This document shows, one piece after another, positions 1-64,000 of a stretch of DNA of 64,000 nucleotides. Below the pieces are notes generated by a model. That model worked only from the letters and a program-made list of their open reading frames with translations. It did not search any database and was not told the DNA's origin. The stretch is from contig NZ_AUID01000002.1 of the NCBI RefSeq assembly GCF_000423525.1, positions 62,001 to 126,000 on the forward strand, given 5' to 3'. Position 1 is the first letter of the stretch. Each line of letters opens with the position of its first letter. The DNA comes from Proteocatella sphenisci DSM 23131 (GTDB lineage: Bacteria > Bacillota > Clostridia > Peptostreptococcales > Filifactoraceae). The position numbers and the translations under genes are program-made.

Positions 1-106
1 GCGTTTCAGTTGATTCTGCTGCTTCCCCTGATTCTGTTCCAGAACCACAAGCTGCCAATCCGAAAATCATCGTTGCACTTAAAAGTGCTGCTAGAACTCT
101 TTTCAT
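1..106 (-). CDS. Lipoprotein, N-terminal fragment (probable solute-binding protein)
   Basis: Only the first 35 codons lie in the window; the gene runs off the left edge. The start is ATG at 106, preceded by a GGGAG ribosome binding site. The peptide begins MKRVLAALL and has a hydrophobic stretch ending in the lipobox LAAC, followed by a Gly/Ser/Glu-rich linker. This is the signal peptide and tether of an exported lipoprotein anchored in the outer leaflet of the membrane. ABC-transporter substrate-binding proteins of Firmicutes usually start this way, but no ligand-binding domain is visible, so the substrate and even the family are unknown. Confidence 0.8.
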   Translation of the reverse strand, partial: MKRVLAALLSATMIFGLAACGSGTESGEAAESTET

Positions 107-161
107 AGTCAGTTTCTCCCTTTTCATCTTTGTAAGATTATTTACAATTTTGTGTATGCTT

Positions 162-190
162 ATAATACTACATTTTTTTACATAAGTCTA
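162..190 (-). promoter_or_regulatory. Candidate promoter for the lipoprotein gene
   Basis: On the minus strand TAGACT (190-185) and TATTAT (167-162) are separated by 17 bases, about 60 bases upstream of the lipoprotein start. The match is moderate and the region is AT-rich, so this is tentative. Confidence 0.35.
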
Positions 191-251
191 CTTATTTTTA
201 ACATATTATTTAGATTATTTTGAAAACAATCACTTGAAAACAAATTAAATC

Positions 252-498
252 AAAAAAAAAGACCAGTTGATATTACTCAACTGGCCTCTTTTACTCTGAG
301 ACTGACCTGATCTTTTCCCCCACACTCGCCTGCTGGAAATTTCGCTCTGGTTCACATCACTACTTTGCTCTCTCGATTTTTTATCGGCAGGACTTACATC
401 TAAGACGCGCCATGCTCACTTTGTACATTTTTGTCAAAGCTTACGTGGGTCCCTTTGCCCGCGTCTGGCCTGGACTCTCAACCACAGACTCTCAAAGC
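252..498 (-). ncRNA. Structured non-coding RNA with its own promoter and terminator
   Basis: A GC-richer island in an AT-rich gap, bounded on the minus strand by a consensus promoter and an intrinsic terminator (10-bp stem 286-277/270-261, then nine U at 260-252). An 8-bp stem pairs 497-490 with 301-294 and closes a domain of about 204 nt. Inside are a perfect 7-bp helix (466-460 with 409-403, AGACGCG/CGCGTCT) and a small CGAT/ATCG hairpin (386-374). No good reading frame with a ribosome binding site is present on this strand. I cannot name the family: it does not show the conserved cores of tmRNA, SRP RNA, RNase P RNA, T-box or the common riboswitches. The roughly 200-nt closed domain makes the clostridial raiA motif RNA and 6S RNA the first families to test. 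Confidence 0.65.
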
Positions 499-504
499 TT
501 CCTT

Positions 505-534
505 ATTTTACTTTATAAGTCCCTGCTTTGTCAA
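505..534 (-). promoter_or_regulatory. Promoter of the structured RNA
   Basis: On the minus strand a perfect -35 box TTGACA (534-529) and a -10 box TAAAAT (510-505) are 18 bases apart, placing the start at about 498, right at the closing stem of the RNA. It is among the strongest promoters in the window. Confidence 0.65.
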
Positions 535-558
535 ATATAATTTTAAATTTTTTTTTAC

Positions 559-579
559 ATTTGTGACATTGTCACAAAT
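559..579. promoter_or_regulatory. Palindromic operator between the ncRNA and the aminopeptidase
   Basis: A perfect inverted repeat with 9-base arms, ATTTGTGAC and GTCACAAAT, around a 3-base centre. It lies between the divergent promoters of the structured RNA and the M29 peptidase, about 50 bases upstream of the likely peptidase start site and about 70 upstream of the RNA start. TGTGA/TCACA half-sites resemble Crp-family operators, but the 5-base spacing differs from the usual 6. Confidence 0.45.
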
Positions 580-582
580 CGC

Positions 583-612
583 TTCATTAATAACTGCATA
601 TTATGATATAAT
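583..612 (+). promoter_or_regulatory. Candidate promoter for the M29 aminopeptidase
   Basis: TATAAT at 607-612 is a perfect -10 box. The -35 candidate TTCATT (583-588) is weak at an 18-base spacing, which would fit an activator-dependent promoter using the palindrome just upstream. Confidence 0.45.
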
Positions 613-665
613 CTTAATAATTATAAATTTTATTTAAAATACAACAATAAAGGAGTATTCCAAAT

Positions 666-1934
666 ATGAAATTTGAAAATTTTGACCCAATCAAGATGTC
701 CCTTATAGAAAAATATGCAGAGCTTATTGTAACTAAGGGCGTAAATCTGCAAAAAGGACAACCAGTTATACTCAGAGGCCCTATAGGCGCAAGCGAATTT
801 ATGAGACTGGTTCTTCGAAAATGTTATCAACACAGTGCTTCATATGTAATGCTTGAGTATATAGACAGCCTTGCCGAAAAAGAAAAATATCTATACGGGG
901 CAGAGGCAGCGATCTCTTATTTTCCAAAGTGGAGAGCAGATGGATATGAAGAATTATGCAAAAACAATGCCTGTTTCATACGTATAAGCGGTGATGACCC
1001 TGATGTTTTTTCAGATGTACCTGCCGAAATAACAGGGCTTGCAAATAAAACAAATTCTCAGGGAATGAAGAAGGTAAACAGATATACCATGAGCAGTGAG
1101 CTTTCCTGGGTAGTTGCAGGCGCCCCTACACCAGAATGGGCAAAAAAAGTCTTTCCAAATCTCTCATCAGATGAAGCGGTAGACAAACTTTGGAATAGAA
1201 TTTTAGAAGCTTCAAGAGTAAATGCTGCAGATCCTGCAAAAGCATGGGATGAACATAATGAAAGTCTGAGGTCTAAAACCGATTATCTTAATTCAATGCA
1301 GTTTAAATCTCTTCACTATAAATCAGAAGGAACTGGAATAACAAAAGGTACAGATTTAACTGTAGAACTTCCAGACAACCACATCTGGAGCGGCGGCTGC
1401 GAAAAAAATGCAGCTGGTATCTATTTTAATGCTAACATGCCTACTGAAGAAGTCTTTACAGCTCCAGAAAAAACAGGAGTCAATGGCTACATTTCAAGCA
1501 CTCTGCCTTTTAACTGTAACGGAAATCTTGTAGAGAATTTTGTACTTTACTTTAAAGATGGAAAAGTCGTAGATGTAAGTGCACAAAAGGGTCTTGATAC
1601 TCTCAAAGAGCTGCTTGCTACAGATGAGGGAGCGTCATATCTTGGAGAAGTTGCACTGGTACCTCACGATTCTCCTATATCCAACTCCAATACAATATTT
1701 TTTAATACACTTTTTGATGAAAATGCATCTTGTCACCTTGCTTTTGGAGAAGCTTATCCAAGCTGTATAGAGGGTGGAGAAAAAATGTCTGAAAAAGAGC
1801 TCGAAAATCATGGACTCAATACATCTCTTGTTCACGATGATTTTATGGTAGGTTCCCCCAGATTGAATATAGTCGCTTTAAAAAAATCTGGAGAGGCGAT
1901 ACAGATTTTTGAAAATGGTAACTGGTCAATCTAA
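666..1934 (+). CDS. M29-family metallo-aminopeptidase (AmpS/PepS type)
   Basis: A cytoplasmic leucyl-type aminopeptidase of family M29 (thermophilic aminopeptidase family) that removes N-terminal residues from peptides using a dinuclear metal centre. The 422-residue length is usual for the family. Recognisable parts are the N-terminal domain with the LQKGQPVILRG segment, the TKGTDLTVELPDNHIWSGG region, and the metal-ligand-rich C-terminal part containing ALVPHDSPIS, CHLAFGEAYPSC and SLVHDDFMVG. AAAGGAG precedes the ATG. The gene stands before ccdA with only 28 bases between and may be cotranscribed. In an amino-acid fermenter it would help release free amino acids from imported peptides; this role is inferred. 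Confidence 0.9.
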   Translation: MKFENFDPIKMSLIEKYAELIVTKGVNLQKGQPVILRGPIGASEFMRLVLRKCYQHSASYVMLEYIDSLAEKEKYLYGAEAAISYFPKWRADGYEELCKNNACFIRISGDDPDVFSDVPAEITGLANKTNSQGMKKVNRYTMSSELSWVVAGAPTPEWAKKVFPNLSSDEAVDKLWNRILEASRVNAADPAKAWDEHNESLRSKTDYLNSMQFKSLHYKSEGTGITKGTDLTVELPDNHIWSGGCEKNAAGIYFNANMPTEEVFTAPEKTGVNGYISSTLPFNCNGNLVENFVLYFKDGKVVDVSAQKGLDTLKELLATDEGASYLGEVALVPHDSPISNSNTIFFNTLFDENASCHLAFGEAYPSCIEGGEKMSEKELENHGLNTSLVHDDFMVGSPRLNIVALKKSGEAIQIFENGNWSI

Positions 1935-1962
1935 AACTATTTAAAACTGAAAAGAGGGTAAT

Positions 1963-2655
1963 ATGGATTATCTGATTTTATTTTTGGAGGGAATAATTAC
2001 TTTTGTATCTCCATGCATCTTGCCCATGATTCCCATATATATAACCTATTTCATGGGAGAGGACACCACCGCAAAAGATACAGATTCTATATTCTCATTT
2101 AAAAATCCAGCACTCAAGAATTCCATTGGCTTTGTACTTGGATTTACAATCATTTTTGTACTCCTGGGTGCTGCAGCCGGCAGCATAGGCAAATTCGTTT
2201 TTACTCATGTTCGCATGTTTAATATAATTACTGGAGCCGTAATGATATTATTTGGTCTCAATTATATAGATGTCATCAATATAAAATTTCTTAAAAGCAC
2301 CCATAAGATAGACTACAGAGTCACAGATTTTAAATTCAGTAAATCAGTCTTGTTTGGCATAGTATTTTCAATTGGATGGTCTCCATGTGTAGGGGCATTT
2401 CTTGGTTCAGCCCTAATGATAGCTGCAAACAGCCAGACTATGGTCAAGGGTTCCCTTATGTTACTGGTATACAGTTTAGGACTTGGAGTTCCTTTTATCT
2501 TGTCTTCTCTCCTTATTAACAGTCTTAAATCAACTTTTGATTTGATAAAAAAGAACTACAAAATAATCAATAACATTTCTGGGGTATTCCTTATAATAGC
2601 TGGAATTTTAATGGTTACAGGCTTGTTTTCAAAACTGCTTGTATTCTTTTCCTGA
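1963..2655 (+). CDS. ccdA: CcdA-type thiol-disulfide transmembrane electron carrier
   Basis: An integral membrane protein of the CcdA/DsbD beta-domain family, 230 residues with about six membrane segments. It passes reducing equivalents from cytoplasmic thioredoxin to an extracytoplasmic thioredoxin-like protein. The two conserved membrane cysteines are visible in FVSPCILPMIPIY (residues 15-27) and in GWSPCVGAFLGS (about 139-150). The adjacent downstream gene encodes a TlpA/ResA-type thioredoxin, its expected partner. The ribosome binding site is AAGAGGG. The usual roles in cytochrome c maturation or spore envelope redox chemistry cannot be separated here; no cytochrome biogenesis genes are in view. 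Confidence 0.93.
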   Translation: MDYLILFLEGIITFVSPCILPMIPIYITYFMGEDTTAKDTDSIFSFKNPALKNSIGFVLGFTIIFVLLGAAAGSIGKFVFTHVRMFNIITGAVMILFGLNYIDVINIKFLKSTHKIDYRVTDFKFSKSVLFGIVFSIGWSPCVGAFLGSALMIAANSQTMVKGSLMLLVYSLGLGVPFILSSLLINSLKSTFDLIKKNYKIINNISGVFLIIAGILMVTGLFSKLLVFFS

Positions 2656-2703
2656 TTTGTAATCATAAATTTTTCTACGTTTTATAATAGAAAGGCGAAA
2701 TAT

Positions 2704-3285
2704 ATGAAAAATACTAAATTACCCATAATAATAGTTGTGATTTTAGTTTTGTTCGGTGGAGCATTTTATGCATACAATTCACTAAGCAGCAAAGAACTCC
2801 CGGTTTCAGAATCAGAAAACACTTTGCCTCCTGATCAGGTTGAAGAAACCAAGGTAAAGGCTCCCGATTTTAAGGTATATGATAAAGATAATAACGAAGT
2901 ATTCCTGAGTGATTTTGCCGGGCAGCCCATGGTAATAAACTTCTGGGCGAGCTGGTGCCCTCCTTGCCGCGCAGAAATGGATTATTTTCAAAAAGCATCT
3001 GACACTTACTCTGAAAAAGGTGTCAAGTTCTTTATGATAAATTCTACAGATGGCGACAGAGAAACAGTAGAAACTGCAAGTCAGTATTTTGAAGAAAATT
3101 CATATGATATGGACATGTATTTTGACCTTGATTTTGATGCATCTTACAAATACAGTGCCCGCAGTCTCCCTACTACTTTTTTTATAGATTCAGAAGGTAA
3201 TATTGTGAGCTACCAAGCTGGCAGCATGTCAGAAGACAACCTTATCAGCTCAATAGATTCCATAATGGAACCCAATGCCGAATAA
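2704..3285 (+). CDS. Membrane-anchored TlpA/ResA-type thiol-disulfide reductase
   Basis: A 193-residue exported thioredoxin-fold protein. The N-terminus has one hydrophobic anchor (about residues 5-25), then an acidic linker and an AhpC/TSA-Redoxin-like domain beginning KAPDFKVYDKD. The active site is WASWCPPCRAEM, with the CPPC motif typical of TlpA/ResA and a downstream cis-proline loop SLPTTFFID. It probably acts on the outer face of the membrane and is re-reduced by the CcdA encoded just upstream (48 bases between). Targets are unknown. Its loop residues after the active site fit TlpA better than DsbE, but this is not decisive. Confidence 0.92.
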   Translation: MKNTKLPIIIVVILVLFGGAFYAYNSLSSKELPVSESENTLPPDQVEETKVKAPDFKVYDKDNNEVFLSDFAGQPMVINFWASWCPPCRAEMDYFQKASDTYSEKGVKFFMINSTDGDRETVETASQYFEENSYDMDMYFDLDFDASYKYSARSLPTTFFIDSEGNIVSYQAGSMSEDNLISSIDSIMEPNAE

Positions 3286-3303
3286 TTTATTGGAGATAAT
3301 AAT

Positions 3304-4968
3304 ATGATAGAATTGTTAAGGAGTCTTTCAAACAACCTTGGTTATATACTGCTAATAGCTTTTTTAGTATCCAATATAAATGTGTTCAAAACCCTTATTC
3401 AAAAGGATGAACTAAGAAAGAAGAATCTAATTCTTCTTTCTCTTATATTTGGGGCTTTTGGAATACTTGGTACCTATACCGGAACAGAGATTAACGGAGC
3501 AATTGCAAACACCCGTATTATAGGCATAATGTCTGGTGGAATCCTCTGTGGCCCATTTGTCGGAATAACATCTGGCCTTATTGCAGGTATCCACCGTTTT
3601 CTTTTAGACCCCCATGGAATTACGACAATACCATGCAGCATAACGACTATAATATCCGGCTTAGTCTCCGGATACATATATACAAAATCAGATAATTCCA
3701 ACAAGTGGGCCTGGGGATTTTTTACAGGTCTTGCAATTCAGTCATTTGAAATGATCCTTATAATGTTTATGGTTCCTGACTTTAACACAGCCCTTAACAT
3801 CGTCAGGAGTATTTATTTCCCTATGAGCTTTGCAAACGCCATTGGAATAGCAATACTTATCCTTATAATACAGAGGATTTTTAAAGAAAAAGATGAAATA
3901 TCTGCTGAACAGGCTCAAATTGCTCTTGAGATAGCAAACAAAACCCTTCCTCACTTCAGAGAAATGGACGAAAATTCCCTTGAAAACATATGCAGCATAA
4001 TAAAGGATGCTGTTTGTGCCGATGCCGTTGCCATAACAGACAGGACTTGTATTTTAGCTCATGTAGGAATTGGTTCAGACCACCATATAAAGGGAAATAA
4101 GATCGAAACCCAGGCTACAAAAAAGGTCATAATAGATGGTCAACTCATTACTTTATCGGGTAAAGATAATATATGTTGTAACAACCCAAATTGCCAGTTA
4201 AAATCTGCATTAATATCCCCTCTTAAGGAGGATGCTACTGTTTCGGGAACCCTTAAAATATACTACTGCAAAGAAAACGCTATATCCTACAGGAACGTTA
4301 AACTTGCCGCGGGGCTTTCTCAGCTCATTTCTACCCAACTGGAAATAAGTAAACTTGGCGAACTCAAAAACATGGCAAACAAAGCTGAAATAAAGGCACT
4401 CCAGGCACAGATAAATCCACATTTTTTATTTAATGCACTGAACACGATTGTTTCTTTTATACGGATAAATCCTGATGAGGCAAGAAAACTCATAATAAAT
4501 CTGTCCACTTATTTGCGTCATAATATTGAGTCTGGCGAAAATTTTGTTGATATCAACAAGGAAATTGAGCAAGTCAAAGCTTACGTTGAAATAGAAAAAG
4601 CAAGATTTGGCGATAAACTTAATGTTATTTATGATATAGAAGAAAACCTTGATATAAAAATTCCCAGCCTTATAATCCAGCCTCTAGTTGAAAATTCTAT
4701 AAAACATGGGATCCTTGAGGGAAGTGGCAGCGGCAGTGTAAGTATAAAGATTAGAAAAATTAAAGATGATTCCATACAAGTATGCATCGAAGACGATGGG
4801 TGCGGGATTTCCAAAGAGATAATTAAGGGTATCTATAATGATGATATAGATAATACAAAAATAGGACTCTTGAATGTCCACAAGCGACTAAAGTGCATCT
4901 ATGGACAGGGGCTTTTCATTGATGAACTCGATTACGGGAGTCGAATAGTTTTCACGCTCAAACAATAA
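3304..4968 (+). CDS. LytS-like sensor histidine kinase (5TM-5TMR_LYT)
   Basis: A 554-residue membrane sensor kinase. Residues about 1-190 form the multi-helix 5TM-5TMR_LYT sensor, followed by a GAF-like domain (about 210-355) carrying a Cys cluster (ICCNNPNCQ). The His_kinase domain has the phospho-acceptor motif INPHFLFNALNT (His near 373), and the C-terminal HATPase has IIQPLVENSIKHG and DDGCGI. It phosphorylates the LytTR-type regulator encoded 12 bases downstream. Kinases of this class include LytS and the pyruvate sensors BtsS and YpdA. The CstA gene immediately after the regulator favours a pyruvate- or nutrient-sensing role over autolysis control; this is inference from context. Confidence 0.93.
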   Translation: MIELLRSLSNNLGYILLIAFLVSNINVFKTLIQKDELRKKNLILLSLIFGAFGILGTYTGTEINGAIANTRIIGIMSGGILCGPFVGITSGLIAGIHRFLLDPHGITTIPCSITTIISGLVSGYIYTKSDNSNKWAWGFFTGLAIQSFEMILIMFMVPDFNTALNIVRSIYFPMSFANAIGIAILILIIQRIFKEKDEISAEQAQIALEIANKTLPHFREMDENSLENICSIIKDAVCADAVAITDRTCILAHVGIGSDHHIKGNKIETQATKKVIIDGQLITLSGKDNICCNNPNCQLKSALISPLKEDATVSGTLKIYYCKENAISYRNVKLAAGLSQLISTQLEISKLGELKNMANKAEIKALQAQINPHFLFNALNTIVSFIRINPDEARKLIINLSTYLRHNIESGENFVDINKEIEQVKAYVEIEKARFGDKLNVIYDIEENLDIKIPSLIIQPLVENSIKHGILEGSGSGSVSIKIRKIKDDSIQVCIEDDGCGISKEIIKGIYNDDIDNTKIGLLNVHKRLKCIYGQGLFIDELDYGSRIVFTLKQ

Positions 4969-4980
4969 GGAGGTCTTATT

Positions 4981-5682
4981 TTGAATTGTATAATTGTTGA
5001 TGATGAATTTCCATCAAGAGAAGAACTTAAATATTTTATCAATAACTTCAGCGCTATAAAAATTCTAAAAGAATTTGATGACTCTGTTCAGGCACTTGCC
5101 TATATTGAACAACATCAGATCGACATCGTATTTATGGATATACATATGCCAAAACTCGACGGCATGTCGCTGAGCCGTATAATAAACCGTTTTCCAAAAC
5201 CGCCTTTGATAGTGTTTATAACAGCCCACAAAGATTTTGCTGTGGATGCATTTGAAATAGATGCATATGACTATATACTCAAGCCCTATTCTGAAGAAAG
5301 AATTGTCACTACTATCAAAAAACTTGAGAAACAAGAACTGTGCATAAACCTTGCCAGCAAAATAACACTCTGGAAGAATGACAAAATGATAGTTACCAGG
5401 ATATCAGATATTTCCTACTGTGAGGCAAAGGGACATGAAACCCTTATATATGCTAATGAAACTGAATATAGGGTCAACCTCAGTATAACTGATTTTTATA
5501 AAAAACTTCCCAAAAATTCCTTTTTCAGGAGTCACAGGTCATATATAATAAACATAGAAAAAATAATCGAGATTATTCCTTGGTTCAATAATACTTACAT
5601 GTTAAAAATCGAAGGTGAAATATTAGATATTCCAGTAAGTCGAAACAAGATTTCCGAATTTAAAAATATCATGGGCATATAA
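4981..5682 (+). CDS. LytR/BtsR-like response regulator with LytTR DNA-binding domain
   Basis: A 233-residue regulator starting at TTG (4981), directly after the AAGGAGG ribosome binding site. The receiver domain (1-115) has acidic residues IIVDDE and the phospho-acceptor in VFMDIHMPKLDG, with Thr in FITAHKDF and Lys in DYILKPY. The C-terminal LytTR domain (about 130-230) contains the FFRSHRSYIINI motif. It pairs with the LytS-like kinase upstream and probably controls the CstA transporter gene 178 bases downstream, as BtsR controls btsT in enterobacteria. The target is inferred from position. Confidence 0.93.
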   Translation: MNCIIVDDEFPSREELKYFINNFSAIKILKEFDDSVQALAYIEQHQIDIVFMDIHMPKLDGMSLSRIINRFPKPPLIVFITAHKDFAVDAFEIDAYDYILKPYSEERIVTTIKKLEKQELCINLASKITLWKNDKMIVTRISDISYCEAKGHETLIYANETEYRVNLSITDFYKKLPKNSFFRSHRSYIINIEKIIEIIPWFNNTYMLKIEGEILDIPVSRNKISEFKNIMGI

Positions 5683-5712
5683 AAGCACTTCATGTGCTTT
5701 TATTGTTTTTTC
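5681..5712 (+). terminator. Intrinsic terminator after the LytR-like gene
   Basis: Stem AAAAGCAC/GTGCTTTT (5681-5688 and 5694-5701) with a TTCAT loop, followed by ATTGTTTTTT. It overlaps the end of the regulator gene and separates it from cstA, so cstA needs its own promoter. Confidence 0.8.
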
Positions 5713-5764
5713 ATGCCTTTTACCATATTATTTATCAAAGTTGCAGTATTATTAAATTAATAAG

Positions 5765-5833
5765 TACAGCATTACATATAAATAGAACTAATAAATACCT
5801 GTTAATATCAGGTTATACTTTCTTAATGCTGTA
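5765..5833 (+). promoter_or_regulatory. Nested inverted repeats upstream of cstA
   Basis: A perfect 10-base inverted repeat TACAGCATTA (5765-5774) and TAATGCTGTA (5824-5833) encloses a smaller one, ACCTG/CAGGT (5797-5801 and 5809-5813). Inside the smaller repeat, TGTTAATA and AGGTTATA form an 11-base-spaced imperfect direct repeat with GTT cores, as LytTR-type regulators often bind. The cstA ribosome binding site follows at about 5846. Either an operator for the LytR-like regulator or an RNA structure in the leader is possible. Confidence 0.4.
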
Positions 5834-5859
5834 AAACTATAATCAGGAGGATAAAAACT

Positions 5860-7326
5860 ATGGTTACTTTTTTAATCGGTATGGTAATACTTATTTTGGG
5901 AGGAATTGTTTACGGGACTTACATTGATAAACTTTTTGGCCCAGATGACAGAAAAACACCTGCAATTACCAAAAATGACGGTGTGGACTTTGTACCCATG
6001 TCAAAATGGAAAAATTCACTCATCCAATTACTCAATATAGCTGGAACAGGACCCATACTTGGGCCTATCCAAGGTATACTTTTTGGACCTATAGCTTTTA
6101 TTACGATCCCGCTGGGATGTGTTCTTGGAGGAGCTGTTCATGACTACATGTCCGGTATGATGTGTCTTCGTGAGAATGGCGATCAGATGCCTTCACTCGT
6201 AAAAAAATATATGGGTGGCAAAATATTTCAATTCTATAACGTATTTCTTTCACTGTTGATGCTTCTAGTGGGAGCAGTTTTCATATACACTCCCGGAGAC
6301 CTTGCAGTTACTCAGATATTGGGTCAAAAAGCTACAATAGATAATCCTACTGTATGGATCGTATATGGTGCAATATTTGTTTATTATCTGTGTGCTACAC
6401 TTTTTCCTATAGACAAGATTATTGGGAAAATATATCCAGTATTTGGAGCAATTCTGCTTCTTTCAGCCGTGGGAGTTGGAGTTGGCATATTTACAAAAGG
6501 TTACGAGCTTACTAATTTAAGTGCCTCAAACTGGATGGGTATACATCCTCAGGGAATCCCTTTTATTCCCATATTCTTTGTTACTGTAGCCTGTGGAATA
6601 GTATCAGGCTTTCACTCAACTCAGTCTACGCTTATAGCCAGGTCTGTAACAAGTGAAAAAGAAGGAAAAACTACATTCTTTAATATGATGCTCCTTGAAG
6701 GTTTTATAGCCATGATATGGGCCGCAGCAGCCATGGGTATATACAATAAAGGAATAGCTCCCGAGCTCGTAGGCAGCCCTGCCGTAATAGGTCTGGTTTC
6801 TAGGGATCTTCTTGGTAATATAGGTGGGTTTATAGCTATAATAGGAGTCATCGTTCTTCCTATAACTTCAGGAGACACAGCGCTAAGAGCACTAAGACTT
6901 ATGCTTGCAGATTTTTTAAATATAGACCAAAAAACGCCTGCAAAAAGATTTACTCTTTCAGCTATAATATTCGCATTTGTTGCAGGGATACTTGTTTTTG
7001 CAAAAACAAGCTCTGAAGGATTTAATATATTGTGGAGATACTTTGCATGGAGTAACCAGACAATTGCAGTGTTTGCCTTTTCTATGATAACTATATACCT
7101 TATCAAGAACAGTAAAAATTATTTTGTATCCCTGCTTCCAGGAATGTTTTATATGTTCATAATATCAAGTTATATTTTAAATGCACAGATTGGTTTAAGA
7201 CTTCCTATGAATGTATCATATATAGGTTCTTTGTTTCTAACTGGAATATATGCTCATATGACTATTGCGCAAGGAAAGAAACTTGCCTCTTCATCTGACA
7301 AACTTCCTGATAAAAAAGCTATTTAG
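5860..7326 (+). CDS. cstA: CstA-family transporter (carbon starvation / pyruvate or peptide uptake)
   Basis: A 488-residue polytopic membrane protein of the CstA family. The conserved N-terminal part with NIAGTGPILGPIQGILFGP and the later GFHSTQSTLIARSVTSE and ITSGDTALRALRL segments identify it. Family members include the enterobacterial pyruvate/H+ symporters BtsT and CstA; peptide uptake was proposed earlier. The length matches the shorter Firmicutes form rather than the roughly 700-residue enterobacterial form. AGGAGG precedes the ATG. It follows a LytS/LytR-type pair, which matches the BtsS/BtsR-BtsT arrangement, so nutrient-regulated pyruvate import is the favoured role. Confidence 0.92.
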   Translation: MVTFLIGMVILILGGIVYGTYIDKLFGPDDRKTPAITKNDGVDFVPMSKWKNSLIQLLNIAGTGPILGPIQGILFGPIAFITIPLGCVLGGAVHDYMSGMMCLRENGDQMPSLVKKYMGGKIFQFYNVFLSLLMLLVGAVFIYTPGDLAVTQILGQKATIDNPTVWIVYGAIFVYYLCATLFPIDKIIGKIYPVFGAILLLSAVGVGVGIFTKGYELTNLSASNWMGIHPQGIPFIPIFFVTVACGIVSGFHSTQSTLIARSVTSEKEGKTTFFNMMLLEGFIAMIWAAAAMGIYNKGIAPELVGSPAVIGLVSRDLLGNIGGFIAIIGVIVLPITSGDTALRALRLMLADFLNIDQKTPAKRFTLSAIIFAFVAGILVFAKTSSEGFNILWRYFAWSNQTIAVFAFSMITIYLIKNSKNYFVSLLPGMFYMFIISSYILNAQIGLRLPMNVSYIGSLFLTGIYAHMTIAQGKKLASSSDKLPDKKAI

Positions 7327-7350
7327 TTATAAAATCCATATAAAATAACA

Positions 7351-7390
7351 AAAAAATCTGCTCCTATTATAATTCAGAAGCAGATTTTTT
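7351..7390. terminator. Bidirectional terminator between cstA and comF
   Basis: Perfect 12-bp stem AAAAAATCTGCT/AGCAGATTTTTT (7351-7362 and 7379-7390) with A and T tracts on both sides. It serves the convergent cstA (+) and comF (-) genes. Confidence 0.9.
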
Positions 7391-8137
7391 TCTGTCATTT
7401 ATATGGATTTTTCGCGCATTACATAGGGTGAGCCCTATTATTTCAACATCCGCAACACTCTTTTTCAGCATTAAAGCAAGTTCATTGAGCGTTGTCCCTG
7501 TAGTAAATATATCGTCAAAAATGAGAATTCTCAGCTTTGTCCCGTTTTCTTTAGCATCTGCCCCTGAGTAAAACTTTTCTAATACCTTGTCCATGACGCC
7601 TTGGTTAATTTCAAAGGCCCCCTTAATTTCATTTTTTCTCTGTGGATCAGAAAGCTTTGACAAAAATGCAGTATGCTTGTTCCTTATAAATAATTCAACA
7701 TACTTTTCCTTATCACCAAGCTTTTCAGCGATTATATAAGTCTGATTAAAACCTCTGCTCCTCATTCTTTTTCCAGATATAGGAACTCCGGTCACAAAGT
7801 CATATTTCAATGAGTTCTCACTTATAAAGTCATTTGTAATAGCTGCAAAATACCTGGCCAGAAAATTCTTGTGCCCGTATTTGTATCCGTATATCTTGCC
7901 ATGAATAAAATCATTATACTTAATTATGCTGTATATCTTATCAAAATAATAATGATCCCCATGACAAAAAGTGCACAGACTGCTATGGCCCCCATTTCGG
8001 CCACAGTGTGTGCAGATTTCTTCAATAAATTCTATCTTTTCAAAACAAGTCTTACACACGCTATATCTGTTATCTCGGCTTATTGGTATATTGCAAAATA
8101 TACAGCATGTATTTTGGGGAAACAGGATTTCATGCAT
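7367..8137 (-). CDS. comF: ComF-family phosphoribosyltransferase-like protein
   Basis: A 256-residue ComF/GntX protein. The N-terminal zinc-binding part has paired cysteines (CCIFC, CKTC, CTHC, CTFC, residues about 11-60). The C-terminal type I phosphoribosyltransferase fold contains the PRPP-loop signature LRILIFDDIFTTGTT. ComF is needed for DNA uptake in competent bacteria, but such genes are also kept in species with no known transformation. AGGAGAT precedes the ATG. The HAD phosphatase gene lies just upstream on the same strand (26 bases), suggesting cotranscription. No other competence gene is in the window. Confidence 0.9.
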   Translation of the reverse strand: MHEILFPQNTCCIFCNIPISRDNRYSVCKTCFEKIEFIEEICTHCGRNGGHSSLCTFCHGDHYYFDKIYSIIKYNDFIHGKIYGYKYGHKNFLARYFAAITNDFISENSLKYDFVTGVPISGKRMRSRGFNQTYIIAEKLGDKEKYVELFIRNKHTAFLSKLSDPQRKNEIKGAFEINQGVMDKVLEKFYSGADAKENGTKLRILIFDDIFTTGTTLNELALMLKKSVADVEIIGLTLCNARKIHINDRKKSASEL

Positions 8138-8163
8138 ATTATATCTCCTGTAGGAAATAATCG

Positions 8164-8976
8164 TTATATGAGCACAAATTTTTCTATAGCATGGGCTACT
8201 CCGTCTTCAATATTGCTCAAAGTGACATAGTCAGCAATTTTTTTAAGAGGCTCACATGCGTTAGCCACTGCAATTCCAAGAGCGGCCTGTTTAAGCATTC
8301 CAATGTCGTTTTCTCCATCACCTATGGCAATGACCTCTTCTTTTTTAATACCGCACAGTTTCATTATGAGTTTAAGCCCCTCTGATTTATCCATCTCCGG
8401 ATTAAGAATCTCAAGTGCATATTCCAGAGAATATCTCAACTGAATATCTTCTCCAAAAATGTCCTCCAGTTCGCTCTTTACTGTTTCTAGAATTTTTCGC
8501 TCACCCATTATCACAGATTTTCCTGCAAATCTGCTTTCAAAAAAATCTACCAGGTCTTCTACTTCCATGAGTTCAATTCCTATTATTTCATTGTAAATAT
8601 CCATGGCCTTACTTGAAGTATAGATTTTTTCAATATAGCATCTTGTCTCGTCTGCTACAAGAAAAATTATTTTTTCTTTATATTTTCTGCATATTTTCTG
8701 TGCCTGCTTTATATACTCCGTTTTTAGTTCATTTACACGATAAAACCTATCTCTGTTTTTTTCATAAACGACTGACCCATTTGAAGTTACGCTGTAATCA
8801 ATAAAATCCAGATATTCAAGATATTTCTCTGATTCATTATGGGTCCTGCCTGTATTCATTATTATCTTCACCCCTTTTTTATGGGCTTTTTCCAGTGTTT
8901 CTTTTGTTTTTTTGCTTATCATATGATTATGGTCAAGTGTTGTATTGTCCATATCAAGCGAAACTAATTTGTACAT
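8164..8976 (-). CDS. Cof-type HAD hydrolase (sugar/nucleotide phosphatase)
   Basis: A 270-residue cytoplasmic haloacid dehalogenase-superfamily phosphatase of the Cof/YidA subfamily. Motif I is SLDMDNTTLD (residues 6-15), motif II is IIMNTGRTH, and motif III/IV is AIGDGENDIGML, with the Cof-type cap domain between. It probably dephosphorylates small phosphorylated metabolites or flavin precursors; the substrate cannot be told from sequence. AAGGAG precedes the ATG. It is followed by comF on the same strand. Confidence 0.92.
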   Translation of the reverse strand: MYKLVSLDMDNTTLDHNHMISKKTKETLEKAHKKGVKIIMNTGRTHNESEKYLEYLDFIDYSVTSNGSVVYEKNRDRFYRVNELKTEYIKQAQKICRKYKEKIIFLVADETRCYIEKIYTSSKAMDIYNEIIGIELMEVEDLVDFFESRFAGKSVIMGERKILETVKSELEDIFGEDIQLRYSLEYALEILNPEMDKSEGLKLIMKLCGIKKEEVIAIGDGENDIGMLKQAALGIAVANACEPLKKIADYVTLSNIEDGVAHAIEKFVLI

Positions 8977-9025
8977 TAAAGGCTCCTTATTTGCATGTAT
9001 GGAATTTCATAATTTAAAGGTTTTG

Positions 9026-9367
9026 CTATAAAAGCAGTCCCAGTAGTCCGCCCGCTATGGCTCCAGCCATTATGACTCTTGCATAAATAAGTTTTTCTCT
9101 TTTCATGAAAAAAATGAACACAGCAAGTATAGACATAGCTCCAAACAGAACCGAAATACCCATTTTTAACTGATAAATAAATGGTTGTGTCGTGTAATTT
9201 ACAGGAAGTGATGTAATGTCCATCCATGAAATAAAAATAGCCCACATTGCTATAGAATTAAATACCACCGTGTTTTCGCCATACTTTCCTCCATTAATAA
9301 AGAGTAATACTATTGCCAACAATGATATTACAATCATGACCGTAAATATTATTAATAAAATTCCCAT
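9026..9367 (-). CDS. Small multi-pass membrane protein of unknown function
   Basis: I do not recognise this 113-residue protein. It has about four hydrophobic segments (residues about 3-25, 33-52, 68-88 and 93-112) with short polar loops and few charges apart from KREK near residue 90. The start is supported by AAGGAGATGG ahead of the ATG. It is the first gene of a minus-strand set running on to the HAD phosphatase and comF (49 bases to the next gene), but nothing links its function to them. Confidence 0.75.
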   Translation of the reverse strand: MGILLIIFTVMIVISLLAIVLLFINGGKYGENTVVFNSIAMWAIFISWMDITSLPVNYTTQPFIYQLKMGISVLFGAMSILAVFIFFMKREKLIYARVIMAGAIAGGLLGLLL

Positions 9368-9524
9368 TTTCCATCTCCTTGATTTTTATTTATCTATGTA
9401 TTATATATCATTTAATATTTTTTTTAGTTACAATAAACTTACAGTTCATATATGCTTTTTATTTAAAATATGGTATCATAAACTTTTGAGAAGTAAAAAT
9501 TATATTAAGCATAGGATTTTAATT

Positions 9525-10310
9525 ATGAAAATAAAAAAGAGAATAATATATATTTCCTTAATACTTTTTTTTCTGTTTTTCACATACTATTTACTTGAGA
9601 ATAAGTATGAACATGAAATAAGCGTTTCCGCTTCCAACCAAGAAGAAGTTCTACCTAATGTTGAGCTTCTTAAAAATATGGAAAACAGTGAAATACCAGG
9701 AATTGAAGAAAAAATAAGAAAAGTACAATCAGAACTTTTAAGTTCAAAAAAATCAGAGTCACAAAAAAACAAACTATCAAAATCTGTATACAAAAAGATT
9801 TTCGAATCCGTTGTTTTTATGGGAGACTCTCAGGCTGAGCCATTAAGCCTGTATGGATATACGGATTCATCTTCAGTCATAGCAATCAAAGGCCGAAATG
9901 TAATTTCTGCAAAAGAAGATATAGACGCAGTGAAATCACTTAGTCCACAAAAAATCGTCATGCTCTATGGAGTAAACGACATGTTACTGTTTAAAACAAC
10001 AGATGCTTTCATATCGCATTACAAAGACCTTATAAGCTCCATACAAAAACAACTCCCTGATACACAAATATATGTTAACTCTGTATATCCTGTCATGGAT
10101 TTTGTTAAAGAAAAAAAGCCTCTCTTTAAGAGGAGTGACGATTTTAATAAAGCTCTGGTGAAAATGTGTGCTGACACAGGGACTGTGTTCCTTGATTCTG
10201 CAAGTCTTTTAAAGAGCAACTCCGATTACTATGCCCATGATGGTATCCATTTTAAAACGCAATACTACCCGATTTGGCTTGAATTCATTAAAACACATAT
10301 TGGCATTTAG
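9525..10310 (+). CDS. Membrane-anchored SGNH/GDSL hydrolase
   Basis: A 261-residue exported protein with one N-terminal membrane anchor (about residues 7-25), a charged, Ser/Lys-rich linker with coiled-coil character, and an SGNH hydrolase domain. The catalytic blocks are visible: VFMGDSQAE (Ser), the Asn block YGVNDM, and HDGIHF holding the C-terminal Asp-x-x-His. I chose the ATG at 9525 because the anchor starts there and AGGAT precedes it; the open frame extends upstream but without signal. It heads a cluster with a DUF4358 lipoprotein, an MBOAT acyltransferase and a DHHW protein. It therefore probably esterifies or de-esterifies a cell-surface polymer with acetyl groups; this role is inferred. 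Confidence 0.87.
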   Translation: MKIKKRIIYISLILFFLFFTYYLLENKYEHEISVSASNQEEVLPNVELLKNMENSEIPGIEEKIRKVQSELLSSKKSESQKNKLSKSVYKKIFESVVFMGDSQAEPLSLYGYTDSSSVIAIKGRNVISAKEDIDAVKSLSPQKIVMLYGVNDMLLFKTTDAFISHYKDLISSIQKQLPDTQIYVNSVYPVMDFVKEKKPLFKRSDDFNKALVKMCADTGTVFLDSASLLKSNSDYYAHDGIHFKTQYYPIWLEFIKTHIGI

Positions 10311-10321
10311 GAGAATTTATA

Positions 10322-10828
10322 ATGAATATTAAATTTAAAATTAATAAAAACATATCACAAAAAATTATTTCCTGCATGATTCTTGCAATTTTCTTTATGA
10401 TGCTAAGCGGATGCAGCAAAGATACTTCCGAAAAAAACAATGTTGATTTTGAACAAATCACCGCAGACATTAGAGGGTCTGTAAACGATGAAACTATGAC
10501 AATTTCAGCGAATCCTTCCAAATCACTGAAACGTTTTTATGGTCTTAATCTTTCTGATTACGAGAATCTTGTCTTGTATTCTCCATCTTCATCAATGGAT
10601 GTCAGTGAACTTATGATAATAAAACTTAGCGACGATACTCAGATTGACGCTGTAGAATCATCCATAGAAGCTCGCGTAGCTTCCCAACTCGAGAGCTTTG
10701 GCGGCTACGGACCGGAGCAATGCGCCCTGCTTGAAGATTACATTATAAAAATAAAAAACAATTATGTATTCTATGCTGTGGGTAAAAATGCCGAAAATCT
10801 TAAAAAAGCATTTATTGATGCAATCTAG
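10322..10828 (+). CDS. DUF4358-like lipoprotein
   Basis: A 168-residue lipoprotein. The signal peptide ends at the lipobox LSGC, with the lipidated Cys at 31. The mature part resembles DUF4358, a family found beside MBOAT and DHHW genes in Firmicutes, with the segments LKRFYGLNL, LMIIKLSDD and a C-terminal NYVFYAVGKNAE. AGGAG precedes the ATG and only 11 bases separate it from the SGNH gene, so they are likely one operon. The function of DUF4358 is not known; an accessory role in surface acylation is a guess from context. Confidence 0.8.
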   Translation: MNIKFKINKNISQKIISCMILAIFFMMLSGCSKDTSEKNNVDFEQITADIRGSVNDETMTISANPSKSLKRFYGLNLSDYENLVLYSPSSSMDVSELMIIKLSDDTQIDAVESSIEARVASQLESFGGYGPEQCALLEDYIIKIKNNYVFYAVGKNAENLKKAFIDAI

Positions 10829-10870
10829 CATAGGCATATTTTAAAATTAATGACAGGAAGAGGAAAAAAA

Positions 10871-12283
10871 GTGATTTTTAGCAGTATATTTTTTCTATTT
10901 ACATTTTTGCCAGTATCTCTGGCTCTTTACTTTATATCACCAATGAAGATGAAAAATCTGACATTGCTTGCGGTTAGTCTTTTCTTTTATGCCTGGGGCG
11001 AACCGGTATATGTACTTTTGATGATTTCATCAATACTTATCAATTTTGCTTACGGAATATTTATCGAAAAACTTAAAATTGAAAATAAGATGGCGCTTAG
11101 AAAGGTAGTTTTTCTCACCGCCGTTCTTTTTAATATATTTATAATCGGATTTTTTAAATACTTTGGCTTTATAACCGATAATATAAATTTGATTTTTAAT
11201 GCAGGGATAGTTAGCAGAGATCTTCCACTTCCCATTGGAATCTCATTTTATACTTTTCAGGTATTGTCTTACATAATAGACGTATATCTTGGAAAAGTGA
11301 AATTGCAGAAAAACCCTGTATCCTTTGCACTTTATGTAACCATGTTCCCGCAACTAATAGCAGGTCCCATAGTTCGATACAGCGATATTGATTCACAACT
11401 CGAAAACCGGGAAATATCATCACACAAGTTCGGTGAGGGTGCCTTGAGATTTATACAAGGACTTGGCAAAAAAGTTCTGATAGCTAATAATATGGGAGCT
11501 CTTTGGAATTTGACTTATGCTTTGGATGTGTCCACTATGTCTGCCTTTTCTGCGTGGCTCGGGATAATTGCCTACACTTTTCAAATCTATTTTGATTTTT
11601 CAGGGTATTCAGACATGGCTATAGGACTTGGGAGAATGTTTGGTTTTGAATTCATAGAAAACTTTGACCATCCCTATGTTTCAAAAAGCGTAACTGAATT
11701 CTGGAGAAGATGGCATATATCTCTTGGAACATGGTTTAGAGAATATGTATATATTCCGCTTGGCGGAAATAGATGCAGCAAAATAAAACAAATAAGAAAT
11801 ATAATGGCTGTATGGATGCTTACCGGCCTATGGCATGGAGCAAGCTGGAATTTCGTAATCTGGGGAATTTACTATGGATGTCTTCTTCTTATAGAAAAGA
11901 TGTTTCTTAAAAAATTTCTGGATTCCATGCCTGGGATTTTTTCGCATATTTACTGCATGCTTGCCGTCATAACCGGCTGGGTTTTCTTCGCTATTGAAGA
12001 CATAGGAGTTGCGAAACATTATCTGCATATAATGTCAGGTTTTTCAAAAAATCCCTTTGTTGATTCGGCCTCTTTATATTACTTTCAATCCTATGCTGTC
12101 ATACTTGTAATTTCCGCACTGTTTTGTACCCCTTTGTTTAAAAAAATCTTTTCTCCAGAGGAAAACACAGACAATAAATTGCAGTATTCTATAGCAGCTC
12201 TGCTTCATGTATTTATATTAATAATGTCTACAGCATACCTTGTAACCGAGACTTATAACCCTTTTCTTTATTTCAGATTTTAA
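10871..12283 (+). CDS. MBOAT-family O-acyltransferase (AlgI/DltB/PatA-like)
   Basis: A 470-residue polytopic membrane protein of the MBOAT family that moves acyl, usually acetyl, groups across the membrane to a surface polymer. Signature segments are LPIGISFYTFQVLSYIID, YFDFSGYSDMAIGLG and FWRRWHISLGTWFREYVYIPLGG, with the catalytic His in LTGLWHGASWNF. I prefer the GTG at 10871, which follows AGGAAGAGG at good spacing and gives a typical AlgI-like N-terminus; the ATG at 10850 is less well placed. It sits with SGNH and DHHW genes as in alginate or peptidoglycan O-acetylation loci. The polymer acceptor is unknown. Confidence 0.93.
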   Translation: MIFSSIFFLFTFLPVSLALYFISPMKMKNLTLLAVSLFFYAWGEPVYVLLMISSILINFAYGIFIEKLKIENKMALRKVVFLTAVLFNIFIIGFFKYFGFITDNINLIFNAGIVSRDLPLPIGISFYTFQVLSYIIDVYLGKVKLQKNPVSFALYVTMFPQLIAGPIVRYSDIDSQLENREISSHKFGEGALRFIQGLGKKVLIANNMGALWNLTYALDVSTMSAFSAWLGIIAYTFQIYFDFSGYSDMAIGLGRMFGFEFIENFDHPYVSKSVTEFWRRWHISLGTWFREYVYIPLGGNRCSKIKQIRNIMAVWMLTGLWHGASWNFVIWGIYYGCLLLIEKMFLKKFLDSMPGIFSHIYCMLAVITGWVFFAIEDIGVAKHYLHIMSGFSKNPFVDSASLYYFQSYAVILVISALFCTPLFKKIFSPEENTDNKLQYSIAALLHVFILIMSTAYLVTETYNPFLYFRF

Positions 12284-12327
12284 TTTAAAATTAATTTTAC
12301 AATATAATTAAATAGAAAGATACCATC

Positions 12328-13512
12328 ATGAATCCAGATTTTGAAAATAAAAATAAAAATGAAAATATAAACCATAAAAAACAAAAATTCCATAAAATAT
12401 CGGGGCTGTTTTTTGCACTATTTATACTCATTATCGGAACAGTAAGTTTTGTAACTGAAGATACGCATTTTTCTGAAAATGAAAACAGGGTTCTTGCTCA
12501 AACTCCAAGACTTGATTTTGACAATATCTTGAGTGGAAGATTCAGCAAAAAATTTGAAAAATACTCAACTGATCAGATGCCCTGGCGAACTTTATGGGTC
12601 GAGATGAAATCAAGGTCAGATCTTATGCTGGGAAAAAGAGAAATCAATGAAGTTTTTAGGGGATCTGAAGGTTTTCTTTTTGAAAAACCTGTAACTCCAG
12701 ATTCGCTTTCTATAGATGAAAAAACTCTTGCCATAAATGCCTTTGCATCCAGATACAAGACCATAAAGACCTATTTCGTATTGGTACCCAATGCTTCTGA
12801 TATTCTGATTCAACACCTGCCAGAAAATGCTCCCTTTATAAATCAGAAAGATTATATAGACAGTTTCTACTCCGCTTTAAATAATTCTGTATCTAAAATA
12901 AATGCCCATGAAGCTCTGTCTGAAACTTCAGATTCTACCATGTTTTACAGAACTGATCATCACTGGACTACCGACGGAGCTTACAGCGTCTTTAAAAAAC
13001 TTGCCCAGGCCATGAATCTTGACACATCTGATGAGGACTACAAAAAACTATGTGTATCTCACGATTTTTATGGGACACTGGCCTCGAAAACAGGTTATTA
13101 TAAGGATTATGGAGATACTATAACTGTATATGTCCCCAACTCACAAGACAATCAATATGTAGTCAATTATGTCGAAGAAAAATCAAAATCTCCATCTTTG
13201 TATGATACTTCAAAATTAGATACAAAAAATAAATACGAAATCTTTATGAGAGGCAATCATCCTCTTGTGAAAATAAGAACTACCGCAAAAAACGAAAGAT
13301 CTCTTCTCATAATAAAAGATTCTTATGCCAACTGCTTTATACCTTTCCTCACTGCTCATTTCAGCAGAATAACTGTAGTTGATCCCAGGTACTACTATGA
13401 AGATATATACGAGCTTATAGAAACCGAACAGGTATCTCACATGCTCTATCTTTACAATGCAAATACTTTTTTTGGAGACAAGTTTCTTGAATCCGTTCTC
13501 AACAACGAATAA
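12328..13512 (+). CDS. DHHW-family membrane-anchored protein (AlgJ/AlgX-like)
   Basis: A 394-residue protein with one N-terminal membrane anchor (about residues 26-46) and an extracytoplasmic SGNH-like domain. The family signature YRTDHHWTTDGAY (about 209-221) carries the Asp-His pair, and the LLIIKDSYANCFIPF block carries the Ser nucleophile. In AlgJ/AlgX-type systems such proteins receive acetyl groups from an MBOAT partner and pass them to the polysaccharide. It is the last gene of the cluster, 44 bases after the MBOAT gene. Together with the SGNH protein there are two candidate transferases or esterases for one MBOAT. Confidence 0.9.
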   Translation: MNPDFENKNKNENINHKKQKFHKISGLFFALFILIIGTVSFVTEDTHFSENENRVLAQTPRLDFDNILSGRFSKKFEKYSTDQMPWRTLWVEMKSRSDLMLGKREINEVFRGSEGFLFEKPVTPDSLSIDEKTLAINAFASRYKTIKTYFVLVPNASDILIQHLPENAPFINQKDYIDSFYSALNNSVSKINAHEALSETSDSTMFYRTDHHWTTDGAYSVFKKLAQAMNLDTSDEDYKKLCVSHDFYGTLASKTGYYKDYGDTITVYVPNSQDNQYVVNYVEEKSKSPSLYDTSKLDTKNKYEIFMRGNHPLVKIRTTAKNERSLLIIKDSYANCFIPFLTAHFSRITVVDPRYYYEDIYELIETEQVSHMLYLYNANTFFGDKFLESVLNNE

Positions 13513-13564
13513 TTTAAGTATAGTTTAAATACAAGTTTCAAATATTGTCAGTATTACCCACTTA

Positions 13565-13622
13565 TTGTTGAAAAAATGAGTTACTTTAAAAAAAGTTACT
13601 TTATTTTTTCAACAATTTTTTT
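13565..13622 (+). terminator. Terminator of the O-acetylation cluster
   Basis: A perfect 13-base inverted repeat TTGTTGAAAAAAT (13565-13577) and ATTTTTTCAACAA (13603-13615) followed by seven T. The loop is long (25 bases). Confidence 0.75.
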
Positions 13623-13832
13623 ATACCTAAAAAACAATATTTCTCTATAGTATATATAATGTAAGTTTATTTCTTCTAACATTAAGGTCCACCATCTTAA
13701 TTCCACTTTGCCACTATCAATATGGGCCCATGTCATTTTACATGAAACTTTTTATATGTTATGCTTTTTAATGAGCGTTTGTCCGGAATACGTATAAAAT
13801 ATTAAAAAGAAATAGACTAGGAGCTGATATTA
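13623..13832 (+). promoter_or_regulatory. Non-coding gap ahead of the OpuC-type operon, with candidate promoter
   Basis: The gap between the DHHW gene and the transporter ATPase is 320 bases; this is its downstream part. TTTACA (13737-13742) and TATGCT (13760-13765) at 17 bases form the best promoter. A perfect 10-base palindrome ATGGGCCCAT (13722-13731) lies just ahead of the -35, and CATGT/ACATG overlaps it. No further gene is visible. Confidence 0.45.
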
Positions 13833-14954
13833 TTGATTAAATTTGAAAATGTAACTAAAGTATATGACGATGGATTTAAAGCATTAAATAACATTAATCT
13901 TGAGATTAAAAAAGCGGAATTAATGGTTTTAATTGGTCCATCAGGATCTGGAAAAACAACTACAATGAAGATGATTAACAGATTGATTGAACCCACAGAA
14001 GGAAACATCTACATCAATGGCAAATCGATCATGGAGCAAAATCCGGTTAAACTAAGGAGAGATATTGGATATGTGATACAGCAGATAGGCTTGTTTCCAC
14101 ATATGACTATTTCAGAAAATGTTGCCTTAGTCCCCAAACTTAAAAAAGAGGACCCCGCAGTTTATACTGAAAAAGTAAATGAACTTCTTGATATGGTAGG
14201 ATTGGATCCTGAAATTTACCAAAATAGATATCCTAATGAATTATCAGGAGGTCAACAACAGAGAATAGGCGTAATCAGGGCACTGGCATCAGACCCATCA
14301 ATAATACTTATGGATGAGCCATTTAGTGCACTTGATCCCATAAGCAGAGAGCAGTTGCAGGACGAACTTGTAAAACTCCAGGAAGATATTAAGAAAACTA
14401 TTGTCTTTGTAACCCATGACATGGATGAAGCTTTGAAAATAGCTGACAGGATTTGTATAATGAAAGATGGCGAAATCGTTCAAATAGGAACTCCAGATAG
14501 AATACTTCGTCATCCTGAAAATGAATTTGTAAAAAGCTTTATTGGCGAAAACAGGCTTGAACAGGCTAAACACAGAATCTTCCCTCCTATAGGTGAACTC
14601 ATGTCTAAAGCAATAACTGTAAAGCCATCACGAGGACTTGCAGAAGCAGTGAAAATCCTGCAGAAAAACAAAGTAGACAGCCTTATTCTTGTCGACAAGG
14701 ATAATAATTACATGGGCATTGCCAGCGCATGGGAGATTTACAAAAACTACGATAACGAAGAAATGACAGTTAAAGATATAATGAAAACTGACCATACTAC
14801 TATTGGAATCAACCAGTATATGACCGAGGCAATAACATTGCTTAACAATGCAAAACTGGGATATCTGCCGGTACTTGATGAAAATAATAAGGTAACAGGT
14901 GTTATAACTAATGCCATAGTTGTAGAATTATTCTCTAATGACATTTTAGAATAA
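13833..14954 (+). CDS. opuCA: Osmolyte ABC transporter ATP-binding protein with CBS domains (OpuC/OsmV type)
   Basis: A 373-residue ATPase starting at TTG (13833) after an AGGAG site. It has Walker A GPSGSGKTT (about residues 34-42), the signature LSGGQQQRIG, and Walker B IILMDEPFSALD. The C-terminal third (about 255-370) is a pair of CBS domains, which in OpuA/OpuC systems sense ionic strength or nucleotides. It energises uptake of glycine betaine, choline, carnitine or a related compatible solute through the permease and binding protein encoded next. The three genes are closely spaced and end at a strong terminator. Confidence 0.93.
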   Translation: MIKFENVTKVYDDGFKALNNINLEIKKAELMVLIGPSGSGKTTTMKMINRLIEPTEGNIYINGKSIMEQNPVKLRRDIGYVIQQIGLFPHMTISENVALVPKLKKEDPAVYTEKVNELLDMVGLDPEIYQNRYPNELSGGQQQRIGVIRALASDPSIILMDEPFSALDPISREQLQDELVKLQEDIKKTIVFVTHDMDEALKIADRICIMKDGEIVQIGTPDRILRHPENEFVKSFIGENRLEQAKHRIFPPIGELMSKAITVKPSRGLAEAVKILQKNKVDSLILVDKDNNYMGIASAWEIYKNYDNEEMTVKDIMKTDHTTIGINQYMTEAITLLNNAKLGYLPVLDENNKVTGVITNAIVVELFSNDILE

Positions 14955-14997
14955 ACATTTAATTACAGTAGCTTATATACTACGAAAGGACAACTTT

Positions 14998-15648
14998 ATG
15001 GGTGAAAATATATTTAATCAATTTATAGATACCATTGTTTCAAGATGGCCTATGGTTTTTGACAGTCTCATATCACATATGTGGCTGACTCTTATATCAT
15101 TAGGTTTTGCTATTTTAATTGCAGTACCCCTTGGTATACTGCTTACAAGACACAGAAATATTTCTGATTTTATAATAGGGATTGCATCTGTTTTTCAAAC
15201 AATCCCCAGCCTTGCCTTACTCGGATTTATGATTCCTTTTTTTGGAATAGGAACTAAACCAGCTATAATAGCGCTTACCATCTATGGTCTTCTTCCTATC
15301 TTGAGGAATACTTATACAGGTATAATAGGAGTTGATCCAGGCGCAAAAGAAGCTGGCACTGGTATGGGCATGACTTCATTGCAAATATTATTTATGGTAG
15401 AAATACCATTGTCACTTAGCATAATAATGGCTGGAATAAGAACTGCAACAGTTCTCATTATAGGGGTTACTACGCTTGCATCCTTGGTTGGAGCTGGAGG
15501 CTTAGGTGATCTTATTTTCAGAGGTATTTCTTCAGTTAATTCGGGATTAATTCTAGCCGGAGCCGTACCTGCTGCAATATTAGCAATATTTTTTGACTTT
15601 CTCTTAAAGCTATTTGAAAAAAAGGCTACTCCAAAAGGCTTAAGATAA
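14998..15648 (+). CDS. opuCB: Osmolyte ABC transporter permease (OpuC type)
   Basis: A 216-residue inner-membrane permease with about five to six membrane segments and the BPD_transp_1 EAA-like loop EAGTGMGMTSLQILFMVEIPLS (about residues 120-141), which docks on the ATPase. It also shows TIPSLALLGFMIPFFGIGTKPA, typical of OpuCB/OpuCD permeases. Only one permease gene is present, whereas Firmicutes OpuC loci usually encode two, so it probably works as a homodimer. An AAAGGA site precedes the ATG. Confidence 0.92.
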   Translation: MGENIFNQFIDTIVSRWPMVFDSLISHMWLTLISLGFAILIAVPLGILLTRHRNISDFIIGIASVFQTIPSLALLGFMIPFFGIGTKPAIIALTIYGLLPILRNTYTGIIGVDPGAKEAGTGMGMTSLQILFMVEIPLSLSIIMAGIRTATVLIIGVTTLASLVGAGGLGDLIFRGISSVNSGLILAGAVPAAILAIFFDFLLKLFEKKATPKGLR

Positions 15649-15694
15649 TAAAATATGGTAATGAAAAAAACAGTTTTTGAAAGGAATTCTATTT

Positions 15695-16606
15695 ATGAAC
15701 ATGAAAAAAAACCTCAGAAAAATCTCAACAGGCTTGCTTGCTTTTGTATTGTTATTCACAATGGCTGCATGCACAGATTCATCCCAAGATACTATTGTAG
15801 TAGGCGGAAAAGATTTTACAGAGCAAGATATTCTTGTGCATCTTGTCTCTGAAGTGATTGAAGATAAAACAGACATTAATGTTGAAAGAAAACCTTACCT
15901 TGGAGGATCAAGTGTTGTAGCCTCTTCAATGCAAACCGGTGATGTTGACATTATGGTTGAATATACAGGAACAGGTCTTATGAGTGTGCTTAATATGGAT
16001 GCAATCAATAACCCTGCAGAAGTATTGGAAACAGTCAGAAAAGGATATGAAGATAATTTTGATATCAAATGGCTTGAACCACTTGGTTTTAATAATACTT
16101 TCGCTTTAACTATGAGAAAAGACATGGCTGAGGAAATGGGTATTAAAAATTTATCTGATCTTTCACAGTATGCACCCGAATTCACGTTTGCATCAACACA
16201 GGAATTTTTAGAAAGATCCGATGGTTATGATTCCATAAAGCCTTTTTATAATATTGAATTTAAAGAAGTTAAGGGCATGGATCCCGGCTTATGTTACACA
16301 GCCCTTAAAGAGAATCAAGTAGATGTAAGCATATCTTTTGCAACAGATGGAAGAATTCCAGCTTTTGATTTTGTAATTCTTGAAGACGACAAGCAGTTCT
16401 TTCCACCATACGATGCTTCTATTATTGTAAGAAATGACGCTTTGACTTCTCACCCAGAACTTGAAGATGCATTGAAATTATTAGAAGGTAAAATATCTGA
16501 CTATGAAATGGCCTCAATGAACTCAAGAGTAGACATAGACCGTGAGGACGCAAAGATTGTAGCAAGAGAATGGCTTATTGAAAACGGAATAATCAACGCA
16601 GATTAA
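15695..16606 (+). CDS. opuCC: Osmolyte ABC transporter substrate-binding lipoprotein (OpuCC/OsmF type)
   Basis: A 303-residue lipoprotein of the OpuAC-type periplasmic-binding family. The signal peptide ends at lipobox MAAC (lipid Cys 26). The mature protein starts IVVGGKDFTEQ and contains RKPYLGGSSVVASSMQTGDVDIMVEYTG-type family features across residues 60-100, as in choline/betaine/osmoprotectant binders. I start it at the ATG at 15695, which follows AAGGA; a TTG at 15677 is possible but has no site. It is the third gene of the importer operon. The exact quaternary amine cannot be told. Confidence 0.92.
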   Translation: MNMKKNLRKISTGLLAFVLLFTMAACTDSSQDTIVVGGKDFTEQDILVHLVSEVIEDKTDINVERKPYLGGSSVVASSMQTGDVDIMVEYTGTGLMSVLNMDAINNPAEVLETVRKGYEDNFDIKWLEPLGFNNTFALTMRKDMAEEMGIKNLSDLSQYAPEFTFASTQEFLERSDGYDSIKPFYNIEFKEVKGMDPGLCYTALKENQVDVSISFATDGRIPAFDFVILEDDKQFFPPYDASIIVRNDALTSHPELEDALKLLEGKISDYEMASMNSRVDIDREDAKIVAREWLIENGIINAD

Positions 16607-16618
16607 GAGAATGAATTA

Positions 16619-16655
16619 AGAGCCCTGTAACTTTTCTGATTACAGGGCTCTTTTT
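16619..16655 (+). terminator. Terminator of the OpuC-type operon
   Basis: Perfect 12-bp stem AGAGCCCTGTAA/TTACAGGGCTCT (16619-16630 and 16640-16651) with a 9-base loop, followed by a T tract. Confidence 0.95.
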
Positions 16656-16699
16656 AGTATTTAAAATAAAGAAAGGGTGATTTTCTCTAAAATATTCTT

Positions 16700-18910
16700 T
16701 TATTCCTCCAACTGCATGTCAAAGTTTACATAATTGCCTTCTACATTCTTTATTTTTACAAGCATTCCGTATTTTTTCCCATCTTTATCTGTCAGGCCTC
16801 TTAATGCTATTACTTTTCCTTCTATAAGGCATTTTGCCATGGGTTTTGTAACAGTAGTTCCTCTGGATATAAAAAACCGGTCTTCTTTCCAAAGTGAAAA
16901 CCTGCACTCTGGATCTTCTCTATAACCTTCACAGTAATAAGATTTCGAATTTTCATATATATTCCTGCCACATTTGGGGCATTTACCAATTATTTCTTTT
17001 TGATTTTCTCCTGAAAATTTTGTTTTAACACCTGATTTTTTCATTCTTGTAAGGCTGGTTTTTTGTCCTATAATTTCTCTGAAATACTGAGCAGTCCTGG
17101 TTAAAGCTTCTGAAACAAGTATTTCTTTTCTATATATGTCCTTAAGTATTATCGAAGTCTCTACAGTTTTTTCTTTAGACATATCTATGTGGAGTTGTTC
17201 TAAGGCCTGTACAAGGTATGTTCCTTTTTCTGTTACGTCAAGCACCGTCTTTTTTTCAGTTATATAGCCATATTTGACAGCGTTTGAAATTATATTGTCC
17301 CTTGTAGCTACGGTTCCAATCTCAATCCCCCTTAGCATCTGAGCATAGTCTTTGTCATCTTCTTCCGAGCTTTCTTCTGATTCATCACTGATATCCTCTG
17401 TTTCTGAAGGTGAATTTTTAAGCTCTTTTATCTCTTCTTTGAATGGGTTCTTGAGATAATTGTTCATATCTACCATAGTCAGGAGTTTAGGAGGGCTGGT
17501 CTCTTTTTGACCAGCTTTGAATTCAGTGTCTACAATCTCATTTATAGCAAACTGCGGGAGGAGTTTTTCTTTGGAATCCGGTTTTTCATATTTATAAAAA
17601 CCTTCTTTTTTTATAGAATTCCCTTTAAGTTCCACAATGTAATCCCGTCCATCTGCAAGGGTACTTATAGTTATGCGTGTTTCTTCCACAAGAGTTTTCT
17701 CCGACGTAAAGTTTGCAAGAAATCTGTTTAATATAGTCTGATAGACCTCACGCTCATTTTTTCCAAGAGAATCTATATTTGCATTTTTTATGGTCGGAAG
17801 CAAGGCACTGTGGCTTTCTACTTTACTGTCATCAAAAAGAGCCTTTGTATTTTTAAATTTTATCTCGTATCCCTTTGCAGTATACTTTTCAACAAGATTT
17901 TTGACATCTTGTGCTTCACTCGAATGGAGGTATTCCGTGTTGGTTCTTGGATAGGTTATAAGTCCTTTTTCATAAAGCCCCTGGGCAGCTTTGAGAGTAT
18001 CTTCCAGTGTCAATTTGAAACTCTTTACCATTTGGTTTTGAAGTGTGGTAAGTGAAAATAATTTTTTAGGTTTTTTCTCTACAGCCTTTACCTGCTTATC
18101 TGTAACCACAGAATCAGATGAATTGAGTGCATCTATAGTCTTACTTATGAGCTCTGTATCATTCATGTCACTAAATCTGCTGTTTTTTACAGTGGCTTTA
18201 AATTCTTCGGAGTCTTTTTTTATTGTACAGTCTATCTCTGTGTACTTTTCTGGTATGAAATTTTCTATTTCCTGTCTTCTGTCATATACCCTTTTCACTA
18301 TGGGGGTAAGAACCCTTCCAACTGGCAGAAAATCCCCTGCCTTAAGAGTTATATATCTGGTAAGATTTATTCCATAGAGCCAGTCCAGATAAGTCCTGGC
18401 CAACCCCTCTTTATAGAGGCTGTCCGTTTCAGATATATCTTTTATCCTCATTATAGAAGCCTTTATCTCTTCAAGATTTATGGATTTTAGCCACAACCTT
18501 CCTACAGGCTTTTTAATTTTATTGCTACTAAAGACCCTGTATATTATGTTGTTGATTATTACTTCGCCTTCTCTGTCAGCGTCACCGCAGTTTATTATCA
18601 TCTCTACGTCGGGTCTTATAATGAGATTCTCCAGTAATTCATATTGCTTTCTTACCCCATCATCATCTCTTATTTTGAATTTAAATTTTTCCGGTATAAA
18701 GGGGAGCTCATACAGGACCCACCTGGTCTTTTCACGATCAAAATAATCATCCACATCTTGAAGTACGAGAAGATGCCCGAATGCAAAGCTAACTATGTAC
18801 TCACTATTTTCATAGTAGCCGTTGCGTTTTTCCATCTTGCCAAGAGCCTTTACTATTTCCATAGCAAGGCTCGGTTTTTCTGCTATTATCATTTTTTTCA
18901 TGTTCTTCAA
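16700..18910 (-). CDS. topB: DNA topoisomerase III
   Basis: A 736-residue type IA topoisomerase that relaxes and decatenates single-stranded or negatively supercoiled DNA. The TOPRIM domain has IIAEKPSLA at the start and the metal site GDADREGEVI (about residues 105-114). The catalytic Tyr is in GLITYPRTNTEYL (about 315-327). An acidic insert rich in Glu/Ser lies near 500-515, and a C-terminal CPKCGRN...YYCEGY zinc-ribbon-like segment precedes the end. The start is TTG at 18910 with GGAGG five bases ahead; ATG at 18901 is the alternative. It is the last gene of the larE-larB-larC-topB row, 21 bases after larC. A link between the topoisomerase and cofactor synthesis is not expected. Confidence 0.93.
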   Translation of the reverse strand: MKNMKKMIIAEKPSLAMEIVKALGKMEKRNGYYENSEYIVSFAFGHLLVLQDVDDYFDREKTRWVLYELPFIPEKFKFKIRDDDGVRKQYELLENLIIRPDVEMIINCGDADREGEVIINNIIYRVFSSNKIKKPVGRLWLKSINLEEIKASIMRIKDISETDSLYKEGLARTYLDWLYGINLTRYITLKAGDFLPVGRVLTPIVKRVYDRRQEIENFIPEKYTEIDCTIKKDSEEFKATVKNSRFSDMNDTELISKTIDALNSSDSVVTDKQVKAVEKKPKKLFSLTTLQNQMVKSFKLTLEDTLKAAQGLYEKGLITYPRTNTEYLHSSEAQDVKNLVEKYTAKGYEIKFKNTKALFDDSKVESHSALLPTIKNANIDSLGKNEREVYQTILNRFLANFTSEKTLVEETRITISTLADGRDYIVELKGNSIKKEGFYKYEKPDSKEKLLPQFAINEIVDTEFKAGQKETSPPKLLTMVDMNNYLKNPFKEEIKELKNSPSETEDISDESEESSEEDDKDYAQMLRGIEIGTVATRDNIISNAVKYGYITEKKTVLDVTEKGTYLVQALEQLHIDMSKEKTVETSIILKDIYRKEILVSEALTRTAQYFREIIGQKTSLTRMKKSGVKTKFSGENQKEIIGKCPKCGRNIYENSKSYYCEGYREDPECRFSLWKEDRFFISRGTTVTKPMAKCLIEGKVIALRGLTDKDGKKYGMLVKIKNVEGNYVNFDMQLEE

Positions 18911-18931
18911 CGATGCCTCCAGTTATCTGCT

Positions 18932-20179
18932 TTATTTTTTGATAAGGCTGATTCTGTTTTCTACCTCATGTAATCCTAAATTATTTGCCTGTGCACATTT
19001 TCTTATACTTTCATATTCAAAATAAGTTTTTTTAACATCCTTATAGCTGCAGTGTTTAAGAACAACGTCGCCAAGTTCTGTGGATATTGTTTCAAAACTT
19101 CTTTGCATTTTTACTCTGTCAAGTTCTTGCTTTCTTATTCCTATAGCAGTGGTATGCTCGAAAACAGCTTTAATTATATCAGTTTCCAGGGATTTTTCAC
19201 ATATGACACTAAGGGTGTATGCCGGGCGATTTTTTTTCATAAATACAGGTGTGTAATATACGTCAAGCGCACCTTTTTCAAAAAGTCTGTCCATTGCATA
19301 TCCCAGATGTTCACCACTCGTATCATCTATATTTGTCTCTATAAGCAAAACAGTATCAGTATTTTCATTCTGCAAAGAAGTATTTTCTTCTATCATGTAA
19401 ACTCGCAGTATGTTCGCATGAGCAAAGTCCTTAGTACCTGCTCCCATTCCAACCGCCTTAATGGTTCCTTGTGGCATAGATGAAAACTTCGTATTTATAC
19501 TGGCTACAAAAGCTGCTCCAGTTGGAGTTATAAGCTCACTTTGAGTCTGAGTTATCTTAAGCGGTATGCCATACTTTACAGCCATTTCAAGTGTCGCTGG
19601 AGCTGGCACTGGAACTTTTCCATGCTGACAATACACGTGTCCTTGTCCTTCATAAAGAGTTGAAAACACGTGAGCATCTGCATTTAAATCATCTATACAA
19701 ACTGCTATTCCTACTATATCTATAATTGAATCTATCGCGCCTACCTCATGGAAATGAACTTCATGCTTTGGAAGGTTGTGCACTTTAGCTTCTGCTTCTG
19801 CTATTATATCAAACATATCCAGAGCCAGTTTTTTTGCTCTGTCACTTATTTTTGCATTACTTATTATTTTTGTTATCTCGCTCAGACCCCTGTGATGATG
19901 CTCAATCGCGTCACCGTGGTCGTGGTCATGATCGTGATGGCCATGGTCGTGATCGTGATGGCCATGGTCGTGGGGTTGATCAGTTTTAAGTATTACATCA
20001 AATTTCGTCGCAGTTATTCCACATTTTTGAGTGCTTTTTATATCAATTTCAAACCCGTCTATATAAAGACTTTGGATGGCTTGAGTCAGTTTTTCTTTGC
20101 TCGCTCCAAGATCTAGCAGCGCTCCTATTGTCATATCTCCGCTTATACCTGAAAAACATTCAAAATAAAGTGTTTTCAT
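18932..20179 (-). CDS. larC: Nickel-pincer cofactor biosynthesis protein LarC (nickel insertion)
   Basis: A CTP-dependent cyclometallase that inserts nickel into the pincer nucleotide to finish the NPN cofactor used by lactate racemase and relatives. At 415 residues it is a single uninterrupted frame covering both the LarC1 and LarC2 parts; in Lactobacillus plantarum these are joined by a frameshift. The N-terminus MKTLYFECFSGISGDM is diagnostic. A His/Asp-rich stretch (about residues 69-96) probably binds or stores Ni(II). I start at the ATG at 20179, preceded by GAGGAGGG, rather than the ATG 36 bases upstream inside larB. It follows larB by 16 bases. Confidence 0.95.
   Translation of the reverse strand: MKTLYFECFSGISGDMTIGALLDLGASKEKLTQAIQSLYIDGFEIDIKSTQKCGITATKFDVILKTDQPHDHGHHDHDHGHHDHDHDHGDAIEHHHRGLSEITKIISNAKISDRAKKLALDMFDIIAEAEAKVHNLPKHEVHFHEVGAIDSIIDIVGIAVCIDDLNADAHVFSTLYEGQGHVYCQHGKVPVPAPATLEMAVKYGIPLKITQTQSELITPTGAAFVASINTKFSSMPQGTIKAVGMGAGTKDFAHANILRVYMIEENTSLQNENTDTVLLIETNIDDTSGEHLGYAMDRLFEKGALDVYYTPVFMKKNRPAYTLSVICEKSLETDIIKAVFEHTTAIGIRKQELDRVKMQRSFETISTELGDVVLKHCSYKDVKKTYFEYESIRKCAQANNLGLHEVENRISLIKK
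19930..19971. repeat. 21-base tandem repeat in the His-rich part of larC
   Basis: Two exact copies of a 21-base unit (19930-19950 and 19951-19971) encode two seven-residue units of the His-rich linker of LarC. Such repeats can expand or shrink by slippage, so the linker length may vary between strains. Confidence 0.85.
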
Positions 20180-20195
20180 AAACTTTACCCTCCTC

Positions 20196-20948
20196 TTATT
20201 TTTTCTCAATTGCATTTACTACCAGTCTGTTTATCTGGGCCGCAAGGTAACCTGCGCCAAATCCATTATCTATATTTACAACGCCTATCCCTTCTGCACA
20301 TGAGTTTAGCATGGTAAGCAGAGCTGAGAGCCCGCCAAAATTCGCTCCATATCCTATGCTTGTTGGAACAGCAATAACCGGCTTGTCCACAAGGCCTGCA
20401 AGGACCCCCGGAAGTGCTCCTTCCATTCCCGCTACTGCTATTATAGCGTTCATATCCCTAAGTTCAGGTAATACTTTAAGCAGCCTGTGAAGCCCTGCAA
20501 CTCCTACATCATATATCCTTACTACATCTGCTCCAAACATCTCTGCTGTTATGGCCGCTTCTTCAGCAACTGGAATATCAGAGGTTCCCCCTGTGCATAC
20601 AGCTATCTTGCCTCTTGGTACAAGTTTTTCATCTTTTACAAATATTACTCCCGAACGTTCTTCAAACTTAGCCTGAGGGAAAATTTTCTTTACCTCATTA
20701 TATTGAGCCTGATCCGCTCTTGTAGCAAGAAATGAATTTTCCCTTTCATAAAGTCTTTTTGCTATTTCTGCAACCTGGATTGGCGTTTTTCCCTGTGCAA
20801 AAATTACCTCTGCAAATCCCGATCTTAATTTTCTATGATGATCCACCCTTGCGTATCCAAGGTCTTCATATGGAAGGTCTTTCAAATGATCAATGACCTG
20901 TTCTAACTCCATGTCTCCGTTTTTATATGCTTCAAGTATATCTTTCAA
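20196..20948 (-). CDS. larB: Nickel-pincer cofactor biosynthesis protein LarB
   Basis: A 250-residue PurE-like (AIR carboxylase fold) enzyme that carboxylates and hydrolyses nicotinic acid adenine dinucleotide to give pyridinium-3,5-biscarboxylic acid mononucleotide, the first step of NPN synthesis. Signatures are YEDLGYARVDHHRKLRSGF near the N-terminus (about residues 26-44) and the PurE-like core TGGTSDIPVAEEAAITAE and AGMEGALPGVLAGLVDKPVIAVPTS across residues 120-200. The gene lies between larE (17 bases) and larC (16 bases), clearly one operon. Confidence 0.95.
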   Translation of the reverse strand: MKDILEAYKNGDMELEQVIDHLKDLPYEDLGYARVDHHRKLRSGFAEVIFAQGKTPIQVAEIAKRLYERENSFLATRADQAQYNEVKKIFPQAKFEERSGVIFVKDEKLVPRGKIAVCTGGTSDIPVAEEAAITAEMFGADVVRIYDVGVAGLHRLLKVLPELRDMNAIIAVAGMEGALPGVLAGLVDKPVIAVPTSIGYGANFGGLSALLTMLNSCAEGIGVVNIDNGFGAGYLAAQINRLVVNAIEKK

Positions 20949-20965
20949 ATCTACCTCCGATAATT

Positions 20966-21760
20966 TTATTTCAGCCCTACGTCCATGCTTCCGCTTCTAA
21001 AGCCTTCTATATCAAGCGTTATATATGTGAATCCGATTTTCTTGAATTCTTTTGCTATGTTCTTACGATTTATAATCACTTTTTCAAAATCTTCTTCTCT
21101 TACTTCAATCCTTGCTATATCAGAGTGTACCCTGAGTCTGCATACTTTAAGTCCACATTCTTTCAGATAGTCTTCGGCTAATTCTACTTTTTGAAGATCT
21201 GCTCTTGTTATATCTGTATTATAAGGAAATCTAGTTGCCATACATGGCGCCGACGGTTTGTTGTGTACTCTTATTCCAAGCTCCTTTGCATACTCTCTTA
21301 CTTCATCTTTTGTTATTCCAAGCTCTGCAAGTGGACTCACTATTCCAAGCTCTTCAAGAGCTTTTATACCCGGCCTGTACTCTTTGTGGTCATCTGCGTT
21401 AGTTCCATCTATTATAACTTTATAAGCATTGTTTTTTGCAAATTCAGTCAATTCCGTGAACAACATTTTCTTACATAGATAGCACCTGTTTACCGGATTT
21501 TTGAGAATATCAGGGTTTGAAAATTCGTCAATTTCAATTACTGTTATATCTACGCCCATCTCTGCTGCAAGTTTTCTTGCTTCAGGCTCGTCCCCAGCAG
21601 GATGAAGATTGGTCCTAAACATTACCGCATGTACTTTTTTTCCTGTATCCGCTGCGATTTTTAGTATCAGAGAGCTGTCAACTCCCCCGGAAAATGCTAT
21701 ACATACCCCGTCATCTGCCAGGGTATTAATAAAATCCTGTAAAGCTTTCAATTTTTTCAT
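20966..21760 (-). CDS. larE: Nickel-pincer cofactor sulfur transferase LarE, three-cysteine type
   Basis: A 264-residue PP-loop ATP pyrophosphatase that adenylates and sulfurates the LarB product. The PP-loop is FSGGVDSS (residues 23-30). Three cysteines stand at family positions: Cys93 and Cys96 (NRCYLCKK) and Cys173 (SAPCMATR). L. plantarum LarE has only the last and sacrifices its sulfur, whereas three-Cys LarE proteins such as that of Thermotoga maritima bind a [4Fe-4S] cluster and can turn over. This one should be of the cluster type. The start at 21760 follows AGAGGT; longer frames upstream lack a site. It is the first gene of the lar row. No larA lies in the window. Confidence 0.93.
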   Translation of the reverse strand: MKKLKALQDFINTLADDGVCIAFSGGVDSSLILKIAADTGKKVHAVMFRTNLHPAGDEPEARKLAAEMGVDITVIEIDEFSNPDILKNPVNRCYLCKKMLFTELTEFAKNNAYKVIIDGTNADDHKEYRPGIKALEELGIVSPLAELGITKDEVREYAKELGIRVHNKPSAPCMATRFPYNTDITRADLQKVELAEDYLKECGLKVCRLRVHSDIARIEVREEDFEKVIINRKNIAKEFKKIGFTYITLDIEGFRSGSMDVGLK

Positions 21761-21916
21761 ATCTATATACCTCTTTATTATATCATAAATTGTAAACAAA
21801 AAATTACCACAAAAACATAATGCATCCGCTTTAGCGTGCACTTACCTTCATGGTAACCTGATGTGTTGTCGATTATATTTATGCCCAATTTTTTAATGTA
21901 AAAATCACTCTTACAA

Positions 21917-22261
21917 CTATATTCTCTTCACAAATTCAGATTTTAGTTTCATAGCTCCAAAACCATCTATTTTGCAATCTATATCATGGTCACCATCATA
22001 CATAAGACGAATATTTTTGACTTTTGTACCTATTTTTAAAACTGAAGAACTACCTTTAACCTTGAGGTCTTTTATTACAGTGACACTGTCTCCATCACTT
22101 AATACGTTACCATTTGAATCTTTTATAACTTTTTCATCTGAATTTGATGCATTTTCAGTACTCTGAGACCACTCATGTGCGCATTCCGGACATACAAACA
22201 TATTCCCATCTTCATAGGTATATTTAGATCCGCATTTTGAACACTCTGGCAAATTTGACAT
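21917..22261 (-). CDS. PhnA/YjdM-family zinc-ribbon protein
   Basis: A 114-residue protein with an N-terminal zinc ribbon (CSKCG and CPEC, residues 7-27), an acidic linker, and a C-terminal PhnA/YjdM domain with [23 protein letters not shown] and ending in [17 protein letters not shown]. The name comes from a gene near phosphonate genes in E. coli, but the family has no proven role in phosphonate use. The ATG at 22261 follows GGAGGA at good spacing. It is probably monocistronic and divergent from transketolase. Confidence 0.88.
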
Positions 22262-22367
22262 ATATTTAGTCCTCCATAATATCATTTTCTTAATTGTTAA
22301 TAGAACATAATATTATCATAAACATACTCCATTTACAAATATTTCTTGTGTTTTTTCAAAACACTTG

Positions 22368-22396
22368 TTTACAAAAAGCATTATAAGCGGTATATA
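22368..22396 (+). promoter_or_regulatory. Candidate promoter of the transketolase gene
   Basis: TTTACA (22368-22373) and TATATA (22391-22396) are 17 bases apart, about 50 bases ahead of the transketolase ATG. An imperfect inverted repeat CTTGTGTTTT/AAAACACTTG lies just upstream (about 22346-22368). Confidence 0.5.
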
Positions 22397-22450
22397 TACA
22401 TCAATTAGATAATTTTTATTAAAAATACATTCTGACAAGGAGAATATCAT

Positions 22451-24442
22451 ATGAATTATAAAAAAATCGACACGATTGCTATTAATACTATACGCTCACT
22501 TTCAGCAGATGCTGTTCAAAAAGCAAACTCTGGACATCCAGGACTTCCTCTTGGAGCAGCGCCAATGGCCTATGCTATATGGACTAAAATGAAACATAAT
22601 CCTAAAAATCCAAAGTGGAATGACAGAGACAGGTTTGTACTTTCTGCCGGTCATGGATCTATGCTTGTCTACTCCTTGCTCCATCTTTTTGGGTATGACA
22701 TGTCACTCGATGATATAAAGAATTTTCGTCAACTTGGAAGCTCTACTCCAGGACATCCCGAGTACGGTCACACAGAAGGCCTCGAAACAACTACTGGACC
22801 ACTTGGACAAGGACTAGCCAACGCTGTTGGAATGGCTATAGCAGAATCTCATATTTCAAAAAAATTCAATCGCCCGGAATTTGATATCGCGGACCATTTC
22901 ACATATGTTATAGCAGGAGATGGCTGTCTCATGGAAGGTATTTCTTCAGAAGCTTCTTCACTTGCAGGGACTCTTGAACTTGGAAAACTTATAATGCTTT
23001 ATGATTCCAACAGCATATCAATAGAAGGAAGTACAGATATTGCATTTACTGAAGATGTAGCAGGCAGATATCGCGCTTATGGATGGCAGGTAATTGAGGT
23101 TAAAGATGGAAATGATCTCGAGCTTATATCTTCTGCAATAGATGAAGCAAAGAGTAATAAAGATAAGCCCTCACTTATTATTGTTACTACCCAAATTGCA
23201 TACGGATGCCCTGCAAAACAAGGGAAGGCATCTGCTCATGGCGAGCCACTCGGAATAGAAAATGTAAGAGAATTAAAAACCACACTGGGACTAGACCCAG
23301 ATTTAGAATTTTATGTACCTGAAGAAGTTTATTCTCATATGGATAAATGGATACAAAGAGGAAATGAAGCTGAATCCAGCTGGTACAATCTCCTGGAATC
23401 TTACTCTAAAAAATATCCTGAGCTCTACAAAGAATATCTCAGATGGCACGAAATTGATTTTTCAAAGATCCTAAAAGATATAATAAATCTTGAAAACTAT
23501 AAAAAGGCTGTATCTACGCGTGAGGCATCAGGGAATCTCATAAACAGTATTTCTCATATAATGGAAAACTTTATAGGAGGCTCTGCAGATCTATCCCCTT
23601 CAAATAAAACTCATATGAAAGATCAGGGCGAGTATTCTGCTTCGTCAAGAGATGGCAGAAATCTCCATTTCGGGGTTAGAGAGCACGCTATGGCCGCAAT
23701 CACAAATGGAATTCGCCTTCATGGTGGCCTGGTACCTTACTGTGGCACTTTCCTCATATTTTCTGATTACATGAAAGCCGCTATGAGGCTTTCTGCTCTA
23801 ATGAATATCCCGGTTGTGTATGTGCTTACACACGACAGCATAGGAGTTGGTGAAGACGGTCCTACTCATCAGCCCGTTGAGCAGCTTTCATCACTTAGAA
23901 GTATCCCTAATATGACTGTATTCAGGCCAGCGGATGCAAAAGAAACTGCACTGGGCTGGTATCACGCCCTTACCAGTCATAATTCTCCTACTTCTTTGAT
24001 ACTTTCAAGACAAAACCTTCCTCTATATAAAGAGAGCAGCGAAAATGCCCTAAGAGGCGCTTATATACTCAAAGATTCTGAAAAGGAAATTCCTGATATA
24101 ATCCTCATGGCTTCTGGTTCAGAGGTTGAACTCATATACGACGCTCACGAAAGACTTAGGGCCCTTGGAATAGACTCAAGAGTATTAAGCATCCCATCTT
24201 TTGAAATATTTGAGAGACAAGAAGCAGAATATAAAGAAAAAGTAATGCCTTTGAATGTAAGAAAGAGAATAGCTGTCGAAGCATCAAATTCAGCGCAGTG
24301 GTACAGATATATCGGACTTGACGGAGAGCTTATTGGAATGAATAGCTTTGGGGCATCTGGAAAAGCATCAGACCTTTTTCCTCACTTTGGTTTCACTTCA
24401 GAAAACGTTGTTAAAGCCGCAGTTCAAATGATGAAAAAATAA
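22451..24442 (+). CDS. tkt: Transketolase
   Basis: A 663-residue thiamine-diphosphate enzyme moving two-carbon ketol units between sugar phosphates in the non-oxidative pentose phosphate pathway. The start [29 protein letters not shown]-type segment (residues 6-35), the TPP motif AGDGCLMEG (about 155-163) and the Pyr-domain segment [19 protein letters not shown] (about 468-486) are all present. It is full length and fused, not split as in some Clostridia. AAGGAG precedes the ATG. In anaerobes it supplies erythrose 4-phosphate to the aro operon, which is also in this window. Confidence 0.96.
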
Positions 24443-24451
24443 TTAATTTAT

Positions 24452-24491
24452 AACTCCCTGACTCAGAATAAGTAAACTGAATCAGGGAGTT
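24452..24491. terminator. Bidirectional terminator between tkt and the Crp-like gene
   Basis: Stem AACTCCCTGA/TCAGGGAGTT (24452-24461 and 24482-24491), extended inside by CTCAG/CTGA, lying between convergent genes. Confidence 0.85.
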
Positions 24492-24497
24492 TTGAAT

Positions 24498-25178
24498 TTA
24501 AAGATAAACCTCTGCAGACATTTTTCTAAGGCTTTCCTCATCTACAACTTCATAAGCCCCACCAACTTTCTTCAGATATCGGGCTTCACAGAAACTTTCG
24601 AGAGTTCTAAGAAGATGTCTGTAACTGGTGGAAAGAAGCTGAGCAGTTTCCGAAAGATTAACTTCAAAATACACTTTTTCTCTTTGTTCCGATGTTTTCA
24701 GGATATACCCTGCCAGGCGACTTTCAAGAGGATATAGCAAGTTTATAGAGCTGTTGTGAGAACTCCTGTGAAGTTTACCTCCAAGACTTTTGCAGATAAA
24801 CCTCAGAAATCTAGAATCATCCATAAGCCCAGGATTTACAACGTTCATAGGAATACCTATGCAATAGGTATCTTCAACCGCTTCTATACTCCCCGAAGTA
24901 AGCTCAGTTCCTAAAATTTCAATATCTCCCATAACTTCAAAATTTTCATAAAAACATATAAGGAGATTTTTTCCGTTTTGAAGAGATATATATGATTTCG
25001 CCCTTCCTTGTGTGAGAAAAAGCATATAATCAAGATTTTCTCCTTCTGTGCACAGCATTTCACCCTTTTTATAAAGAATAAGCTTCATCTCAGACCTTAT
25101 ATCCAAAGTGAAAATATCATCAATCTGATATTTTTTGATATGAGTGTCTTTCATAATATCATCATTTATTATTCTCAT
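24498..25178 (-). CDS. Crp/Fnr-family transcription regulator
   Basis: A 226-residue regulator with an N-terminal cyclic-nucleotide-binding-like beta barrel (about 20-130) and a C-terminal winged helix (about 150-215; LSETAQLLSTSYRHLLRTLESF is the recognition part). It resembles the YeiL/ArcR-like Crp branch; the residues binding cAMP and the N-terminal Fe-S cysteines of Fnr are not evident, so its signal is unknown. The start at 25178 follows AAGGAG. It is divergent from a pair of DMT transporter genes and a perfect 26-bp palindrome lies between them, very likely its own binding site. Confidence 0.9.
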   Translation of the reverse strand: MRIINDDIMKDTHIKKYQIDDIFTLDIRSEMKLILYKKGEMLCTEGENLDYMLFLTQGRAKSYISLQNGKNLLICFYENFEVMGDIEILGTELTSGSIEAVEDTYCIGIPMNVVNPGLMDDSRFLRFICKSLGGKLHRSSHNSSINLLYPLESRLAGYILKTSEQREKVYFEVNLSETAQLLSTSYRHLLRTLESFCEARYLKKVGGAYEVVDEESLRKMSAEVYL

Positions 25179-25214
25179 CGCACCGCTCCTTAGATTGTTA
25201 AAAAAATAAAGATA

Positions 25215-25240
25215 AGTGATATGACATATGTCATATCACT
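25215..25240. promoter_or_regulatory. 26-bp palindromic operator for the Crp-like regulator
   Basis: A perfect palindrome with half-site AGTGATATGACAT. Its centre (25227.5) is about 42 bases upstream of the start site implied by the -10 box TATAAT at 25258-25263, which is the class II position for activation by Crp-family proteins. It is also about 50 bases upstream of the divergent regulator gene, so it could mediate autoregulation. Confidence 0.75.
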
Positions 25241-25257
25241 GTATATATGTAACATGT

Positions 25258-25263
25258 TATAAT
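25258..25263 (+). promoter_or_regulatory. -10 box of the DMT pair promoter
   Basis: Perfect TATAAT. The -35 region falls inside the palindrome and matches poorly (TATCAC), as expected of an activator-dependent class II promoter. Confidence 0.6.
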
Positions 25264-25294
25264 AATAATTATTATAACAATAAAGGAGTAAAAT

Positions 25295-25717
25295 ATGAAC
25301 AATATAATATCGGCAGCTACCGGTGTGTTAATAGCGCTAATGCTGCTTTTCAATGGATATCTTGCAGGTTTTTTTGGTATATACACTTCAAGCGTCCTCA
25401 TTCACGCAGCTGGTCTTTTAGCAATTACTGTGATAATAATTGCGGGCAGGCATCGCTTTGGCAGATGCAAAGAAGCAAAGTGGTATCTTTACAGCGCAGG
25501 AGCAGTAGGTGTAATAACAGTTATATTTAATACCATTTCATTTTCAGGAATGGGAGTTTCACTTACGCTTGCAGTCAGCCTTCTTGGCCAGTCTCTCGCT
25601 GCCATAATAATTGATCATTATGGCCTTATGGGAATGAAAAAAGTAAAATTCGAAAGACAAAAAATCACCGGTCTTGTTCTTATACTAGCTGGAATTATTA
25701 TTATGTCAGTATTTTAG
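25295..25717 (+). CDS. DMT-superfamily half-size transporter (DUF606/YdcZ), first subunit
   Basis: A 140-residue membrane protein with about five hydrophobic segments, a half-length member of the drug/metabolite transporter superfamily (DUF606, YdcZ). Members are often encoded as adjacent pairs that must assemble together, in contrast to the 10-helix EamA proteins. It begins SAATGVLIALMLLFNGYLAG and ends with a short helix. AAAGGAG precedes the ATG. The second half-size gene follows 9 bases later. The substrate is unknown. Confidence 0.85.
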   Translation: MNNIISAATGVLIALMLLFNGYLAGFFGIYTSSVLIHAAGLLAITVIIIAGRHRFGRCKEAKWYLYSAGAVGVITVIFNTISFSGMGVSLTLAVSLLGQSLAAIIIDHYGLMGMKKVKFERQKITGLVLILAGIIIMSVF

Positions 25718-25726
25718 GAGGTCCAC

Positions 25727-26209
25727 ATGTTTTATATATTAGCAGCAATAATGGCTGGTGCTTCAGTACTCATAGCCAGAATAATAAACTCTATTCTTGC
25801 CGAAAAAATAGGCGTATTTCAGGGAACTTTTTTTAACAACCTTACCGGACTTATGGTATCTCTAATTCTTATGTTCATAAGTAAAGACACACTGATAACA
25901 GCGTCAACTATTTCTCAGACATCTGCATATATGTATCTTGGGGGTGTCCTTGGAGTAATAGTCGTTTCAGTCTCAAGTTTTATGACACCAAAAATGTCAG
26001 CTTTTTATTTTACATTATTTTCTTTTGTAGGTCAGCTTTTTGGAGCCATTCTTATAGACTATGCCACAACAAGAACTTTTTCAATCCCAAAAACTGTAGG
26101 CGGACTGCTTGTACTTGCGGGTCTTAGCTACAATCTCATGCTGGATTCAAAAAAATCCGTTGATTCTTCAAAAACAGAAAACATCTTATATGACCCAAAT
26201 GTTTATTAA
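25727..26209 (+). CDS. DMT-superfamily half-size transporter (DUF606/YdcZ), second subunit
   Basis: A 160-residue membrane protein paralogous to the one just upstream, with about five hydrophobic segments and a short polar C-terminal tail. The typical DUF606 features are N-terminal GASVLIARIINSILAEKIG and TFFNNLTGL. AGGAGG precedes the ATG. With the first subunit it probably forms a heteromeric efflux or uptake carrier under control of the divergent Crp-like regulator. I see no sequence clue to the substrate. Confidence 0.85.
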   Translation: MFYILAAIMAGASVLIARIINSILAEKIGVFQGTFFNNLTGLMVSLILMFISKDTLITASTISQTSAYMYLGGVLGVIVVSVSSFMTPKMSAFYFTLFSFVGQLFGAILIDYATTRTFSIPKTVGGLLVLAGLSYNLMLDSKKSVDSSKTENILYDPNVY

Positions 26210-26250
26210 TAGGGCCTTAATATGTGTATATAGCTTTGGATAAAGTGCAT

Positions 26251-26294
26251 AAAAAAGGCAGGTGAACTCTCTCAGTTGAGCCATCCCACCTGCC
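26251..26294 (-). terminator. Terminator of the ald-nhaC operon
   Basis: Stem GGCAGGTG/CACCTGCC (26294-26287 and 26264-26257 on the minus strand) followed by six T (26256-26251). Confidence 0.85.
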
Positions 26295-26317
26295 TGAAAA
26301 GTAAAATATATACAAGA

Positions 26318-27727
26318 TTAGATTCCCACGAACCCTAGTATTAGGTAACCTGCCAATGCAATTCCCGCACATATCAAAGAATATGGAAGCTGAGTCCTTA
26401 CATGGTCAATATGATCAGCTGCTGCACCGGTTGATGCTAATACCGTCGTATCCGAAAGCGGGGAACAATGGTCTCCAAATACACCCCCTCCAGCTACTGC
26501 TGCAAAAGCTGCCGCTACAAGAGTTGTTACCATCCCACCTGAAAAACTAAATGCAAGGGGAAGCGCTATAGGCATACATATTGCAAAAGTTCCCCATGAA
26601 GATCCTGTTGAAAATGCCATTACTGCAGATATAAGAAATATAACTGCCGGTAAAAGTTGTGGCGTAAGGAATCCTTTTGCTATATCTACTATATAATTTG
26701 CAGTCCCCATATCTTTGCTCAATTGGTTTACTGAATATGCAAGCGCAAGGAGCATTATAGCCGGTATTGCTCCTTTGACTCCATCTGTTGCTGTGTTCAT
26801 TACCTCCTTGAAAGGAATCCCCTGAAAAACCATGCTTATTGACATGAATATTATTACAAAAAGGAATGCTTCCATTGTTTTTGCTGATTTAAGTGTAAAA
26901 AATGTTGCAAGTGCTATTACTATTATCATTATTACTGGAAGAATAAAATTGAGAAATATCCTCTGCTTAAGCCCTGGGTATGCTTCCATATCAGTAAGCT
27001 CTTTTCCTATAAGTGGAACTGCTCCATCTCTAAGAACCTTACCTTCGTTCATAGCCCTATCTTCAGCTTTTTTCATTGGTCCAAAGTCTTTAATAATCCC
27101 TGACCCTATAAGCCCTACGAATATTATAGATATAATTGGGTAAAAGTTCATCGGTATCGCTTTTATAAAAAGTGACATCGCATCTTCTTGAGTAACTATA
27201 CTACCTACTCCAATAGCCAGCCCACTCAGGAAAGCCGCCCATCCAGTGATTGGCATAAGTACGCTTACTGGAGCAGATGTTGAGTCAGCTATGTACGAAA
27301 GCTTTTCTCTTGAAACTTTGGCTTCGTCAGAAACGCTTCTCATCGTTGCCCCTACAAACAACGGGCTGAAAGAATCACTAAAGTAAACGAACATTCCCAT
27401 TACCCATGATGCCAGTTGCACTCTTGCCCTGCTTAGTTTCTTATTTTTCATATACTTAGTAAATCCTTGTATGGCTCCAGTTTTTTGGAAGTAAGCAACA
27501 AGGATACCTATGAATGTATTCAGAAGCATTATCCATGCAAAACTCGTTGTTCCCAGACTTGTTTTTAAGAGTGTTGGAAACCCCATTATTCCTTGACCCG
27601 CAAGCAGTGTCCCTACTATGCAGGCACTCATAAGTGACACAATAGTGTTTCTCGTGACAAATGATAAAACGATGGCTATAATCGCTGGTATTATAGAAAT
27701 AAATCCCATATTAACTATTTCTTGCAT
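26318..27727 (-). CDS. nhaC: NhaC-family Na+/H+ (or metabolite) antiporter
   Basis: A 469-residue membrane antiporter with about eleven segments. Family features include SFAWIMLLNTFIGILVAYFQKTGA, FSDSFSPLFVGATMRSVSDEAKVSREKLSYI (across residues 115-148) and GGGVFGDHCSPLSDTTVLAS near the C-terminus. NhaC proteins exchange Na+ for protons, but relatives such as MleN swap organic acids, and nhaC genes recur in amino acid fermentation clusters. Here it is cotranscribed behind an alanine-dehydrogenase-like gene from a sigma-54 promoter, so it may exchange an amino acid or its product. AGGAGG precedes the ATG. Confidence 0.9.
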   Translation of the reverse strand: MQEIVNMGFISIIPAIIAIVLSFVTRNTIVSLMSACIVGTLLAGQGIMGFPTLLKTSLGTTSFAWIMLLNTFIGILVAYFQKTGAIQGFTKYMKNKKLSRARVQLASWVMGMFVYFSDSFSPLFVGATMRSVSDEAKVSREKLSYIADSTSAPVSVLMPITGWAAFLSGLAIGVGSIVTQEDAMSLFIKAIPMNFYPIISIIFVGLIGSGIIKDFGPMKKAEDRAMNEGKVLRDGAVPLIGKELTDMEAYPGLKQRIFLNFILPVIMIIVIALATFFTLKSAKTMEAFLFVIIFMSISMVFQGIPFKEVMNTATDGVKGAIPAIMLLALAYSVNQLSKDMGTANYIVDIAKGFLTPQLLPAVIFLISAVMAFSTGSSWGTFAICMPIALPLAFSFSGGMVTTLVAAAFAAVAGGGVFGDHCSPLSDTTVLASTGAAADHIDHVRTQLPYSLICAGIALAGYLILGFVGI

Positions 27728-27763
27728 AATTGCCTCCTATTTGGTATATATTCAAATTTCAAT

Positions 27764-28933
27764 CTAAACTCTTTCATAATAGTTTTCTGATTTGCTCACG
27801 GTTGCCGGAGGAGCCATATCCAGTTTGTTTTTTGAAATTTTAAGAATGTCTTCTGGCCTTATCCATGGTCTTTCTTGTATAGCGCTTGTTTCTTCATGTG
27901 TAAGATAGCCTCTGTAAGCGGTAAGACTTCTTCTAAGAAATCCATCTTTTTCGCATGCTTTTTCGATACCATTATTCATTATGGACCTGAAGTGAGGAAG
28001 TACTGAAGCCGCATATGCTATTGATGTCGAATGAGAAATAAGACTCGGAATATTGCTCACACAATAATGAACTACTCCATTTTCAATATATCTCGGATTT
28101 TCATGAGTTGTCTCTTTAAAAGACTCTATTGCGCCTTGTTCATCATTGCTTATGTCCACGATAACTGATCCCTTTTTCATTAAATTTAGCATTTCCCTGT
28201 CTATAAGGTACTCCTTGCAACCTTTTGGCCATTTTACACAGTTAAGTACTATATCTATTTCAGGGAGCAGCTTTGTAATATTATATTTTGTTGAAAGGAC
28301 TGTGTTTACCCTCTCATCATACTTTCTGCCAATTTCTCTCATAGTACCTATGTTTATGTCAGCAACCGTACACCAGGCTCCCAAAGAATGCAGTACTTGA
28401 AGTGCAGATTTACCTACTATTCCCCCTCCTAGCACAAGTACTTTTATTCCTGGGGCTCCGGCCAATCCGGAAACAAATTTACCTTTTCCTCCGTTTATTG
28501 ACTGCATTGACTCAAGACCCATAAGTGCTCCTTGTTTTCCTGCAGCCTCACAGTTAGGAGAACCGTATCTGTGTGAATCTTCTGCCGTAAAAGCAATTAC
28601 CTTTTTTTTAATCATTGCATCAACTTCCTCTGGATGGGATGCGGGGTGTATGCAAGTAAAGATAATTTGCCCTTCCCTGAGAAGATCATATTCAGGTTCT
28701 TCTATTTCTTTTACCTTTGCTATAAATTCACATGTGTCATAAATTTCCTTGGCAGAGTTAAGTATGGTTGCTCCTGCTTCTTGATATTCCAAGTCTTCAA
28801 AACCTGCTTTTTCACCTGCTTCAGCTTGTACATATACTGCATGTCCATCCGAACATATTGTTGCTACTTCTGCAGGAGTCGCAATAACCCTGTTTTCTCC
28901 AATTTTAATGTCTTTAAGTACTCCAAATTTCAT
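27764..28933 (-). CDS. ald: Alanine dehydrogenase/PNT-family NAD-dependent dehydrogenase
   Basis: A 389-residue member of the alanine dehydrogenase/transhydrogenase alpha family, which interconverts an amino acid and its 2-oxo acid with NAD(H). Arg15, Lys75 and His96 occupy the positions of the pyruvate-binding and catalytic residues of alanine dehydrogenases, and the Rossmann motif is LGGGIVGKSA (about residues 168-177). The segment after His96 (PASHPEEVDAM) and residues 110-150 differ from typical Ald, and the protein is slightly longer, so another amino acid is possible. Transcription starts at a sigma-54 promoter 40 bases upstream; GGAAGGAG precedes the ATG. nhaC follows 36 bases downstream. 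Confidence 0.8.
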   Translation of the reverse strand: MKFGVLKDIKIGENRVIATPAEVATICSDGHAVYVQAEAGEKAGFEDLEYQEAGATILNSAKEIYDTCEFIAKVKEIEEPEYDLLREGQIIFTCIHPASHPEEVDAMIKKKVIAFTAEDSHRYGSPNCEAAGKQGALMGLESMQSINGGKGKFVSGLAGAPGIKVLVLGGGIVGKSALQVLHSLGAWCTVADINIGTMREIGRKYDERVNTVLSTKYNITKLLPEIDIVLNCVKWPKGCKEYLIDREMLNLMKKGSVIVDISNDEQGAIESFKETTHENPRYIENGVVHYCVSNIPSLISHSTSIAYAASVLPHFRSIMNNGIEKACEKDGFLRRSLTAYRGYLTHEETSAIQERPWIRPEDILKISKNKLDMAPPATVSKSENYYERV

Positions 28934-28983
28934 TTTATTCTCCTTCCACTTTTATAATAGCTTGCCTGACTGCTTTATAATAC

Positions 28984-28999
28984 AGCAATTAGTGTGCCA
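28984..28999 (-). promoter_or_regulatory. Sigma-54 (RpoN) promoter of ald-nhaC
   Basis: On the minus strand TGGCACACTAATTGCT matches the sigma-54 consensus (TGGCAC-N5-TTGC) at every conserved base, with GG at -24 and GC at -12. The predicted start is about 28973, 40 bases ahead of ald. A sigma-54 enhancer-binding protein is encoded just upstream. Confidence 0.93.
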
Positions 29000-29123
29000 A
29001 CTCTGGAAAGGTAAATAAAACAATACTATCTTTCGCTAAGCCATGTATTTTCAAGGCTTACATCTACTTCTACGAGAATTGTCATATTATCTTTGTAGTT
29101 TAAAATTCATACCTTTTTAAAAA

Positions 29124-29167
29124 ATATGACCACATATGGGCACACTCATGCCCATTTGCGGTCATAT
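29124..29167 (-). terminator. Long inverted repeat: terminator of the enhancer-binding-protein gene and possible enhancer site
   Basis: Arms 29124-29142 and 29149-29167 (half-site ending ATGGGCA) pair over 19 bases with two mismatches around a 6-base loop. On the minus strand a TTTTTT tract follows, as in an intrinsic terminator for the regulator gene ending at 29181. The repeat also lies about 125-170 bases upstream of the sigma-54 promoter, where enhancer-binding proteins bind, so it may be both. Confidence 0.65.
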
Positions 29168-29180
29168 AAATTACATTATT

Positions 29181-30572
29181 TTATATTATATCAAAAGACT
29201 TGGCTTTTCTTTGAAGGGTCTGTCTCGGTATCTGAAGCATCTTTGCTGCTTTAGAAATATTGTAATCACACATTTCCATGATATTTTGAATTATACCCTT
29301 TTCATAATCACCCACTATATCTCTAAGTGACTTTTCAATGACACTGGCACTGACAAGATCATGACCTCCCATTATCCGCCTTTCTACATCTTCAAACTCC
29401 ATTATCTCTTTACTGCTATCCATATTACTCATAGCCTGTACTACAGCATTTTCAAGTTCTCGTACATTTCCCGGCCAGTCATGTTCTATTGTTTTTTCAT
29501 AAAATTTCCTGGATATATATTTTATTTTTTTCCCAAATATACCATTATACTTGGCAATATAGTAATTAATAAAAAGAGGAATGTCTTCTTTACGTTCCTT
29601 AAGAGGAGGTATATCTATATTAAGCTGGCTCAGCCTGTAATAAAGATCATTTCTTATGTCACCATCTGCCATTGCTTTCACTGGTCTTTTATTGATTGCA
29701 GATATTATTTTTACATCCAATTTTTTTATCTCGCTCCCACCTAAAGCCCTATACTCCCTGTCTTGTATTACTCTGAGAAGCTTAGCCTGGAGGGTCACAG
29801 GCATTGAATTTATCTCATCAAAAAATACAGTTCCGCCTTCTGCCATCTCTAGCAACCCTGGGCTGTCTATTGCTCCTGTAAAAGATCCTTTTACCGTACC
29901 AAACAGGAGTCCCTCCATTAAGCCTTCTGGTATTGCCGCGCAGTTCTGAGCTATAAATGGTCTCTCTTTTCTGCCACTGGCATTATGTATGGCCTGAGCA
30001 AATAGTTCTTTTCCAGTTCCTGTCTCTCCATATATCATCACTGCAAGGTCACATCCCGCAGCTACTTTTATGTATTTCTTTGCTTCAAGCATGGTGCTGT
30101 CCACGCCTATTATATGTTCAATGCAATATTTTGCAGATGTCTTTGACTTTGATAGCTTTTCTATATCAATTTCCTCGAATATAGTTGAATCCAGTTTTAT
30201 GACTTCAACGCATTCTTCATTTATCCCTTCACTCACAGAAAGATCAATACAGCCTACAATCTTGTCTTTGGATTTAATAGGTATGGAAAGCGATGTTATT
30301 TCAGTTTCTTGACCAGATCCAAATTCTAGTACCTGATTTTCAATATATAGCGGAGATCCTAGTTCCATCGCCTTAAACATGGTGCTGCTCTCCCGATTAA
30401 GGTTGTTGTATATTTCAAACAGTCGCTTTCCTACGACTTCTTCATCACCCTCTCTGGCTTCATTAAGTTTTTTATTCAGCTTTGCAGTAAAAAGTATTTC
30501 ACCTTCAGTATCTATGACTGTTATCCCGTCTATATAACCTTTATCACTGAAAATCTTCGGCATCAGATACAT
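29181..30572 (-). CDS. Sigma-54 enhancer-binding protein with PAS-like sensor domain
   Basis: A 463-residue activator. The N-terminal part (about 10-125) is PAS-like and probably binds a small ligand; no receiver domain is present. The AAA+ domain has Walker A GETGTGKE (about 182-189) and the sigma-54 contact loop GSFTGA (about 229-234), a variant of GAFTGA. A Fis-type helix-turn-helix ends the protein (NISKAAKMLQIPRQTLQRKA). I start at the ATG at 30572, which follows AAGGAG; the ATG at 30620 has no site. It is RocR/PrdR-like in layout, transcribed toward the sigma-54 promoter of ald-nhaC, and is the expected activator of that operon. Confidence 0.92.
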   Translation of the reverse strand: MYLMPKIFSDKGYIDGITVIDTEGEILFTAKLNKKLNEAREGDEEVVGKRLFEIYNNLNRESSTMFKAMELGSPLYIENQVLEFGSGQETEITSLSIPIKSKDKIVGCIDLSVSEGINEECVEVIKLDSTIFEEIDIEKLSKSKTSAKYCIEHIIGVDSTMLEAKKYIKVAAGCDLAVMIYGETGTGKELFAQAIHNASGRKERPFIAQNCAAIPEGLMEGLLFGTVKGSFTGAIDSPGLLEMAEGGTVFFDEINSMPVTLQAKLLRVIQDREYRALGGSEIKKLDVKIISAINKRPVKAMADGDIRNDLYYRLSQLNIDIPPLKERKEDIPLFINYYIAKYNGIFGKKIKYISRKFYEKTIEHDWPGNVRELENAVVQAMSNMDSSKEIMEFEDVERRIMGGHDLVSASVIEKSLRDIVGDYEKGIIQNIMEMCDYNISKAAKMLQIPRQTLQRKAKSFDII

Positions 30573-30633
30573 TTGAATTTTCTCCTTCTCAAAATCAACT
30601 TTTTTATTATGATTTTTCATAATTTTCTATTTA

Positions 30634-30645
30634 TAATACGTATTA
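30634..30645. promoter_or_regulatory. 12-bp palindrome upstream of the enhancer-binding-protein gene
   Basis: Perfect palindrome TAATACGTATTA downstream of a TATAAT on the minus strand and ahead of the regulator gene. It may be an autoregulatory site; evidence is position only. Confidence 0.3.
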
Positions 30646-30709
30646 ACATTATAACACATAGAAGGTACAAATATATCTATAATATTAAACCTTACAGGGC
30701 CAAAGTAGT

Positions 30710-30738
30710 TTGCATAAACAGTTAAAATACAGTATAAT
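30710..30738 (+). promoter_or_regulatory. Promoter of the DegS/DegU-like operon
   Basis: TTGCAT (30710-30715) and TATAAT (30733-30738) with 17-base spacing, 30 bases ahead of the kinase gene. Confidence 0.75.
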
Positions 30739-30768
30739 TATTTATATACAATTTAACGAGGTGACTTA

Positions 30769-31923
30769 ATGGATAATAAAGAACAACTTCTCGAAATCAT
30801 GGAAAAAACAATTTCCTCGCTCGAAGTAAATAAAGACTCTATTATGTCTTTGATCGGAAATATGCAATCAGAATATGAAAAGAAAAAGCAGGAACTAATT
30901 GACCTTCAAATCAAAATTCCACTTATGATGGATGATGTTAAAAAGCTCACAGTTCAGGACACTGAAATGAGACAAAAACTTGCTGCAGCGTCCGAAGATT
31001 TCAGTGAAACAGGCAGAATAAGACTTCACAAAACATACCAACAGGCAAACGAAATCCACAGCCAGCTTCTTAAGTTGGAAGAAGTTGAAGACTCCCTCAT
31101 AAAAAGACGTAACAACCTTGAATTTGAGCTTAAACGAAATCAGTTTTACATATCTCAGGCTGAACATATGGCTCAACAGCTTGTGGTTTCGCTTTCTTAT
31201 CTTCAAACAGGTATATCACATCTTTCTTCCTCTTCTGAAGAAGAAAATAACAACAACAATCAAAGCGCTTTTTCTGCACAGTATATGTCTTTTCTAAAAT
31301 CAATTGAAAATGAAAAACTACATATTGCAAGAGACATTCACGACGGACCAGCCCAGCAAATTGCAAGTGCTCAGATGCGTGTAGATTTTTGCAAAACCGT
31401 ACTAAGGCATGATCTCGAAAAAGGCTTAAAAATACTTGATCAGCTAAAAGCAGATCTTGCCTCTTCTCTCACAGAAGTTCGCAACATATTGTTTAATCTG
31501 ACCCCTGCTCCTCTGGAAAAAATGGGACTCAAAGGGTCTATTGAAAATCTCCTGAACACAATTATTGATTCCGAAAAAACCTCGACTTCATTTCGTTTTG
31601 AATTATGTGATGTTATTATTGAACAAGGCATAGAAACTACTATATACCGAATCGTACAAGAACTTATAAACAATATAAAAAAACATGCTCAGGCAACTCA
31701 AGTTGTCCTCAGTCTGACGTCATCAGAAAAATATGTATATATCAATATGATAGATGATGGTATAGGATTTAACGTACCCGAAGATCTCAAAGAGTTCTCA
31801 AACGGACAAAAATCATTTGGACTTTCGAACGTATATACAAGGATACATGATCTAGATGGGCATCTCAAGATAAGCAGCCAGATTGATAAAGGTACAGTGT
31901 TTAGAATCCAATTGCCAGTATGA
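30769..31923 (+). CDS. DegS-like cytoplasmic sensor histidine kinase
   Basis: A 384-residue soluble kinase. Residues about 5-145 are a long coiled coil without membrane segments, as in DegS. The HisKA_3 dimerisation domain has the phospho-acceptor His190 in ARDIHDGPAQQIAS, and the HATPase domain has QELINNIKKHAQAT and DDGIGFN. It phosphorylates the NarL/DegU-type regulator encoded 16 bases downstream. DegS answers to intracellular cues and affects motility, exoenzymes and biofilm; the role here is inferred only from the family. Confidence 0.92.
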   Translation: MDNKEQLLEIMEKTISSLEVNKDSIMSLIGNMQSEYEKKKQELIDLQIKIPLMMDDVKKLTVQDTEMRQKLAAASEDFSETGRIRLHKTYQQANEIHSQLLKLEEVEDSLIKRRNNLEFELKRNQFYISQAEHMAQQLVVSLSYLQTGISHLSSSSEEENNNNNQSAFSAQYMSFLKSIENEKLHIARDIHDGPAQQIASAQMRVDFCKTVLRHDLEKGLKILDQLKADLASSLTEVRNILFNLTPAPLEKMGLKGSIENLLNTIIDSEKTSTSFRFELCDVIIEQGIETTIYRIVQELINNIKKHAQATQVVLSLTSSEKYVYINMIDDGIGFNVPEDLKEFSNGQKSFGLSNVYTRIHDLDGHLKISSQIDKGTVFRIQLPV

Positions 31924-31939
31924 TACAGAAGGAGAACAA

Positions 31940-32614
31940 ATGACTCAGAAAATCAAAATCATAATAATTGATGATCATCCACTTATAAAAGAAGGCCTGA
32001 AACAGATTTTATCATTCTATCCCGATATTGAAATTGTAAGCGAAGGTTCCAACGGAGGCGAAGCAATAAGCATAGTAAATAATACTTCCTGTGATATACT
32101 GCTTCTTGATATAAATATGCCTGTAATGAGTGGTCTGGATGCCCTTAAATTAATAAGGGAGACACATCCTTATCTAAAAGTTCTACTGTTAACCGTAGAA
32201 AATGACTTCGGGACACTTAAAGAAGCTATAGATCTCAAGGTAAATGGGTATATTCTTAAAGAGTCTGCTGGAAGCACGCTTACTGATGCTATAAGACATG
32301 TTTATTCAGGCGGCAACTACATAGATCAGACGCTTACAAAATATGTATTTAATATAATAAATGAACCTTCAAACAATAAAGAACATGCTACAAAGTTAGA
32401 AAGTGCCGATCCTTTTTGTTTATTGAATGAAAGAGAAGAAGAAATCCTCAGATATATCTCAAAGGGACTCACTAACAAAGAAATTGCTGGAAAATTATTC
32501 CTTTCTGAAAAAACCATAAGAAACACTATAACCTCAATATTTAAAAAAATAAATGTCAAAGACAGGGTTCAAGCTACAATATTTGTACTAAACAACACCA
32601 CTCTTAAACATTAA
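31940..32614 (+). CDS. DegU/NarL-family response regulator
   Basis: A 224-residue regulator with a receiver domain (IIDDHPLIKEG; phospho-acceptor Asp in ILLLDINMPVMSG) and a LuxR-type helix-turn-helix (LNEREEEILRYISKGLTNKEIAGKLFLSEKTIRN region, about 150-190). The ATG at 31940 follows AAGGAGAA; the longer frame overlapping the kinase has no site. It is the partner of the DegS-like kinase. Targets are unknown; the divergent HD-GYP gene downstream ends at the shared terminator and is not clearly one. Confidence 0.93.
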   Translation: MTQKIKIIIIDDHPLIKEGLKQILSFYPDIEIVSEGSNGGEAISIVNNTSCDILLLDINMPVMSGLDALKLIRETHPYLKVLLLTVENDFGTLKEAIDLKVNGYILKESAGSTLTDAIRHVYSGGNYIDQTLTKYVFNIINEPSNNKEHATKLESADPFCLLNEREEEILRYISKGLTNKEIAGKLFLSEKTIRNTITSIFKKINVKDRVQATIFVLNNTTLKH

Positions 32615-32626
32615 ATTTTACAATCA

Positions 32627-32670
32627 AAAATACAGATAGCCTTTTTATATTAAAAGGCAATCTGTATTTT
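32627..32670. terminator. Bidirectional terminator between the DegU-like and HD-GYP genes
   Basis: A 19-base arm (32627-32645, AAAATACAGAT...) pairs with 32652-32670 with only one or two unpaired bases and is followed by ATTTTTT. Confidence 0.9.
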
Positions 32671-33310
32671 ATTTTTTCTCCATAACATTTACAAAAGCTT
32701 TCACAACGTCTGGGTCAAAATGAGTTCCACTGCATTCAATTATTTCATTCATGGCATATCTAAAATCGGCCGCACAATGATAGGGTCTGTCATTTGTCAT
32801 AGCATCGAATGCATCAACCACGCATATTATCCTTGACATCACTGGTATATCCTCCTCTTTCAGAGCAAGCGGATATCCTGAACCATCCCATTTTTCATGA
32901 TGACATCTCACGGCATGAGCAATATTGCCAAGCCCTTCAGAAGCCATTACAATCCTATACCCATTTTCTGAATGTGTTTTAATAACCTGAAACTCTTCAT
33001 ATGTAAGTTTTGATGGTTTACGCAGAATTTCCTCTGGAACTGCTATTTTTCCTATGTCGTGAAGTCTTGTGGCCAAATCCAGTTCACATAGATTGTTTAT
33101 TGACATTCCCATATAACTGCCTACAAGAATGGCATTGTCTCTCATCCTTATCGTATGCTCCATAGTTTCAGTATTTTGAGATTCAAGCAGCTTTAGAAGC
33201 GAATCTATCGACTCGTTAGACTTCGTATTGCATTCCAAGAGCTTCGTTCTAGAGCTGCAGTCACTTGTTTCTCTAATTATTGAGTACACGCTTTCATTCT
33301 CATCTGTCAT
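32669..33310 (-). CDS. Stand-alone HD-GYP domain protein (cyclic-di-GMP phosphodiesterase family)
   Basis: A 213-residue cytoplasmic protein. After a polar N-terminal 35 residues it is a full HD-GYP domain with ATRLHDIGKIAVPEEIL (HD) and HHEKWDGSGYPLAL (GYP) and FDAMTNDRPY. These enzymes hydrolyse cyclic di-GMP or related dinucleotides. No receiver, PAS or membrane part is fused, so its input must come from a partner or from expression control. AGGAGGAG precedes the ATG. A promoter TAGACA-18-TATAAT (33371-33342, minus strand) overlaps the GTCCC boxes upstream. Confidence 0.9.
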   Translation of the reverse strand: MTDENESVYSIIRETSDCSSRTKLLECNTKSNESIDSLLKLLESQNTETMEHTIRMRDNAILVGSYMGMSINNLCELDLATRLHDIGKIAVPEEILRKPSKLTYEEFQVIKTHSENGYRIVMASEGLGNIAHAVRCHHEKWDGSGYPLALKEEDIPVMSRIICVVDAFDAMTNDRPYHCAADFRYAMNEIIECSGTHFDPDVVKAFVNVMEKK

Positions 33311-33341
33311 CTGCTCCTCCTAAATTTATACCTATACCTAA

Positions 33342-33408
33342 ATTATAGATTTGAGTGTTGTCCCTTGTCTATACTTTTGATGTCCTAACAATTCGGGACA
33401 TTAGTCCC
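33342..33408. promoter_or_regulatory. Intergenic GTCCC/GGGAC boxes and HD-GYP promoter
   Basis: The gap between divergent HD-GYP and RlmN-like genes holds TGTCCC (33359-33364), ATGTCC (33380-33385), GGGACAT (33395-33401) and GTCCC (33404-33408). The last two form the inverted repeat GGGAC-N4-GTCCC, and ATGTCC pairs with GGGACAT. The minus-strand promoter for the HD-GYP gene (-35 TAGACA 33371-33366, -10 TATAAT 33347-33342) overlaps them. Confidence 0.45.
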
Positions 33409-33466
33409 TTATTCCATTTATTCTTCATTTATGATAATATATACCTATGAAATCAAGGAGACTAAT

Positions 33467-34513
33467 ATGAATATATACGGTTTTACATTTTCCATGCTGG
33501 AAAAATATCTGCTTAATAAAGAAATCAAAACTTCCAAGGTAGCATTTATTGCAAAATCCCTTTACAGATACCCTATTCTTAGCTTTGATGATATGAATGA
33601 TGTCAATAAAGAAATAAAGTCTATGCTTAATACAAATTTTGAAATTTCGCTTCTTGAAACAGCAGAAATCTGCGAGTCAGAGGATTCAATCAAGGTTCTT
33701 TTCAAGTTACCTGATTCCAATGTAATCGAAGCTGTTCTAATGCGCCAGAATTACGGCAATACCCTGTGTATATCTACACAGGTAGGTTGTAACATGGGAT
33801 GCAGCTTCTGTCAGAGCGGAAGGCAGAAAAAAACGAGGAATCTCGAAACATGGGAAATGACTGCTCAGGTAGTCTCCATCCAGAAGAAACTTTCAATAAA
33901 AATATCTAATGTAGTCTTGATGGGTATGGGTGAACCATTTGATAATTACGATAATGTTATGAATTTTATAAGCATACTAAATAATCCGTATATGCTTGCT
34001 CTAGGAAAAAACCACATCTCAGTATCGACATGTGGGATTGTTCCCAAAATATATGATTATATTTCGCACCCAGACTGCTGCCTTCTAGCGGTGAGCCTTC
34101 ATGCCCCCGACGACGCTCTAAGAAGCAAGATAATGCCCATAAACAAGGTCTATCCAGTCAACGAACTCATGAAAGCTATTGATGCATATACCTCAGCTGT
34201 AAACAAAAAGGTTTTTCTTGAATATGTTATGATACATGAAGTAAATGACACTGTCGAATGCGCTCTTGAACTTGCTAATCTAATAAAAGACAGGAGATGT
34301 CACGTTAACCTTATTCCTTATAATGAGACGCAAAATACCGATTTTTCAAAGAGTTCTCATGATAGTATCATGAAATTTTATGATATCCTTAAAAAAAACG
34401 ATATTCCCGTCACTATGAGAAAGGTCTTTGGATCTTCATCAAATGCGGCCTGCGGACAACTGAGAGCAAATTATAAATCAAATTACCAGGCTCCCTCCGC
34501 ATTGTCCACATAA
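33467..34513 (+). CDS. RlmN/Cfr-family radical SAM rRNA methyltransferase
   Basis: A 348-residue radical SAM enzyme that should methylate C2 of A2503 in 23S rRNA (RlmN) or a close relative. The cluster ligands are Cys108, Cys112 and Cys115 (VGCNMGCSFC), the SAM motif is MGMGEPFDNYDN, and the methyl-carrying catalytic Cys329 lies in NAACGQLR. Around it, RKVFGSSSNAACGQL replaces the usual RREMGTDIDAACGQL of canonical RlmN, so this may be a paralog with different regulation or target. AAGGAG precedes the ATG at 33467. It stands alone between divergent HD-GYP and convergent M42 genes. Confidence 0.88.
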   Translation: MNIYGFTFSMLEKYLLNKEIKTSKVAFIAKSLYRYPILSFDDMNDVNKEIKSMLNTNFEISLLETAEICESEDSIKVLFKLPDSNVIEAVLMRQNYGNTLCISTQVGCNMGCSFCQSGRQKKTRNLETWEMTAQVVSIQKKLSIKISNVVLMGMGEPFDNYDNVMNFISILNNPYMLALGKNHISVSTCGIVPKIYDYISHPDCCLLAVSLHAPDDALRSKIMPINKVYPVNELMKAIDAYTSAVNKKVFLEYVMIHEVNDTVECALELANLIKDRRCHVNLIPYNETQNTDFSKSSHDSIMKFYDILKKNDIPVTMRKVFGSSSNAACGQLRANYKSNYQAPSALST

Positions 34514-34591
34514 ATTGTAATCTAACAGTGCAGTATGATTAATTAATATTATATACATTTGAAACATTTTTATTTATTAAATCCAAATATC

Positions 34592-35623
34592 TTATCTCAG
34601 GTATTCAATCAACAGTTTAAGTGTATTTTCCACCCCGTCCATATGGCTTCTTTCATAGCCATGAGATGCGTATACACCCGGCCCAATAAGACCATGCTTG
34701 AAGTCAAACCCGGCTTTGAGGGTAGCATCCACATCTGATGCATAAAATGGATATACATCAGCAGCGTAGCCTATATTGGCTTTCTTAGCCGCTTCTATAA
34801 GCGCCTTAACTATATCATAGTGATATGGCCCGCCACTGTCCTTTACACATATTGAAACTTCATGTTCCGTGCATTCGAGTCCTTCTCCAACGCATCCCAT
34901 ATCTACAGAAAGAATTTCTTTTACATTTTCAGGAACAGATGCACTTGCACCGTGTCCAACCTCTTCAAATACTGTAAAATGCTGAAAAACAGTTCGTTGA
35001 GGTTTTATGTTTTCTTCCTTAAGATATTTTGCATATCCAAGAAGTATCGCTGCACTGAGCTTGTCATCAAGGAAACGACTTTTTATGTAACCACTTTTAG
35101 TGACTCTCGTAGCCGGCGAAAAACACACATAATCCCCGTTTGTTATTCCAAGTTTTTTGGTATCTTCTTTAGAAGATGTCTTTTCATCAAGTACGATCTC
35201 AACCGTATCAAATGTACGTTTAATGTTATTGTATTCTCCATTTACATGAGTAGATGCATTTATCAGCTGGCACGTCCCCTCATATACTCCGTCAAATTTT
35301 GTGTATATCTTGCAAATTTCGGTCTCTACATTGTTAGCATTGAGACCACCTATCGCTGTTATTTTGAGTCTCCCGTTTGACTTTATCTCTGCTACCATAC
35401 CTCCCAGAGTGTCCACGTGAGCATCCAGCATAATCGCATCATCTTTTTGTTTACCAGGGATTTGCGCCATCACTCCCCCTTTTACAGTTTTTTGTGATTC
35501 ATAACCAAGATTTTTGAATTCATTCATAAGATAATTGCTTACCTCTTCAGTAAATCCTGATGGGCTGTCAATGTCCAGTAATTCTTTTGCCTGCTGCATT
35601 ATGTAATCCAGGTACTTATCCAT
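34592..35623 (-). CDS. M42-family metallo-aminopeptidase
   Basis: A 343-residue cytosolic peptidase of family M42 (glutamyl aminopeptidase, FrvX, or deblocking aminopeptidase). Metal- and active-site segments are visible: LDAHVDTLGGM, SRFLDDKLSAAIL, VFEEVGHGASA and the C-terminal HGYERSHMDGVENT. These enzymes form large tetrahedral assemblies that trim peptides. With the M29 enzyme at the left end it equips the cell to degrade peptides. GGAGGAAAAG precedes the ATG; the gene appears monocistronic. Confidence 0.93.
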   Translation of the reverse strand: MDKYLDYIMQQAKELLDIDSPSGFTEEVSNYLMNEFKNLGYESQKTVKGGVMAQIPGKQKDDAIMLDAHVDTLGGMVAEIKSNGRLKITAIGGLNANNVETEICKIYTKFDGVYEGTCQLINASTHVNGEYNNIKRTFDTVEIVLDEKTSSKEDTKKLGITNGDYVCFSPATRVTKSGYIKSRFLDDKLSAAILLGYAKYLKEENIKPQRTVFQHFTVFEEVGHGASASVPENVKEILSVDMGCVGEGLECTEHEVSICVKDSGGPYHYDIVKALIEAAKKANIGYAADVYPFYASDVDATLKAGFDFKHGLIGPGVYASHGYERSHMDGVENTLKLLIEYLR

Positions 35624-35791
35624 ATTACTTTTCCTCCAATTTTAATTTTCTTACACTAATATCTTAACCCTATATTCAAATTTGTGCAAGTGTTCAAAAA
35701 AATAATATTTTAATATTATTTCTAATTGCATGATTCATTAATTTGTATTAACATAAAACTGAAGGATAATCAAATATCAGGAGGATTTTTT

Positions 35792-36721
35792 ATGGGATAT
35801 ATGGATATTAAGGTGATTGCATATTTAGATATGAAAGAAGATGAAAAAGTAAAAGCCCTGGATTATATGAGGGTCAACGATGAACTACAAGATGACTATA
35901 TCAAAGACTGCATAGACAGTAAGATATATGATAAAGGAAGAGGTATGTTTTTTGCCTTTAATGAAGGTGACATTGTTGGTAAGGGATTTTTGGTTATGGA
36001 GACCTTGAAGCTGTTGGAATGCGCCTATATACATAAAGTTTCTGCTATAAATTCTTACTTTGAAAACACTGTTGGAAATAGTAGCAATTACATTGAACAA
36101 GGAATCTTACAAATTGTAGGCAGGCTAAAAGCCTTTGGAAAAGAAAATGGGGCGGTGGATATAAGGTTGGGTTTTTCAGATAATCCTTCTCAACTCAAGC
36201 TTATGGAGCTGTTTAAAAACAAGGATGGATATAAAAAGGCTTATAGATCTTTTGTCATGAAGCTTGACGATAACAGAAGGGATTTGGAAAATGAAATTCT
36301 GGAGCTCCGAGATATTAAAGAGCTCAGTATAGAGGAATACATCAATATTTATAATGACAGCTTTGAAGGCGCTCCTCACAGAAGCTTTATGGGAGACCTT
36401 GAGGCTTTGGAAGCTTTCGAAGGTAAAGACGGAGTGTCTCATTTTATTGTATGGGATAATGGGGTGAAGATAGGGTTTTTAGATTTTTATATTGACATAG
36501 AGCGCGGTATTGGAAAGTTTGATTTGGGAATAGTTAAATATAAAAGAGGAATGGGATATGGAAAAAAAATTTTAGAAACAGCCATCCAATATCTCGTTAG
36601 AAATAAACTTAAAGTAGAGCTTATTGTACTTGAACCTAACACCGTGGCTTATGAAATGTACAAGAAGAGAGGTTTTAAGATTAAAAGTATTATGGGGCAC
36701 TGGATTAAGTTATCAATTTAA
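35792..36721 (+). CDS. GNAT-family N-acetyltransferase with N-terminal extension
   Basis: A 309-residue protein. The C-terminal half (about 165-305) is a GNAT domain with the acetyl-CoA loop YKRGMGYGKKILETAI and the usual NTVAYEMYKKRGFK ending. The N-terminal half may be a degenerate second GNAT fold; I do not recognise its ligand. AGGAGG precedes the ATG at 35792; an upstream ATG lacks a site. Substrate unknown. Single gene, convergent with fprA. Confidence 0.82.
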   Translation: MGYMDIKVIAYLDMKEDEKVKALDYMRVNDELQDDYIKDCIDSKIYDKGRGMFFAFNEGDIVGKGFLVMETLKLLECAYIHKVSAINSYFENTVGNSSNYIEQGILQIVGRLKAFGKENGAVDIRLGFSDNPSQLKLMELFKNKDGYKKAYRSFVMKLDDNRRDLENEILELRDIKELSIEEYINIYNDSFEGAPHRSFMGDLEALEAFEGKDGVSHFIVWDNGVKIGFLDFYIDIERGIGKFDLGIVKYKRGMGYGKKILETAIQYLVRNKLKVELIVLEPNTVAYEMYKKRGFKIKSIMGHWIKLSI

Positions 36722-36752
36722 CCTTGGATAAAAACTTACGCTATGCGCAAAA

Positions 36753-36774
36753 AAGGACGCCTTTAGACGTCCTT
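36753..36774. terminator. Terminator between the acetyltransferase and fprA
   Basis: Stem AAGGACG/CGTCCTT (36753-36759 and 36768-36774), with a T6 tract on the minus strand; mainly serves fprA. Confidence 0.8.
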
Positions 36775-36790
36775 ACTTTGCTTAATAAAA

Positions 36791-37978
36791 TTACGCTTTG
36801 GCTATGTTTTTTCCATATTCAAAAGCTGCATTTTTCATTTCTTCATCAGGGTTCCAAAGATTTTTAAAACCATCGTCTATTATTTCAAAGCCAGCTTTGT
36901 CCATCATTTCATTGATAACTTTTACTGACCCGCCGCTCCATCCATAACATCCAAATGCAGCTGCTTTTTTATTTTTAAATTTCATTTCTTTTACCATATG
37001 AATAAACCCTGCAATAGAATGCAACACACTGTTTCCAACCGTTGGAGAACCTATCAAAACAGTCTTTGACTTAAATATTTCTGTTATAAGATCATTGTCA
37101 TCGCTTTTTGCAAGGTTAAACAGCTTTACTACAACGTCTTTATCTTCAGCGATTATTCCTTCTGCAATTTTTTCAGCAACGTGTTTTGTTCCATTCCACA
37201 TTGTATCGTATATTATTGTGATCTGGTTTTCCTGATAGTCATTTGCCCACTGTATATATTTTTCAACAATCTGCATAGGATTATCTCTCCAGATCATTCC
37301 ATGACTTGTTGCTATCATTTCTATAGGAAGATTTAGCGCTATTATTTCATCCAGTTTTTTTCTTAAAATAGGGCTGAACGGAGTTATTATATTTGCATAA
37401 TATTTTATTGCCTCATTAAACAGGTCGCACTGATCAACAAGATCATTAAATAGTTTCTCACTTGCCAGATGTTGTCCAAATGCATCATTACTGAATAAAA
37501 TATTGTCTACAGTCATATATGTTGCCATACTGTCTGGCCAGTGAAGCATAGCCATTTCAACAAAAATCAGTTCTTTTCCATTACCTATATCCAGCTTGTC
37601 TCCAGTTTTTACTGTATTAAAATTCCAATCCTGATGGTATTGACCCTTCAGTGACTTTACTGCATTTGCGGTACAATAAATTGGTGTTTCAGGTATTCTC
37701 TTCATTAACTCCACAAGAGCACCACTGTGATCCACTTCTCCGTGATTCATAATTATATAATCAATATCATTCAGATCAATTTCTGAAGCAAGATTGTCAA
37801 CAAATTCTTTCCCAAATGGCATCCATACAGTGTCAATCAAAACGTTTTTTTCTTCCTGAATCAAGTAAGAGTTGTAACTTGAACCATTATGTGTGGAATA
37901 GTCATCTCCATGGAATTTTTGAAGTTCCCAGTCAACCTTACCTATCCAAGATACATTATTTTTTACAAGCTTTTTCAT
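36791..37978 (-). CDS. fprA: Flavodiiron protein (A-type flavoprotein, O2/NO reductase)
   Basis: A 395-residue soluble enzyme that reduces oxygen to water (or NO to N2O), protecting anaerobes from oxidative exposure. The N-terminal metallo-beta-lactamase-like domain carries the diiron motif HGEVDH (residues 79-84) and further ligands in MLHWPDSMATY, LFSNDAFGQH and TSHGMIWR. The C-terminal flavodoxin domain begins ITIIYDTMWNGTKHVAEKIAEGI with the FMN-phosphate loop. I start at 37978, after GAAAGGC, rather than an ATG 39 bases upstream. It lies 72 bases downstream of aroK and may be partly read through from the aro operon or from its own AT-rich promoter. Confidence 0.95.
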   Translation of the reverse strand: MKKLVKNNVSWIGKVDWELQKFHGDDYSTHNGSSYNSYLIQEEKNVLIDTVWMPFGKEFVDNLASEIDLNDIDYIIMNHGEVDHSGALVELMKRIPETPIYCTANAVKSLKGQYHQDWNFNTVKTGDKLDIGNGKELIFVEMAMLHWPDSMATYMTVDNILFSNDAFGQHLASEKLFNDLVDQCDLFNEAIKYYANIITPFSPILRKKLDEIIALNLPIEMIATSHGMIWRDNPMQIVEKYIQWANDYQENQITIIYDTMWNGTKHVAEKIAEGIIAEDKDVVVKLFNLAKSDDNDLITEIFKSKTVLIGSPTVGNSVLHSIAGFIHMVKEMKFKNKKAAAFGCYGWSGGSVKVINEMMDKAGFEIIDDGFKNLWNPDEEMKNAAFEYGKNIAKA

Positions 37979-38050
37979 GATATATTCTGCCTTTCTAACA
38001 CTTAAAATAAAATTCAACTTAATATCATATTATAAACATTATACTATTAT

Positions 38051-38563
38051 TTAGTCTAAGTGTACATATAAGCAGTTTATTATTTTTGAAACTGCATCTT
38101 CTTGGCTCATATCATTTACAATTTCAATATCTGAATACATCTCATACAGCTCGCGCCTTTCCTCATACAGGCGGTATACTTTTTCTCTTCCACCTGACAG
38201 AAGTGGCCGATTTTCAATATTAATGTCTTTTACTATTTCTTCTACCGGTCTGTTGATATAAATGATTATGCCATTTTGTTTAAGGATTTCTATGTTTCTT
38301 TGTTTTTTTACTATGCCTCCGCCTGTTGAAATTACCTTTGGGTATGTTTTTGAAATTTCTTCCAGAGCGCATGTCTCTATTTCTCTGAAATAGTCTTCTC
38401 CCTTTTTAAATATTTCGGGGATTGTCATCTTGCATTTTTCCTCGATATAGGTGTCTACATCACAAAATTCCAGGTCTAAGGCTTTTGCCAGTTTTTCTCC
38501 TATGGCAGTTTTCCCGCAGCCTGGCATCCCTATAAGGACAATGTTTTTAGAAATTTTCTTCAT
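38051..38563 (-). CDS. aroK: Shikimate kinase
   Basis: A 170-residue P-loop kinase phosphorylating shikimate at O3. Walker A is GMPGCGKTAIG (residues 13-23), the shikimate-binding Asp/Arg segment is CDVDTYIEEK and REIETCALEE, and STGGGIV and the LID Arg in NRPLLSGG are present. It is the last gene of the aro operon, 8 bases after aroE. Confidence 0.95.
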   Translation of the reverse strand: MKKISKNIVLIGMPGCGKTAIGEKLAKALDLEFCDVDTYIEEKCKMTIPEIFKKGEDYFREIETCALEEISKTYPKVISTGGGIVKKQRNIEILKQNGIIIYINRPVEEIVKDINIENRPLLSGGREKVYRLYEERRELYEMYSDIEIVNDMSQEDAVSKIINCLYVHLD

Positions 38564-38571
38564 AAATTCTC

Positions 38572-39384
38572 CTATACCAGCTCACCTGTTTTTATAAATA
38601 TATTTTCAACAAGGCTGTCTTTTATCTTGATATTATTCCATATCTCCTGTGATTTAACGGCCTGCCCTACAAGCATATAAAGACCATTTACAGCTTTGAT
38701 TCCATTTTCTCTTGCATATCTTAAAAACACAGTTTCACCTGGATTGTATATAAGGTCTACCGCCACTTTGAATTTTTTTATTATATCTTTTTCCACCGGC
38801 GATGCACCTATATTTGGATACATGCCTTTTGGGGTACAGTTTATTATAATATCTTTTGAATCAAGATGTTTTAGTTCTTCATATGATACCGTATTGCATC
38901 CGCCAAATTCATTCTTAATATTTGAAGAGTCTCTGCTTACTATCGTTATCTCTTTTACCCCATTGTCTGTGAGGTATTGAAGCACCGCCTTGGCTGCCCC
39001 TCCGCTTCCAAGTATCACTGCGAATTTATTTATTGTCTCGATTTGATTTTTTTTGAGAAGCATTCCAAAACCGTAGTAGTCTGTGTTAAAGCCTTTCAGT
39101 TTGTCGCCTTCAAAAAACACGGTATTTACAGCTGAAATTTTGGCCGCTTCTGGTGATATTTCGTCAAGATACTGCATTACACATATTTTATATGGTATGG
39201 TAACGTTCATTCCCTTAATTCCTGACTCTTTAAATCTATGCATGGCATCTTTTAAATCAGTTTTTTCTACTTCAAAAAGATGGTAGCTCGCGTCAAGATT
39301 CAGTTCTTCAAATATCATCTTGTGAATTGATGGAGAAAGGCTGTGTCCCAGTTTTTCTCCAAGTAAACCATAAATATGCTTCAT
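38572..39384 (-). CDS. aroE: Shikimate 5-dehydrogenase
   Basis: A 270-residue NADP-dependent enzyme reducing 3-dehydroshikimate to shikimate. The shikimate-binding start LLGEKLGHSLSPSIHK, the catalytic Lys in GMNVTIPYKICVM and the Rossmann loop LGSGGAAKA are visible. It sits 17 bases after pheA in the aro operon. The preceding enzyme, 3-dehydroquinate dehydratase (aroD/aroQ), is not in this window and must be encoded elsewhere. Confidence 0.95.
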   Translation of the reverse strand: MKHIYGLLGEKLGHSLSPSIHKMIFEELNLDASYHLFEVEKTDLKDAMHRFKESGIKGMNVTIPYKICVMQYLDEISPEAAKISAVNTVFFEGDKLKGFNTDYYGFGMLLKKNQIETINKFAVILGSGGAAKAVLQYLTDNGVKEITIVSRDSSNIKNEFGGCNTVSYEELKHLDSKDIIINCTPKGMYPNIGASPVEKDIIKKFKVAVDLIYNPGETVFLRYARENGIKAVNGLYMLVGQAVKSQEIWNNIKIKDSLVENIFIKTGELV

Positions 39385-39401
39385 CTATTTGCTCCTGTTA
39401 A

Positions 39402-40550
39402 TCAATATTTTTTGTAATTGCCAAGTATTTTGAAATAAGTGGTTCTGGTTTTTATATCTTCCACGATATTATTTACTTTCGGTTCTTTTAGATTTCCCTC
39501 AAAATCTATATGAAAGAAGTATTCCCATGATTTATTCATAATCGGTCTGGATTCAATTTTCATCAAGTTGAGCCCTTTTTCTGAGAACAATTTCAATACA
39601 TCGAAAAGCGAACCTACCTTATGCTTAACCGTCAATACGACACTGATTTTGTCTGAACACTCATCTATCTCAAGGTCTTTTCCTACAATTACAAAGCGTG
39701 TATAATTATTGCTGTTAAAGTTCAGGTTTTCCTTTAATATATCCAGTCCATACATGGCTGCCGCTCTGTCACTGGCAACGGCGGCCTTTGATTTATCGCC
39801 GGCTTCACTCACAAGTTTTGCGCTCAGAGCGGTATTGTGATATGGAATCAGTTTCCAATTTGGATAATCCCGAAAAAACTGTGCCGATTGCTGAAATCCC
39901 TGCTCATGAGAGTATACTTCCTCTATGTCATCTATGCTTGACCCTTTTACGCCAAGAAGGTTCTGTTTTACCTTAATAACTATTTCACCGTTTATATAAC
40001 ATCCGTATTTTCTCAAAAGATCATAAACTTCATTTACGCTTCCTGTCGAGGAGTTCTCTATAGGCAAGATACCGTAATCTACAATTCCCTCACTTATCGC
40101 CACAAATACATCCTCAAAATATTTGTATGCACTGGTGTTTGTTGCTTCTCCAAAATAATTAAAAAGTGCTTCTTCACTGAACGAACCATTTATTCCCTGA
40201 AAACCAATTTTTAGTGCCTTGTTGCCTGTTCGAGTTTTTAATGTTTTTTTATCTACTATGGACCGTTTTTGATTTTCCTGAATATGTTTACTTTGAAGAT
40301 CCCTGCTTATTCTCATTATATCAACAAAAAATTCTTCCATTTCCTTGCTCAGAGATTTATTGTTCAGGCTCTCGATGCTTTTTTTAATTACCTGCGCCTC
40401 TCTTTCACTGTTAAGCACTGGCATATTGTTTTTTATTTTATATTCTGCAACCCTTGCGACAATTTCCATACGTTTTTCAAAAAGCTGTGCCAGGCTCGAA
40501 TCTATTTCGTTTATTTCGTCTCTAAGTTCATTTAAATCAAGTTCTTTCAT
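39402..40550 (-). CDS. pheA: Bifunctional chorismate mutase/prephenate dehydratase (P-protein)
   Basis: A 382-residue enzyme turning chorismate into prephenate and then phenylpyruvate, committing the pathway to phenylalanine. Residues 1-90 are an AroQ chorismate mutase (ELRDEINEIDSSLAQLFEKRM). Residues about 112-290 are the dehydratase domain with GSFSEEA and the NYTRFVIVG catalytic block. The C-terminal ACT domain has the ESRP motif that binds Phe for feedback inhibition. It overlaps aroC by 4 bases, so translation is coupled. With tyrA lost from this operon, this is the only prephenate-consuming gene in the window. Confidence 0.96.
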   Translation of the reverse strand: MKELDLNELRDEINEIDSSLAQLFEKRMEIVARVAEYKIKNNMPVLNSEREAQVIKKSIESLNNKSLSKEMEEFFVDIMRISRDLQSKHIQENQKRSIVDKKTLKTRTGNKALKIGFQGINGSFSEEALFNYFGEATNTSAYKYFEDVFVAISEGIVDYGILPIENSSTGSVNEVYDLLRKYGCYINGEIVIKVKQNLLGVKGSSIDDIEEVYSHEQGFQQSAQFFRDYPNWKLIPYHNTALSAKLVSEAGDKSKAAVASDRAAAMYGLDILKENLNFNSNNYTRFVIVGKDLEIDECSDKISVVLTVKHKVGSLFDVLKLFSEKGLNLMKIESRPIMNKSWEYFFHIDFEGNLKEPKVNNIVEDIKTRTTYFKILGNYKKY

Positions 40551-41632
40551 ATTTTTGCCTCCATAAGCAGATCAAGCAGTCCAAGCGCTGTTACCGCCTC
40601 TACTACAGGTACTGCTCGCTGTACTATGCAAGGGTCATGTCTGCCTTTTATTTCAAGAATTATATTGTCCATTTTTTCAATATCTACAGTCTGCTGTTTT
40701 TTGGATATCGAAGCAGTCGGTTTGAAGGCCGTCCTGAAAACCACTGGCATTCCATTGGTTATTCCACCAAGTATACCACCGTTATTATTTGTGTATGTCT
40801 TGATTTTATCGCCTTCTACATACATTTCATCATTTACTGACGAGCCTTCCATAGCTGATATGTCAAAGCCCAGCCCAAATTCCACGCCTTTTACCCCTGG
40901 CACAGAAAACAGAAGCCCCGCAAGTGTGCTTTCAACAGAATCAAAAAACGGTGAGCCTATTCCTGGTTTAAGATTGATTACTGCGGTCTCAATTATCCCT
41001 CCCAAAGAGTCATGATTTTCTTTTGCAGTCAGGATAGCGGCTTTCATAGCTTCGCCTTTTTCATGAGAAATGACTGGGAAATCCATTATGGACAGGTCAT
41101 CCAATGTCTCTTTTTCTATATTTATGAAGTTAAAATTATCTTCGCTTATTTTTCCTATGCTCAGTATATGGCTCCCTATTACTATGCCCTTGGATTTTAG
41201 AATCTGGCTTGCAAGAGCGCCTGCAAATACAAGAGGAGCAGTAATTCTTCCCGAAAAATGTCCTCCCCCTCTATAATCGTTGAAGCCACTGTATCTTACC
41301 TTGCCTGTATAATCAGCATGTGAAGGTCTCATCTTGCTTTTTATTTCTGAATAGTCCTTAGAATGTTCATCCTTGTTTCTTATAATTGCGGCAAGCGGGG
41401 TTCCGGTGGTTTTTTCGTTAAAATATCCGCTTAATATTTCAAATTCGTCCTTTTCATCTCTCTGAGTTGAGAGAAGATTTCTTCCTGGCGCTCTTCTTTT
41501 CATTTCTCTTTTGATTTCATCTATGTCCAGTTCCAGTCCCGAAGGCAGGCCGTCTATCGTTACTCCAATGGCTGATCCATGTGATTCTCCAAATATTGAA
41601 ACCTTGATGTTTCTACCCCAAATTCCACTCAT
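40547..41632 (-). CDS. aroC: Chorismate synthase
   Basis: A 361-residue FMN-dependent enzyme eliminating phosphate from EPSP to give chorismate. The three family blocks are GESHGSAIGV (N-terminal), the GHFSGRITA region with RPSHADYTG just before it, and FRTAFKPTASI with RHDPCIVQRAVPVVEA near the end. Its start overlaps the end of aroA by 20 bases and its end overlaps pheA by 4, giving tight coupling within the operon. Confidence 0.97.
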   Translation of the reverse strand: MSGIWGRNIKVSIFGESHGSAIGVTIDGLPSGLELDIDEIKREMKRRAPGRNLLSTQRDEKDEFEILSGYFNEKTTGTPLAAIIRNKDEHSKDYSEIKSKMRPSHADYTGKVRYSGFNDYRGGGHFSGRITAPLVFAGALASQILKSKGIVIGSHILSIGKISEDNFNFINIEKETLDDLSIMDFPVISHEKGEAMKAAILTAKENHDSLGGIIETAVINLKPGIGSPFFDSVESTLAGLLFSVPGVKGVEFGLGFDISAMEGSSVNDEMYVEGDKIKTYTNNNGGILGGITNGMPVVFRTAFKPTASISKKQQTVDIEKMDNIILEIKGRHDPCIVQRAVPVVEAVTALGLLDLLMEAKI

Positions 41633-42899
41633 GAATATTTCCTCCTAAACTTTCAAAGTCTTTCCAGAATCCCGGATAGGATTTGTTTACGGCCTCACTG
41701 TTTCTTATGATGACCGGAGATTCACACCTTGTAGAGGCAACGGCAAGCGCCATAGCTATCCTGTGATCGTTCCAGCTGTCTACTTCGCCGCCCCAGAGCC
41801 TCTCAACTCCATTTATAACGAGTCCTTCTTTGAGTTCTTCTATGTCGGCCCCAAGCTTGCGAAGTTCTTCAGATATGGCCTTGAGTCTGTCCGATTCTTT
41901 GATTCTCACCCTTGCAGCATTTATTATTCTGGTAGTTCCTTTGCTGAGTGATGCTAAAACAGTCAGTATAGGAACCAGGTCCGGACACTGGGAAGCATCT
42001 ATAACGGTTCCCTTTGTATCTGATTTATATACAGTTACAGAATCTTCATTTTCTTTAAAACAACCGCCCATCTCACGCACTATATCCAAAATAACTTTGT
42101 CGCCCTGAAGGGATTCTAGATTGAGGTTATTGCACTCAAGGCCATTCCCGATTATTCCCGCTACAATCCAAAATGCAGCCTGCGAAAAATCCCCTTCAAC
42201 GCGATAATCTCTTTTTGAATACCTTTGATTTCCTTTTACGATGAATTCTCTGTAGTCTTTGTTCTCAACCTGAATCCCATATTTTTTGAGCATATCCAGA
42301 GTCAAATCGACATATCCCTTGGATTCAAGCTCTGTTGTAATTACAATTCTTGAGTCACCGTCAAGAAGGGGAAGCGCAAACATCAGTCCAGTTATAAACT
42401 GTGAGCTTATGTTTCCTTTAAGTGGGTACTCACCGCTCTTTAAAACGCCGTCTACAGTAAGGGGCAGATGATTGTCTTCATATAAGTAATTTATATTTTG
42501 TTTATCAAACATTTCCTTGTATGGACCCAAAGGCCTTGTGGCAAGTTTCCCTCTTCCATCAAATGTTATTTTTCCTTCATCCAAAAGGGCAAGTGGTATC
42601 AAAAACCTGATTGTAGATCCTGATTCGATGCAGTCTATATACTCTCCATTCTTTTTGTCTCTTCCGCTTATCTTAAGCTCCAAAGTACCGTTCTGATCTA
42701 AAAGCTGGTCTATTTTCGCTCCAAGCACCCTCATACCGCCTATGGTAGCCTCCATATCCTCTGACATTACAAAGTCTTGAATCCTGCTCTCTCCCTCGCA
42801 AAGGGAAGCACATATTATAGCTCTGTGACACAGGCTTTTTGAAGGAGGTATTTTTACCTGACCTTTCAGATTCGATGGTTCCAGCTTTATATGTTTCAT
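41613..42899 (-). CDS. aroA: 3-phosphoshikimate 1-carboxyvinyltransferase (EPSP synthase)
   Basis: A 428-residue enzyme joining shikimate 3-phosphate and phosphoenolpyruvate. The N-terminal block PPSKSLCHRAIICASLC holds the catalytic Lys, followed by ESGSTIRFLIPLAL; the second domain has ADIEELKEG and the end block WNDHRIAMALAVAS. In the first block the glyphosate-relevant segment is SGSTIRF rather than NAGTAMR, as in class II-like EPSP synthases of Firmicutes. It lies 21 bases after aroB. Confidence 0.96.
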   Translation of the reverse strand: MKHIKLEPSNLKGQVKIPPSKSLCHRAIICASLCEGESRIQDFVMSEDMEATIGGMRVLGAKIDQLLDQNGTLELKISGRDKKNGEYIDCIESGSTIRFLIPLALLDEGKITFDGRGKLATRPLGPYKEMFDKQNINYLYEDNHLPLTVDGVLKSGEYPLKGNISSQFITGLMFALPLLDGDSRIVITTELESKGYVDLTLDMLKKYGIQVENKDYREFIVKGNQRYSKRDYRVEGDFSQAAFWIVAGIIGNGLECNNLNLESLQGDKVILDIVREMGGCFKENEDSVTVYKSDTKGTVIDASQCPDLVPILTVLASLSKGTTRIINAARVRIKESDRLKAISEELRKLGADIEELKEGLVINGVERLWGGEVDSWNDHRIAMALAVASTRCESPVIIRNSEAVNKSYPGFWKDFESLGGNIHEWNLG

Positions 42900-42920
42900 T
42901 AATTAAGTCCTTTCCAAAAA

Positions 42921-43982
42921 CTATAGATATCTCAAAATCTCTTCTTTTTTAATTTTCTTTAAATATCCGTCTCCAATTTCGCTCAGTACTACTATATTAA
43001 GGTCATCCCCATCGCTTTTTTTATCAAGGGCTATGGCCTCAAGCAAGCCTGGTTTGTCCATACCCTCTATCTTAAAGGGAAGGGAGTATTTGGTCAAAAG
43101 ACGCTTTATGGAAGCTGCAGTTCCGGCCTTTGTGATGCCTTCTTCTTCAGTTTTAAGTGTAATCGCATACATTCCTATAGCGACCGCTTCCCCGTGGCTG
43201 TACTTTTCAAAGCCATAGTACTTTTCTATGGCATGCCCCAGGGTATGTCCAAAATTAAGTACCATGCGTTCTCCTGCATCTTTCTCATCTCTTTGAACTA
43301 TGCCGCTCTTGATTTTGCAGCAGGTATAAATTATATCTTCTAATCCATTAAGAGGATCTTTTTCGACTTCCATTTCTGACAATTTTTCGAACAGTTCAGG
43401 GCTTCTTATGCAGGCATACTTTATTACCTCTGCCATGCCATCATTTAAAAATCGACTGTCAAGTGTTTTCAAAATCTCCGGGTCTATAAACACAGCCCTT
43501 GGATGATAGAAGCTCCCTATGAGATTTTTACCTCTGGGGTGATCAATTGCAACTTTTCCTCCAACGCTGCTGTCAACCTGTGCAAGCAGTGAAGTAGGAA
43601 CCTGAACATATGTTATTCCCCGAAGAAGAGTTGATGCAACAAATCCTGCAAGGTCTCCTGTTACTCCTCCCCCAAAAGCCACTATCAAATCTCCTTTTGT
43701 GATTCCAAATTCCAGAAGCTTATCGCAGACCTCGGCATATACCTCAAGGGACTTGCTCTTTTCCCCAGGCTTTATTATAACAAGTTTGACAAGAAATCCA
43801 CTGCTCAAAAGATCAGCCTCGACATCTCTTCCATACTCAGCGGCTATATTTTCATCTGTGACAACTGCAACTTTTTTCCCCTTGTATATTTTTGAGATTT
43901 CCTTACCCAGCCTTCCAAAAAGGCCTTTTTCTATATATATTGGATAATCCTTACCCGGAAGTTCTACAATTAATTCTTTCAA
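42921..43982 (-). CDS. aroB: 3-dehydroquinate synthase, TTG start
   Basis: A 353-residue NAD- and metal-dependent enzyme converting DAHP to 3-dehydroquinate. Core motifs are GGGVTGDLAGFVAS, DGMAEVIKYA (metal ligand) and VLNFGHTLGHAIE (metal-binding His). I choose TTG at 43982, which follows AAGGAG at a normal distance and gives the typical beginning LKELIVELPGKDYPIYI. An upstream in-frame ATG at 44105 would add 41 residues that look like prephenate dehydrogenase, a leftover of a deleted tyrA. Annotation pipelines may therefore report a falsely long AroB. Confidence 0.93.
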   Translation of the reverse strand: MKELIVELPGKDYPIYIEKGLFGRLGKEISKIYKGKKVAVVTDENIAAEYGRDVEADLLSSGFLVKLVIIKPGEKSKSLEVYAEVCDKLLEFGITKGDLIVAFGGGVTGDLAGFVASTLLRGITYVQVPTSLLAQVDSSVGGKVAIDHPRGKNLIGSFYHPRAVFIDPEILKTLDSRFLNDGMAEVIKYACIRSPELFEKLSEMEVEKDPLNGLEDIIYTCCKIKSGIVQRDEKDAGERMVLNFGHTLGHAIEKYYGFEKYSHGEAVAIGMYAITLKTEEEGITKAGTAASIKRLLTKYSLPFKIEGMDKPGLLEAIALDKKSDGDDLNIVVLSEIGDGYLKKIKKEEILRYL

Positions 43983-43994
43983 TTTACATGATCT

Positions 43995-44146
43995 CCTTCC
44001 ATATATCCCATTAATCTCTTTTACAATTCCCGATTTTATACCTGCTATATCAGTAATTATAGCACCCTTTTTAAAGAAATTCATATTGTCTTTTATATAT
44101 TTCACAATTTGCTCAGGATACAGGCAAATAATTACGATATCTGAAC
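43995..44146 (-). pseudogene. Remnant of tyrA (prephenate dehydrogenase) between aroF and aroB
   Basis: Directly after the aroF stop, in the same frame as aroB, the minus strand encodes SDIVIICLYPEQIVKYI, then FFKKGAIITDIAGIKSGIV. This is the internal segment of TyrA after the NAD-binding fold (typical text: DIVIICLYP...FIK...FKKGAIITDVCGIK). Both ends of the gene are missing: there is no GxGxxG start and no catalytic His domain. In clostridial aro operons tyrA lies exactly between aroF and aroB, so this is the scar of an internal deletion, not a new gene. Similarity is strongest over about 44141-44010. Confidence 0.85.
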
Positions 44147-45160
44147 CTACATCTCTCTTCCAACTGCCAGGGCAATGTACTTCAATGATTTCATAAGATC
44201 ATTGAAGTTTTCAGGTTTAATGGACTGCGCTCCATCACAAAGCGCATTTGCAGGGTCATTGTGAACCTCAATTATAAGCCCATCCGCTCCAACTGCTATT
44301 GCCGCTCTTGAAAGTGATTCAACCATCCACCATGCACCTGTAGCATGACTTGGATCGACTATAACAGGAAGGTGACTGAGCTTTTTGATAACTGGTATTG
44401 CACTCAAATCCAGAGTGTTTCTGGTGCTGGTTTCAAAAGTTCTTATTCCTCTTTCGCAAAGAATTACATCATTGTTTCCTCCAGCCATTATATACTCGGC
44501 TGACATCAACCACTCCTCTATTGTTGCCGACTGACCTCGTTTAAGAAGAATCGGTTTCTTGATTCGCCCAACTTCTTTAAGCAAATCGAAGTTTTGCATG
44601 TTTCTTGCACCAATCTGTATTATATCTACTTCTTCAACAAATTTTTCCAGCATATCTGCAGACATAAGCTCACTTACTACGGGAAGTCCGGTTTTTTCTC
44701 TGGCTTTTGAAAGCAGATCCAGTCCAGTTGCACCAAGTCCCTGGAATGAGTATGGTGAAGTTCTGGGTTTGAAAGCTCCACCTCTTAAAAATTCCGCTCC
44801 TGAGTCTATGATACTTTCTGCGATTCCAACAATCTGATCTTCAGTCTCTACCGAACAAGGTCCTGCAATTACCGCTATTTTTTTTCCGCCAATAAGTCTG
44901 CCGTTAACATCAACAATAGTATTTTCGGGATGCATAAGCCTGTTTGCCTTCTTGTAAGGCTCCATTACCTTAAGCACGTCGTCTACTTCGGGGAATGATT
45001 TTATAGAGTTTATATCAATCATTCTCGTATCACCAACTACGCATAAAACCGTCTTATTGGTACCTCTTGTTATATCAACTTCAACTCCTTTAGATTCCAG
45101 CTTTTCTTTTATTTTTTTAACCATCTCTGGTGATGTTCCTGATTTTATTATAACTATCAT
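44147..45160 (-). CDS. aroF: 3-deoxy-7-phosphoheptulonate (DAHP) synthase, type I beta
   Basis: A 337-residue enzyme condensing phosphoenolpyruvate and erythrose 4-phosphate, the first committed step of aromatic synthesis. Residues 1-70 are the ferredoxin-like regulatory domain found in the Thermotoga-type enzyme, which binds Phe or Tyr for feedback. The barrel carries IAGPCSVE, FKPRTSPYSFQGLG and DPSHATG with metal and substrate ligands. AGGAGG precedes the ATG. It is the first structural gene of the operon and lies just behind a transcription attenuator that reads Phe and Tyr codons. Confidence 0.96.
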   Translation of the reverse strand: MIVIIKSGTSPEMVKKIKEKLESKGVEVDITRGTNKTVLCVVGDTRMIDINSIKSFPEVDDVLKVMEPYKKANRLMHPENTIVDVNGRLIGGKKIAVIAGPCSVETEDQIVGIAESIIDSGAEFLRGGAFKPRTSPYSFQGLGATGLDLLSKAREKTGLPVVSELMSADMLEKFVEEVDIIQIGARNMQNFDLLKEVGRIKKPILLKRGQSATIEEWLMSAEYIMAGGNNDVILCERGIRTFETSTRNTLDLSAIPVIKKLSHLPVIVDPSHATGAWWMVESLSRAAIAVGADGLIIEVHNDPANALCDGAQSIKPENFNDLMKSLKYIALAVGREM

Positions 45161-45186
45161 TTGATTTCCTCCTGAATTTAAGTACT

Positions 45187-45217
45187 AAAAAAACAGACTC
45201 ATTATATGAGCCTGTTT
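45187..45217 (-). terminator. Attenuator terminator of the aro operon
   Basis: Minus-strand stem AAACAGGCTCAT (45217-45206) with ATGAGTCTGTTT (45202-45191; one G-T pair) and a 3-base loop, running into a T tract to 45187, 27 bases ahead of aroF. Its 5' arm can instead pair with an upstream leader segment (45308-45299), giving the antiterminator. Confidence 0.9.
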
Positions 45218-45274
45218 TATATACAGATAATTTACATGTCCTTGGTAAGGCGAAACACGTATCTTAATTTCTCA

Positions 45275-45397
45275 TCATAAAGGGATTCCTATTTTTTTAT
45301 AGAACAAAGTGCCGTAGCTATAAAAATAAAAGCTAAAGCTAAAGCTAAAATAATAATTAAATTGTTCTACGAATCTCTTTATAGTAAGATTTTTCAT
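45275..45397 (-). CDS. Aro operon leader peptide rich in Phe and Tyr (40 aa)
   Basis: A 40-codon frame in the untranslated leader of aroF. It starts at ATG (45397) after AAAAGGAGA and ends at TGA. The middle, residues 13-28, reads FNYYFSFSFSFYFYSY; the whole peptide has 8 Phe and 6 Tyr. It has no likely function as a protein; it is a ribosome-stalling leader as in pheA or trp attenuation. Segment 1 (codons 10-12, 45370-45362) pairs with segment 2 (codons 31-33, 45308-45299). Segment 2 can otherwise pair with segment 3 (45220-45211), the 5' arm of the terminator. Stalling at Phe/Tyr codons would cover segment 1 and favour 2:3, letting RNA polymerase go on. Confidence 0.9.
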   Translation of the reverse strand: MKNLTIKRFVEQFNYYFSFSFSFYFYSYGTLFYKKIGIPL

Positions 45398-45444
45398 GAT
45401 ACTGTCTCCTTTTGGAAAGATTTTTTATTTTTGTGTTAAGGCAT

Positions 45445-45473
45445 ATTCTATATTAGTTTATTCTATGTGTCAA
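45445..45473 (-). promoter_or_regulatory. Promoter of the aro operon
   Basis: Perfect -35 TTGACA (45473-45468) and -10 TAGAAT (45450-45445) with 17-base spacing on the minus strand; start at about 45438, 41 bases ahead of the leader peptide. Confidence 0.88.
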
Positions 45474-45506
45474 CATAAATTTCCAATTTTCAGAATAAAT
45501 TTTTAA

Positions 45507-46214
45507 TTAAGACAATTTGTTTTTAATATTTTCTATCTCCTCAGCTGTCAAGTTTCTCCACTTTCCAGTGTCCAATCCTTCCAGAGTCAAATCCATAATT
45601 TTAATGCGTTTTAAATTAAGTACCTTATATTCAAAAGCTGAGCACATTCTTCTAATTTGCCTGTTTAATCCTTGAGACAGCGTGATTTTGAATGTCCTGT
45701 CGTTAATTTTAACTACCTCACATTTTTTGGTTATGGTATATTCATTTTTTACAGGATTATAAATTTTTACACCATCAGACATAGCCTTTATAAAACTTGA
45801 TGTTATGATTTTATTCACAGTTACTATATACTCTTTTTTGTTATTGTTACCTTCTCGCAAAATCTTATTCACAATATCACCATCATTTGTTAATAAGATC
45901 AGGCCTTCAGAATCTTTGTCCAATCTGCCAACTGGAAAAATTCGTTCAGTGTGATTTACAAAGTCAACTATATTGCCTTCTATATGTCTTTCAGTAGTGC
46001 AAGTTATGCCTGTAGGCTTATTCAAGATAATATATACATTGTTTTCATTTAATTTTAATGGTTTCCCGTCTATATCTATCTTATCATCTTCATTTACATC
46101 TTGGCCTATAATTCCAGTTTCTCCGTTAACACTCACTCTTTTATCTTTAATCAATTCATCTGCCTGTCGCCTTGAATACAGTCCTGTTGAACTGATAAAT
46201 TTGTTTAATCTCAT
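45507..46214 (-). CDS. RluF/RsuA-family 23S rRNA pseudouridine synthase
   Basis: A 235-residue enzyme with an N-terminal S4 RNA-binding domain (MRLNKFISSTGLYSRRQADELI) and an RsuA/RluBEF catalytic domain. The catalytic Asp lies in VGRLDKDSEGLILLTNDG, and the C-terminal motif is LSQGLNRQIRRMC. The RluF-type ending fits pseudouridylation near position 2604 of 23S rRNA. It is upstream of the aro operon on the same strand, but the aro promoter separates them; no clear terminator is seen in the short gap. Confidence 0.9.
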   Translation of the reverse strand: MRLNKFISSTGLYSRRQADELIKDKRVSVNGETGIIGQDVNEDDKIDIDGKPLKLNENNVYIILNKPTGITCTTERHIEGNIVDFVNHTERIFPVGRLDKDSEGLILLTNDGDIVNKILREGNNNKKEYIVTVNKIITSSFIKAMSDGVKIYNPVKNEYTITKKCEVVKINDRTFKITLSQGLNRQIRRMCSAFEYKVLNLKRIKIMDLTLEGLDTGKWRNLTAEEIENIKNKLS

Positions 46215-46420
46215 TATATGCTCCCTTGAATATATTATTTATTTTTGTATGTAAATTAATTTTATCACGTAGAACTTATAAATTCAATTAATATCTGCAG
46301 TTGTTGTACTTACATTTATTGAAATAATTAACTTGTGTGATGCTATGATTTGTATTAACATAAACTTATGGCTTTTAATATGTGTTTTTTGATAAAAATT
46401 TAAAGTAGGGAGTCTTAATT

Positions 46421-47734
46421 ATGGATATAGTTATCGGTATGCTATTCACTTTTTCAGTACTCATTTTTTCTGTATACAAGGGTATCTTTGTCGGTATTCC
46501 ATTGTTAACGGGATTTTTCATTTTTGCCTTTATTTCATGGAAAAGAGGATTTCCTGTAAAAAACATCCTTATAATGTCCTATACAGGTGGAAAAGATGCT
46601 TTTGTTGTTTTGAAGATATTCGTATTGATAGGAGCAATAACATCTATGTGGATGGCTTCAGGAACCGTACCAGCCATAGTTTATTATACTCTTAATCTTA
46701 TGAATCCCAATTTTTTTATTCTCTACGCATTCTTAATAAGCGCTGTGACATCTATGCTGCTTGGTACATCACTTGGAACAGTAAGTACCGTAGGCCTTGC
46801 TTTAATAATCATGGCAAAGGGTGGCAATGTCGATCTAAATATAGCAACAGGGGCTATTATTTCAGGAGCTTTTCTGGGAGACAGATCTTCTCCTATGTCT
46901 TCAAGTGCAAGTCTGGTTGCAAGCATAACCGGGACCAATCTTTTTGTTAACATAAGAAATATGTTTTCAACAGCAATTGTTCCGTTTGTTATATCAATAA
47001 TACTTTATACTATGTTTTCATTTAAACAGCCTTTGAATTTTACAGGTACCAATATTGACAGCAACCTTATCGATGTTTTCAATATAAACTGGATGGTTTT
47101 ATTACCAGCTGTCATAATAATTATTTTGTCCATACTAAAAATAAATGTCAAAATTTCTATGTCATTTAGTATACTGAGCGCCGCTTTTATAAGCTTCTTA
47201 ATTCAAAATAACAGTCTTATAGAAATTATAAAATATCTGTTCCTGGGATTTAGACTTGATCCATCGAGCCCCCTTTATGACATAATTAAAGGCGGAGGAA
47301 TCATCTTTATGTGGAAAGCTGCTCTGGTCGTGTTTATTTCCTGCTCCCTTGCCGGAATATTTGAAGGAACAAAAATGCTTAAAAGTGCAGAAGATATATT
47401 AAGAAAAGCAAAAAAAAGAAGTACTGTTTTCTTTTATACCACAATTGTCAGTATTGTAACTGCTGCAGTTGGATGCAATCAATCTATTTCGATTGTCTTA
47501 ACTAACCAGCTTATGAAAAAGGTATATACTTATAACAGTATTGATAATCACCAATTAGCTGTAGATTTGGAAAATACCGGTATAATTCTATCCGCTCTTA
47601 TTCCATGGAATATTGCTTCACTTTTGCCAACTTCTACATTGGATGTTAGCCACAGTGGATTCATTCCATATGCATTCTATCTGTATCTTATACCTGTACT
47701 CAACCTGATTTATTTCAAAATCAAAAAAATATAA
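46421..47734 (+). CDS. nhaC: NhaC-family Na+/H+ antiporter, second copy
   Basis: A 437-residue antiporter with about eleven membrane segments. Family features include SMWMASGTVPAIVYY, LGTSLGTVSTVGLALI, GAFLGDRSSPMSSSASLVA and late VGCNQSISIVLT. It is only distantly like the NhaC at 26.3 kb, so they probably have different ions or substrates. AGGGAG precedes the ATG. It stands alone, next to an OpuA-type osmolyte importer of the opposite strand, which makes a role in Na+ or osmotic balance plausible but unproven. Confidence 0.88.
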   Translation: MDIVIGMLFTFSVLIFSVYKGIFVGIPLLTGFFIFAFISWKRGFPVKNILIMSYTGGKDAFVVLKIFVLIGAITSMWMASGTVPAIVYYTLNLMNPNFFILYAFLISAVTSMLLGTSLGTVSTVGLALIIMAKGGNVDLNIATGAIISGAFLGDRSSPMSSSASLVASITGTNLFVNIRNMFSTAIVPFVISIILYTMFSFKQPLNFTGTNIDSNLIDVFNINWMVLLPAVIIIILSILKINVKISMSFSILSAAFISFLIQNNSLIEIIKYLFLGFRLDPSSPLYDIIKGGGIIFMWKAALVVFISCSLAGIFEGTKMLKSAEDILRKAKKRSTVFFYTTIVSIVTAAVGCNQSISIVLTNQLMKKVYTYNSIDNHQLAVDLENTGIILSALIPWNIASLLPTSTLDVSHSGFIPYAFYLYLIPVLNLIYFKIKKI

Positions 47735-47765
47735 AGATATCACACTTAAAAAATGTGATATCTTT
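47733..47765. terminator. Bidirectional terminator between nhaC and opuAA
   Basis: Perfect 12-bp stem AAAGATATCACA/TGTGATATCTTT (47733-47744 and 47754-47765); T-rich on both sides and serving convergent genes. Confidence 0.88.
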
Positions 47766-47801
47766 ATATTTAGTGTTATATTATAATTTTTATTTTATAA
47801 C

Positions 47802-49016
47802 TTAAACTAAAGATGATAATACAGAGGCTTTTGTTACAATCCCTCTTAGGGTCCCCGAATCACTTATAATCGCGATTGGAAACGATGATTTTGCCGAAAG
47901 CGGAAGCACATCATTAATGAGTGTATCCTCCGTAACAGTTATCGTGTCACTGATAATAAAATCAAACAACGGCAAGCTTTCTTTGTTTGCCTTAATGGCA
48001 TCATCTATAGTTATAATGCCTTTAAATTTCATTTTTTTATCTACTGCATATGCACTCGATGTCGAGTTCTGTCTCATCTCTCTTATTGCATTTATTGGTG
48101 AAGTGCTTTCCTTAACCAGACATGACGGTGTAATCATAATGTGCTTTACACTCATTACCTTAGACTTGTCTGCGCTATCAATAAACAGTTTTACGTAGTC
48201 ATCAGCCGGATATGCCGACATATTTTCCGGTGTATCTATCTGAACTATCTTTCCGTCTCTCATTATATTTACGGTATCTCCCAGTTTGAAGGCTTCGTCA
48301 ATATCATGTGTAATAAATATGACAGTTTTCCCAAGCTTTCTCTGTATAGAGAGCAGTTCAAATTGCATATCTTTTCTTACAAGCGGATCGAGAGCAGAAA
48401 AAGGTTCGTCCATGAGCAAAATTTCAGGGTCATTTGCCAAAGCCCTTGCAAGCCCTACCCTTTGCTTCATCCCTCCAGACAGACTGGCAATGGGGCTATT
48501 TTCCCAGCCTTCCAGTCCAACCAGTTTCGTAGCTTCGATTGACTTTTGATCTCTTTCTTCTTTAGAAATCCCCTTTACCTCTAATCCATATCCCACATTA
48601 TCTATTACGTTTCGATGTGACATTAGACCAAAATTTTGAAATACCATAGATATTTTATTTCTTCTATATTCCAAAAGTTCTTTTTTGTCTAGTTTTTCCA
48701 GCTCTTTATTTTCAAATCTCACCTCACCAGATGTAGGCTTGATAAGGCAGTTGAAACAACGCACCAGCGTAGATTTTCCAGAACCCGAGAGCCCTATAAT
48801 TACATATATTCCTCCACGCTTTACTTTAAATGACACGTCCCAAAGAGCTACTGTAACGCCTGTCTTTTTAAGCACTTCATCCTTACTTGCACCTTCACTC
48901 ATCATTTTAGCTGCTTCTTTTTTATTTATTCCATATAATTTCGAAAGATGGCTGACTTCAATTACATTATCATCCACATTGTCGTTCATAGTATCGTTTA
49001 TAGTATTGTTCTCCAT
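47802..49016 (-). CDS. opuAA: Glycine betaine/proline ABC transporter ATP-binding protein (OpuAA/ProV)
   Basis: A 404-residue ATPase with the N-terminal extension typical of ProV/OpuAA (KLYGINKKEAAKMMSEGASKDEV), Walker A GLSGSGKST, signature LSGGMKQRVGLA and Walker B ILLMDEPFSALD. A CBS pair (about residues 285-400) senses ionic strength or nucleotide. It is the third gene of a unit running binding protein, permease, ATPase, which is the reverse of the common opuAA-AB-AC order. It overlaps the permease gene by one base. Confidence 0.94.
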   Translation of the reverse strand: MENNTINDTMNDNVDDNVIEVSHLSKLYGINKKEAAKMMSEGASKDEVLKKTGVTVALWDVSFKVKRGGIYVIIGLSGSGKSTLVRCFNCLIKPTSGEVRFENKELEKLDKKELLEYRRNKISMVFQNFGLMSHRNVIDNVGYGLEVKGISKEERDQKSIEATKLVGLEGWENSPIASLSGGMKQRVGLARALANDPEILLMDEPFSALDPLVRKDMQFELLSIQRKLGKTVIFITHDIDEAFKLGDTVNIMRDGKIVQIDTPENMSAYPADDYVKLFIDSADKSKVMSVKHIMITPSCLVKESTSPINAIREMRQNSTSSAYAVDKKMKFKGIITIDDAIKANKESLPLFDFIISDTITVTEDTLINDVLPLSAKSSFPIAIISDSGTLRGIVTKASVLSSLV

Positions 49017-49888
49017 TATTCAATCACCTCATTCTCTTTGATTAAACCCTGTGTAAGGCGATCGAGTATAACAGCTACTATTACAATTGATACCCCTGGA
49101 AGAAGTGCTTTTCCCATTTCTACACGATTTGTAGCGAGAAGTATCTCCAGTCCCAGTCCATCAGCTCCAATCAGAGCACATGTTACAACCATAGACATAG
49201 CCATCATTATCGTTTGATTGACGCCTGTCATGATTGTGGGCATTGCCTGTGGAATCTCAACTTTAACGAGTGCCTGTATTTTAGTGGATCCAAAAGCCAA
49301 TGCAGCTTCCTTCGTATCAGAGTCCACATGTGTTATCCCATGGCTGGTCATACGTACCATTGGCACTATGGCATAAATTGTTGTTGCTATCAAAGCAGGT
49401 GTTTTTCCCGTACCAAACAGAATAACTGCAGGTACCAGATAGACAAACGATGGCATAGTCTGCATTAAATCCAGCACCGGCCGTATTACGCTCTCCGCTT
49501 TTTTACTCATTGCAATCAATATTCCAAGTGGGAATCCCAAAAGCAGGGACAATATAACCGCTGCAATTACTATACTTATGGTCTGAAGCATCTGTTCCCA
49601 AAGTCCGCTGCTACCTATGAAAATAAGCGAAGCCCCGTATATCAATCCAATGTGAACCTTTTTACTTACCCTGTAACCGAGATATCCTATTACGAGTACC
49701 AATACAAACCATGGGATAAGATCAAGCAAGCCATTAATTGACTGTATTATACTTATTATTGCCGATTTTATTGCGTTGAGTATATCTCTGTTATTTCGAC
49801 TAAAAAGTTTAACAACATCATCTATGGATGATCCCAAATTAAATTCCCATGCTTTAGGAAATGCAAAAATATAACTCTCCAAATTCAA
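49016..49888 (-). CDS. opuAB: Glycine betaine/proline ABC transporter permease (OpuAB/ProW)
   Basis: A 290-residue permease with about seven membrane segments. The EAA loop EAALAFGSTKIQALVKVEIPQAMPT (about residues 190-215) binds the ATPase, and TMPSFVYLVPAVILFGTGKTPA is the ProW-type motif. An N-terminal cytoplasmic or extracytoplasmic extension of about 50 residues precedes the membrane part. It lies 28 bases after the binding-protein gene. Confidence 0.94.
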   Translation of the reverse strand: MNLESYIFAFPKAWEFNLGSSIDDVVKLFSRNNRDILNAIKSAIISIIQSINGLLDLIPWFVLVLVIGYLGYRVSKKVHIGLIYGASLIFIGSSGLWEQMLQTISIVIAAVILSLLLGFPLGILIAMSKKAESVIRPVLDLMQTMPSFVYLVPAVILFGTGKTPALIATTIYAIVPMVRMTSHGITHVDSDTKEAALAFGSTKIQALVKVEIPQAMPTIMTGVNQTIMMAMSMVVTCALIGADGLGLEILLATNRVEMGKALLPGVSIVIVAVILDRLTQGLIKENEVIE

Positions 49889-49916
49889 AATTCCTCCTTT
49901 TAAAGTTTATTGTCAT

Positions 49917-50918
49917 CTACAGTACCGCACGCACTCTGTCTGCCTGCTCCGAAGTTAACCATTGATCTAGTAAAGCATCATTTTCTGTAAGAACCCATTT
50001 AGCAGTCTCTTCGTGAGTTGCCTTTGTTTCGTCAAGATGAGCAAGCGCTTTACCTATTAAATCACTTCCCGTTTGATATTTACTGAAAAACTCAACTAAT
50101 TCAGGAGCTTTTTCAGCAAACTTGCCGCTGCTTACTATTTTTAGCTCCTGTGAAGGGAATTCACATTCACCATTCATATATTTTTCAGCATCATATGGTG
50201 CATCTTCAAGTAATACTATATCAAGCTTTCCACTTACCCATGTAGGCTCATAGCAATACCCAACCCAAGGCTCACCCAGATTATATGCAGAAACAAGAGA
50301 TGCAAATAAAGTAGATTCGCTTCCTAGTCTTGTATAGTTATAGCCTTCATTCAATCCATAAAATTCATATTTTTTATAAAGAATTTCATCAGCCATCCAG
50401 CCTGGAATTGCCCCATATATACGCCCTTTTGTCTTGTCCTCGTCATCTGGGAATATTTGTGGATAATTTTTCAAATCTGCTACAGTTTTCAAATCTGGAG
50501 CCATAGCTTCGATGCCTCGCGCTGGATCACCCTCTATAACATATCTTGGAACATAAAGTCCCTGATTACTGTCTGGAACAAGAACACCAACTTCAACAAT
50601 GTTTCCGCTGGCTATATCATCGTCATAACTGACAACATTATCAGTCCAGCTCTCGATATCAAGGTCTATGTCTCCAGCTATGAGCGACTGCCAGTTCATT
50701 GTAGATGAACCTGTTGACGTATCAAAAGTATAATTGTCAAAAGCATTTTCAACAATCAATTTTGCTATTGCATTATGGAGCATCTGACTATCCCAACCAT
50801 TATCAGTTGCTACAATAGCAATTGTTTCATTTGAATCACCTGTATCGCCCTGTGAACATCCGGTTAGCCCCAGTGCTAACATTGTTGTAATAATAACTAA
50901 TGTAAGTAATTTTTTCAT
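49917..50918 (-). CDS. opuAC: Glycine betaine/choline-type substrate-binding lipoprotein (OpuAC/ProX)
   Basis: A 333-residue lipoprotein of the OpuAC family. The signal peptide ends at LTGC (lipid Cys 21). The mature part begins ETIAIVATDNGWDSQMLHNAIAKL and has Trp and Tyr residues (SWTDNV, PWVGYCYEPTWV) of the kind that form the aromatic box around quaternary amines. It is first in its operon, so it can be made in excess over the permease. AAGGGG precedes the ATG. A long inverted repeat lies 36 bases upstream. Confidence 0.93.
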   Translation of the reverse strand: MKKLLTLVIITTMLALGLTGCSQGDTGDSNETIAIVATDNGWDSQMLHNAIAKLIVENAFDNYTFDTSTGSSTMNWQSLIAGDIDLDIESWTDNVVSYDDDIASGNIVEVGVLVPDSNQGLYVPRYVIEGDPARGIEAMAPDLKTVADLKNYPQIFPDDEDKTKGRIYGAIPGWMADEILYKKYEFYGLNEGYNYTRLGSESTLFASLVSAYNLGEPWVGYCYEPTWVSGKLDIVLLEDAPYDAEKYMNGECEFPSQELKIVSSGKFAEKAPELVEFFSKYQTGSDLIGKALAHLDETKATHEETAKWVLTENDALLDQWLTSEQADRVRAVL

Positions 50919-50953
50919 TTGTTTCCCCTTTCAAACATAACTTTTATAAGTGA

Positions 50954-51004
50954 ATGTAAATAGAAATTTTAAATAAAATATTTTTTTAAATTTTCTATTT
51001 ACAT
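50954..51004 (-). repeat. 20-bp inverted repeat in the opuAC leader
   Basis: Arms 50954-50973 and 50985-51004 (outer part ATGTAAATAGAAA) are complementary with one mismatch, around 11 bases. The repeat is AT-rich, 36-86 bases ahead of opuAC. It could be an operator for an osmotic regulator or a hairpin in the leader RNA. No terminator T tract follows. Confidence 0.55.
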
Positions 51005-51082
51005 ATATACCCAATTTAATGATATTTCCTCACATTTACCACATTTGAATTACTGCATTAAACTCAAAAAATCCAATTTTTT

Positions 51083-51104
51083 GTTGCTGCAACTTCACTG
51101 TGAA
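51083..51104. repeat. Two adjoining 11-bp palindromes
   Basis: GTTGCTGCAAC (51083-51093) is directly followed by TTCACTGTGAA (51094-51104). They lie in the fbp-opuAC gap, where no fbp terminator is evident. They may be operator half-sites for the opuA operon. Confidence 0.4.
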
Positions 51105-51169
51105 AATCTATATCTAGTTATATTATATTACATATTCACTCAAATATATACCATTTGTAGTATATTCTT

Positions 51170-53167
51170 TTATTTCTGCTCTTTAATAACCCCTTTTCTG
51201 TAGGCATCCAGAAGCATTTCTAAATCCTTAATCTGAGTTCTGAGTTCTTCGCCTACATCTGTATCTCCTACTCTTTTTCGTTCAACTTCTCTCTCTAAAA
51301 CCATTGTTGTAGAAATGATATCTTGTTCTTCTTCAATGGCTTTTTGAGTTGACTCAAAGGACTCGTGTGACGCCAATAAAAGGCCATAGGAGTTATATAT
51401 AAGTGTGTAACCCGCTATTCCGGTAGTATCTTGATACGCTTTTGAAAGGCCCCCGTCTATAACCAGCAATTTACCATTTGCCTTTATCGGACTCTCTCCT
51501 TTTTTTATTTTGACAGGTACATGGCCATTTATTATATGAGAAGTCTCGGGATTTAGACCGAATTCTTCAAATATCATATTGCAGACATCCTCATTATCCT
51601 GCAGTTTGAAATAGGTCGTCTTGTTCTCAACATGAGTTTCCTTGTCATCTATAAAATATCTTTCAAAGGTAGTCATCTTATCTTTACCAAAAAGCGGAGA
51701 CTCTGGTCCTGTCCACAGATACCATGTCAAATCCATGCCATAAAGTTTGGCAGCTGGATTGTTTTTATAAAAATATCCCTCTCTCACGAGAACTTCGAGT
51801 CTGTCCAGGTAGATTTTACCACTGTATTCTCTTCCAGTAGCTCCAATTTTAACTTTTTTAAAGCTGAAATCTTCATTTAACGGTATGCATCCGTGATACA
51901 ATAAATTTGAATTACATTTTAAGTAAACACTTCCCTTTGCAAAAAGAAATCTGACATGTTTTTGAAGTCTTTCACTGTTTAAAAAAGAAAATTTAAGTTT
52001 TTCCACAAGCTCTCTTTCTTCAGGAATAAGCTCATAAGGATTCTCAGGGTTTATGGTTGGAAATTTGTTATCATTCAATTTGTATGTCTTGCCGTCCAGA
52101 TTAATAGTTCCATCTTCAAAATTTATTTTATTTAGTAAGAGTCTGTCCTGTAACCCAAAATGTGGACGTCTATTAATTATTTCACCCTCTAATTTAAACT
52201 GTATTATGCTTATTGCCTTGTGCATCTGGGATATCAGCTTTAAATCTTTTTCGCTGTATTGCATATCGTTTTCAATTTTAGGTCTAAAGTTAAAGCACTC
52301 ATCATCGCTATACCAGTCTAAAGCAAAAGTCGCCAATGGCAGTATGTTTATTCCATATCCTTCTTCTACTATGTCAAGGTTTACATATCTGGCACAAATT
52401 CTTAGAACAGTTGCAATACATGCCTCACTTCCAGCAGCGGCACCCATCCATAGTATGTCATGGTTGCCCCACTGAACGTCTACGTTATGATAGTTCATCA
52501 GAGTATCCATCACAATGTCTGCGCCTGGCCCTCTGTCAAATATATCCCCCACAATATGCAGGCGATCTATTACCAGTCTTTGAATAAGCTTTGAAATAGC
52601 GCTTATAAATTCATCCGCTCTTCCAATCCGTATTATAGTTTTTATTATTTCACTGTAATATTCTTCCTTATCCATTCGGTCTGGTCTTTCGTGAAGCAAT
52701 TCTTCAATGATGTATGCAAAGTCCTTTGGGAGCGCTTTACGCACCTTAAGCCTTGTATATTTTGAAGATACATGTCTGCATATCTCTATCAGTCTATGCA
52801 TATTTATCTTGTACCAATCTTCTATGTTTTCCTCATCCTTGAGCATAAGTGCCAATTTCTGTTCGGGATAATAAATAAGAGTTGAAAGGCTCTTTATCTC
52901 CTTTTCGCTTAAAATATCTCCAAAAACATACATTATCTTTCTTTTTATAACTCCCGATGCATTCTTTAAAACATGATTAAAAGATTCATATTCTCCATGA
53001 ATATCAGTCAAAAAATGTTCAGTTCCCTTAGGAAGGTTTAATATTGCCTGCAAATTTATTATTTCTGTGCAGGCCTCAGCTATAGTTGGATATTGTCTGG
53101 ACAGCAGTTTGAGATATCGCAGTTCACTTTCAAACTCGCCAGTTATATCACTGTTATTGTAACTCAT
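51170..53167 (-). CDS. fbp: Fructose-1,6-bisphosphatase, class III
   Basis: A 665-residue metal-dependent phosphatase of the calcineurin-like fold used for gluconeogenesis in Firmicutes; the length is standard for class III. Metal ligands are seen in [54 protein letters not shown] and [12 protein letters not shown]. It removes the 1-phosphate of fructose 1,6-bisphosphate. rlmH lies 14 bases upstream and is probably cotranscribed. GGAGG precedes the ATG. Confidence 0.97.
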
Positions 53168-53181
53168 AAAAAATACCTCCT

Positions 53182-53661
53182 TTATTTATGATATGGTTCT
53201 CCGTAATTTATTCTAAATCCCCTGTATATCTGTTCGAGCAGCATTACCCTGAATAGCTGATGCGGAAATGTCATTTTTGAAAAGCATAGCTTGTAGTCAG
53301 CTCTTGCAAGAACTTCTTGTGATATCCCAAGGCTTCCCCCTATTATAAAGGTCAGATCTGGTCTCCCCATTACGCCCTTCTCTGAAATGAATTCTGCAAG
53401 TTCTTCTGAGCTAAGTTGCTTTCCCTTAAGATCAAGGGCTATGACATATTCATTGTCTTTAATTTTGGAAATTATATTCCTGCCTTCTTTTTCTCTTACA
53501 ATTTCTTCTTCTTTTTGTGATGCGTTTTCACTTGTTTTTTCATCCGGAAGTTCTATGATTTCGAGCTTGCAATATCTTCCAAGCCTTTTAGTGTATTCTG
53601 CAATTGCATCTTTTAAGTATTTTTCTTTAAGTTTCCCTACTGTTACAAGTTTTATATTCAT
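53182..53661 (-). CDS. rlmH: 23S rRNA (pseudouridine1915-N3)-methyltransferase
   Basis: A 159-residue SPOUT-family methyltransferase that methylates pseudouridine 1915 in helix 69. The sequence is full length, with the N-terminal [19 protein letters not shown], the SAM-binding knot [18 protein letters not shown] and the C-terminal [25 protein letters not shown] family ending (residues about 135-159). AAAGGAA precedes the ATG. It is followed closely by fbp. Confidence 0.97.
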
Positions 53662-53696
53662 ATAAATTCCTTTCTCGTACTTATTATATTATTATA

Positions 53697-53744
53697 TCAA
53701 AAAAATCCACATTTCTCCCGATAATCACAAGAGAAATATGGATT
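53697..53744 (-). terminator. Terminator of the GerMN lipoprotein gene
   Basis: Minus-strand stem AATCCATATTTCTC (53744-53731) with GAGAAATGTGGATT (53717-53704), one G-T pair, followed by seven T. Confidence 0.88.
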
Positions 53745-53765
53745 CAATATTACAATACCACTGTG

Positions 53766-54299
53766 TTAACAAATATTTTTGTCTACCTCTGAAATATTGC
53801 TGAAGTCTGTCTCAAAATAGGATCCTTCTTCCAGAAGTATATGCCCAGATTCATAAAGTTTTCCTTCTACTGTAATTATAGCTCTGTCTGTATCATAATA
53901 CTGGCCAAATGTATTAGTTATGCTCTGAATAATCATAGCTTCGTACTCTGATCCCGCATTCATTTCGTATCTGAAAGCATCGTTAAAGTCTATATGAAGT
54001 ATTCCCTCATCATCAAGATCGATTTCTTTTATCTGAGTATTTTCACTCAGTACACTGCCTGTACCTTTTATTACATTTGCCTTGTACTGCTCAACTATTA
54101 TATCTTTAACTTCTTTTTCGCTTTCTTTTTCAACCGCCACAGTCATAAAGTAGTATTTTCCATCATCAATATTCGGATAGTAAAGGTTGATGCTTTCCTT
54201 CACTTTTGGTATATCTTGTGTCTGATCATCTTGTGATGTATTGCATCCTGTAAGAGCTACAAGCATCACCATCAGTATGGCCATAATTTTTTTTATCAT
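53766..54299 (-). CDS. GerMN-domain lipoprotein
   Basis: A 177-residue lipoprotein. The signal peptide ends at lipobox LTGC (lipid Cys 19). The mature part is one GerMN (sporulation/germination M) domain with INLYYPNIDDGKYY, IDFNDAFRYE and QSITNTFGQYYD. GerM of Bacillus has two such domains and acts in sporulation and cortex germination; single-domain lipoproteins are common in Clostridia and their role is open. Its own promoter and terminator flank it, so it is monocistronic. Confidence 0.9.
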   Translation of the reverse strand: MIKKIMAILMVMLVALTGCNTSQDDQTQDIPKVKESINLYYPNIDDGKYYFMTVAVEKESEKEVKDIIVEQYKANVIKGTGSVLSENTQIKEIDLDDEGILHIDFNDAFRYEMNAGSEYEAMIIQSITNTFGQYYDTDRAIITVEGKLYESGHILLEEGSYFETDFSNISEVDKNIC

Positions 54300-54359
54300 A
54301 CGTTAACCTCCATGTTTTAATGATATATCTATTTATATTTTACCACATATAATAAGAAA

Positions 54360-54383
54360 GTGCCTCTATAAATATAGAGGCAC
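54360..54383 (-). terminator. Terminator of the fasciclin gene
   Basis: Perfect 11-base arms GTGCCTCTATA/TATAGAGGCAC (54360-54370 and 54373-54383), followed on the minus strand by TTTCTTATTAT. Confidence 0.8.
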
Positions 54384-54411
54384 AACATAATTTGTGATTA
54401 ATAATAAATAA

Positions 54412-55245
54412 TTAAGGAAGCATAACAGTATCTATAACATGGATTACCCCGTTTGAAGTAACTATGTCTGTCATTGTTATAGTTGCTCCATCGATCATAG
54501 CTTTTCCATCTTTTATTTCGATCATAGCATCTTTGCCATTAAGCATTTTTATTTTGTCCATTTTAACAACATCTGCTGCCATCTTATCTCCTGCTACTGC
54601 ATGATATGTTAAAATATCAATAAGTGCAGCTTTGTTTTCAGGCATAAGAAGGTCTTCTACAGTGCCTTTTGGAAGTTTTGCAAATGCAGCACCTAAACCG
54701 ACTGTAGGTGCAAATACTGTAAAAGGACCTTCTCCTTTGAGCGTATCTACAAGACCTGCTGCTTTAACTGCTGCTACAAGTGTTTTAAAGTCACCTGCAG
54801 CAACTGCTGTGTCAACTATATCCATTTTTGCTTCAGGAAGCATAACAGCGTCTATAACATGGATTACCCCGTTTGAAGTAACTATGTCTGTCATTGTTAT
54901 AGTTGCTCCATCGATCATAGCTTTTCCATCTTTTATTTCGATCATAGCGTCTTTGCCATTAAGCATTTTTATTTTGTCCATTTTAACAACATCTGCTGCC
55001 ATCTTATCTCCTGCTACTACATGATATGTTAAAATATCAATAAGTGCAGCTTTGTTTTCAGGCATAAGAAGATTTTCTACAGTGCCTTTTGGAAGTTTTG
55101 CAAATGCAGCGTCTGTAGGTGCAAATACTGTAAAAGGACCTTCTCCTTTGAGCGTATCTACAAGACCTGCTGCTTTAACTGCAGCTACAAGTGTATCAAA
55201 GCTGCCTGCAGCAACTGCTGTGTCAACTATATCCATTTTAGTCAT
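54412..55245. repeat. Direct repeat of about 420 bp (FAS1 duplication)
   Basis: The unit at about 54419-54835 recurs at about 54839-55246 with roughly a dozen base changes and one 9-base length difference. It forms a tandem copy within one gene, which can expand or contract by recombination. Confidence 0.9.
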
Positions 55246-55623
55246 ATTCTTTAAAGTTGCTTTTCCATCAACGTATTCAATTCCTACTTCCCAGATATCC
55301 ATCAAGGAACTCTCACTGATATACATTTTCCCATTTTTAAGATATGGCATATTTTTCAATGTCATATTCTTGTCATTTACCATAGCCTGATTTTGTCCTG
55401 CTTTGAACGTTACTGTCTTTCCCTCCATCATCATCACAGCAGCTTTTTGTGTATTGTCCCATTTTACGTCCGCCTTGATAAGCATTGCTACAGTCCTTAG
55501 AGGAAACATTTTTACTCCATTGTATGTTATCGCACCTTCTCCGTCATTGTTTCCTACCGCAAGTGAACTGAAACTAGAAAATATCATCATAAAAGCCATT
55601 ACAATTCCTAATCTTTTTTTCAT
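54412..55623 (-). CDS. Exported protein with two near-identical fasciclin (FAS1) domains
   Basis: A 403-residue secreted protein. After a signal peptide (1-22) comes a copper-amine-oxidase-N-like domain (about 30-125; [18 protein letters not shown]), then two FAS1 domains (about 130-263 and 267-403). FAS1 domains mediate adhesion. The two are nearly identical even in DNA, so duplication was recent or they are kept alike by gene conversion. The first has the usual [12 protein letters not shown]; the second has [15 protein letters not shown], a three-residue insertion that removes the conserved Asp. It probably sits on the cell surface, though no anchor is seen. AAGGAG precedes the ATG. Confidence 0.9.
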
Positions 55624-55792
55624 AGTTTTTCTCCTTTTCTATAAAAATATTTGGTTAAGTACATTCTACCCTATTTTAACTTGTCATAATCTATGTTGTA
55701 TTATAAGAGATTATTTATTTTTATGAATTAAATTTGCATTTATGGGTATATTCTTAATAATTGTTTATTTTATAATTGTACTGGAGGATTTT

Positions 55793-56341
55793 ATGAAAAT
55801 ATACACAAAGACAGGCGACAGAGGAGAAACATCTTTATATGATGGCACCAGAGTAAGAAAAGATTCTGTAAGAGTAGAAGCTTATGGAACGGTTGATGAG
55901 CTTAATTCTACAATCGGCCATGCCCGTAATTTTATAGAAGACAAAGATATCAGCGAGAGATTATTCAAAATACAGAAAAAATTATTTTTTGTTGCAGGCG
56001 AACTTGCTACTTCTGAAAATGGAGAATTTAAACTTTCCGTAACAGAAGAAGATATTTTTGCACTAGAAGGCTGGATTGACGAGATCCTTGCAAAAATAGA
56101 CAAGGTCAATGCCTTTATTATACCTGGAAGTTCTGCTGCTTCATCTTCTCTTCATGTTGCAAGAACTGTATGCAGGAGAGCCGAAAGAAGAATTCTTGCG
56201 CTCGACTCCGAAATCGAAGTGAACCCGATTCTTGTAAAGTTTGTAAACAGACTATCTGACACACTTTATGCTTTTGCAAGATACCTTGAAACTGAACTTG
56301 TACTGGTTGACTTTGAAGAAATGTCCAAGGAAAAACTTTAA
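55793..56341 (+). CDS. ATP:cob(I)alamin adenosyltransferase, PduO type
   Basis: A 182-residue trimeric enzyme that makes adenosylcobalamin from cob(I)alamin and ATP. The ATP-binding N-terminal motif is YTKTGDRGETSLYDGTRV (residues 3-20), and the later blocks are DELNSTIGHAR and SSLHVARTVCRRAERR. The ATG at 55793 follows GGAGG; an upstream frame has no site. Adenosylcobalamin is needed by methylmalonyl-CoA mutase and amino-acid mutases; the methylmalonyl-CoA genes at the right end make this link natural. Monocistronic. Confidence 0.94.
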   Translation: MKIYTKTGDRGETSLYDGTRVRKDSVRVEAYGTVDELNSTIGHARNFIEDKDISERLFKIQKKLFFVAGELATSENGEFKLSVTEEDIFALEGWIDEILAKIDKVNAFIIPGSSAASSSLHVARTVCRRAERRILALDSEIEVNPILVKFVNRLSDTLYAFARYLETELVLVDFEEMSKEKL

Positions 56342-56355
56342 ACTTAAAATAATTA

Positions 56356-56417
56356 AAAATCCTGAATTATTCAAGACCTGCAAAAATGTAGATCATAGAA
56401 TAATTCAGGATTTTTTT
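56356..56417 (+). terminator. Terminator of the cobalamin adenosyltransferase gene
   Basis: Perfect 17-base arms AAAATCCTGAATTATTC (56356-56372) and its complement (56398-56414), then a T tract. The loop is 25 bases. Confidence 0.9.
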
Positions 56418-56441
56418 GCTTCATATACTTTATTTTTTCCT

Positions 56442-57857
56442 TTATACGCTTATTGGTAATTCCATAGAAAATTCTACACCGTTGTCATGGTTTTTTACAA
56501 AAACTTGTCCTGCGTGAATCGAAACTATAGTCCTCACAATAGAAAGTCCTATTCCATGACCGCTCTGATTTCTGCTTCTTGCCTTATCCACCTTATAGAA
56601 AACGTCCCATATTTTATCAAGATCTTCGGGTTTAATATGACTTCCAGAGTTATAGACGGATATAGTTACTTTGTCTTGATCTCCAAAAGCCTTCATGATA
56701 ACCTCGCCACCTTCATCGGCATATTTGACTGCATTGCTTACAAAATTCCCTACGGCTCTTTCAAGAAGTTTATAATCGGCATATATAAGCAGATCTTCCT
56801 GACACTGTATTTGAATAGTGATTTTTTTTAATTTTAGGGAGCTTTCAAATCGCTCGGCGATAGAAGTCAACATAACTTCTATTTTAATTTTTTTCATATG
56901 GGGTTTAGCGACAGCCTCTTCGAGCATGGAAATTTCAAGAATTTCATTTATCATGTTATTCATACGGTCACATTCCTCGGAAATCACCTTGAAATATTTT
57001 TCTCTTTTCTCTTCAGTATCCGCTACCCCAAATTGTAGGGCTTCTGAATAACCTTTGACAACGCCTATCGGGGTTTTCATTTCATGAGAAATGTTTCGCA
57101 CAAGCTGTTTTCTCTGTTCTATGTCATTTCGGAGTTTGCCGATGCTTTCGCTCAGTTTTTCTGAAATATTATTAATACTGCTTCCAAGGTCTCCTATTTC
57201 GTCCTCAGTTCTTATCTCTATTCTTTCATCAAACTTTAAATTTGAAATATTGGTCGCAATACGGCTCATTTCTACTATTGGTGAAGATATTTTTTTGGAA
57301 AATACTGTAGTAAATATAAATCCGAGAAAAATCATAAATATCCCCACATAAAGATAAAACTCGTTAGAAATTGCAACACTTAGTTGTATTCCTTTTATCT
57401 GTTTTGACATGAGGATAATTTTATCCGGCTGTATCTGACTCGCAAACAACAGCGCAGAAGCTTGATTATCATTTTTTCCCATTACCTTGAATATATAGCC
57501 ATCACCCCGTCTTATTCCACCGTTTCTGATGACTGATCTCATTTCATTATTAAGCACGTTATCTCGAATCCCCAGATTCCTCGGATATGAGGTACTGAGT
57601 ACCTCATAGTTATTATTCATTATAATTATGCTTATATTGTCTGCCCTGTCTATGCTTTGAATTAAATCATCTATATCTACGCTACCTTTTTTAAGCTCCT
57701 CTTGGATTACTTCAGCGGTTTTTATAAATATGGCCTCATTTTTTTTTATATAGTATTTTTCAAGCAAAAGAGCATTTAAAAGTGAGCCTACGCCAACCAC
57801 CATTATAATTAGGATTACAAAAACCACAAAAAGTTTCTGCCTTATATTCATCCTCAT
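56442..57857 (-). CDS. Membrane sensor histidine kinase (HAMP, HisKA)
   Basis: A 471-residue kinase with two membrane segments (about 9-31 and 168-188) flanking an extracytoplasmic sensor of about 135 residues, then HAMP, HisKA with the phospho-acceptor in VRNISHEMKTPIGVV, and HATPase with NFVSNAVKYA and GHGIGLSIV. It follows its response regulator with a 4-base ATGA overlap. The signal is unknown. The small exported repeat protein encoded upstream of the pair may contact the sensor domain, as CpxP does with CpxA; that is conjecture. Confidence 0.94.
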   Translation of the reverse strand: MRMNIRQKLFVVFVILIIMVVGVGSLLNALLLEKYYIKKNEAIFIKTAEVIQEELKKGSVDIDDLIQSIDRADNISIIIMNNNYEVLSTSYPRNLGIRDNVLNNEMRSVIRNGGIRRGDGYIFKVMGKNDNQASALLFASQIQPDKIILMSKQIKGIQLSVAISNEFYLYVGIFMIFLGFIFTTVFSKKISSPIVEMSRIATNISNLKFDERIEIRTEDEIGDLGSSINNISEKLSESIGKLRNDIEQRKQLVRNISHEMKTPIGVVKGYSEALQFGVADTEEKREKYFKVISEECDRMNNMINEILEISMLEEAVAKPHMKKIKIEVMLTSIAERFESSLKLKKITIQIQCQEDLLIYADYKLLERAVGNFVSNAVKYADEGGEVIMKAFGDQDKVTISVYNSGSHIKPEDLDKIWDVFYKVDKARSRNQSGHGIGLSIVRTIVSIHAGQVFVKNHDNGVEFSMELPISV

Positions 57858-58570
57858 TTTATCACCTCAAAGCGATACCCACTTCCTCTAACAGTCTGGA
57901 CGTAGTGCCCACATTCGAGAAGTTTTGCCCGAAGAGTCTTTACATGAGTATCTATGGTCCTTATATCTCCATCAAAATCATAGCCCCAGATGTTATTTAA
58001 AATTACATCCCTGCTGAGTACTATATTTTCGTTGTTGATAAAATAAATCAGAAGTTGTAATTCTTTGTTGCTAAGAGATATATCTTCTCCGCATGCTGTG
58101 ACTCTGTGGGACTGCCTGTCAATCTCAATTTTACCTGCTGATAGACTAGACTCACGTTCTTTCCTGATTTTTCTGACCTGAGAATCCACTCTTGCAAGGA
58201 AGACCTGATAACTGAAAGGCTTTGTTATATAATCATCAGCGCCTTTAAGAAGAGAATGTATTTCACTTTCTTCGTCTCCTAGTGCCGTGAGCATTATGAC
58301 AGGAACGTCAGAGTGCTTTCTTATTTCTGCGAGCACCTCCCAGCCATCGTATAGAGGCATCATCACGTCCAAAATAATAATGTCTATATCCGTGTTGCCA
58401 AAGAATAAATCAATTGCTTCCTCGCCATTGCATGCTTCGAGGACAACATATTCCTGTTTTCTCAAAATATCGCCAACTAAATCTCGAAAAATAAAATCGT
58501 CATCGGCTATCAATATTTTAATTATAATTTCCACCTCGCCCTCAGAATATTTATTCAAGTATATCATCAT
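57854..58570 (-). CDS. OmpR/PhoB-family response regulator (start uncertain)
   Basis: A regulator of up to 238 residues. The receiver has ILIADDDFIFRD and the phospho-acceptor in IIILDVMMPLYDGWEVL, with Lys in DDYITKPFS; the winged helix ends in VRTVRGSGYRFEVIK. The start is unclear. ATG at 58570 has no ribosome binding site. A GAGG-rich stretch (about 58546-58530) points to a GTG at 58534 or to an ATT (58522) that would give the classical start IKILIADDD. It is translationally coupled to the kinase gene and lies behind a terminator that separates it from the repeat-protein gene. Confidence 0.9.
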   Translation of the reverse strand: MMIYLNKYSEGEVEIIIKILIADDDFIFRDLVGDILRKQEYVVLEACNGEEAIDLFFGNTDIDIIILDVMMPLYDGWEVLAEIRKHSDVPVIMLTALGDEESEIHSLLKGADDYITKPFSYQVFLARVDSQVRKIRKERESSLSAGKIEIDRQSHRVTACGEDISLSNKELQLLIYFINNENIVLSRDVILNNIWGYDFDGDIRTIDTHVKTLRAKLLECGHYVQTVRGSGYRFEVIK

Positions 58571-58604
58571 CAGGATTTAAAGTAAATTCTGCAATTCGTT
58601 ATAA

Positions 58605-58636
58605 TCTAAAAGAGAAGAGCCGAAGCTCTTCTCTTT
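58605..58636 (-). terminator. Terminator of the repeat-protein gene
   Basis: Minus-strand stem AAAGAGAAGAGC (58636-58625) with GCTCTTCTCTTT (58620-58609) around a stable TTCG loop, followed by a short T tract to 58607. Readthrough would give the regulator and kinase. Confidence 0.88.
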
Positions 58637-58650
58637 CATAAATCGTTTAT

Positions 58651-59034
58651 TTAAGCCTGTCTGCCAGTTCTTTGAGCTTCTCTTTCTGCTTTCATTGCTG
58701 CTTTTTCAGCATCTGTCATATTGGCAAATTTCGCTTTCATTTCAGCTCTTCGAGCTTCTCTTTCTGCTTTCATTGCTGCTTTTTCAGCATCTGTCATATT
58801 CGCAAATTTTGACTGCATCTCAGCTCTTTGGGCATCTCTTTCTGCTTTCATTGCTGCTTTTTCAGCATCTGTCATATTCGCAAAGCCTTCTGGTAACTCA
58901 CGCACCATCCCTGGCCTTCTATCATTCATGCCTTTTTCAGGAGATTCTTGCGCAAAAGCACTTGTCATTCCAACGCTCGTAAGAAGCATTGCTGCCATTA
59001 GTGTTGCTCCTAATTTGTTTGCATTCTTTTTCAT
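58651..59034 (-). CDS. Small exported protein with three 26-residue repeats
   Basis: A 127-residue protein. A signal peptide cleaves after AFA (28). From residue 51 there are three repeats of 26 residues (51-76, 77-102, 103-127), each FANMTDAEKAAMKAER followed by a basic/Ala/Glu stretch. They should form charged alpha helices. The MTDAEKAAM core resembles the LTxxQ-type helices of the CpxP/Spy stress chaperones, though Gram-positive members are poorly known and homology is not shown. It lies directly upstream of a two-component system. AAAGGAA precedes the ATG. The function is unknown. Confidence 0.85.
   Translation of the reverse strand: MKKNANKLGATLMAAMLLTSVGMTSAFAQESPEKGMNDRRPGMVRELPEGFANMTDAEKAAMKAERDAQRAEMQSKFANMTDAEKAAMKAEREARRAEMKAKFANMTDAEKAAMKAEREAQRTGRQA
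58660..58882. repeat. 78-base tandem repeats encoding the 26-residue units
   Basis: Three tandem copies of a 78-base unit (the terminal copy shorter) with only scattered base changes. Copy number is likely to vary by slippage or recombination. Confidence 0.85.
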
Positions 59035-59148
59035 AATTATTTCCTTTCAATTCTCAGTAAGTTATTTTTCCCGGCAATTTCCATTGCCATAAACCCATTT
59101 TAAAATACTTATGTGAAATCTACGTGAAATAATTACTTTTTTCTATTA

Positions 59149-59649
59149 TTATATTAATAGATCGGTTTTTTCTATAAAAAGATCCAGTATTTTCTTAAGT
59201 CCCTTTTCGTCTTCTTCATCGAATGTAGCTTTTTCAAAGCTGTCTATATCAAGAACTCCAAGAAGTTTTCCGTCTTTATATAGAGGAAGGACAATTTCTG
59301 AGTTGCTGGCGCTGTCACAGGCAATATGCCCTGGAAACTGGTGGACGTCTTCTACTATCTGCGTACTATTTTCAGATGCAGCGGTTCCACACACGCCTCT
59401 TCCTATAGCTATTCTGGTGCAGGCAACTTTACCATTGAAAGGGCCAAGCACAAGCTCATTATTTCGATTCAGGTAAAAACCGGCCCAATTTATATTACTT
59501 AGATTGTAATATAATAATGAAGATAGATTTCCCATGTTTGCAAGCATGTCTCTCTCGTCAAAAAAAAGTCCTTCTGCCATCTGATAAAGCTGTTCGTAAA
59601 GTTTTTCTTTGGGTTGATCTTTGAATATTTCAGAAAAATTAAAGCTCAT
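59149..59649 (-). CDS. Free methionine-(R)-sulfoxide reductase (GAF-type, fRMsr)
   Basis: A 166-residue GAF-fold enzyme reducing free methionine-R-sulfoxide. All three cysteines of the family are seen: VACTRIAIGRGVCG (two) and HIACDSASNSEIV (the catalytic one), with LGVLDIDS near the end. The ATG at 59649 follows AAGGAG. msrA, which handles the S form, lies 19 bases upstream, so the operon repairs both forms of oxidised methionine. Fits an anaerobe facing occasional oxygen. Confidence 0.93.
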   Translation of the reverse strand: MSFNFSEIFKDQPKEKLYEQLYQMAEGLFFDERDMLANMGNLSSLLYYNLSNINWAGFYLNRNNELVLGPFNGKVACTRIAIGRGVCGTAASENSTQIVEDVHQFPGHIACDSASNSEIVLPLYKDGKLLGVLDIDSFEKATFDEEDEKGLKKILDLFIEKTDLLI

Positions 59650-59668
59650 AAAATTTTCTCCTTTTTCT

Positions 59669-60205
59669 CTATAATGTGTCAAAGTTAACGTGGCAGTATC
59701 CCCCTGGATTCTTGTCCAGATATGCCTGATGATACTCTTCTGCCTCATAAAAACACTTGAGTTTTTCGACTTCTGTAACTATAGGATTTTCATAATCAGC
59801 ACCTTTACTTTCAACGATTTTATCAATAATTTCTTTTTCGTTTTCATCAAGGTAATATATACCACTTCTGTACTGTGTACCTATGTCATTTGACTGTCTG
59901 TTTCTTTGAGTAGGGTCTACTATTTTAAAAAATATCTCAACAATTTTCTCAAGACTGAGAATTGTTTTATCGTATACAATTTTTACTGTCTCTGTATGGC
60001 CAGTTGTTCCTGTACATACTTCTTCATAAGTTGGATTTTCTTTTGTTCCATTGGCATACCCGCTGATTGACTCTTTTACGCCGAGTATTCTGGAATAATA
60101 CGCCTGTATTCCCCAGAAACAGCCTCCTGCTATATATATTTCTCTGAGGTTTTCTTTCTTGAATTCAATCTTCGTATTAGGGTTTTGGGGTAGTAAAGAT
60201 TTCAT
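59669..60205 (-). CDS. msrA: Peptide methionine-(S)-sulfoxide reductase
   Basis: A 178-residue MsrA. The catalytic motif [11 protein letters not shown] (residues about 33-43) has the nucleophilic Cys, followed by [20 protein letters not shown] and [17 protein letters not shown] (C-terminal, with a likely resolving Cys). AAGGAGG precedes the ATG. It heads the operon with fRMsr downstream. No msrB is in the window. Confidence 0.96.
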
Positions 60206-60228
60206 GTTTGCCTCCTTAATATTAATTT

Positions 60229-60257
60229 AAAGAAACCCGCAGCTAAATGCTGCGAGT
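60229..60257 (-). terminator. Terminator of the methylmalonyl-CoA decarboxylase operon
   Basis: Minus-strand stem ACTCGCAGC (60257-60249) with GCTGCGGGT (60243-60235), one G-T pair, then TTCTTT. Confidence 0.85.
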
Positions 60258-60276
60258 TAAGTATGTCTTATTTGAT

Positions 60277-61503
60277 TTATCCAAAAAGGGTAAGAAGTAC
60301 GCCGGCTGCAACTGCTGACCCTATTACTCCAGCCACGTTTGGTCCCATTGCATGCATAAGAAGGAAGTTTGATGGATTATATTCTCTTCCGACTTTGTTT
60401 GATACTCTGGCAGCCATAGGTACTGCTGAAACCCCTGCCGATCCTATAAGTGGATTTATCGGGTCTCCCTTTGAAAACTTGTTCATTAATTTTGCAATTA
60501 TTACTCCTGCAGCTGTTCCGATTCCAAATGCAACAACTCCCAGAACTATTATTTTTATAGTTTCAAGCTTTAAGAACGTTTCAGCATTTGCAGTTGCTCC
60601 TACTGATACTCCAAGAAGTATGGTTACTATATTTATAAGTTCATTTGTTGAAGTCTTGCTTAAGCGGTCTGTTACACCACTTTCCTTAAACAAGTTTCCA
60701 AGCATAAGCATTCCAACAAGTGTAGCTGCTGGCGGAAGTATAAGTGAAACTATTATAGTTACTGCTATAGGGAAAATTATTTTCTCTTTTTTGCTTACTA
60801 CGCGAAGCTGTTTCATAGTTATCTTTCGTTCGTCTTCGGTTGTAAGCAGTTTCATTATCGGCGGCTGTATAACTGGAACCAGCGCCATATATGAATACGC
60901 GGCAACTGCTATTGGTCCCAGCAGATGTGGCGCAAGTTTTGATGTAAGTAAGATGGCGGTTGGTCCATCGGCCCCCCCTATTATTCCTATTGATGCTGCT
61001 TCTTGAGCTGAAAATCCAAGAATTATGGCCCCAAAGAAAGTAAAGAATATTCCAAACTGAGCTGCAGCTCCAAGAAGAAGGCTCTTTGGACTGGCAATAA
61101 GTGGAGAAAAATCAGTCATTGCACCTACTCCAAGGAATATCAGTGGAGGGAATATACCAAGTTTTGCACCTTGTGAGAGATAATAAACCAGACCTCCAGG
61201 TGTTTGTGTTTTCATGCTTGCAATCATTTTACCCTGCTGTGCCAGCTCCATCTGTCTTGTAGCCTCAGCTATATTTTCAGGCTGATGAAGACTAAGTATA
61301 GTATTAGGCAGTCCCATTACGTCTGCTAATGGAAGGTTTGCCAAAAGCATACCAAATGCAATAGGAATGAGCAAGAGTGGCTCAAATCCTTTTGCAATAG
61401 CCAGGTAAAGTAATACACAAGCCACTACTATCATTATAGCTTCTCCACCCGTGATATTTGCGATACCAGTGGATGAAATAAAGTCTAATATCAACTGACT
61501 CAT
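60277..61503 (-). CDS. mmdB: Na+-translocating decarboxylase beta subunit (MmdB/OadB/GcdB)
   Basis: A 408-residue polytopic membrane protein that decarboxylates the carboxybiotin carried by MmdC and exports Na+. The family region [21 protein letters not shown] and the Na+-site motif GGADGPTAI (Asp), plus the C-terminal [22 protein letters not shown], identify it. Such pumps conserve the energy of decarboxylation in propionate- or succinate-forming fermentation. It is the last gene of the unit, 20 bases after the biotin carrier. Confidence 0.95.
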
Positions 61504-61523
61504 GTGTTCCTCCTATTTTCTGT

Positions 61524-61922
61524 TTAGCCTATAACAACTAATACGTCCGAAGTATTAACTGATGCACCCTTTGTAACGTGAACAGATTTTACTGTTCCAT
61601 CACATGGAGCAGGAAGTTCATTTTCCATTTTCATTGCCTCAAGTATTACACATACCTGACCTGCCTTTACCGCGTCTCCTTCTTTAACCATTATGTCCAA
61701 AATAGTTCCTGGCATTGGCGATGTAACAGAGCCAGAGCCAGCTGCAACAGGAGCTGATCCTGTTTTTGGCGCAGACGGTGCAGGTGCCACTGTAGCTGGT
61801 GCTGCCGATTGCACTGCTGGTCTTTGAACTGCCGGTCTTGTCGCTTGAGAACCATCTTTTATTTCTTCTACTTCTACTTCATATGAATTTCCATTTACTT
61901 TAACATTGAATTTCTTAATCAT
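61524..61922 (-). CDS. mmdC: Biotin carboxyl carrier subunit (MmdC)
   Basis: A 132-residue protein. It begins KKFNVKVNGNSYEVEVEEI, then has an Ala/Pro-rich flexible linker (about 30-62), and ends with a biotinyl domain in which the biotinylated Lys is in VILEAMKMENEL. It shuttles the carboxyl group between MmdA and the membrane subunit MmdB. The ATG at 61922 follows GGAGGA. It lies between the small membrane subunit and mmdB. Confidence 0.95.
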   Translation of the reverse strand: MIKKFNVKVNGNSYEVEVEEIKDGSQATRPAVQRPAVQSAAPATVAPAPSAPKTGSAPVAAGSGSVTSPMPGTILDIMVKEGDAVKAGQVCVILEAMKMENELPAPCDGTVKSVHVTKGASVNTSDVLVVIG

Positions 61923-61941
61923 TATATATTCCTCCAAGTAT

Positions 61942-62349
61942 TTATAATCTACTGTTCAATTGTTCCAGCATTCCTGCGTTTGCCCACGAGCTCTTTTCAT
62001 TTCTTGCTATGTTTTTGATTACAATCTTAGTTTCTCCAGAAGCGTAATACGAGCTTATAGCTGCAATCACTGCTGCAATCTCTTCATCTTTATTAATTAT
62101 TGACCCACCAGAAATATCTGCAGGGTTCGCAGTATCTTCATTGTGGGATATTTTAACTTCTGATTCTTTGATTTTTTTAGGTCTGTCTGAAAGTGAAGCT
62201 GTCATAAATTTTATTGCAAACATTATTATGACAAGCACTATAACTACTATAGCCATAGAAAACAGCGTCACTATAAGCCCGCCTGTCATTTTCTCTGCGA
62301 CAGACATCGAAGAAACATCAGAAGCCATCCGAGTTATTAATTCATTCAT
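61942..62349 (-). CDS. mmdD: OadG-like small membrane subunit (MmdD)
   Basis: A 135-residue protein with one membrane helix (about 24-46, LIVTLFSMAIVVIVLVIIMFA) followed by a polar tail and a C-terminal segment with SSWANAGMLEQLNSRL. OadG/MmdD subunits hold the complex together by contacting the beta subunit and the carboxyltransferase. The sequence is weakly conserved, as usual; the call rests on topology, size and position in the operon. Confidence 0.88.
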   Translation of the reverse strand: MNELITRMASDVSSMSVAEKMTGGLIVTLFSMAIVVIVLVIIMFAIKFMTASLSDRPKKIKESEVKISHNEDTANPADISGGSIINKDEEIAAVIAAISSYYASGETKIVIKNIARNEKSSWANAGMLEQLNSRL

Positions 62350-62367
62350 TATTATAATCTCCTGTTC

Positions 62368-63912
62368 TTACAGTGGAATATTTCCATGTTTTTTAGAAGG
62401 TCTCTGTTCTCTCTTTGTGCTTAGCATTTCCAGCGCATCGATAAGTCTGATTCTTGAGTGTGATGGCTCTATTATGTCATCTACATATCCTCTTTCAGCT
62501 GCCTTGTATGGTGTAGCAAACTCATCTTTATAATCCTGTATCATCTTGGCTCTTGTTTCTACAGGATTATCTGAGGCTTCTATTTCTTTACGGAATATTA
62601 TGTTTGCAGCTCCATCTGGTCCCATTACAGCAATTTCTGCCGTTGGCCACGCGAATACCATATCAGCGCCAAGTTCTTTTGAACACATTGCTATATATGA
62701 TCCGCCATAGGCTTTTCTAGTTATCAGTGTTATTTTTGGAACGGTAGCTTCACTGTAGGCATAGAGCATTTTTGCTCCATGTCTTATGATTCCGCCATAC
62801 TCTTGTGATGTACCTGGAAGGAAACCTGGCACGTCTTCTATATTTATAACTGGTATATTGTATGAGTCACATGTTCTTATAAATCTTGCAGCCTTGTCTG
62901 AAGCATTTATATCCAGTGATCCGGCCATTACTTTTGGCTGATTTGCTATTATACCTACGCTCTGTCCATTTAATCTGGCATATCCTGTAACGATGTTCAT
63001 AGCATAAAGTTCCTGATACTCCATAAAGTCGCCATTGTCCACGATTTCTCTGATTATGTTCTTTACATCATATGCCTTGCTTGGACTCTCTGGTATTATT
63101 TCATTAAGCAACTCAGAAAATCTGTTTGGATCGTCACTGCATTCGTATACTGGGGCTTTTTCAAGATTATTTGAAGGAAGGAATGAAAGCAGTCTTCTTA
63201 CTTCCATTATTGCGGCTTCATCATCTGATGCTTTGTAATGCGCTACTCCTGATATAGAGTTATGAGTAAGCGCTCCCCCAAGTGCTTCTGAAGTAACATC
63301 TTCTCCTGTTACTGCCTTTATTACCTGTGGTCCCGTTATAAACATCTGGCTTGTCTTTTCAACCATAAAAATAAAGTCAGTTATTGCTGGTGAATACACT
63401 GCTCCACCGGCACAAGGCCCCATTATTACTGATATCTGAGGTATTACTCCTGATGATATTGTGTTTCTGTAAAATATTGCACCATATCCTTTGAGGGCGT
63501 CTACAGCTTCTTGTATTCTTGCTCCTCCTGAATCGTTCATACCTACACAAGGAGCTCCCATTTTCAGAGCAAGATCCATCACTTTACAGATTTTACCTGC
63601 ATGCATTTCTCCAAGAGATCCTCCTACTACAGTGAAGTCCTGGGCATACGCATAAACGAGTCTGCCTTCAACTTTGCCGTATCCAGTAACTACGCCTTCT
63701 GCAGGGGCATCTGTGCTTGCCATGTCAAAATTAGTACATCTGTGCTTTACAAATGCATCCAGCTCTACAAATGTTTTCTCATCAAACAGCATTGTTATTC
63801 TTTCTCTCGCTGTCAGCTTTCCCGATGCGTGCTGTTTTTCAACTCTCTTTTTCCCGCCTGCTTCTTCAATTTTTGCTCTTTTTTCTAACAACTGTGTTAA
63901 TTTTTCAGACAT
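62368..63912 (-). CDS. mmdA: Methylmalonyl-CoA decarboxylase alpha (carboxyltransferase) subunit
   Basis: A 514-residue carboxyltransferase moving CO2 from (S)-methylmalonyl-CoA to biotin. Crotonase-fold motifs are ARERITMLFDEKTFVELDAFVKHR at the start (about 34-57), DSGGARIQEAVDALKGYG, GPCAGGAVYSPAITDF and the C-terminal RKAYGGSYIAMCSK. It is also close to propionyl-CoA carboxylase beta subunits, but the membrane partners show a decarboxylase pump. GGGAGGG precedes the ATG. The gene upstream is methylmalonyl-CoA epimerase. Confidence 0.95.
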   Translation of the reverse strand: MSEKLTQLLEKRAKIEEAGGKKRVEKQHASGKLTARERITMLFDEKTFVELDAFVKHRCTNFDMASTDAPAEGVVTGYGKVEGRLVYAYAQDFTVVGGSLGEMHAGKICKVMDLALKMGAPCVGMNDSGGARIQEAVDALKGYGAIFYRNTISSGVIPQISVIMGPCAGGAVYSPAITDFIFMVEKTSQMFITGPQVIKAVTGEDVTSEALGGALTHNSISGVAHYKASDDEAAIMEVRRLLSFLPSNNLEKAPVYECSDDPNRFSELLNEIIPESPSKAYDVKNIIREIVDNGDFMEYQELYAMNIVTGYARLNGQSVGIIANQPKVMAGSLDINASDKAARFIRTCDSYNIPVINIEDVPGFLPGTSQEYGGIIRHGAKMLYAYSEATVPKITLITRKAYGGSYIAMCSKELGADMVFAWPTAEIAVMGPDGAANIIFRKEIEASDNPVETRAKMIQDYKDEFATPYKAAERGYVDDIIEPSHSRIRLIDALEMLSTKREQRPSKKHGNIPL

Positions 63913-63924
63913 TTTTCCCTCCCG

Positions 63925-64000
63925 TTAAACTCTTTCACTTAGTTCTATTAATATTCCGTCTGTTGATTTGGGGTGACAGAATGCTATTTTTGCCCCACCT
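63925..64000 (-). CDS. mce: Methylmalonyl-CoA epimerase, C-terminal fragment
   Basis: Only the last 24 codons are in the window; the gene runs off the right edge. They read AKIAFCHPKSTDGILIEL and end SERV, the conserved end of methylmalonyl-CoA epimerase with the metal-binding Glu in IELSE. It converts the R form from the B12-dependent mutase to the S form used by MmdA. The gene is 12 bases ahead of mmdA. Confidence 0.92.
   Translation of the reverse strand, partial: GGAKIAFCHPKSTDGILIELSERV

Follow-up and report, generated by a model that had tools for sequence, protein, structure and literature searches.

A divergent regulator–transporter locus and its predicted promoter

Within the window, the 64-kb stretch of DNA analysed here, we found a regulator gene on the (−) strand lying back to back with two transporter genes on the (+) strand, the divergent genes being 116 bp apart. 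The regulator (24498–25178, 226 aa) is a YeiL-like protein of the CRP/FNR superfamily, and the two half-size transporter genes (25295–25717, 140 aa, and 25727–26209, 160 aa) both encode YdcZ/DUF606 proteins (PF04657 DMT_YdcZ, 1.7e-24 and 2.5e-24), which makes them a DUF606/YdcZ pair. Shine-Dalgarno sequences could be read for both transporter genes on the (+) strand, AAAGGAG at 25282–25288 for the first and AGGAGG at 25716–25721, overlapping the stop codon of the first gene, for the second. Convergent with the pair is a gene for an NhaC-type antiporter family protein (PF03553, 26318–27727), upstream of which (27764–28933) is a gene for an alanine-dehydrogenase-type enzyme, so named by eye. A PhnA/YjdM-like zinc-ribbon protein, also named by eye, is encoded at 21917–22285, and gene cluster comparison placed relatives of it near the regulator in the congeneric locus L002 and in L089, L091 and L098.

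The intergenic region contains a perfect 26-bp palindrome, AGTGATATGACATATGTCATATCACT, at 25215–25240. With exactly matching 13-bp arms, it is the longest gapless palindrome of the window, where the runner-up has arms of 10 bp and base composition predicts 0.002 palindromes with arms of at least 13 bp. Its inner 24 bp occur once in the 2.41-Mb genome, even when up to three mismatches are allowed. The first-pass annotation had taken all 26 bp as a perfect operator; the palindrome is indeed exact, but only its 16-bp core, TATGACATATGTCATA (25220–25235, centre 25227.5), is conserved in comparisons, and the five outermost bases of either arm (AGTGA/TCACT) vary among relatives. The congeneric copy L002, whose regulator is 78% identical, has TGTGACATATGTCATA inside a longer, imperfect repeat with different outer arms. 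The putative operator is thus the 16-bp core rather than the 26 bp, and, like the palindrome, it has no strand. It lies approximately 50 bp upstream of the start codon of the regulator gene, and autoregulation through the same putative operator is likely. Across the genome we found one exact core site and five sites with two mismatches; a reversed control pattern gave four sites per strand, so the five are at chance level. A search of the same genome for a wider regulon (core, up to two mismatches) returned extra sites only at chance level.

Downstream of the core on the (+) strand is an extended −10 element, TGTTATAAT (TG-T-TATAAT, 25255–25263), comprising a perfect TATAAT at 25258–25263 and a TG at 25255–25256 that the first-pass annotation did not mention. 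The −10 hexamer begins 31 bp past the operator centre. From this −10 the transcription start is predicted at 25270 (+), and with +1 set there the operator centre falls at −42.5, matching the distance of about 42 bases given earlier. The best −35 match in the window has three of six bases at a spacer of 17 (one of six at spacers 16 and 18), so the earlier description of a perfect −10 and a poor −35 holds as well. At class II CRP-type promoters and at PrfA boxes, a two-fold site lies approximately 41.5 bp upstream of the start and the −35 is weak or absent. The arrangement in the window follows this class II activator layout, with a predicted centre at −42.5 (near −41.5), a −10 and a weak −35. 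A second perfect inverted repeat, TGTTATAATAATAATTATTATAACA (25255–25279), spans the −10 and the predicted start, and is absent as such in the congeneric L002.

Conservation of the operator and its spacing

Operator conservation in related genomes had been set beforehand as a test of the proposal, and the refuting outcome, a lack of such conservation, was not seen. Starting from the regulator, we gathered 113 loci out of overlapping genome sets (11 from the family, 398 from the phylum and 393 from the order), leaving out the 18 weakest rows of a regulator search and, before counts were made, L003 (27% identity), L004 (the same as L002) and L006–L008 (the same as L001). Divergent YdcZ genes were present at 61 of these loci, YdcZ genes were arranged in other ways on the same strand at 20, and 32 had no YdcZ within reach. 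We found the core with at most four mismatches upstream of the regulator at 60 of the 61 divergent loci (0, 1, 2, 3 and 4 mismatches in 20, 10, 21, 7 and 2 loci, respectively, and six in one), 20 of them exact. The single miss, L054, nonetheless contains one TGACATATGTCA in its DNA, and probably reflects a regulator start misplaced by the choice of the longest ORF.

A column profile of the divergent loci showed two conserved blocks; one is the core, and the other, TGnTAnnnT, covers roughly +28 to +36. We removed rows more than 80% alike to obtain 47 non-redundant loci and scored them for an extended −10 (TGnTATAAT-like; threshold 5 of 6.5), with 300 dinucleotide shuffles as the control. An extended −10 with its hexamer at +30/+31 from the operator centre was found at 40 of the 47 loci (shuffles: mean 1.5 loci, maximum 6). 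None of the 47 loci had a −35 box with at least five matches to TTGACA, and the best candidates had at most four of six, which is no improvement on the shuffles. This comparison shows the position of the putative operator, its spacing to the −10 and the missing −35 to be common properties of the predicted promoters, and kept spacing together with the lack of a −35 amounts to class II activator geometry. As a predicted mechanism, direct activation by the divergent regulator, as proposed at first, is well supported by such a geometry and by the spacing kept at 40 of 47 loci.

From 291 class genomes drawn independently we obtained 11 new loci, none of which had been used for deriving the motif. 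Five of these belong to other genera within the class and combine a divergent YdcZ pair with the operator, with mismatches of 0 (L167), 1 (L169), 3 (L171), 1 (L172) and 0 (L173); their extended −10 scores at +30/+31 are 5.5, 5, 5, 3.5 and 5.5 in the same order. At L174 and L175 the YdcZ pair was absent and no nucleoside gene passed its cut-off, and at L177 the contig ends. Other arrangements were also seen. In some further genomes of the phylum (L015, L016 and L026–L029) and on a Paenibacillus plasmid (L182), the two YdcZ halves flank the regulator gene on a single strand; in L182 a NUDIX gene follows. Paraclostridium bifermentans has the module on a plasmid. The second YdcZ gene is split in L036, and the regulator of L067 (G645:C55) has an in-frame TAA.

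The regulator, its possible effector and its gene company

The regulator matches PF00027 (8.9e-13) and PF13545 (2.1e-6) over their curated cut-offs, which places it in the CRP/FNR superfamily, and its profile matches to CRP reach E of about 1e-17. Together with PF04657 in both transporter genes, these matches bear out the early description of a Crp-like regulator divergent from paired half-size DMT genes. The regulator shares 30% identity with E. coli YeiL (E 1e-34), and it scores 178.6 bits against the NCBIfam YeiL model NF007707, under the cut-off of 180; we therefore call it YeiL-like only. Its recognition helix reads STSYRHLLRT. Among the related loci, the residue after YRHL is Leu in none of the 17 regulators with GGAC half-sites and in 42 of the 61 with TGAC half-sites, and Y or F replaces R191 in all five with TGAG half-sites (Arg in 89 of 89 other rows; L067, which lacks an aligned helix, is omitted from the table). 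Two more TGAG-type cases from the out-of-sample loci, L177 and L178, have Tyr at the same helix position. On the tree these changes amount to only two to four independent switches, and helix–operator covariation did not reach significance. The joint change of half-site letters and helix is suggestive of recognition of the core by the regulator.

In CRP, Arg82 contacts the cAMP phosphate, and the cAMP-CRP site is TGTGA-N6-TCACA. Residue 94, which aligns to Arg82, is Thr in the window regulator, and the majority of 114 rows have A, T, I or V there, Arg being outside the commonest letters. The regulator thus has neither an Arg82 equivalent nor a TGTGA-N6-TCACA site, and since the Arg82 position holds A, T, I or V, the residue pattern makes the canonical cAMP mode unlikely and suggests some other effector. 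FNR senses through a 4Fe-4S cluster held by N-terminal cysteines; the window regulator has no such N-terminal cysteine cluster, its first Cys being residue 43. Conserved regulator residues include G84-D85-x-E87, K135, N146 and Y149-P150. An AlphaFold regulator model from two sequences had a mean pLDDT of 51.7 and was set aside.

We next compared the locus with that of E. coli YeiL (b2163), a CRP/FNR-type member of the same family that likewise has divergent neighbour genes, rihB-nupX. A TATGAGANNTCTCATA site lies between yeiL and rihB (full site TATGAGAAATCTCATA), with an extended −10, TGTTAAGAT, at +31 of the site centre towards rihB. However, the E. coli protein has Y for R in the recognition helix, its half-sites are TGAG rather than TGAC, and its neighbours encode a nucleoside hydrolase and a carrier, with no YdcZ among them. 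The yeiL gene also adjoins psuT-psuG-psuK. YeiL is still counted with the E. coli transcription factors whose function is unknown, and a single regulated gene is on record for it (PMC9308461).

Nucleoside genes also recur beside related regulators. At 12 of the 32 loci without YdcZ, the first divergent gene behind the operator is a nucleoside or nucleotide gene, a category defined once the neighbours had been seen. These first genes encode a Bmp/PnrA-like lipoprotein (L061, L065, L067 and L112), NupC (L069), YjjG (L080, L087, L088, L089, L093 and L095) or, at L083, a pseudouridine-kinase-like protein that falls under the pseudouridine-kinase cut-off and is followed by a psuG-family gene. NCBIfam names the YjjG of L080 and L089; except for those of L105, L176 and L178, the remaining YjjG calls rest on a profile built in this analysis. 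A −10 candidate scoring at least 4.5 of 6.5 is present at +30/+31 in 13 of 13 cases (the 12 loci and E. coli rihB). Seven of the 13 score 6, or 5.5 for E. coli, and −10 scores are lower at the YjjG loci (4.5–5). At the other 20 of the 32 loci we saw no gene of this category in first place; examples of what is there are an MFS carrier near a pfkB kinase, a sugar/rhizopine-type binding protein, an AdoHcyase-like protein and a methyltransferase, and several phylum-level loci showed nothing clear.

Among the out-of-sample loci, YjjG lies behind the operator at L176. At L178 (2124–3498), a gene for a DUF6198 membrane protein and then YjjG stand behind a TGAG-type operator, and the DUF6198 protein is perhaps a second carrier type in the place of YdcZ. 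A Bmp gene is co-directional with the regulator at L179, and another adjoins the regulator on the same strand on the Enterococcus faecium plasmid L181, in which we found no good operator. In L174, Rid-family and isochorismatase-family genes (2375–3324) sit immediately upstream of the YeiL-like regulator, a combination reminiscent of RutC/RutB in pyrimidine degradation; the RutC match, at 55 bits, is below the cut-off of 169. From the target genes we infer that the effector may be a nucleoside, nucleotide or close derivative, most likely a pyrimidine.

The transporter pair and the proposed switch

The first transporter half in the window has five predicted TM segments, with ten loop K+R on the N-terminal side and none on the other. 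A simple predictor found only four TM segments in the second half, the charge orientation of which is less clear. Across the family, 29 of 43 pairs are 5+5 TM by a simple hydropathy count, and in 28 of those the two halves differ in the sign of their K+R bias, so that comparison shows a charge bias of opposite sign in the predicted subunits. Two-gene antiparallel DUF606 pairs were reported by Lolkema et al. (2008), as described in PMC3962082. The window pair resembles them in being two adjacent half-size PF04657 genes from a family with opposite K+R bias; regulator, operator and cargo are not part of the description in the sections of that article consulted. Pfam names YdcZ as a putative exporter only.

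We then considered the cargo from gene company. Six loci (L090, L091, L098, L099, L105 and L107) have a YdcZ-YdcZ-YjjG operon, loci of closely related regulators have YjjG without YdcZ, and YdcZ and YjjG swap among near-identical regulators. YjjG is a house-cleaning pyrimidine nucleotidase that dephosphorylates dUMP, dTMP, UMP and non-canonical pyrimidine nucleotides (PMC8475336). In related genomes it thus shares an operon or an operator with the YdcZ pair, whereas it is not part of the window operon; on the window's own tree branch the YdcZ pair has its operon to itself, nucleoside genes being absent from it. Among 20 YdcZ loci without this regulator, three have pyr genes, one has a PucR-type regulator as neighbour and 16 have neither, meaning that no nucleotide gene was recognised, with L149, on a contig too short for neighbours, counted among the 16. 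The pyr cases come from one genus, where a fused YdcZ directly follows pyrE with pyrF upstream (L152 and L153) or lies beside pyrB and pyrE in a pyrimidine biosynthesis operon (L151). Pyr operons often include a uracil importer. Together, the YdcZ-YdcZ-YjjG operons and the fused YdcZ in pyr operons favour a pyrimidine nucleoside or base as the likely cargo of the YdcZ pair. Uptake would fit the company of NupC, Bmp and the pyr operon, and export would fit YjjG house-cleaning and the DMT superfamily. The signal and substrate, which the first-pass annotation had left unknown, can thus be narrowed to candidate pyrimidine nucleoside/nucleotide chemistry through the gene company of regulator and transporter.

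These observations led us to propose that a YeiL-like dimer would bind TATGACATATGTCATA, that the effector-bound dimer would contact RNA polymerase at a class II promoter with an extended −10 and no −35, and that this contact would switch on an antiparallel two-subunit YdcZ (DUF606) transporter. We infer binding and activation by the regulator from sequence, and direct activation is the best reading because the operator and its spacing to the extended −10 are conserved. The likeness to CRP and PrfA class II promoters lies in a two-fold site about 41.5 bp upstream of a start with a weak or absent −35; the difference is that TATGACATATGTCATA is neither TGTGA-N6-TCACA nor a PrfA box, and that the residue pattern speaks against cAMP as the effector. 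The explanation we favour as a whole, with moderate confidence, is a local, single-target class II switch with a (pyrimidine) nucleoside or nucleotide effector, its transporter carrying a pyrimidine nucleoside or base.

The same class II switch could instead serve a cargo and signal that are not nucleosides (e.g. a cationic metabolite, drug or amino acid), the nucleoside neighbours belonging to paralogues with other effectors. That the operator is followed by the YdcZ pair only in the case of the window's branch, that YdcZ and nucleoside labels cluster partly by clade and that many further neighbours lack a nucleotide function would all suit this reading. We consider it rather unlikely, as YdcZ and YjjG share one operon at six loci and interchange among near-identical regulators, and the pyrE–YdcZ link, though seen in one genus, is independent. 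Less probable again is that the regulator is a repressor which occupies the promoter until a signal releases it. The operator does cover the usual −35 place and also falls within the regulator's own upstream region, and a site at −42.5 could repress as well. However, with none of the 47 loci reaching five matches to TTGACA there is nothing to occlude, and the constant +30/+31 spacing to the extended −10 corresponds to the arrangement of class II activators familiar from CRP and PrfA. A terminator scan flagged the palindrome on the (−) strand, which would suit a terminator of transcription or some different RNA hairpin in place of an operator. We rejected this as highly improbable, since the palindrome is upstream of both divergent genes, its letters themselves, beyond their pairing, are conserved across genera, and Rfam gave no match in 24000–27000.

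Returning to the class II activator that we favour, the unit belongs to a common family of local CRP/FNR-type switches, and all its parts are of kinds already known. The novelty lies in the operator rule, which would tie it to YeiL of E. coli, and in the pyrimidine link. A broader reading, which we offer tentatively and as short of an even chance, is that YeiL-like regulators are widespread pyrimidine-nucleoside(-tide) class II activators that have one operator in common, TATGA[C/G]A-N2-T[G/C]TCATA, from Clostridia to E. coli, and that paired YdcZ/DUF606 proteins are the pyrimidine nucleoside or base carriers under them, whether for uptake or for exporting house-cleaning products. Literature in which subscription papers were mostly outside reach yielded no report of a YeiL operator or a YdcZ–nucleoside link, and one match to an operator string was a CRP consensus in a table. 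If true, the joint reading would assign functions to two orphan families together. Should the operator rule hold, YeiL would activate rihB-nupX in E. coli K-12 via 2255287–2255302 of NC_000913.3 (L119 7288–7303). If the nucleoside link is right, it would provide a predicted cargo for a transporter family that 178 of the order's 393 genomes encode.

Follow-up and report, generated by a model that had tools for sequence, protein, structure and literature searches.

Very probably, the DNA in front of the aro operon of Proteocatella sphenisci DSM 23131 encodes a ribosome-mediated transcription attenuator that senses the charging of the tRNAs for phenylalanine and tyrosine and that controls the whole aromatic-pathway operon. 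(We refer to the entire 64,000-nucleotide stretch that was analysed as the window; all of the features that we describe are on its minus strand.) The initial annotation had already read this region as an attenuator, and that reading is supported by a conserved translated frame, by the aromatic-gene context, and by alternative RNA pairings with compensatory variation in relatives. The events themselves (ribosome stalling, termination, readthrough, a polymerase pause, and a role for NusG) are what we infer from these patterns. We also lean towards the view that it belongs to a large family of amino-acid attenuators, spread over Clostridia and their relatives, whose leader genes themselves specify a NusG-dependent pause of RNA polymerase, stabilised by a hairpin that has the control codons as its loop. 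If so, sensing by the ribosome and waiting by the polymerase would be combined in one element.

The operon begins with the gene for DAHP synthase (aroF, 44147..45160), whose product carries an N-terminal ferredoxin-like domain (Pfam PF00793 and PF18152). Downstream of it, in the same orientation, are aroB, aroA, aroC, chorismate mutase/prephenate dehydratase (CM/PDT), aroE, and aroK, in that order (38051..44105, as assigned from Pfam and open reading frames).

Upstream of aroF is a sigma-70/A type promoter, TTGACA-17-TAGAAT (45473-45445), which matches the consensus at 11 of 12 positions. Its hexamers and spacing are identical in the nearest named relative, the congeneric Clostridia bacterium isolate INTA.CYC.035 (L031), whose DAHP synthase is 85% identical and whose leader differs by a handful of codons. 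A ribosome binding site (AGGAG, at about 45411-45407) lies just 5' of a leader open reading frame of 40 codons (45397-45275; stop codon at 45277-45275), which translates as MKNLTIKRFVEQFNYYFSFSFSFYFYSYGTLFYKKIGIPL and has homologues in relatives. Eight of its codons are for Phe and six are for Tyr, and 11 of these 14 fall within residues 13-28; this density of Phe/Tyr codons was not reached in any of 5,000 dinucleotide shuffles of the leader (shuffle mean 2.1). After the frame comes an intrinsic terminator, AACAGGCUCAU-AUA-AUGAGUCUGUU followed by a U run (45216-45187), which ends about 26 nucleotides before the ATG of DAHP synthase. The terminator is evident in the sequence and in the minimum free energy (MFE) fold despite its absence from the list of a promoter/terminator scanner that was run on the region; the scanner probably missed it because the stem can be extended into the A/U flanks. 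The MFE of the whole leader is -61.6 kcal/mol (z = -4.25 relative to shuffles). Thus the promoter, the ribosome binding site, the Phe/Tyr-packed frame, and the terminator before aroF are all as originally annotated.

Among 59 relatives, 48 had a homologue of DAHP synthase, and the regions upstream of these homologues contain Phe/Tyr-rich frames with a common core, WGFYF-SAGYF. A hidden Markov model (HMM) of the leader matched 103 of 394 genomes from the order, and a second leader profile had matches in 56 of 391 genomes from the class and 14 of 398 from the phylum. We collected 100 distinct leaders, and the class and phylum searches added 28. In total, the order, class, and phylum yielded about 120 distinct homologues of the leader, nearly all of them directly 5' of aromatic-pathway genes. 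Most often, the gene immediately 3' of the leader encodes DAHP synthase; elsewhere it is aroA, aroK, aroE, CM/PDT, aroQ, or the gene for a transporter that resembles sodium-solute symporters. A terminator is present in 123 of the 128 leaders. A few relatives (such as L032 and G007) have DAHP synthase and no detected leader, so the element is common among relatives and not universal. The initial annotation had suggested looking in related genomes for Phe/Tyr-rich peptides at this place and for compensatory changes, and both were found.

To avoid the bias of protein searches, we also searched 297 genomes, without regard to reading frame, for the DNA pattern CTGGGGCT-N(3-30)-AGCGCYRG. This gave 99 matches. 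In the 79 with AT-rich loops (29 of which were distinct), the total length was a multiple of three in every case, which indicates that the loops change in length by entire codons, as they should if the leader is translated. The other 20 matches were spread over the three length classes, with 4 of 20 being a multiple of three.

In the MFE fold, the leader is closed by a long outer stem (the 1:2 stem). Its 5' arm contains the core of segment 1, GUAGAACAA (45370-45362), which pairs with UUUGUUCUAU (45308-45299) in the inner part of the stem. This pairing had been proposed in the initial annotation, and we find it in place as part of a longer helix in the window and preserved in L031. The 5' arm continues upstream of the segment 1 core across AUAAAGAGAUUC, and the outer stem also includes GUAUC (45402-45398), beside the start codon of the leader, which pairs with GAUAC (45263-45259). 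The GUAUC/GAUAC pairing closes the stem across the leader in L031 as well, and pairing at the start codon would fit with low translation of the leader in the untranslated state.

The antiterminator is not where it was first placed. The initial annotation had 45308-45299 pairing with 45220-45211 as the 2:3 helix, but that helix has a predicted stability of just -4.5 kcal/mol here and -2.3 kcal/mol in L031. We instead place segment 2 about 28 nucleotides further 3', at UUAUGAUGAG over the stop codon of the leader (45280-45271), and we move segment 3 into the terminator, at CUCAUAUAA (45210-45202, which comprises the inner 5' arm, the loop, and the first base of the 3' arm). Pairing between these segments is stronger, at -6.0 kcal/mol for the window and -9.0 kcal/mol for L031. 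The helix in the window has one bulged base and a longest unbroken run of only 5 base pairs, and in L031 there are 8-9 unbroken pairs. We dropped the earlier helix because it was outscored in both genomes and because the UUAUGAUGAG/CUCAUAUAA pairing is the one that is conserved in the family.

In most relatives, the last part of the leader frame, or the sequence immediately 3' of the frame, contains UUUCUAAUGAG or a variant of it, which is complementary to the terminator's inner arm and loop. This segment is read in three different reading frames among the relatives (as FSNE, FLMS, or FLRN). It also covaries with the terminator: the pairs include CUAAUGAG/CUCAUUAG, UCUAAGA/UCUUAGA, UUCCGAGA/UCUUGGAA, AAAUCCCUC/GAGGGAUUU, and CGGGAAACU/AGUUUCCCG. 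In a permutation test with 121 leaders, the mean was 16.4 when each leader was matched with its own terminator versus 13.3 when terminators were permuted (z = 12), and none of 20,000 permutations equalled the actual value. Because the MFE fold also places segment 2 inside the outer 1:2 stem, the 1:2 and 2:3 pairings are mutually exclusive. The proposed 1:2/2:3/3:4 logic therefore stands, with backing from the folds and from compensatory variation, and its original segments 2 and 3 do not.

The initial annotation overlooked a conserved hairpin that is nested within the outer stem, together with the pause-like signature that follows it. In the window, this inner hairpin is GCU.UAGCU(UUUAUUUUUAU)AGCUA.GGC (45339-45311, -6.8 kcal/mol), with Phe and Tyr codons in the loop. 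The family form is CUGG.GCU(Phe/Tyr codons)AGC.CUGG with one conserved mismatch and typically has a stability of about -6 to -10 kcal/mol; the hairpin in the window departs from this sequence but keeps the fold. We counted the columns of the hairpin and of the pause signal on the 103 of 119 leaders whose core matches the search pattern (the 16 others, which include the window's, fall outside it), and since the leaders share ancestry, these counts are of non-independent events. Leaving aside the conserved mismatch, 99.2% of the cells in the 103 hairpins are standard pairs. In 13 cells, both sides of a pair had changed, while 1,000 shuffles of arms between leaders gave at most 4. In 8 of 9 cases, a change from Trp (UGG) to Leu (UUG) is accompanied by a change from GCU to GCA, both of which encode Ala, on the opposite arm. 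Similarly, the Ser site of the core is AGC in 97 leaders and Gly in 6, and the UCN codons for Ser are never used. Judged by this codon usage, the conserved peptide core WGFYF-SAGYF is a reflection of constraint on the structure of the RNA, and we rejected a peptide-level explanation of it.

Just downstream of the inner hairpin is a putative RNA polymerase pause signal (45311-45301, as placed in the window by homology). If the 11th nucleotide after the base of the hairpin is numbered -1, then this nucleotide, U45301 in the window, is U in all 103 leaders. T is present at -7 in all 103 leaders, at -6 in 99, and at -10 in 91; position -8 is T or C in 100; and positions -5 to -2 vary freely. This five-site pattern is found at the hairpin offset in 84 of the 103 leaders, as compared to 2 of 1,854 other offsets. 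From -11 to -6, 76 of the leaders have YTNYTT and 24 have the strict motif TTNTTT, and the window has CACTTT, which is a partial and degenerate match to the family's YTNTTT. The codon that holds the invariant U may encode Cys, Tyr, Trp, Phe, or Leu, and it is a stop codon in two leaders. Since the residue varies so much and can even be a stop, the constraint acts on the base.

A NusG-dependent pause has been described with TTNTTT at -11 to -6 of the non-template strand and with a hairpin that lies 11-12 nucleotides upstream of the RNA end (PMC12288461). The 11-nucleotide spacing from hairpin to U in the leader family (with U45301 assigned by homology in the window) agrees with this geometry. 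Two residues of NusG, Asn-Thr, are said to read the pause motif (PMC12288461), and the NusG of the Proteocatella genome, which reads VRNTKGVTGFVG, carries the Asn-Thr pair. We infer that the hairpin and the T-rich element together are a programmed pause that would hold the polymerase until a ribosome arrives.

Taken together, the elements suggest the following sequence of events. Transcription would start near 45440. The polymerase would make the inner hairpin (45339-45311) and pause at U45301, where NusG would recognise the T-rich non-template strand; the polymerase would wait there until a ribosome had bound the leader and opened the hairpin. If charged Phe and Tyr tRNAs are available, the ribosome would reach the stop codon at 45277-45275 and cover segment 2, so that the terminator (45216-45187) would form and transcription would stop. 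If those tRNAs are uncharged, the ribosome would stall on the Phe/Tyr cluster, over segment 1, and block the outer 1:2 stem; segment 2 would then pair with segment 3 (45210-45202), which would prevent the terminator and allow the operon to be transcribed. Without translation, the long 1:2 stem would capture segment 2, leading to termination. That low levels of charged tRNA-Phe and tRNA-Tyr are the signal is suggested by the codon content of the leader and by its gene context.

Attenuation might proceed without a programmed pause, if the conserved hairpin did no more than cap the 1:2 stem or bind a protein. We consider this possible but on the doubtful side. It would account for the hairpin's always being nested in a longer outer stem. 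Also, in the subgroup of leaders to which the window belongs, positions -7, -6, and -1 lie in the outer stem (including two of the U positions that are invariant across the family), and pairing there could explain part of the conservation of U in this subgroup. It would not do so in leaders whose outer stem starts further down. Across these differing outer stems, the U is still at exactly 11 nucleotides and the T's are still at -7 and -6, with free variation in between, whichever residue or stop codon results; a plain stem needs no such spacing. Under the programmed-pause reading, this spacing is the geometry of the pause itself.

Other explanations would dispense with the sensing of tRNA charging or with attenuation by the ribosome. 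The peptide WGFYF-SAGYF might itself stall the ribosome, as TnaC and SecM do, and possibly sense a free amino acid. That the core is recognisable across families would fit with this, but arrest by a nascent peptide is improbable given that UCN codons never replace AGC or Gly at the Ser position, that the change from Trp to Leu is coupled to a base on the opposite arm, that the loop varies by whole Phe/Tyr codons, and that the sequence 3' of the core is conserved at the RNA level across three reading frames. T-boxes are customary for amino-acid operons in this phylum, so one could also imagine that a T-box, a riboswitch, or a protein controls the terminator and that the short frame is incidental. 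However, a search of the leader region against Rfam, including Phe_leader and T-box, gave no match at gathering scores and just chance-level matches at relaxed scores (E up to 10), and the frame is conserved and rich in Phe and Tyr, which makes this very unlikely. Least credible of all is that the frame, which is conserved and has a ribosome binding site, encodes a small protein with a function of its own and lies before aroF by chance: searches of the leader peptide against Pfam and NCBIfam gave no match, its length and termini are variable, a terminator follows it, and RNA pairing explains its conserved bases. We thus retain the attenuator that responds to charged Phe and Tyr tRNAs.

Leader-peptide attenuation is a textbook mechanism in Proteobacteria, and for Firmicutes, T-boxes and protein factors are usually named instead. 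A family of Phe/Tyr attenuators as widespread as this one would make leader-peptide attenuation common in Clostridia too. Ribosome and polymerase are reported not to be always tightly coupled in Gram-positive bacteria, and if the pause reading is true, these leaders would be a testable case of their synchrony during attenuation in such bacteria. The leader family also has a short sequence signature by which regulons of the aromatic pathway could be annotated.

Attenuation by Phe/Tyr leaders at aromatic genes is of a kind that is already known. The attenuators of proteobacterial pheA, trp, and his operons likewise have control codons in a short leader, 1:2/2:3/3:4 pairings, and a terminator before the operon. 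They are from another phylum and are not related in sequence to this family, which has in addition a nested hairpin with the control codons in its loop and then a T-rich, NusG-type motif. The His leaders of Firmicutes (PMC2965389, PMC9413887) are also examples of leader-peptide attenuation of amino-acid genes outside of Proteobacteria, but they have His codons, precede his genes, are unrelated in sequence, and have no described pause element. The NusG pauses of B. subtilis trp, tlrB, and vmlR have a hairpin 11-12 nucleotides upstream of the paused end and TTNTTT at -11 to -6, as in our proposal, and the pause in the tlrB leader gives time for translation of the leader peptide; in contrast, these pauses serve TRAP binding or antibiotic-induced stalling and not attenuation by amino-acid codons (PMC12288461, PMC9226507).

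Publications of 2019 and 2021 include candidate Phe/Tyr uORFs that precede shikimate or aroF genes (PMC6429828, PMC8632094). The former, a survey of five genomes that include Clostridium novyi NT, has candidates at shikimate genes in its Fig. 6b (PMC6429828). As judged from the figure legend, these are short, contain Phe and Tyr codons, and are 5' of genes for shikimate metabolism, and they are probably, at least in part, members of the family that we describe; the main text of the survey reports no antiterminator, pause signal, or wide distribution. The uORFC-13-1 motif of Acholeplasma (PMC8632094), with which we compared the family by its description, has a uORF with Phe codons, -35 and -10 elements, a ribosome binding site, a terminator stem directly after the uORF, and aroF downstream. 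As described, it has 24 representatives (from one genus and environmental sequence) and one supported base-paired substructure, the stress is just on at least one Phe codon, and no pause element is proposed. The main text of a paper on TSS in C. difficile does not mention aroF. In the literature that we searched, which omits most subscription journals, we found no description of NusG pausing in an amino-acid leader-peptide attenuator and no earlier account of how widespread the family is, of its covarying antiterminator, or of the hairpin with NusG-type spacing.

Several leaders have unusual arrangements. Two genomes have two complete leaders in series, about 260-290 nucleotides apart, 5' of the first aro gene, which is aroF in L118 and aroA in L119. 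In both, there is a terminator-like 3' arm after the first leader too, and these pairs may be two attenuators that act in tandem. At L064 and L079, there are tandem genes for DAHP synthase, each with its own leader. In two shortened leaders (L151 and L153), the stop codon is exactly at the invariant U that follows the hairpin, so that the base is kept and the peptide ends there. In three cases (L059, L061, and L075), a protein of unknown type of roughly 220-250 amino acids is encoded between the leader and DAHP synthase. The leaders that are 5' of the transporter resembling sodium-solute symporters (L088, L092, L094, L108, L111, and L114) are at loci that adjoin a second conserved gene of about 420 amino acids or an aminotransferase-like gene, and these transporters are likely members of the regulon for the uptake of aromatic amino acids. 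Finally, elsewhere in the window, there is a raiA RNA (RF03072) at positions 293-498 on the minus strand (168 bits), which is the sole match to Rfam at the gathering level in the window.
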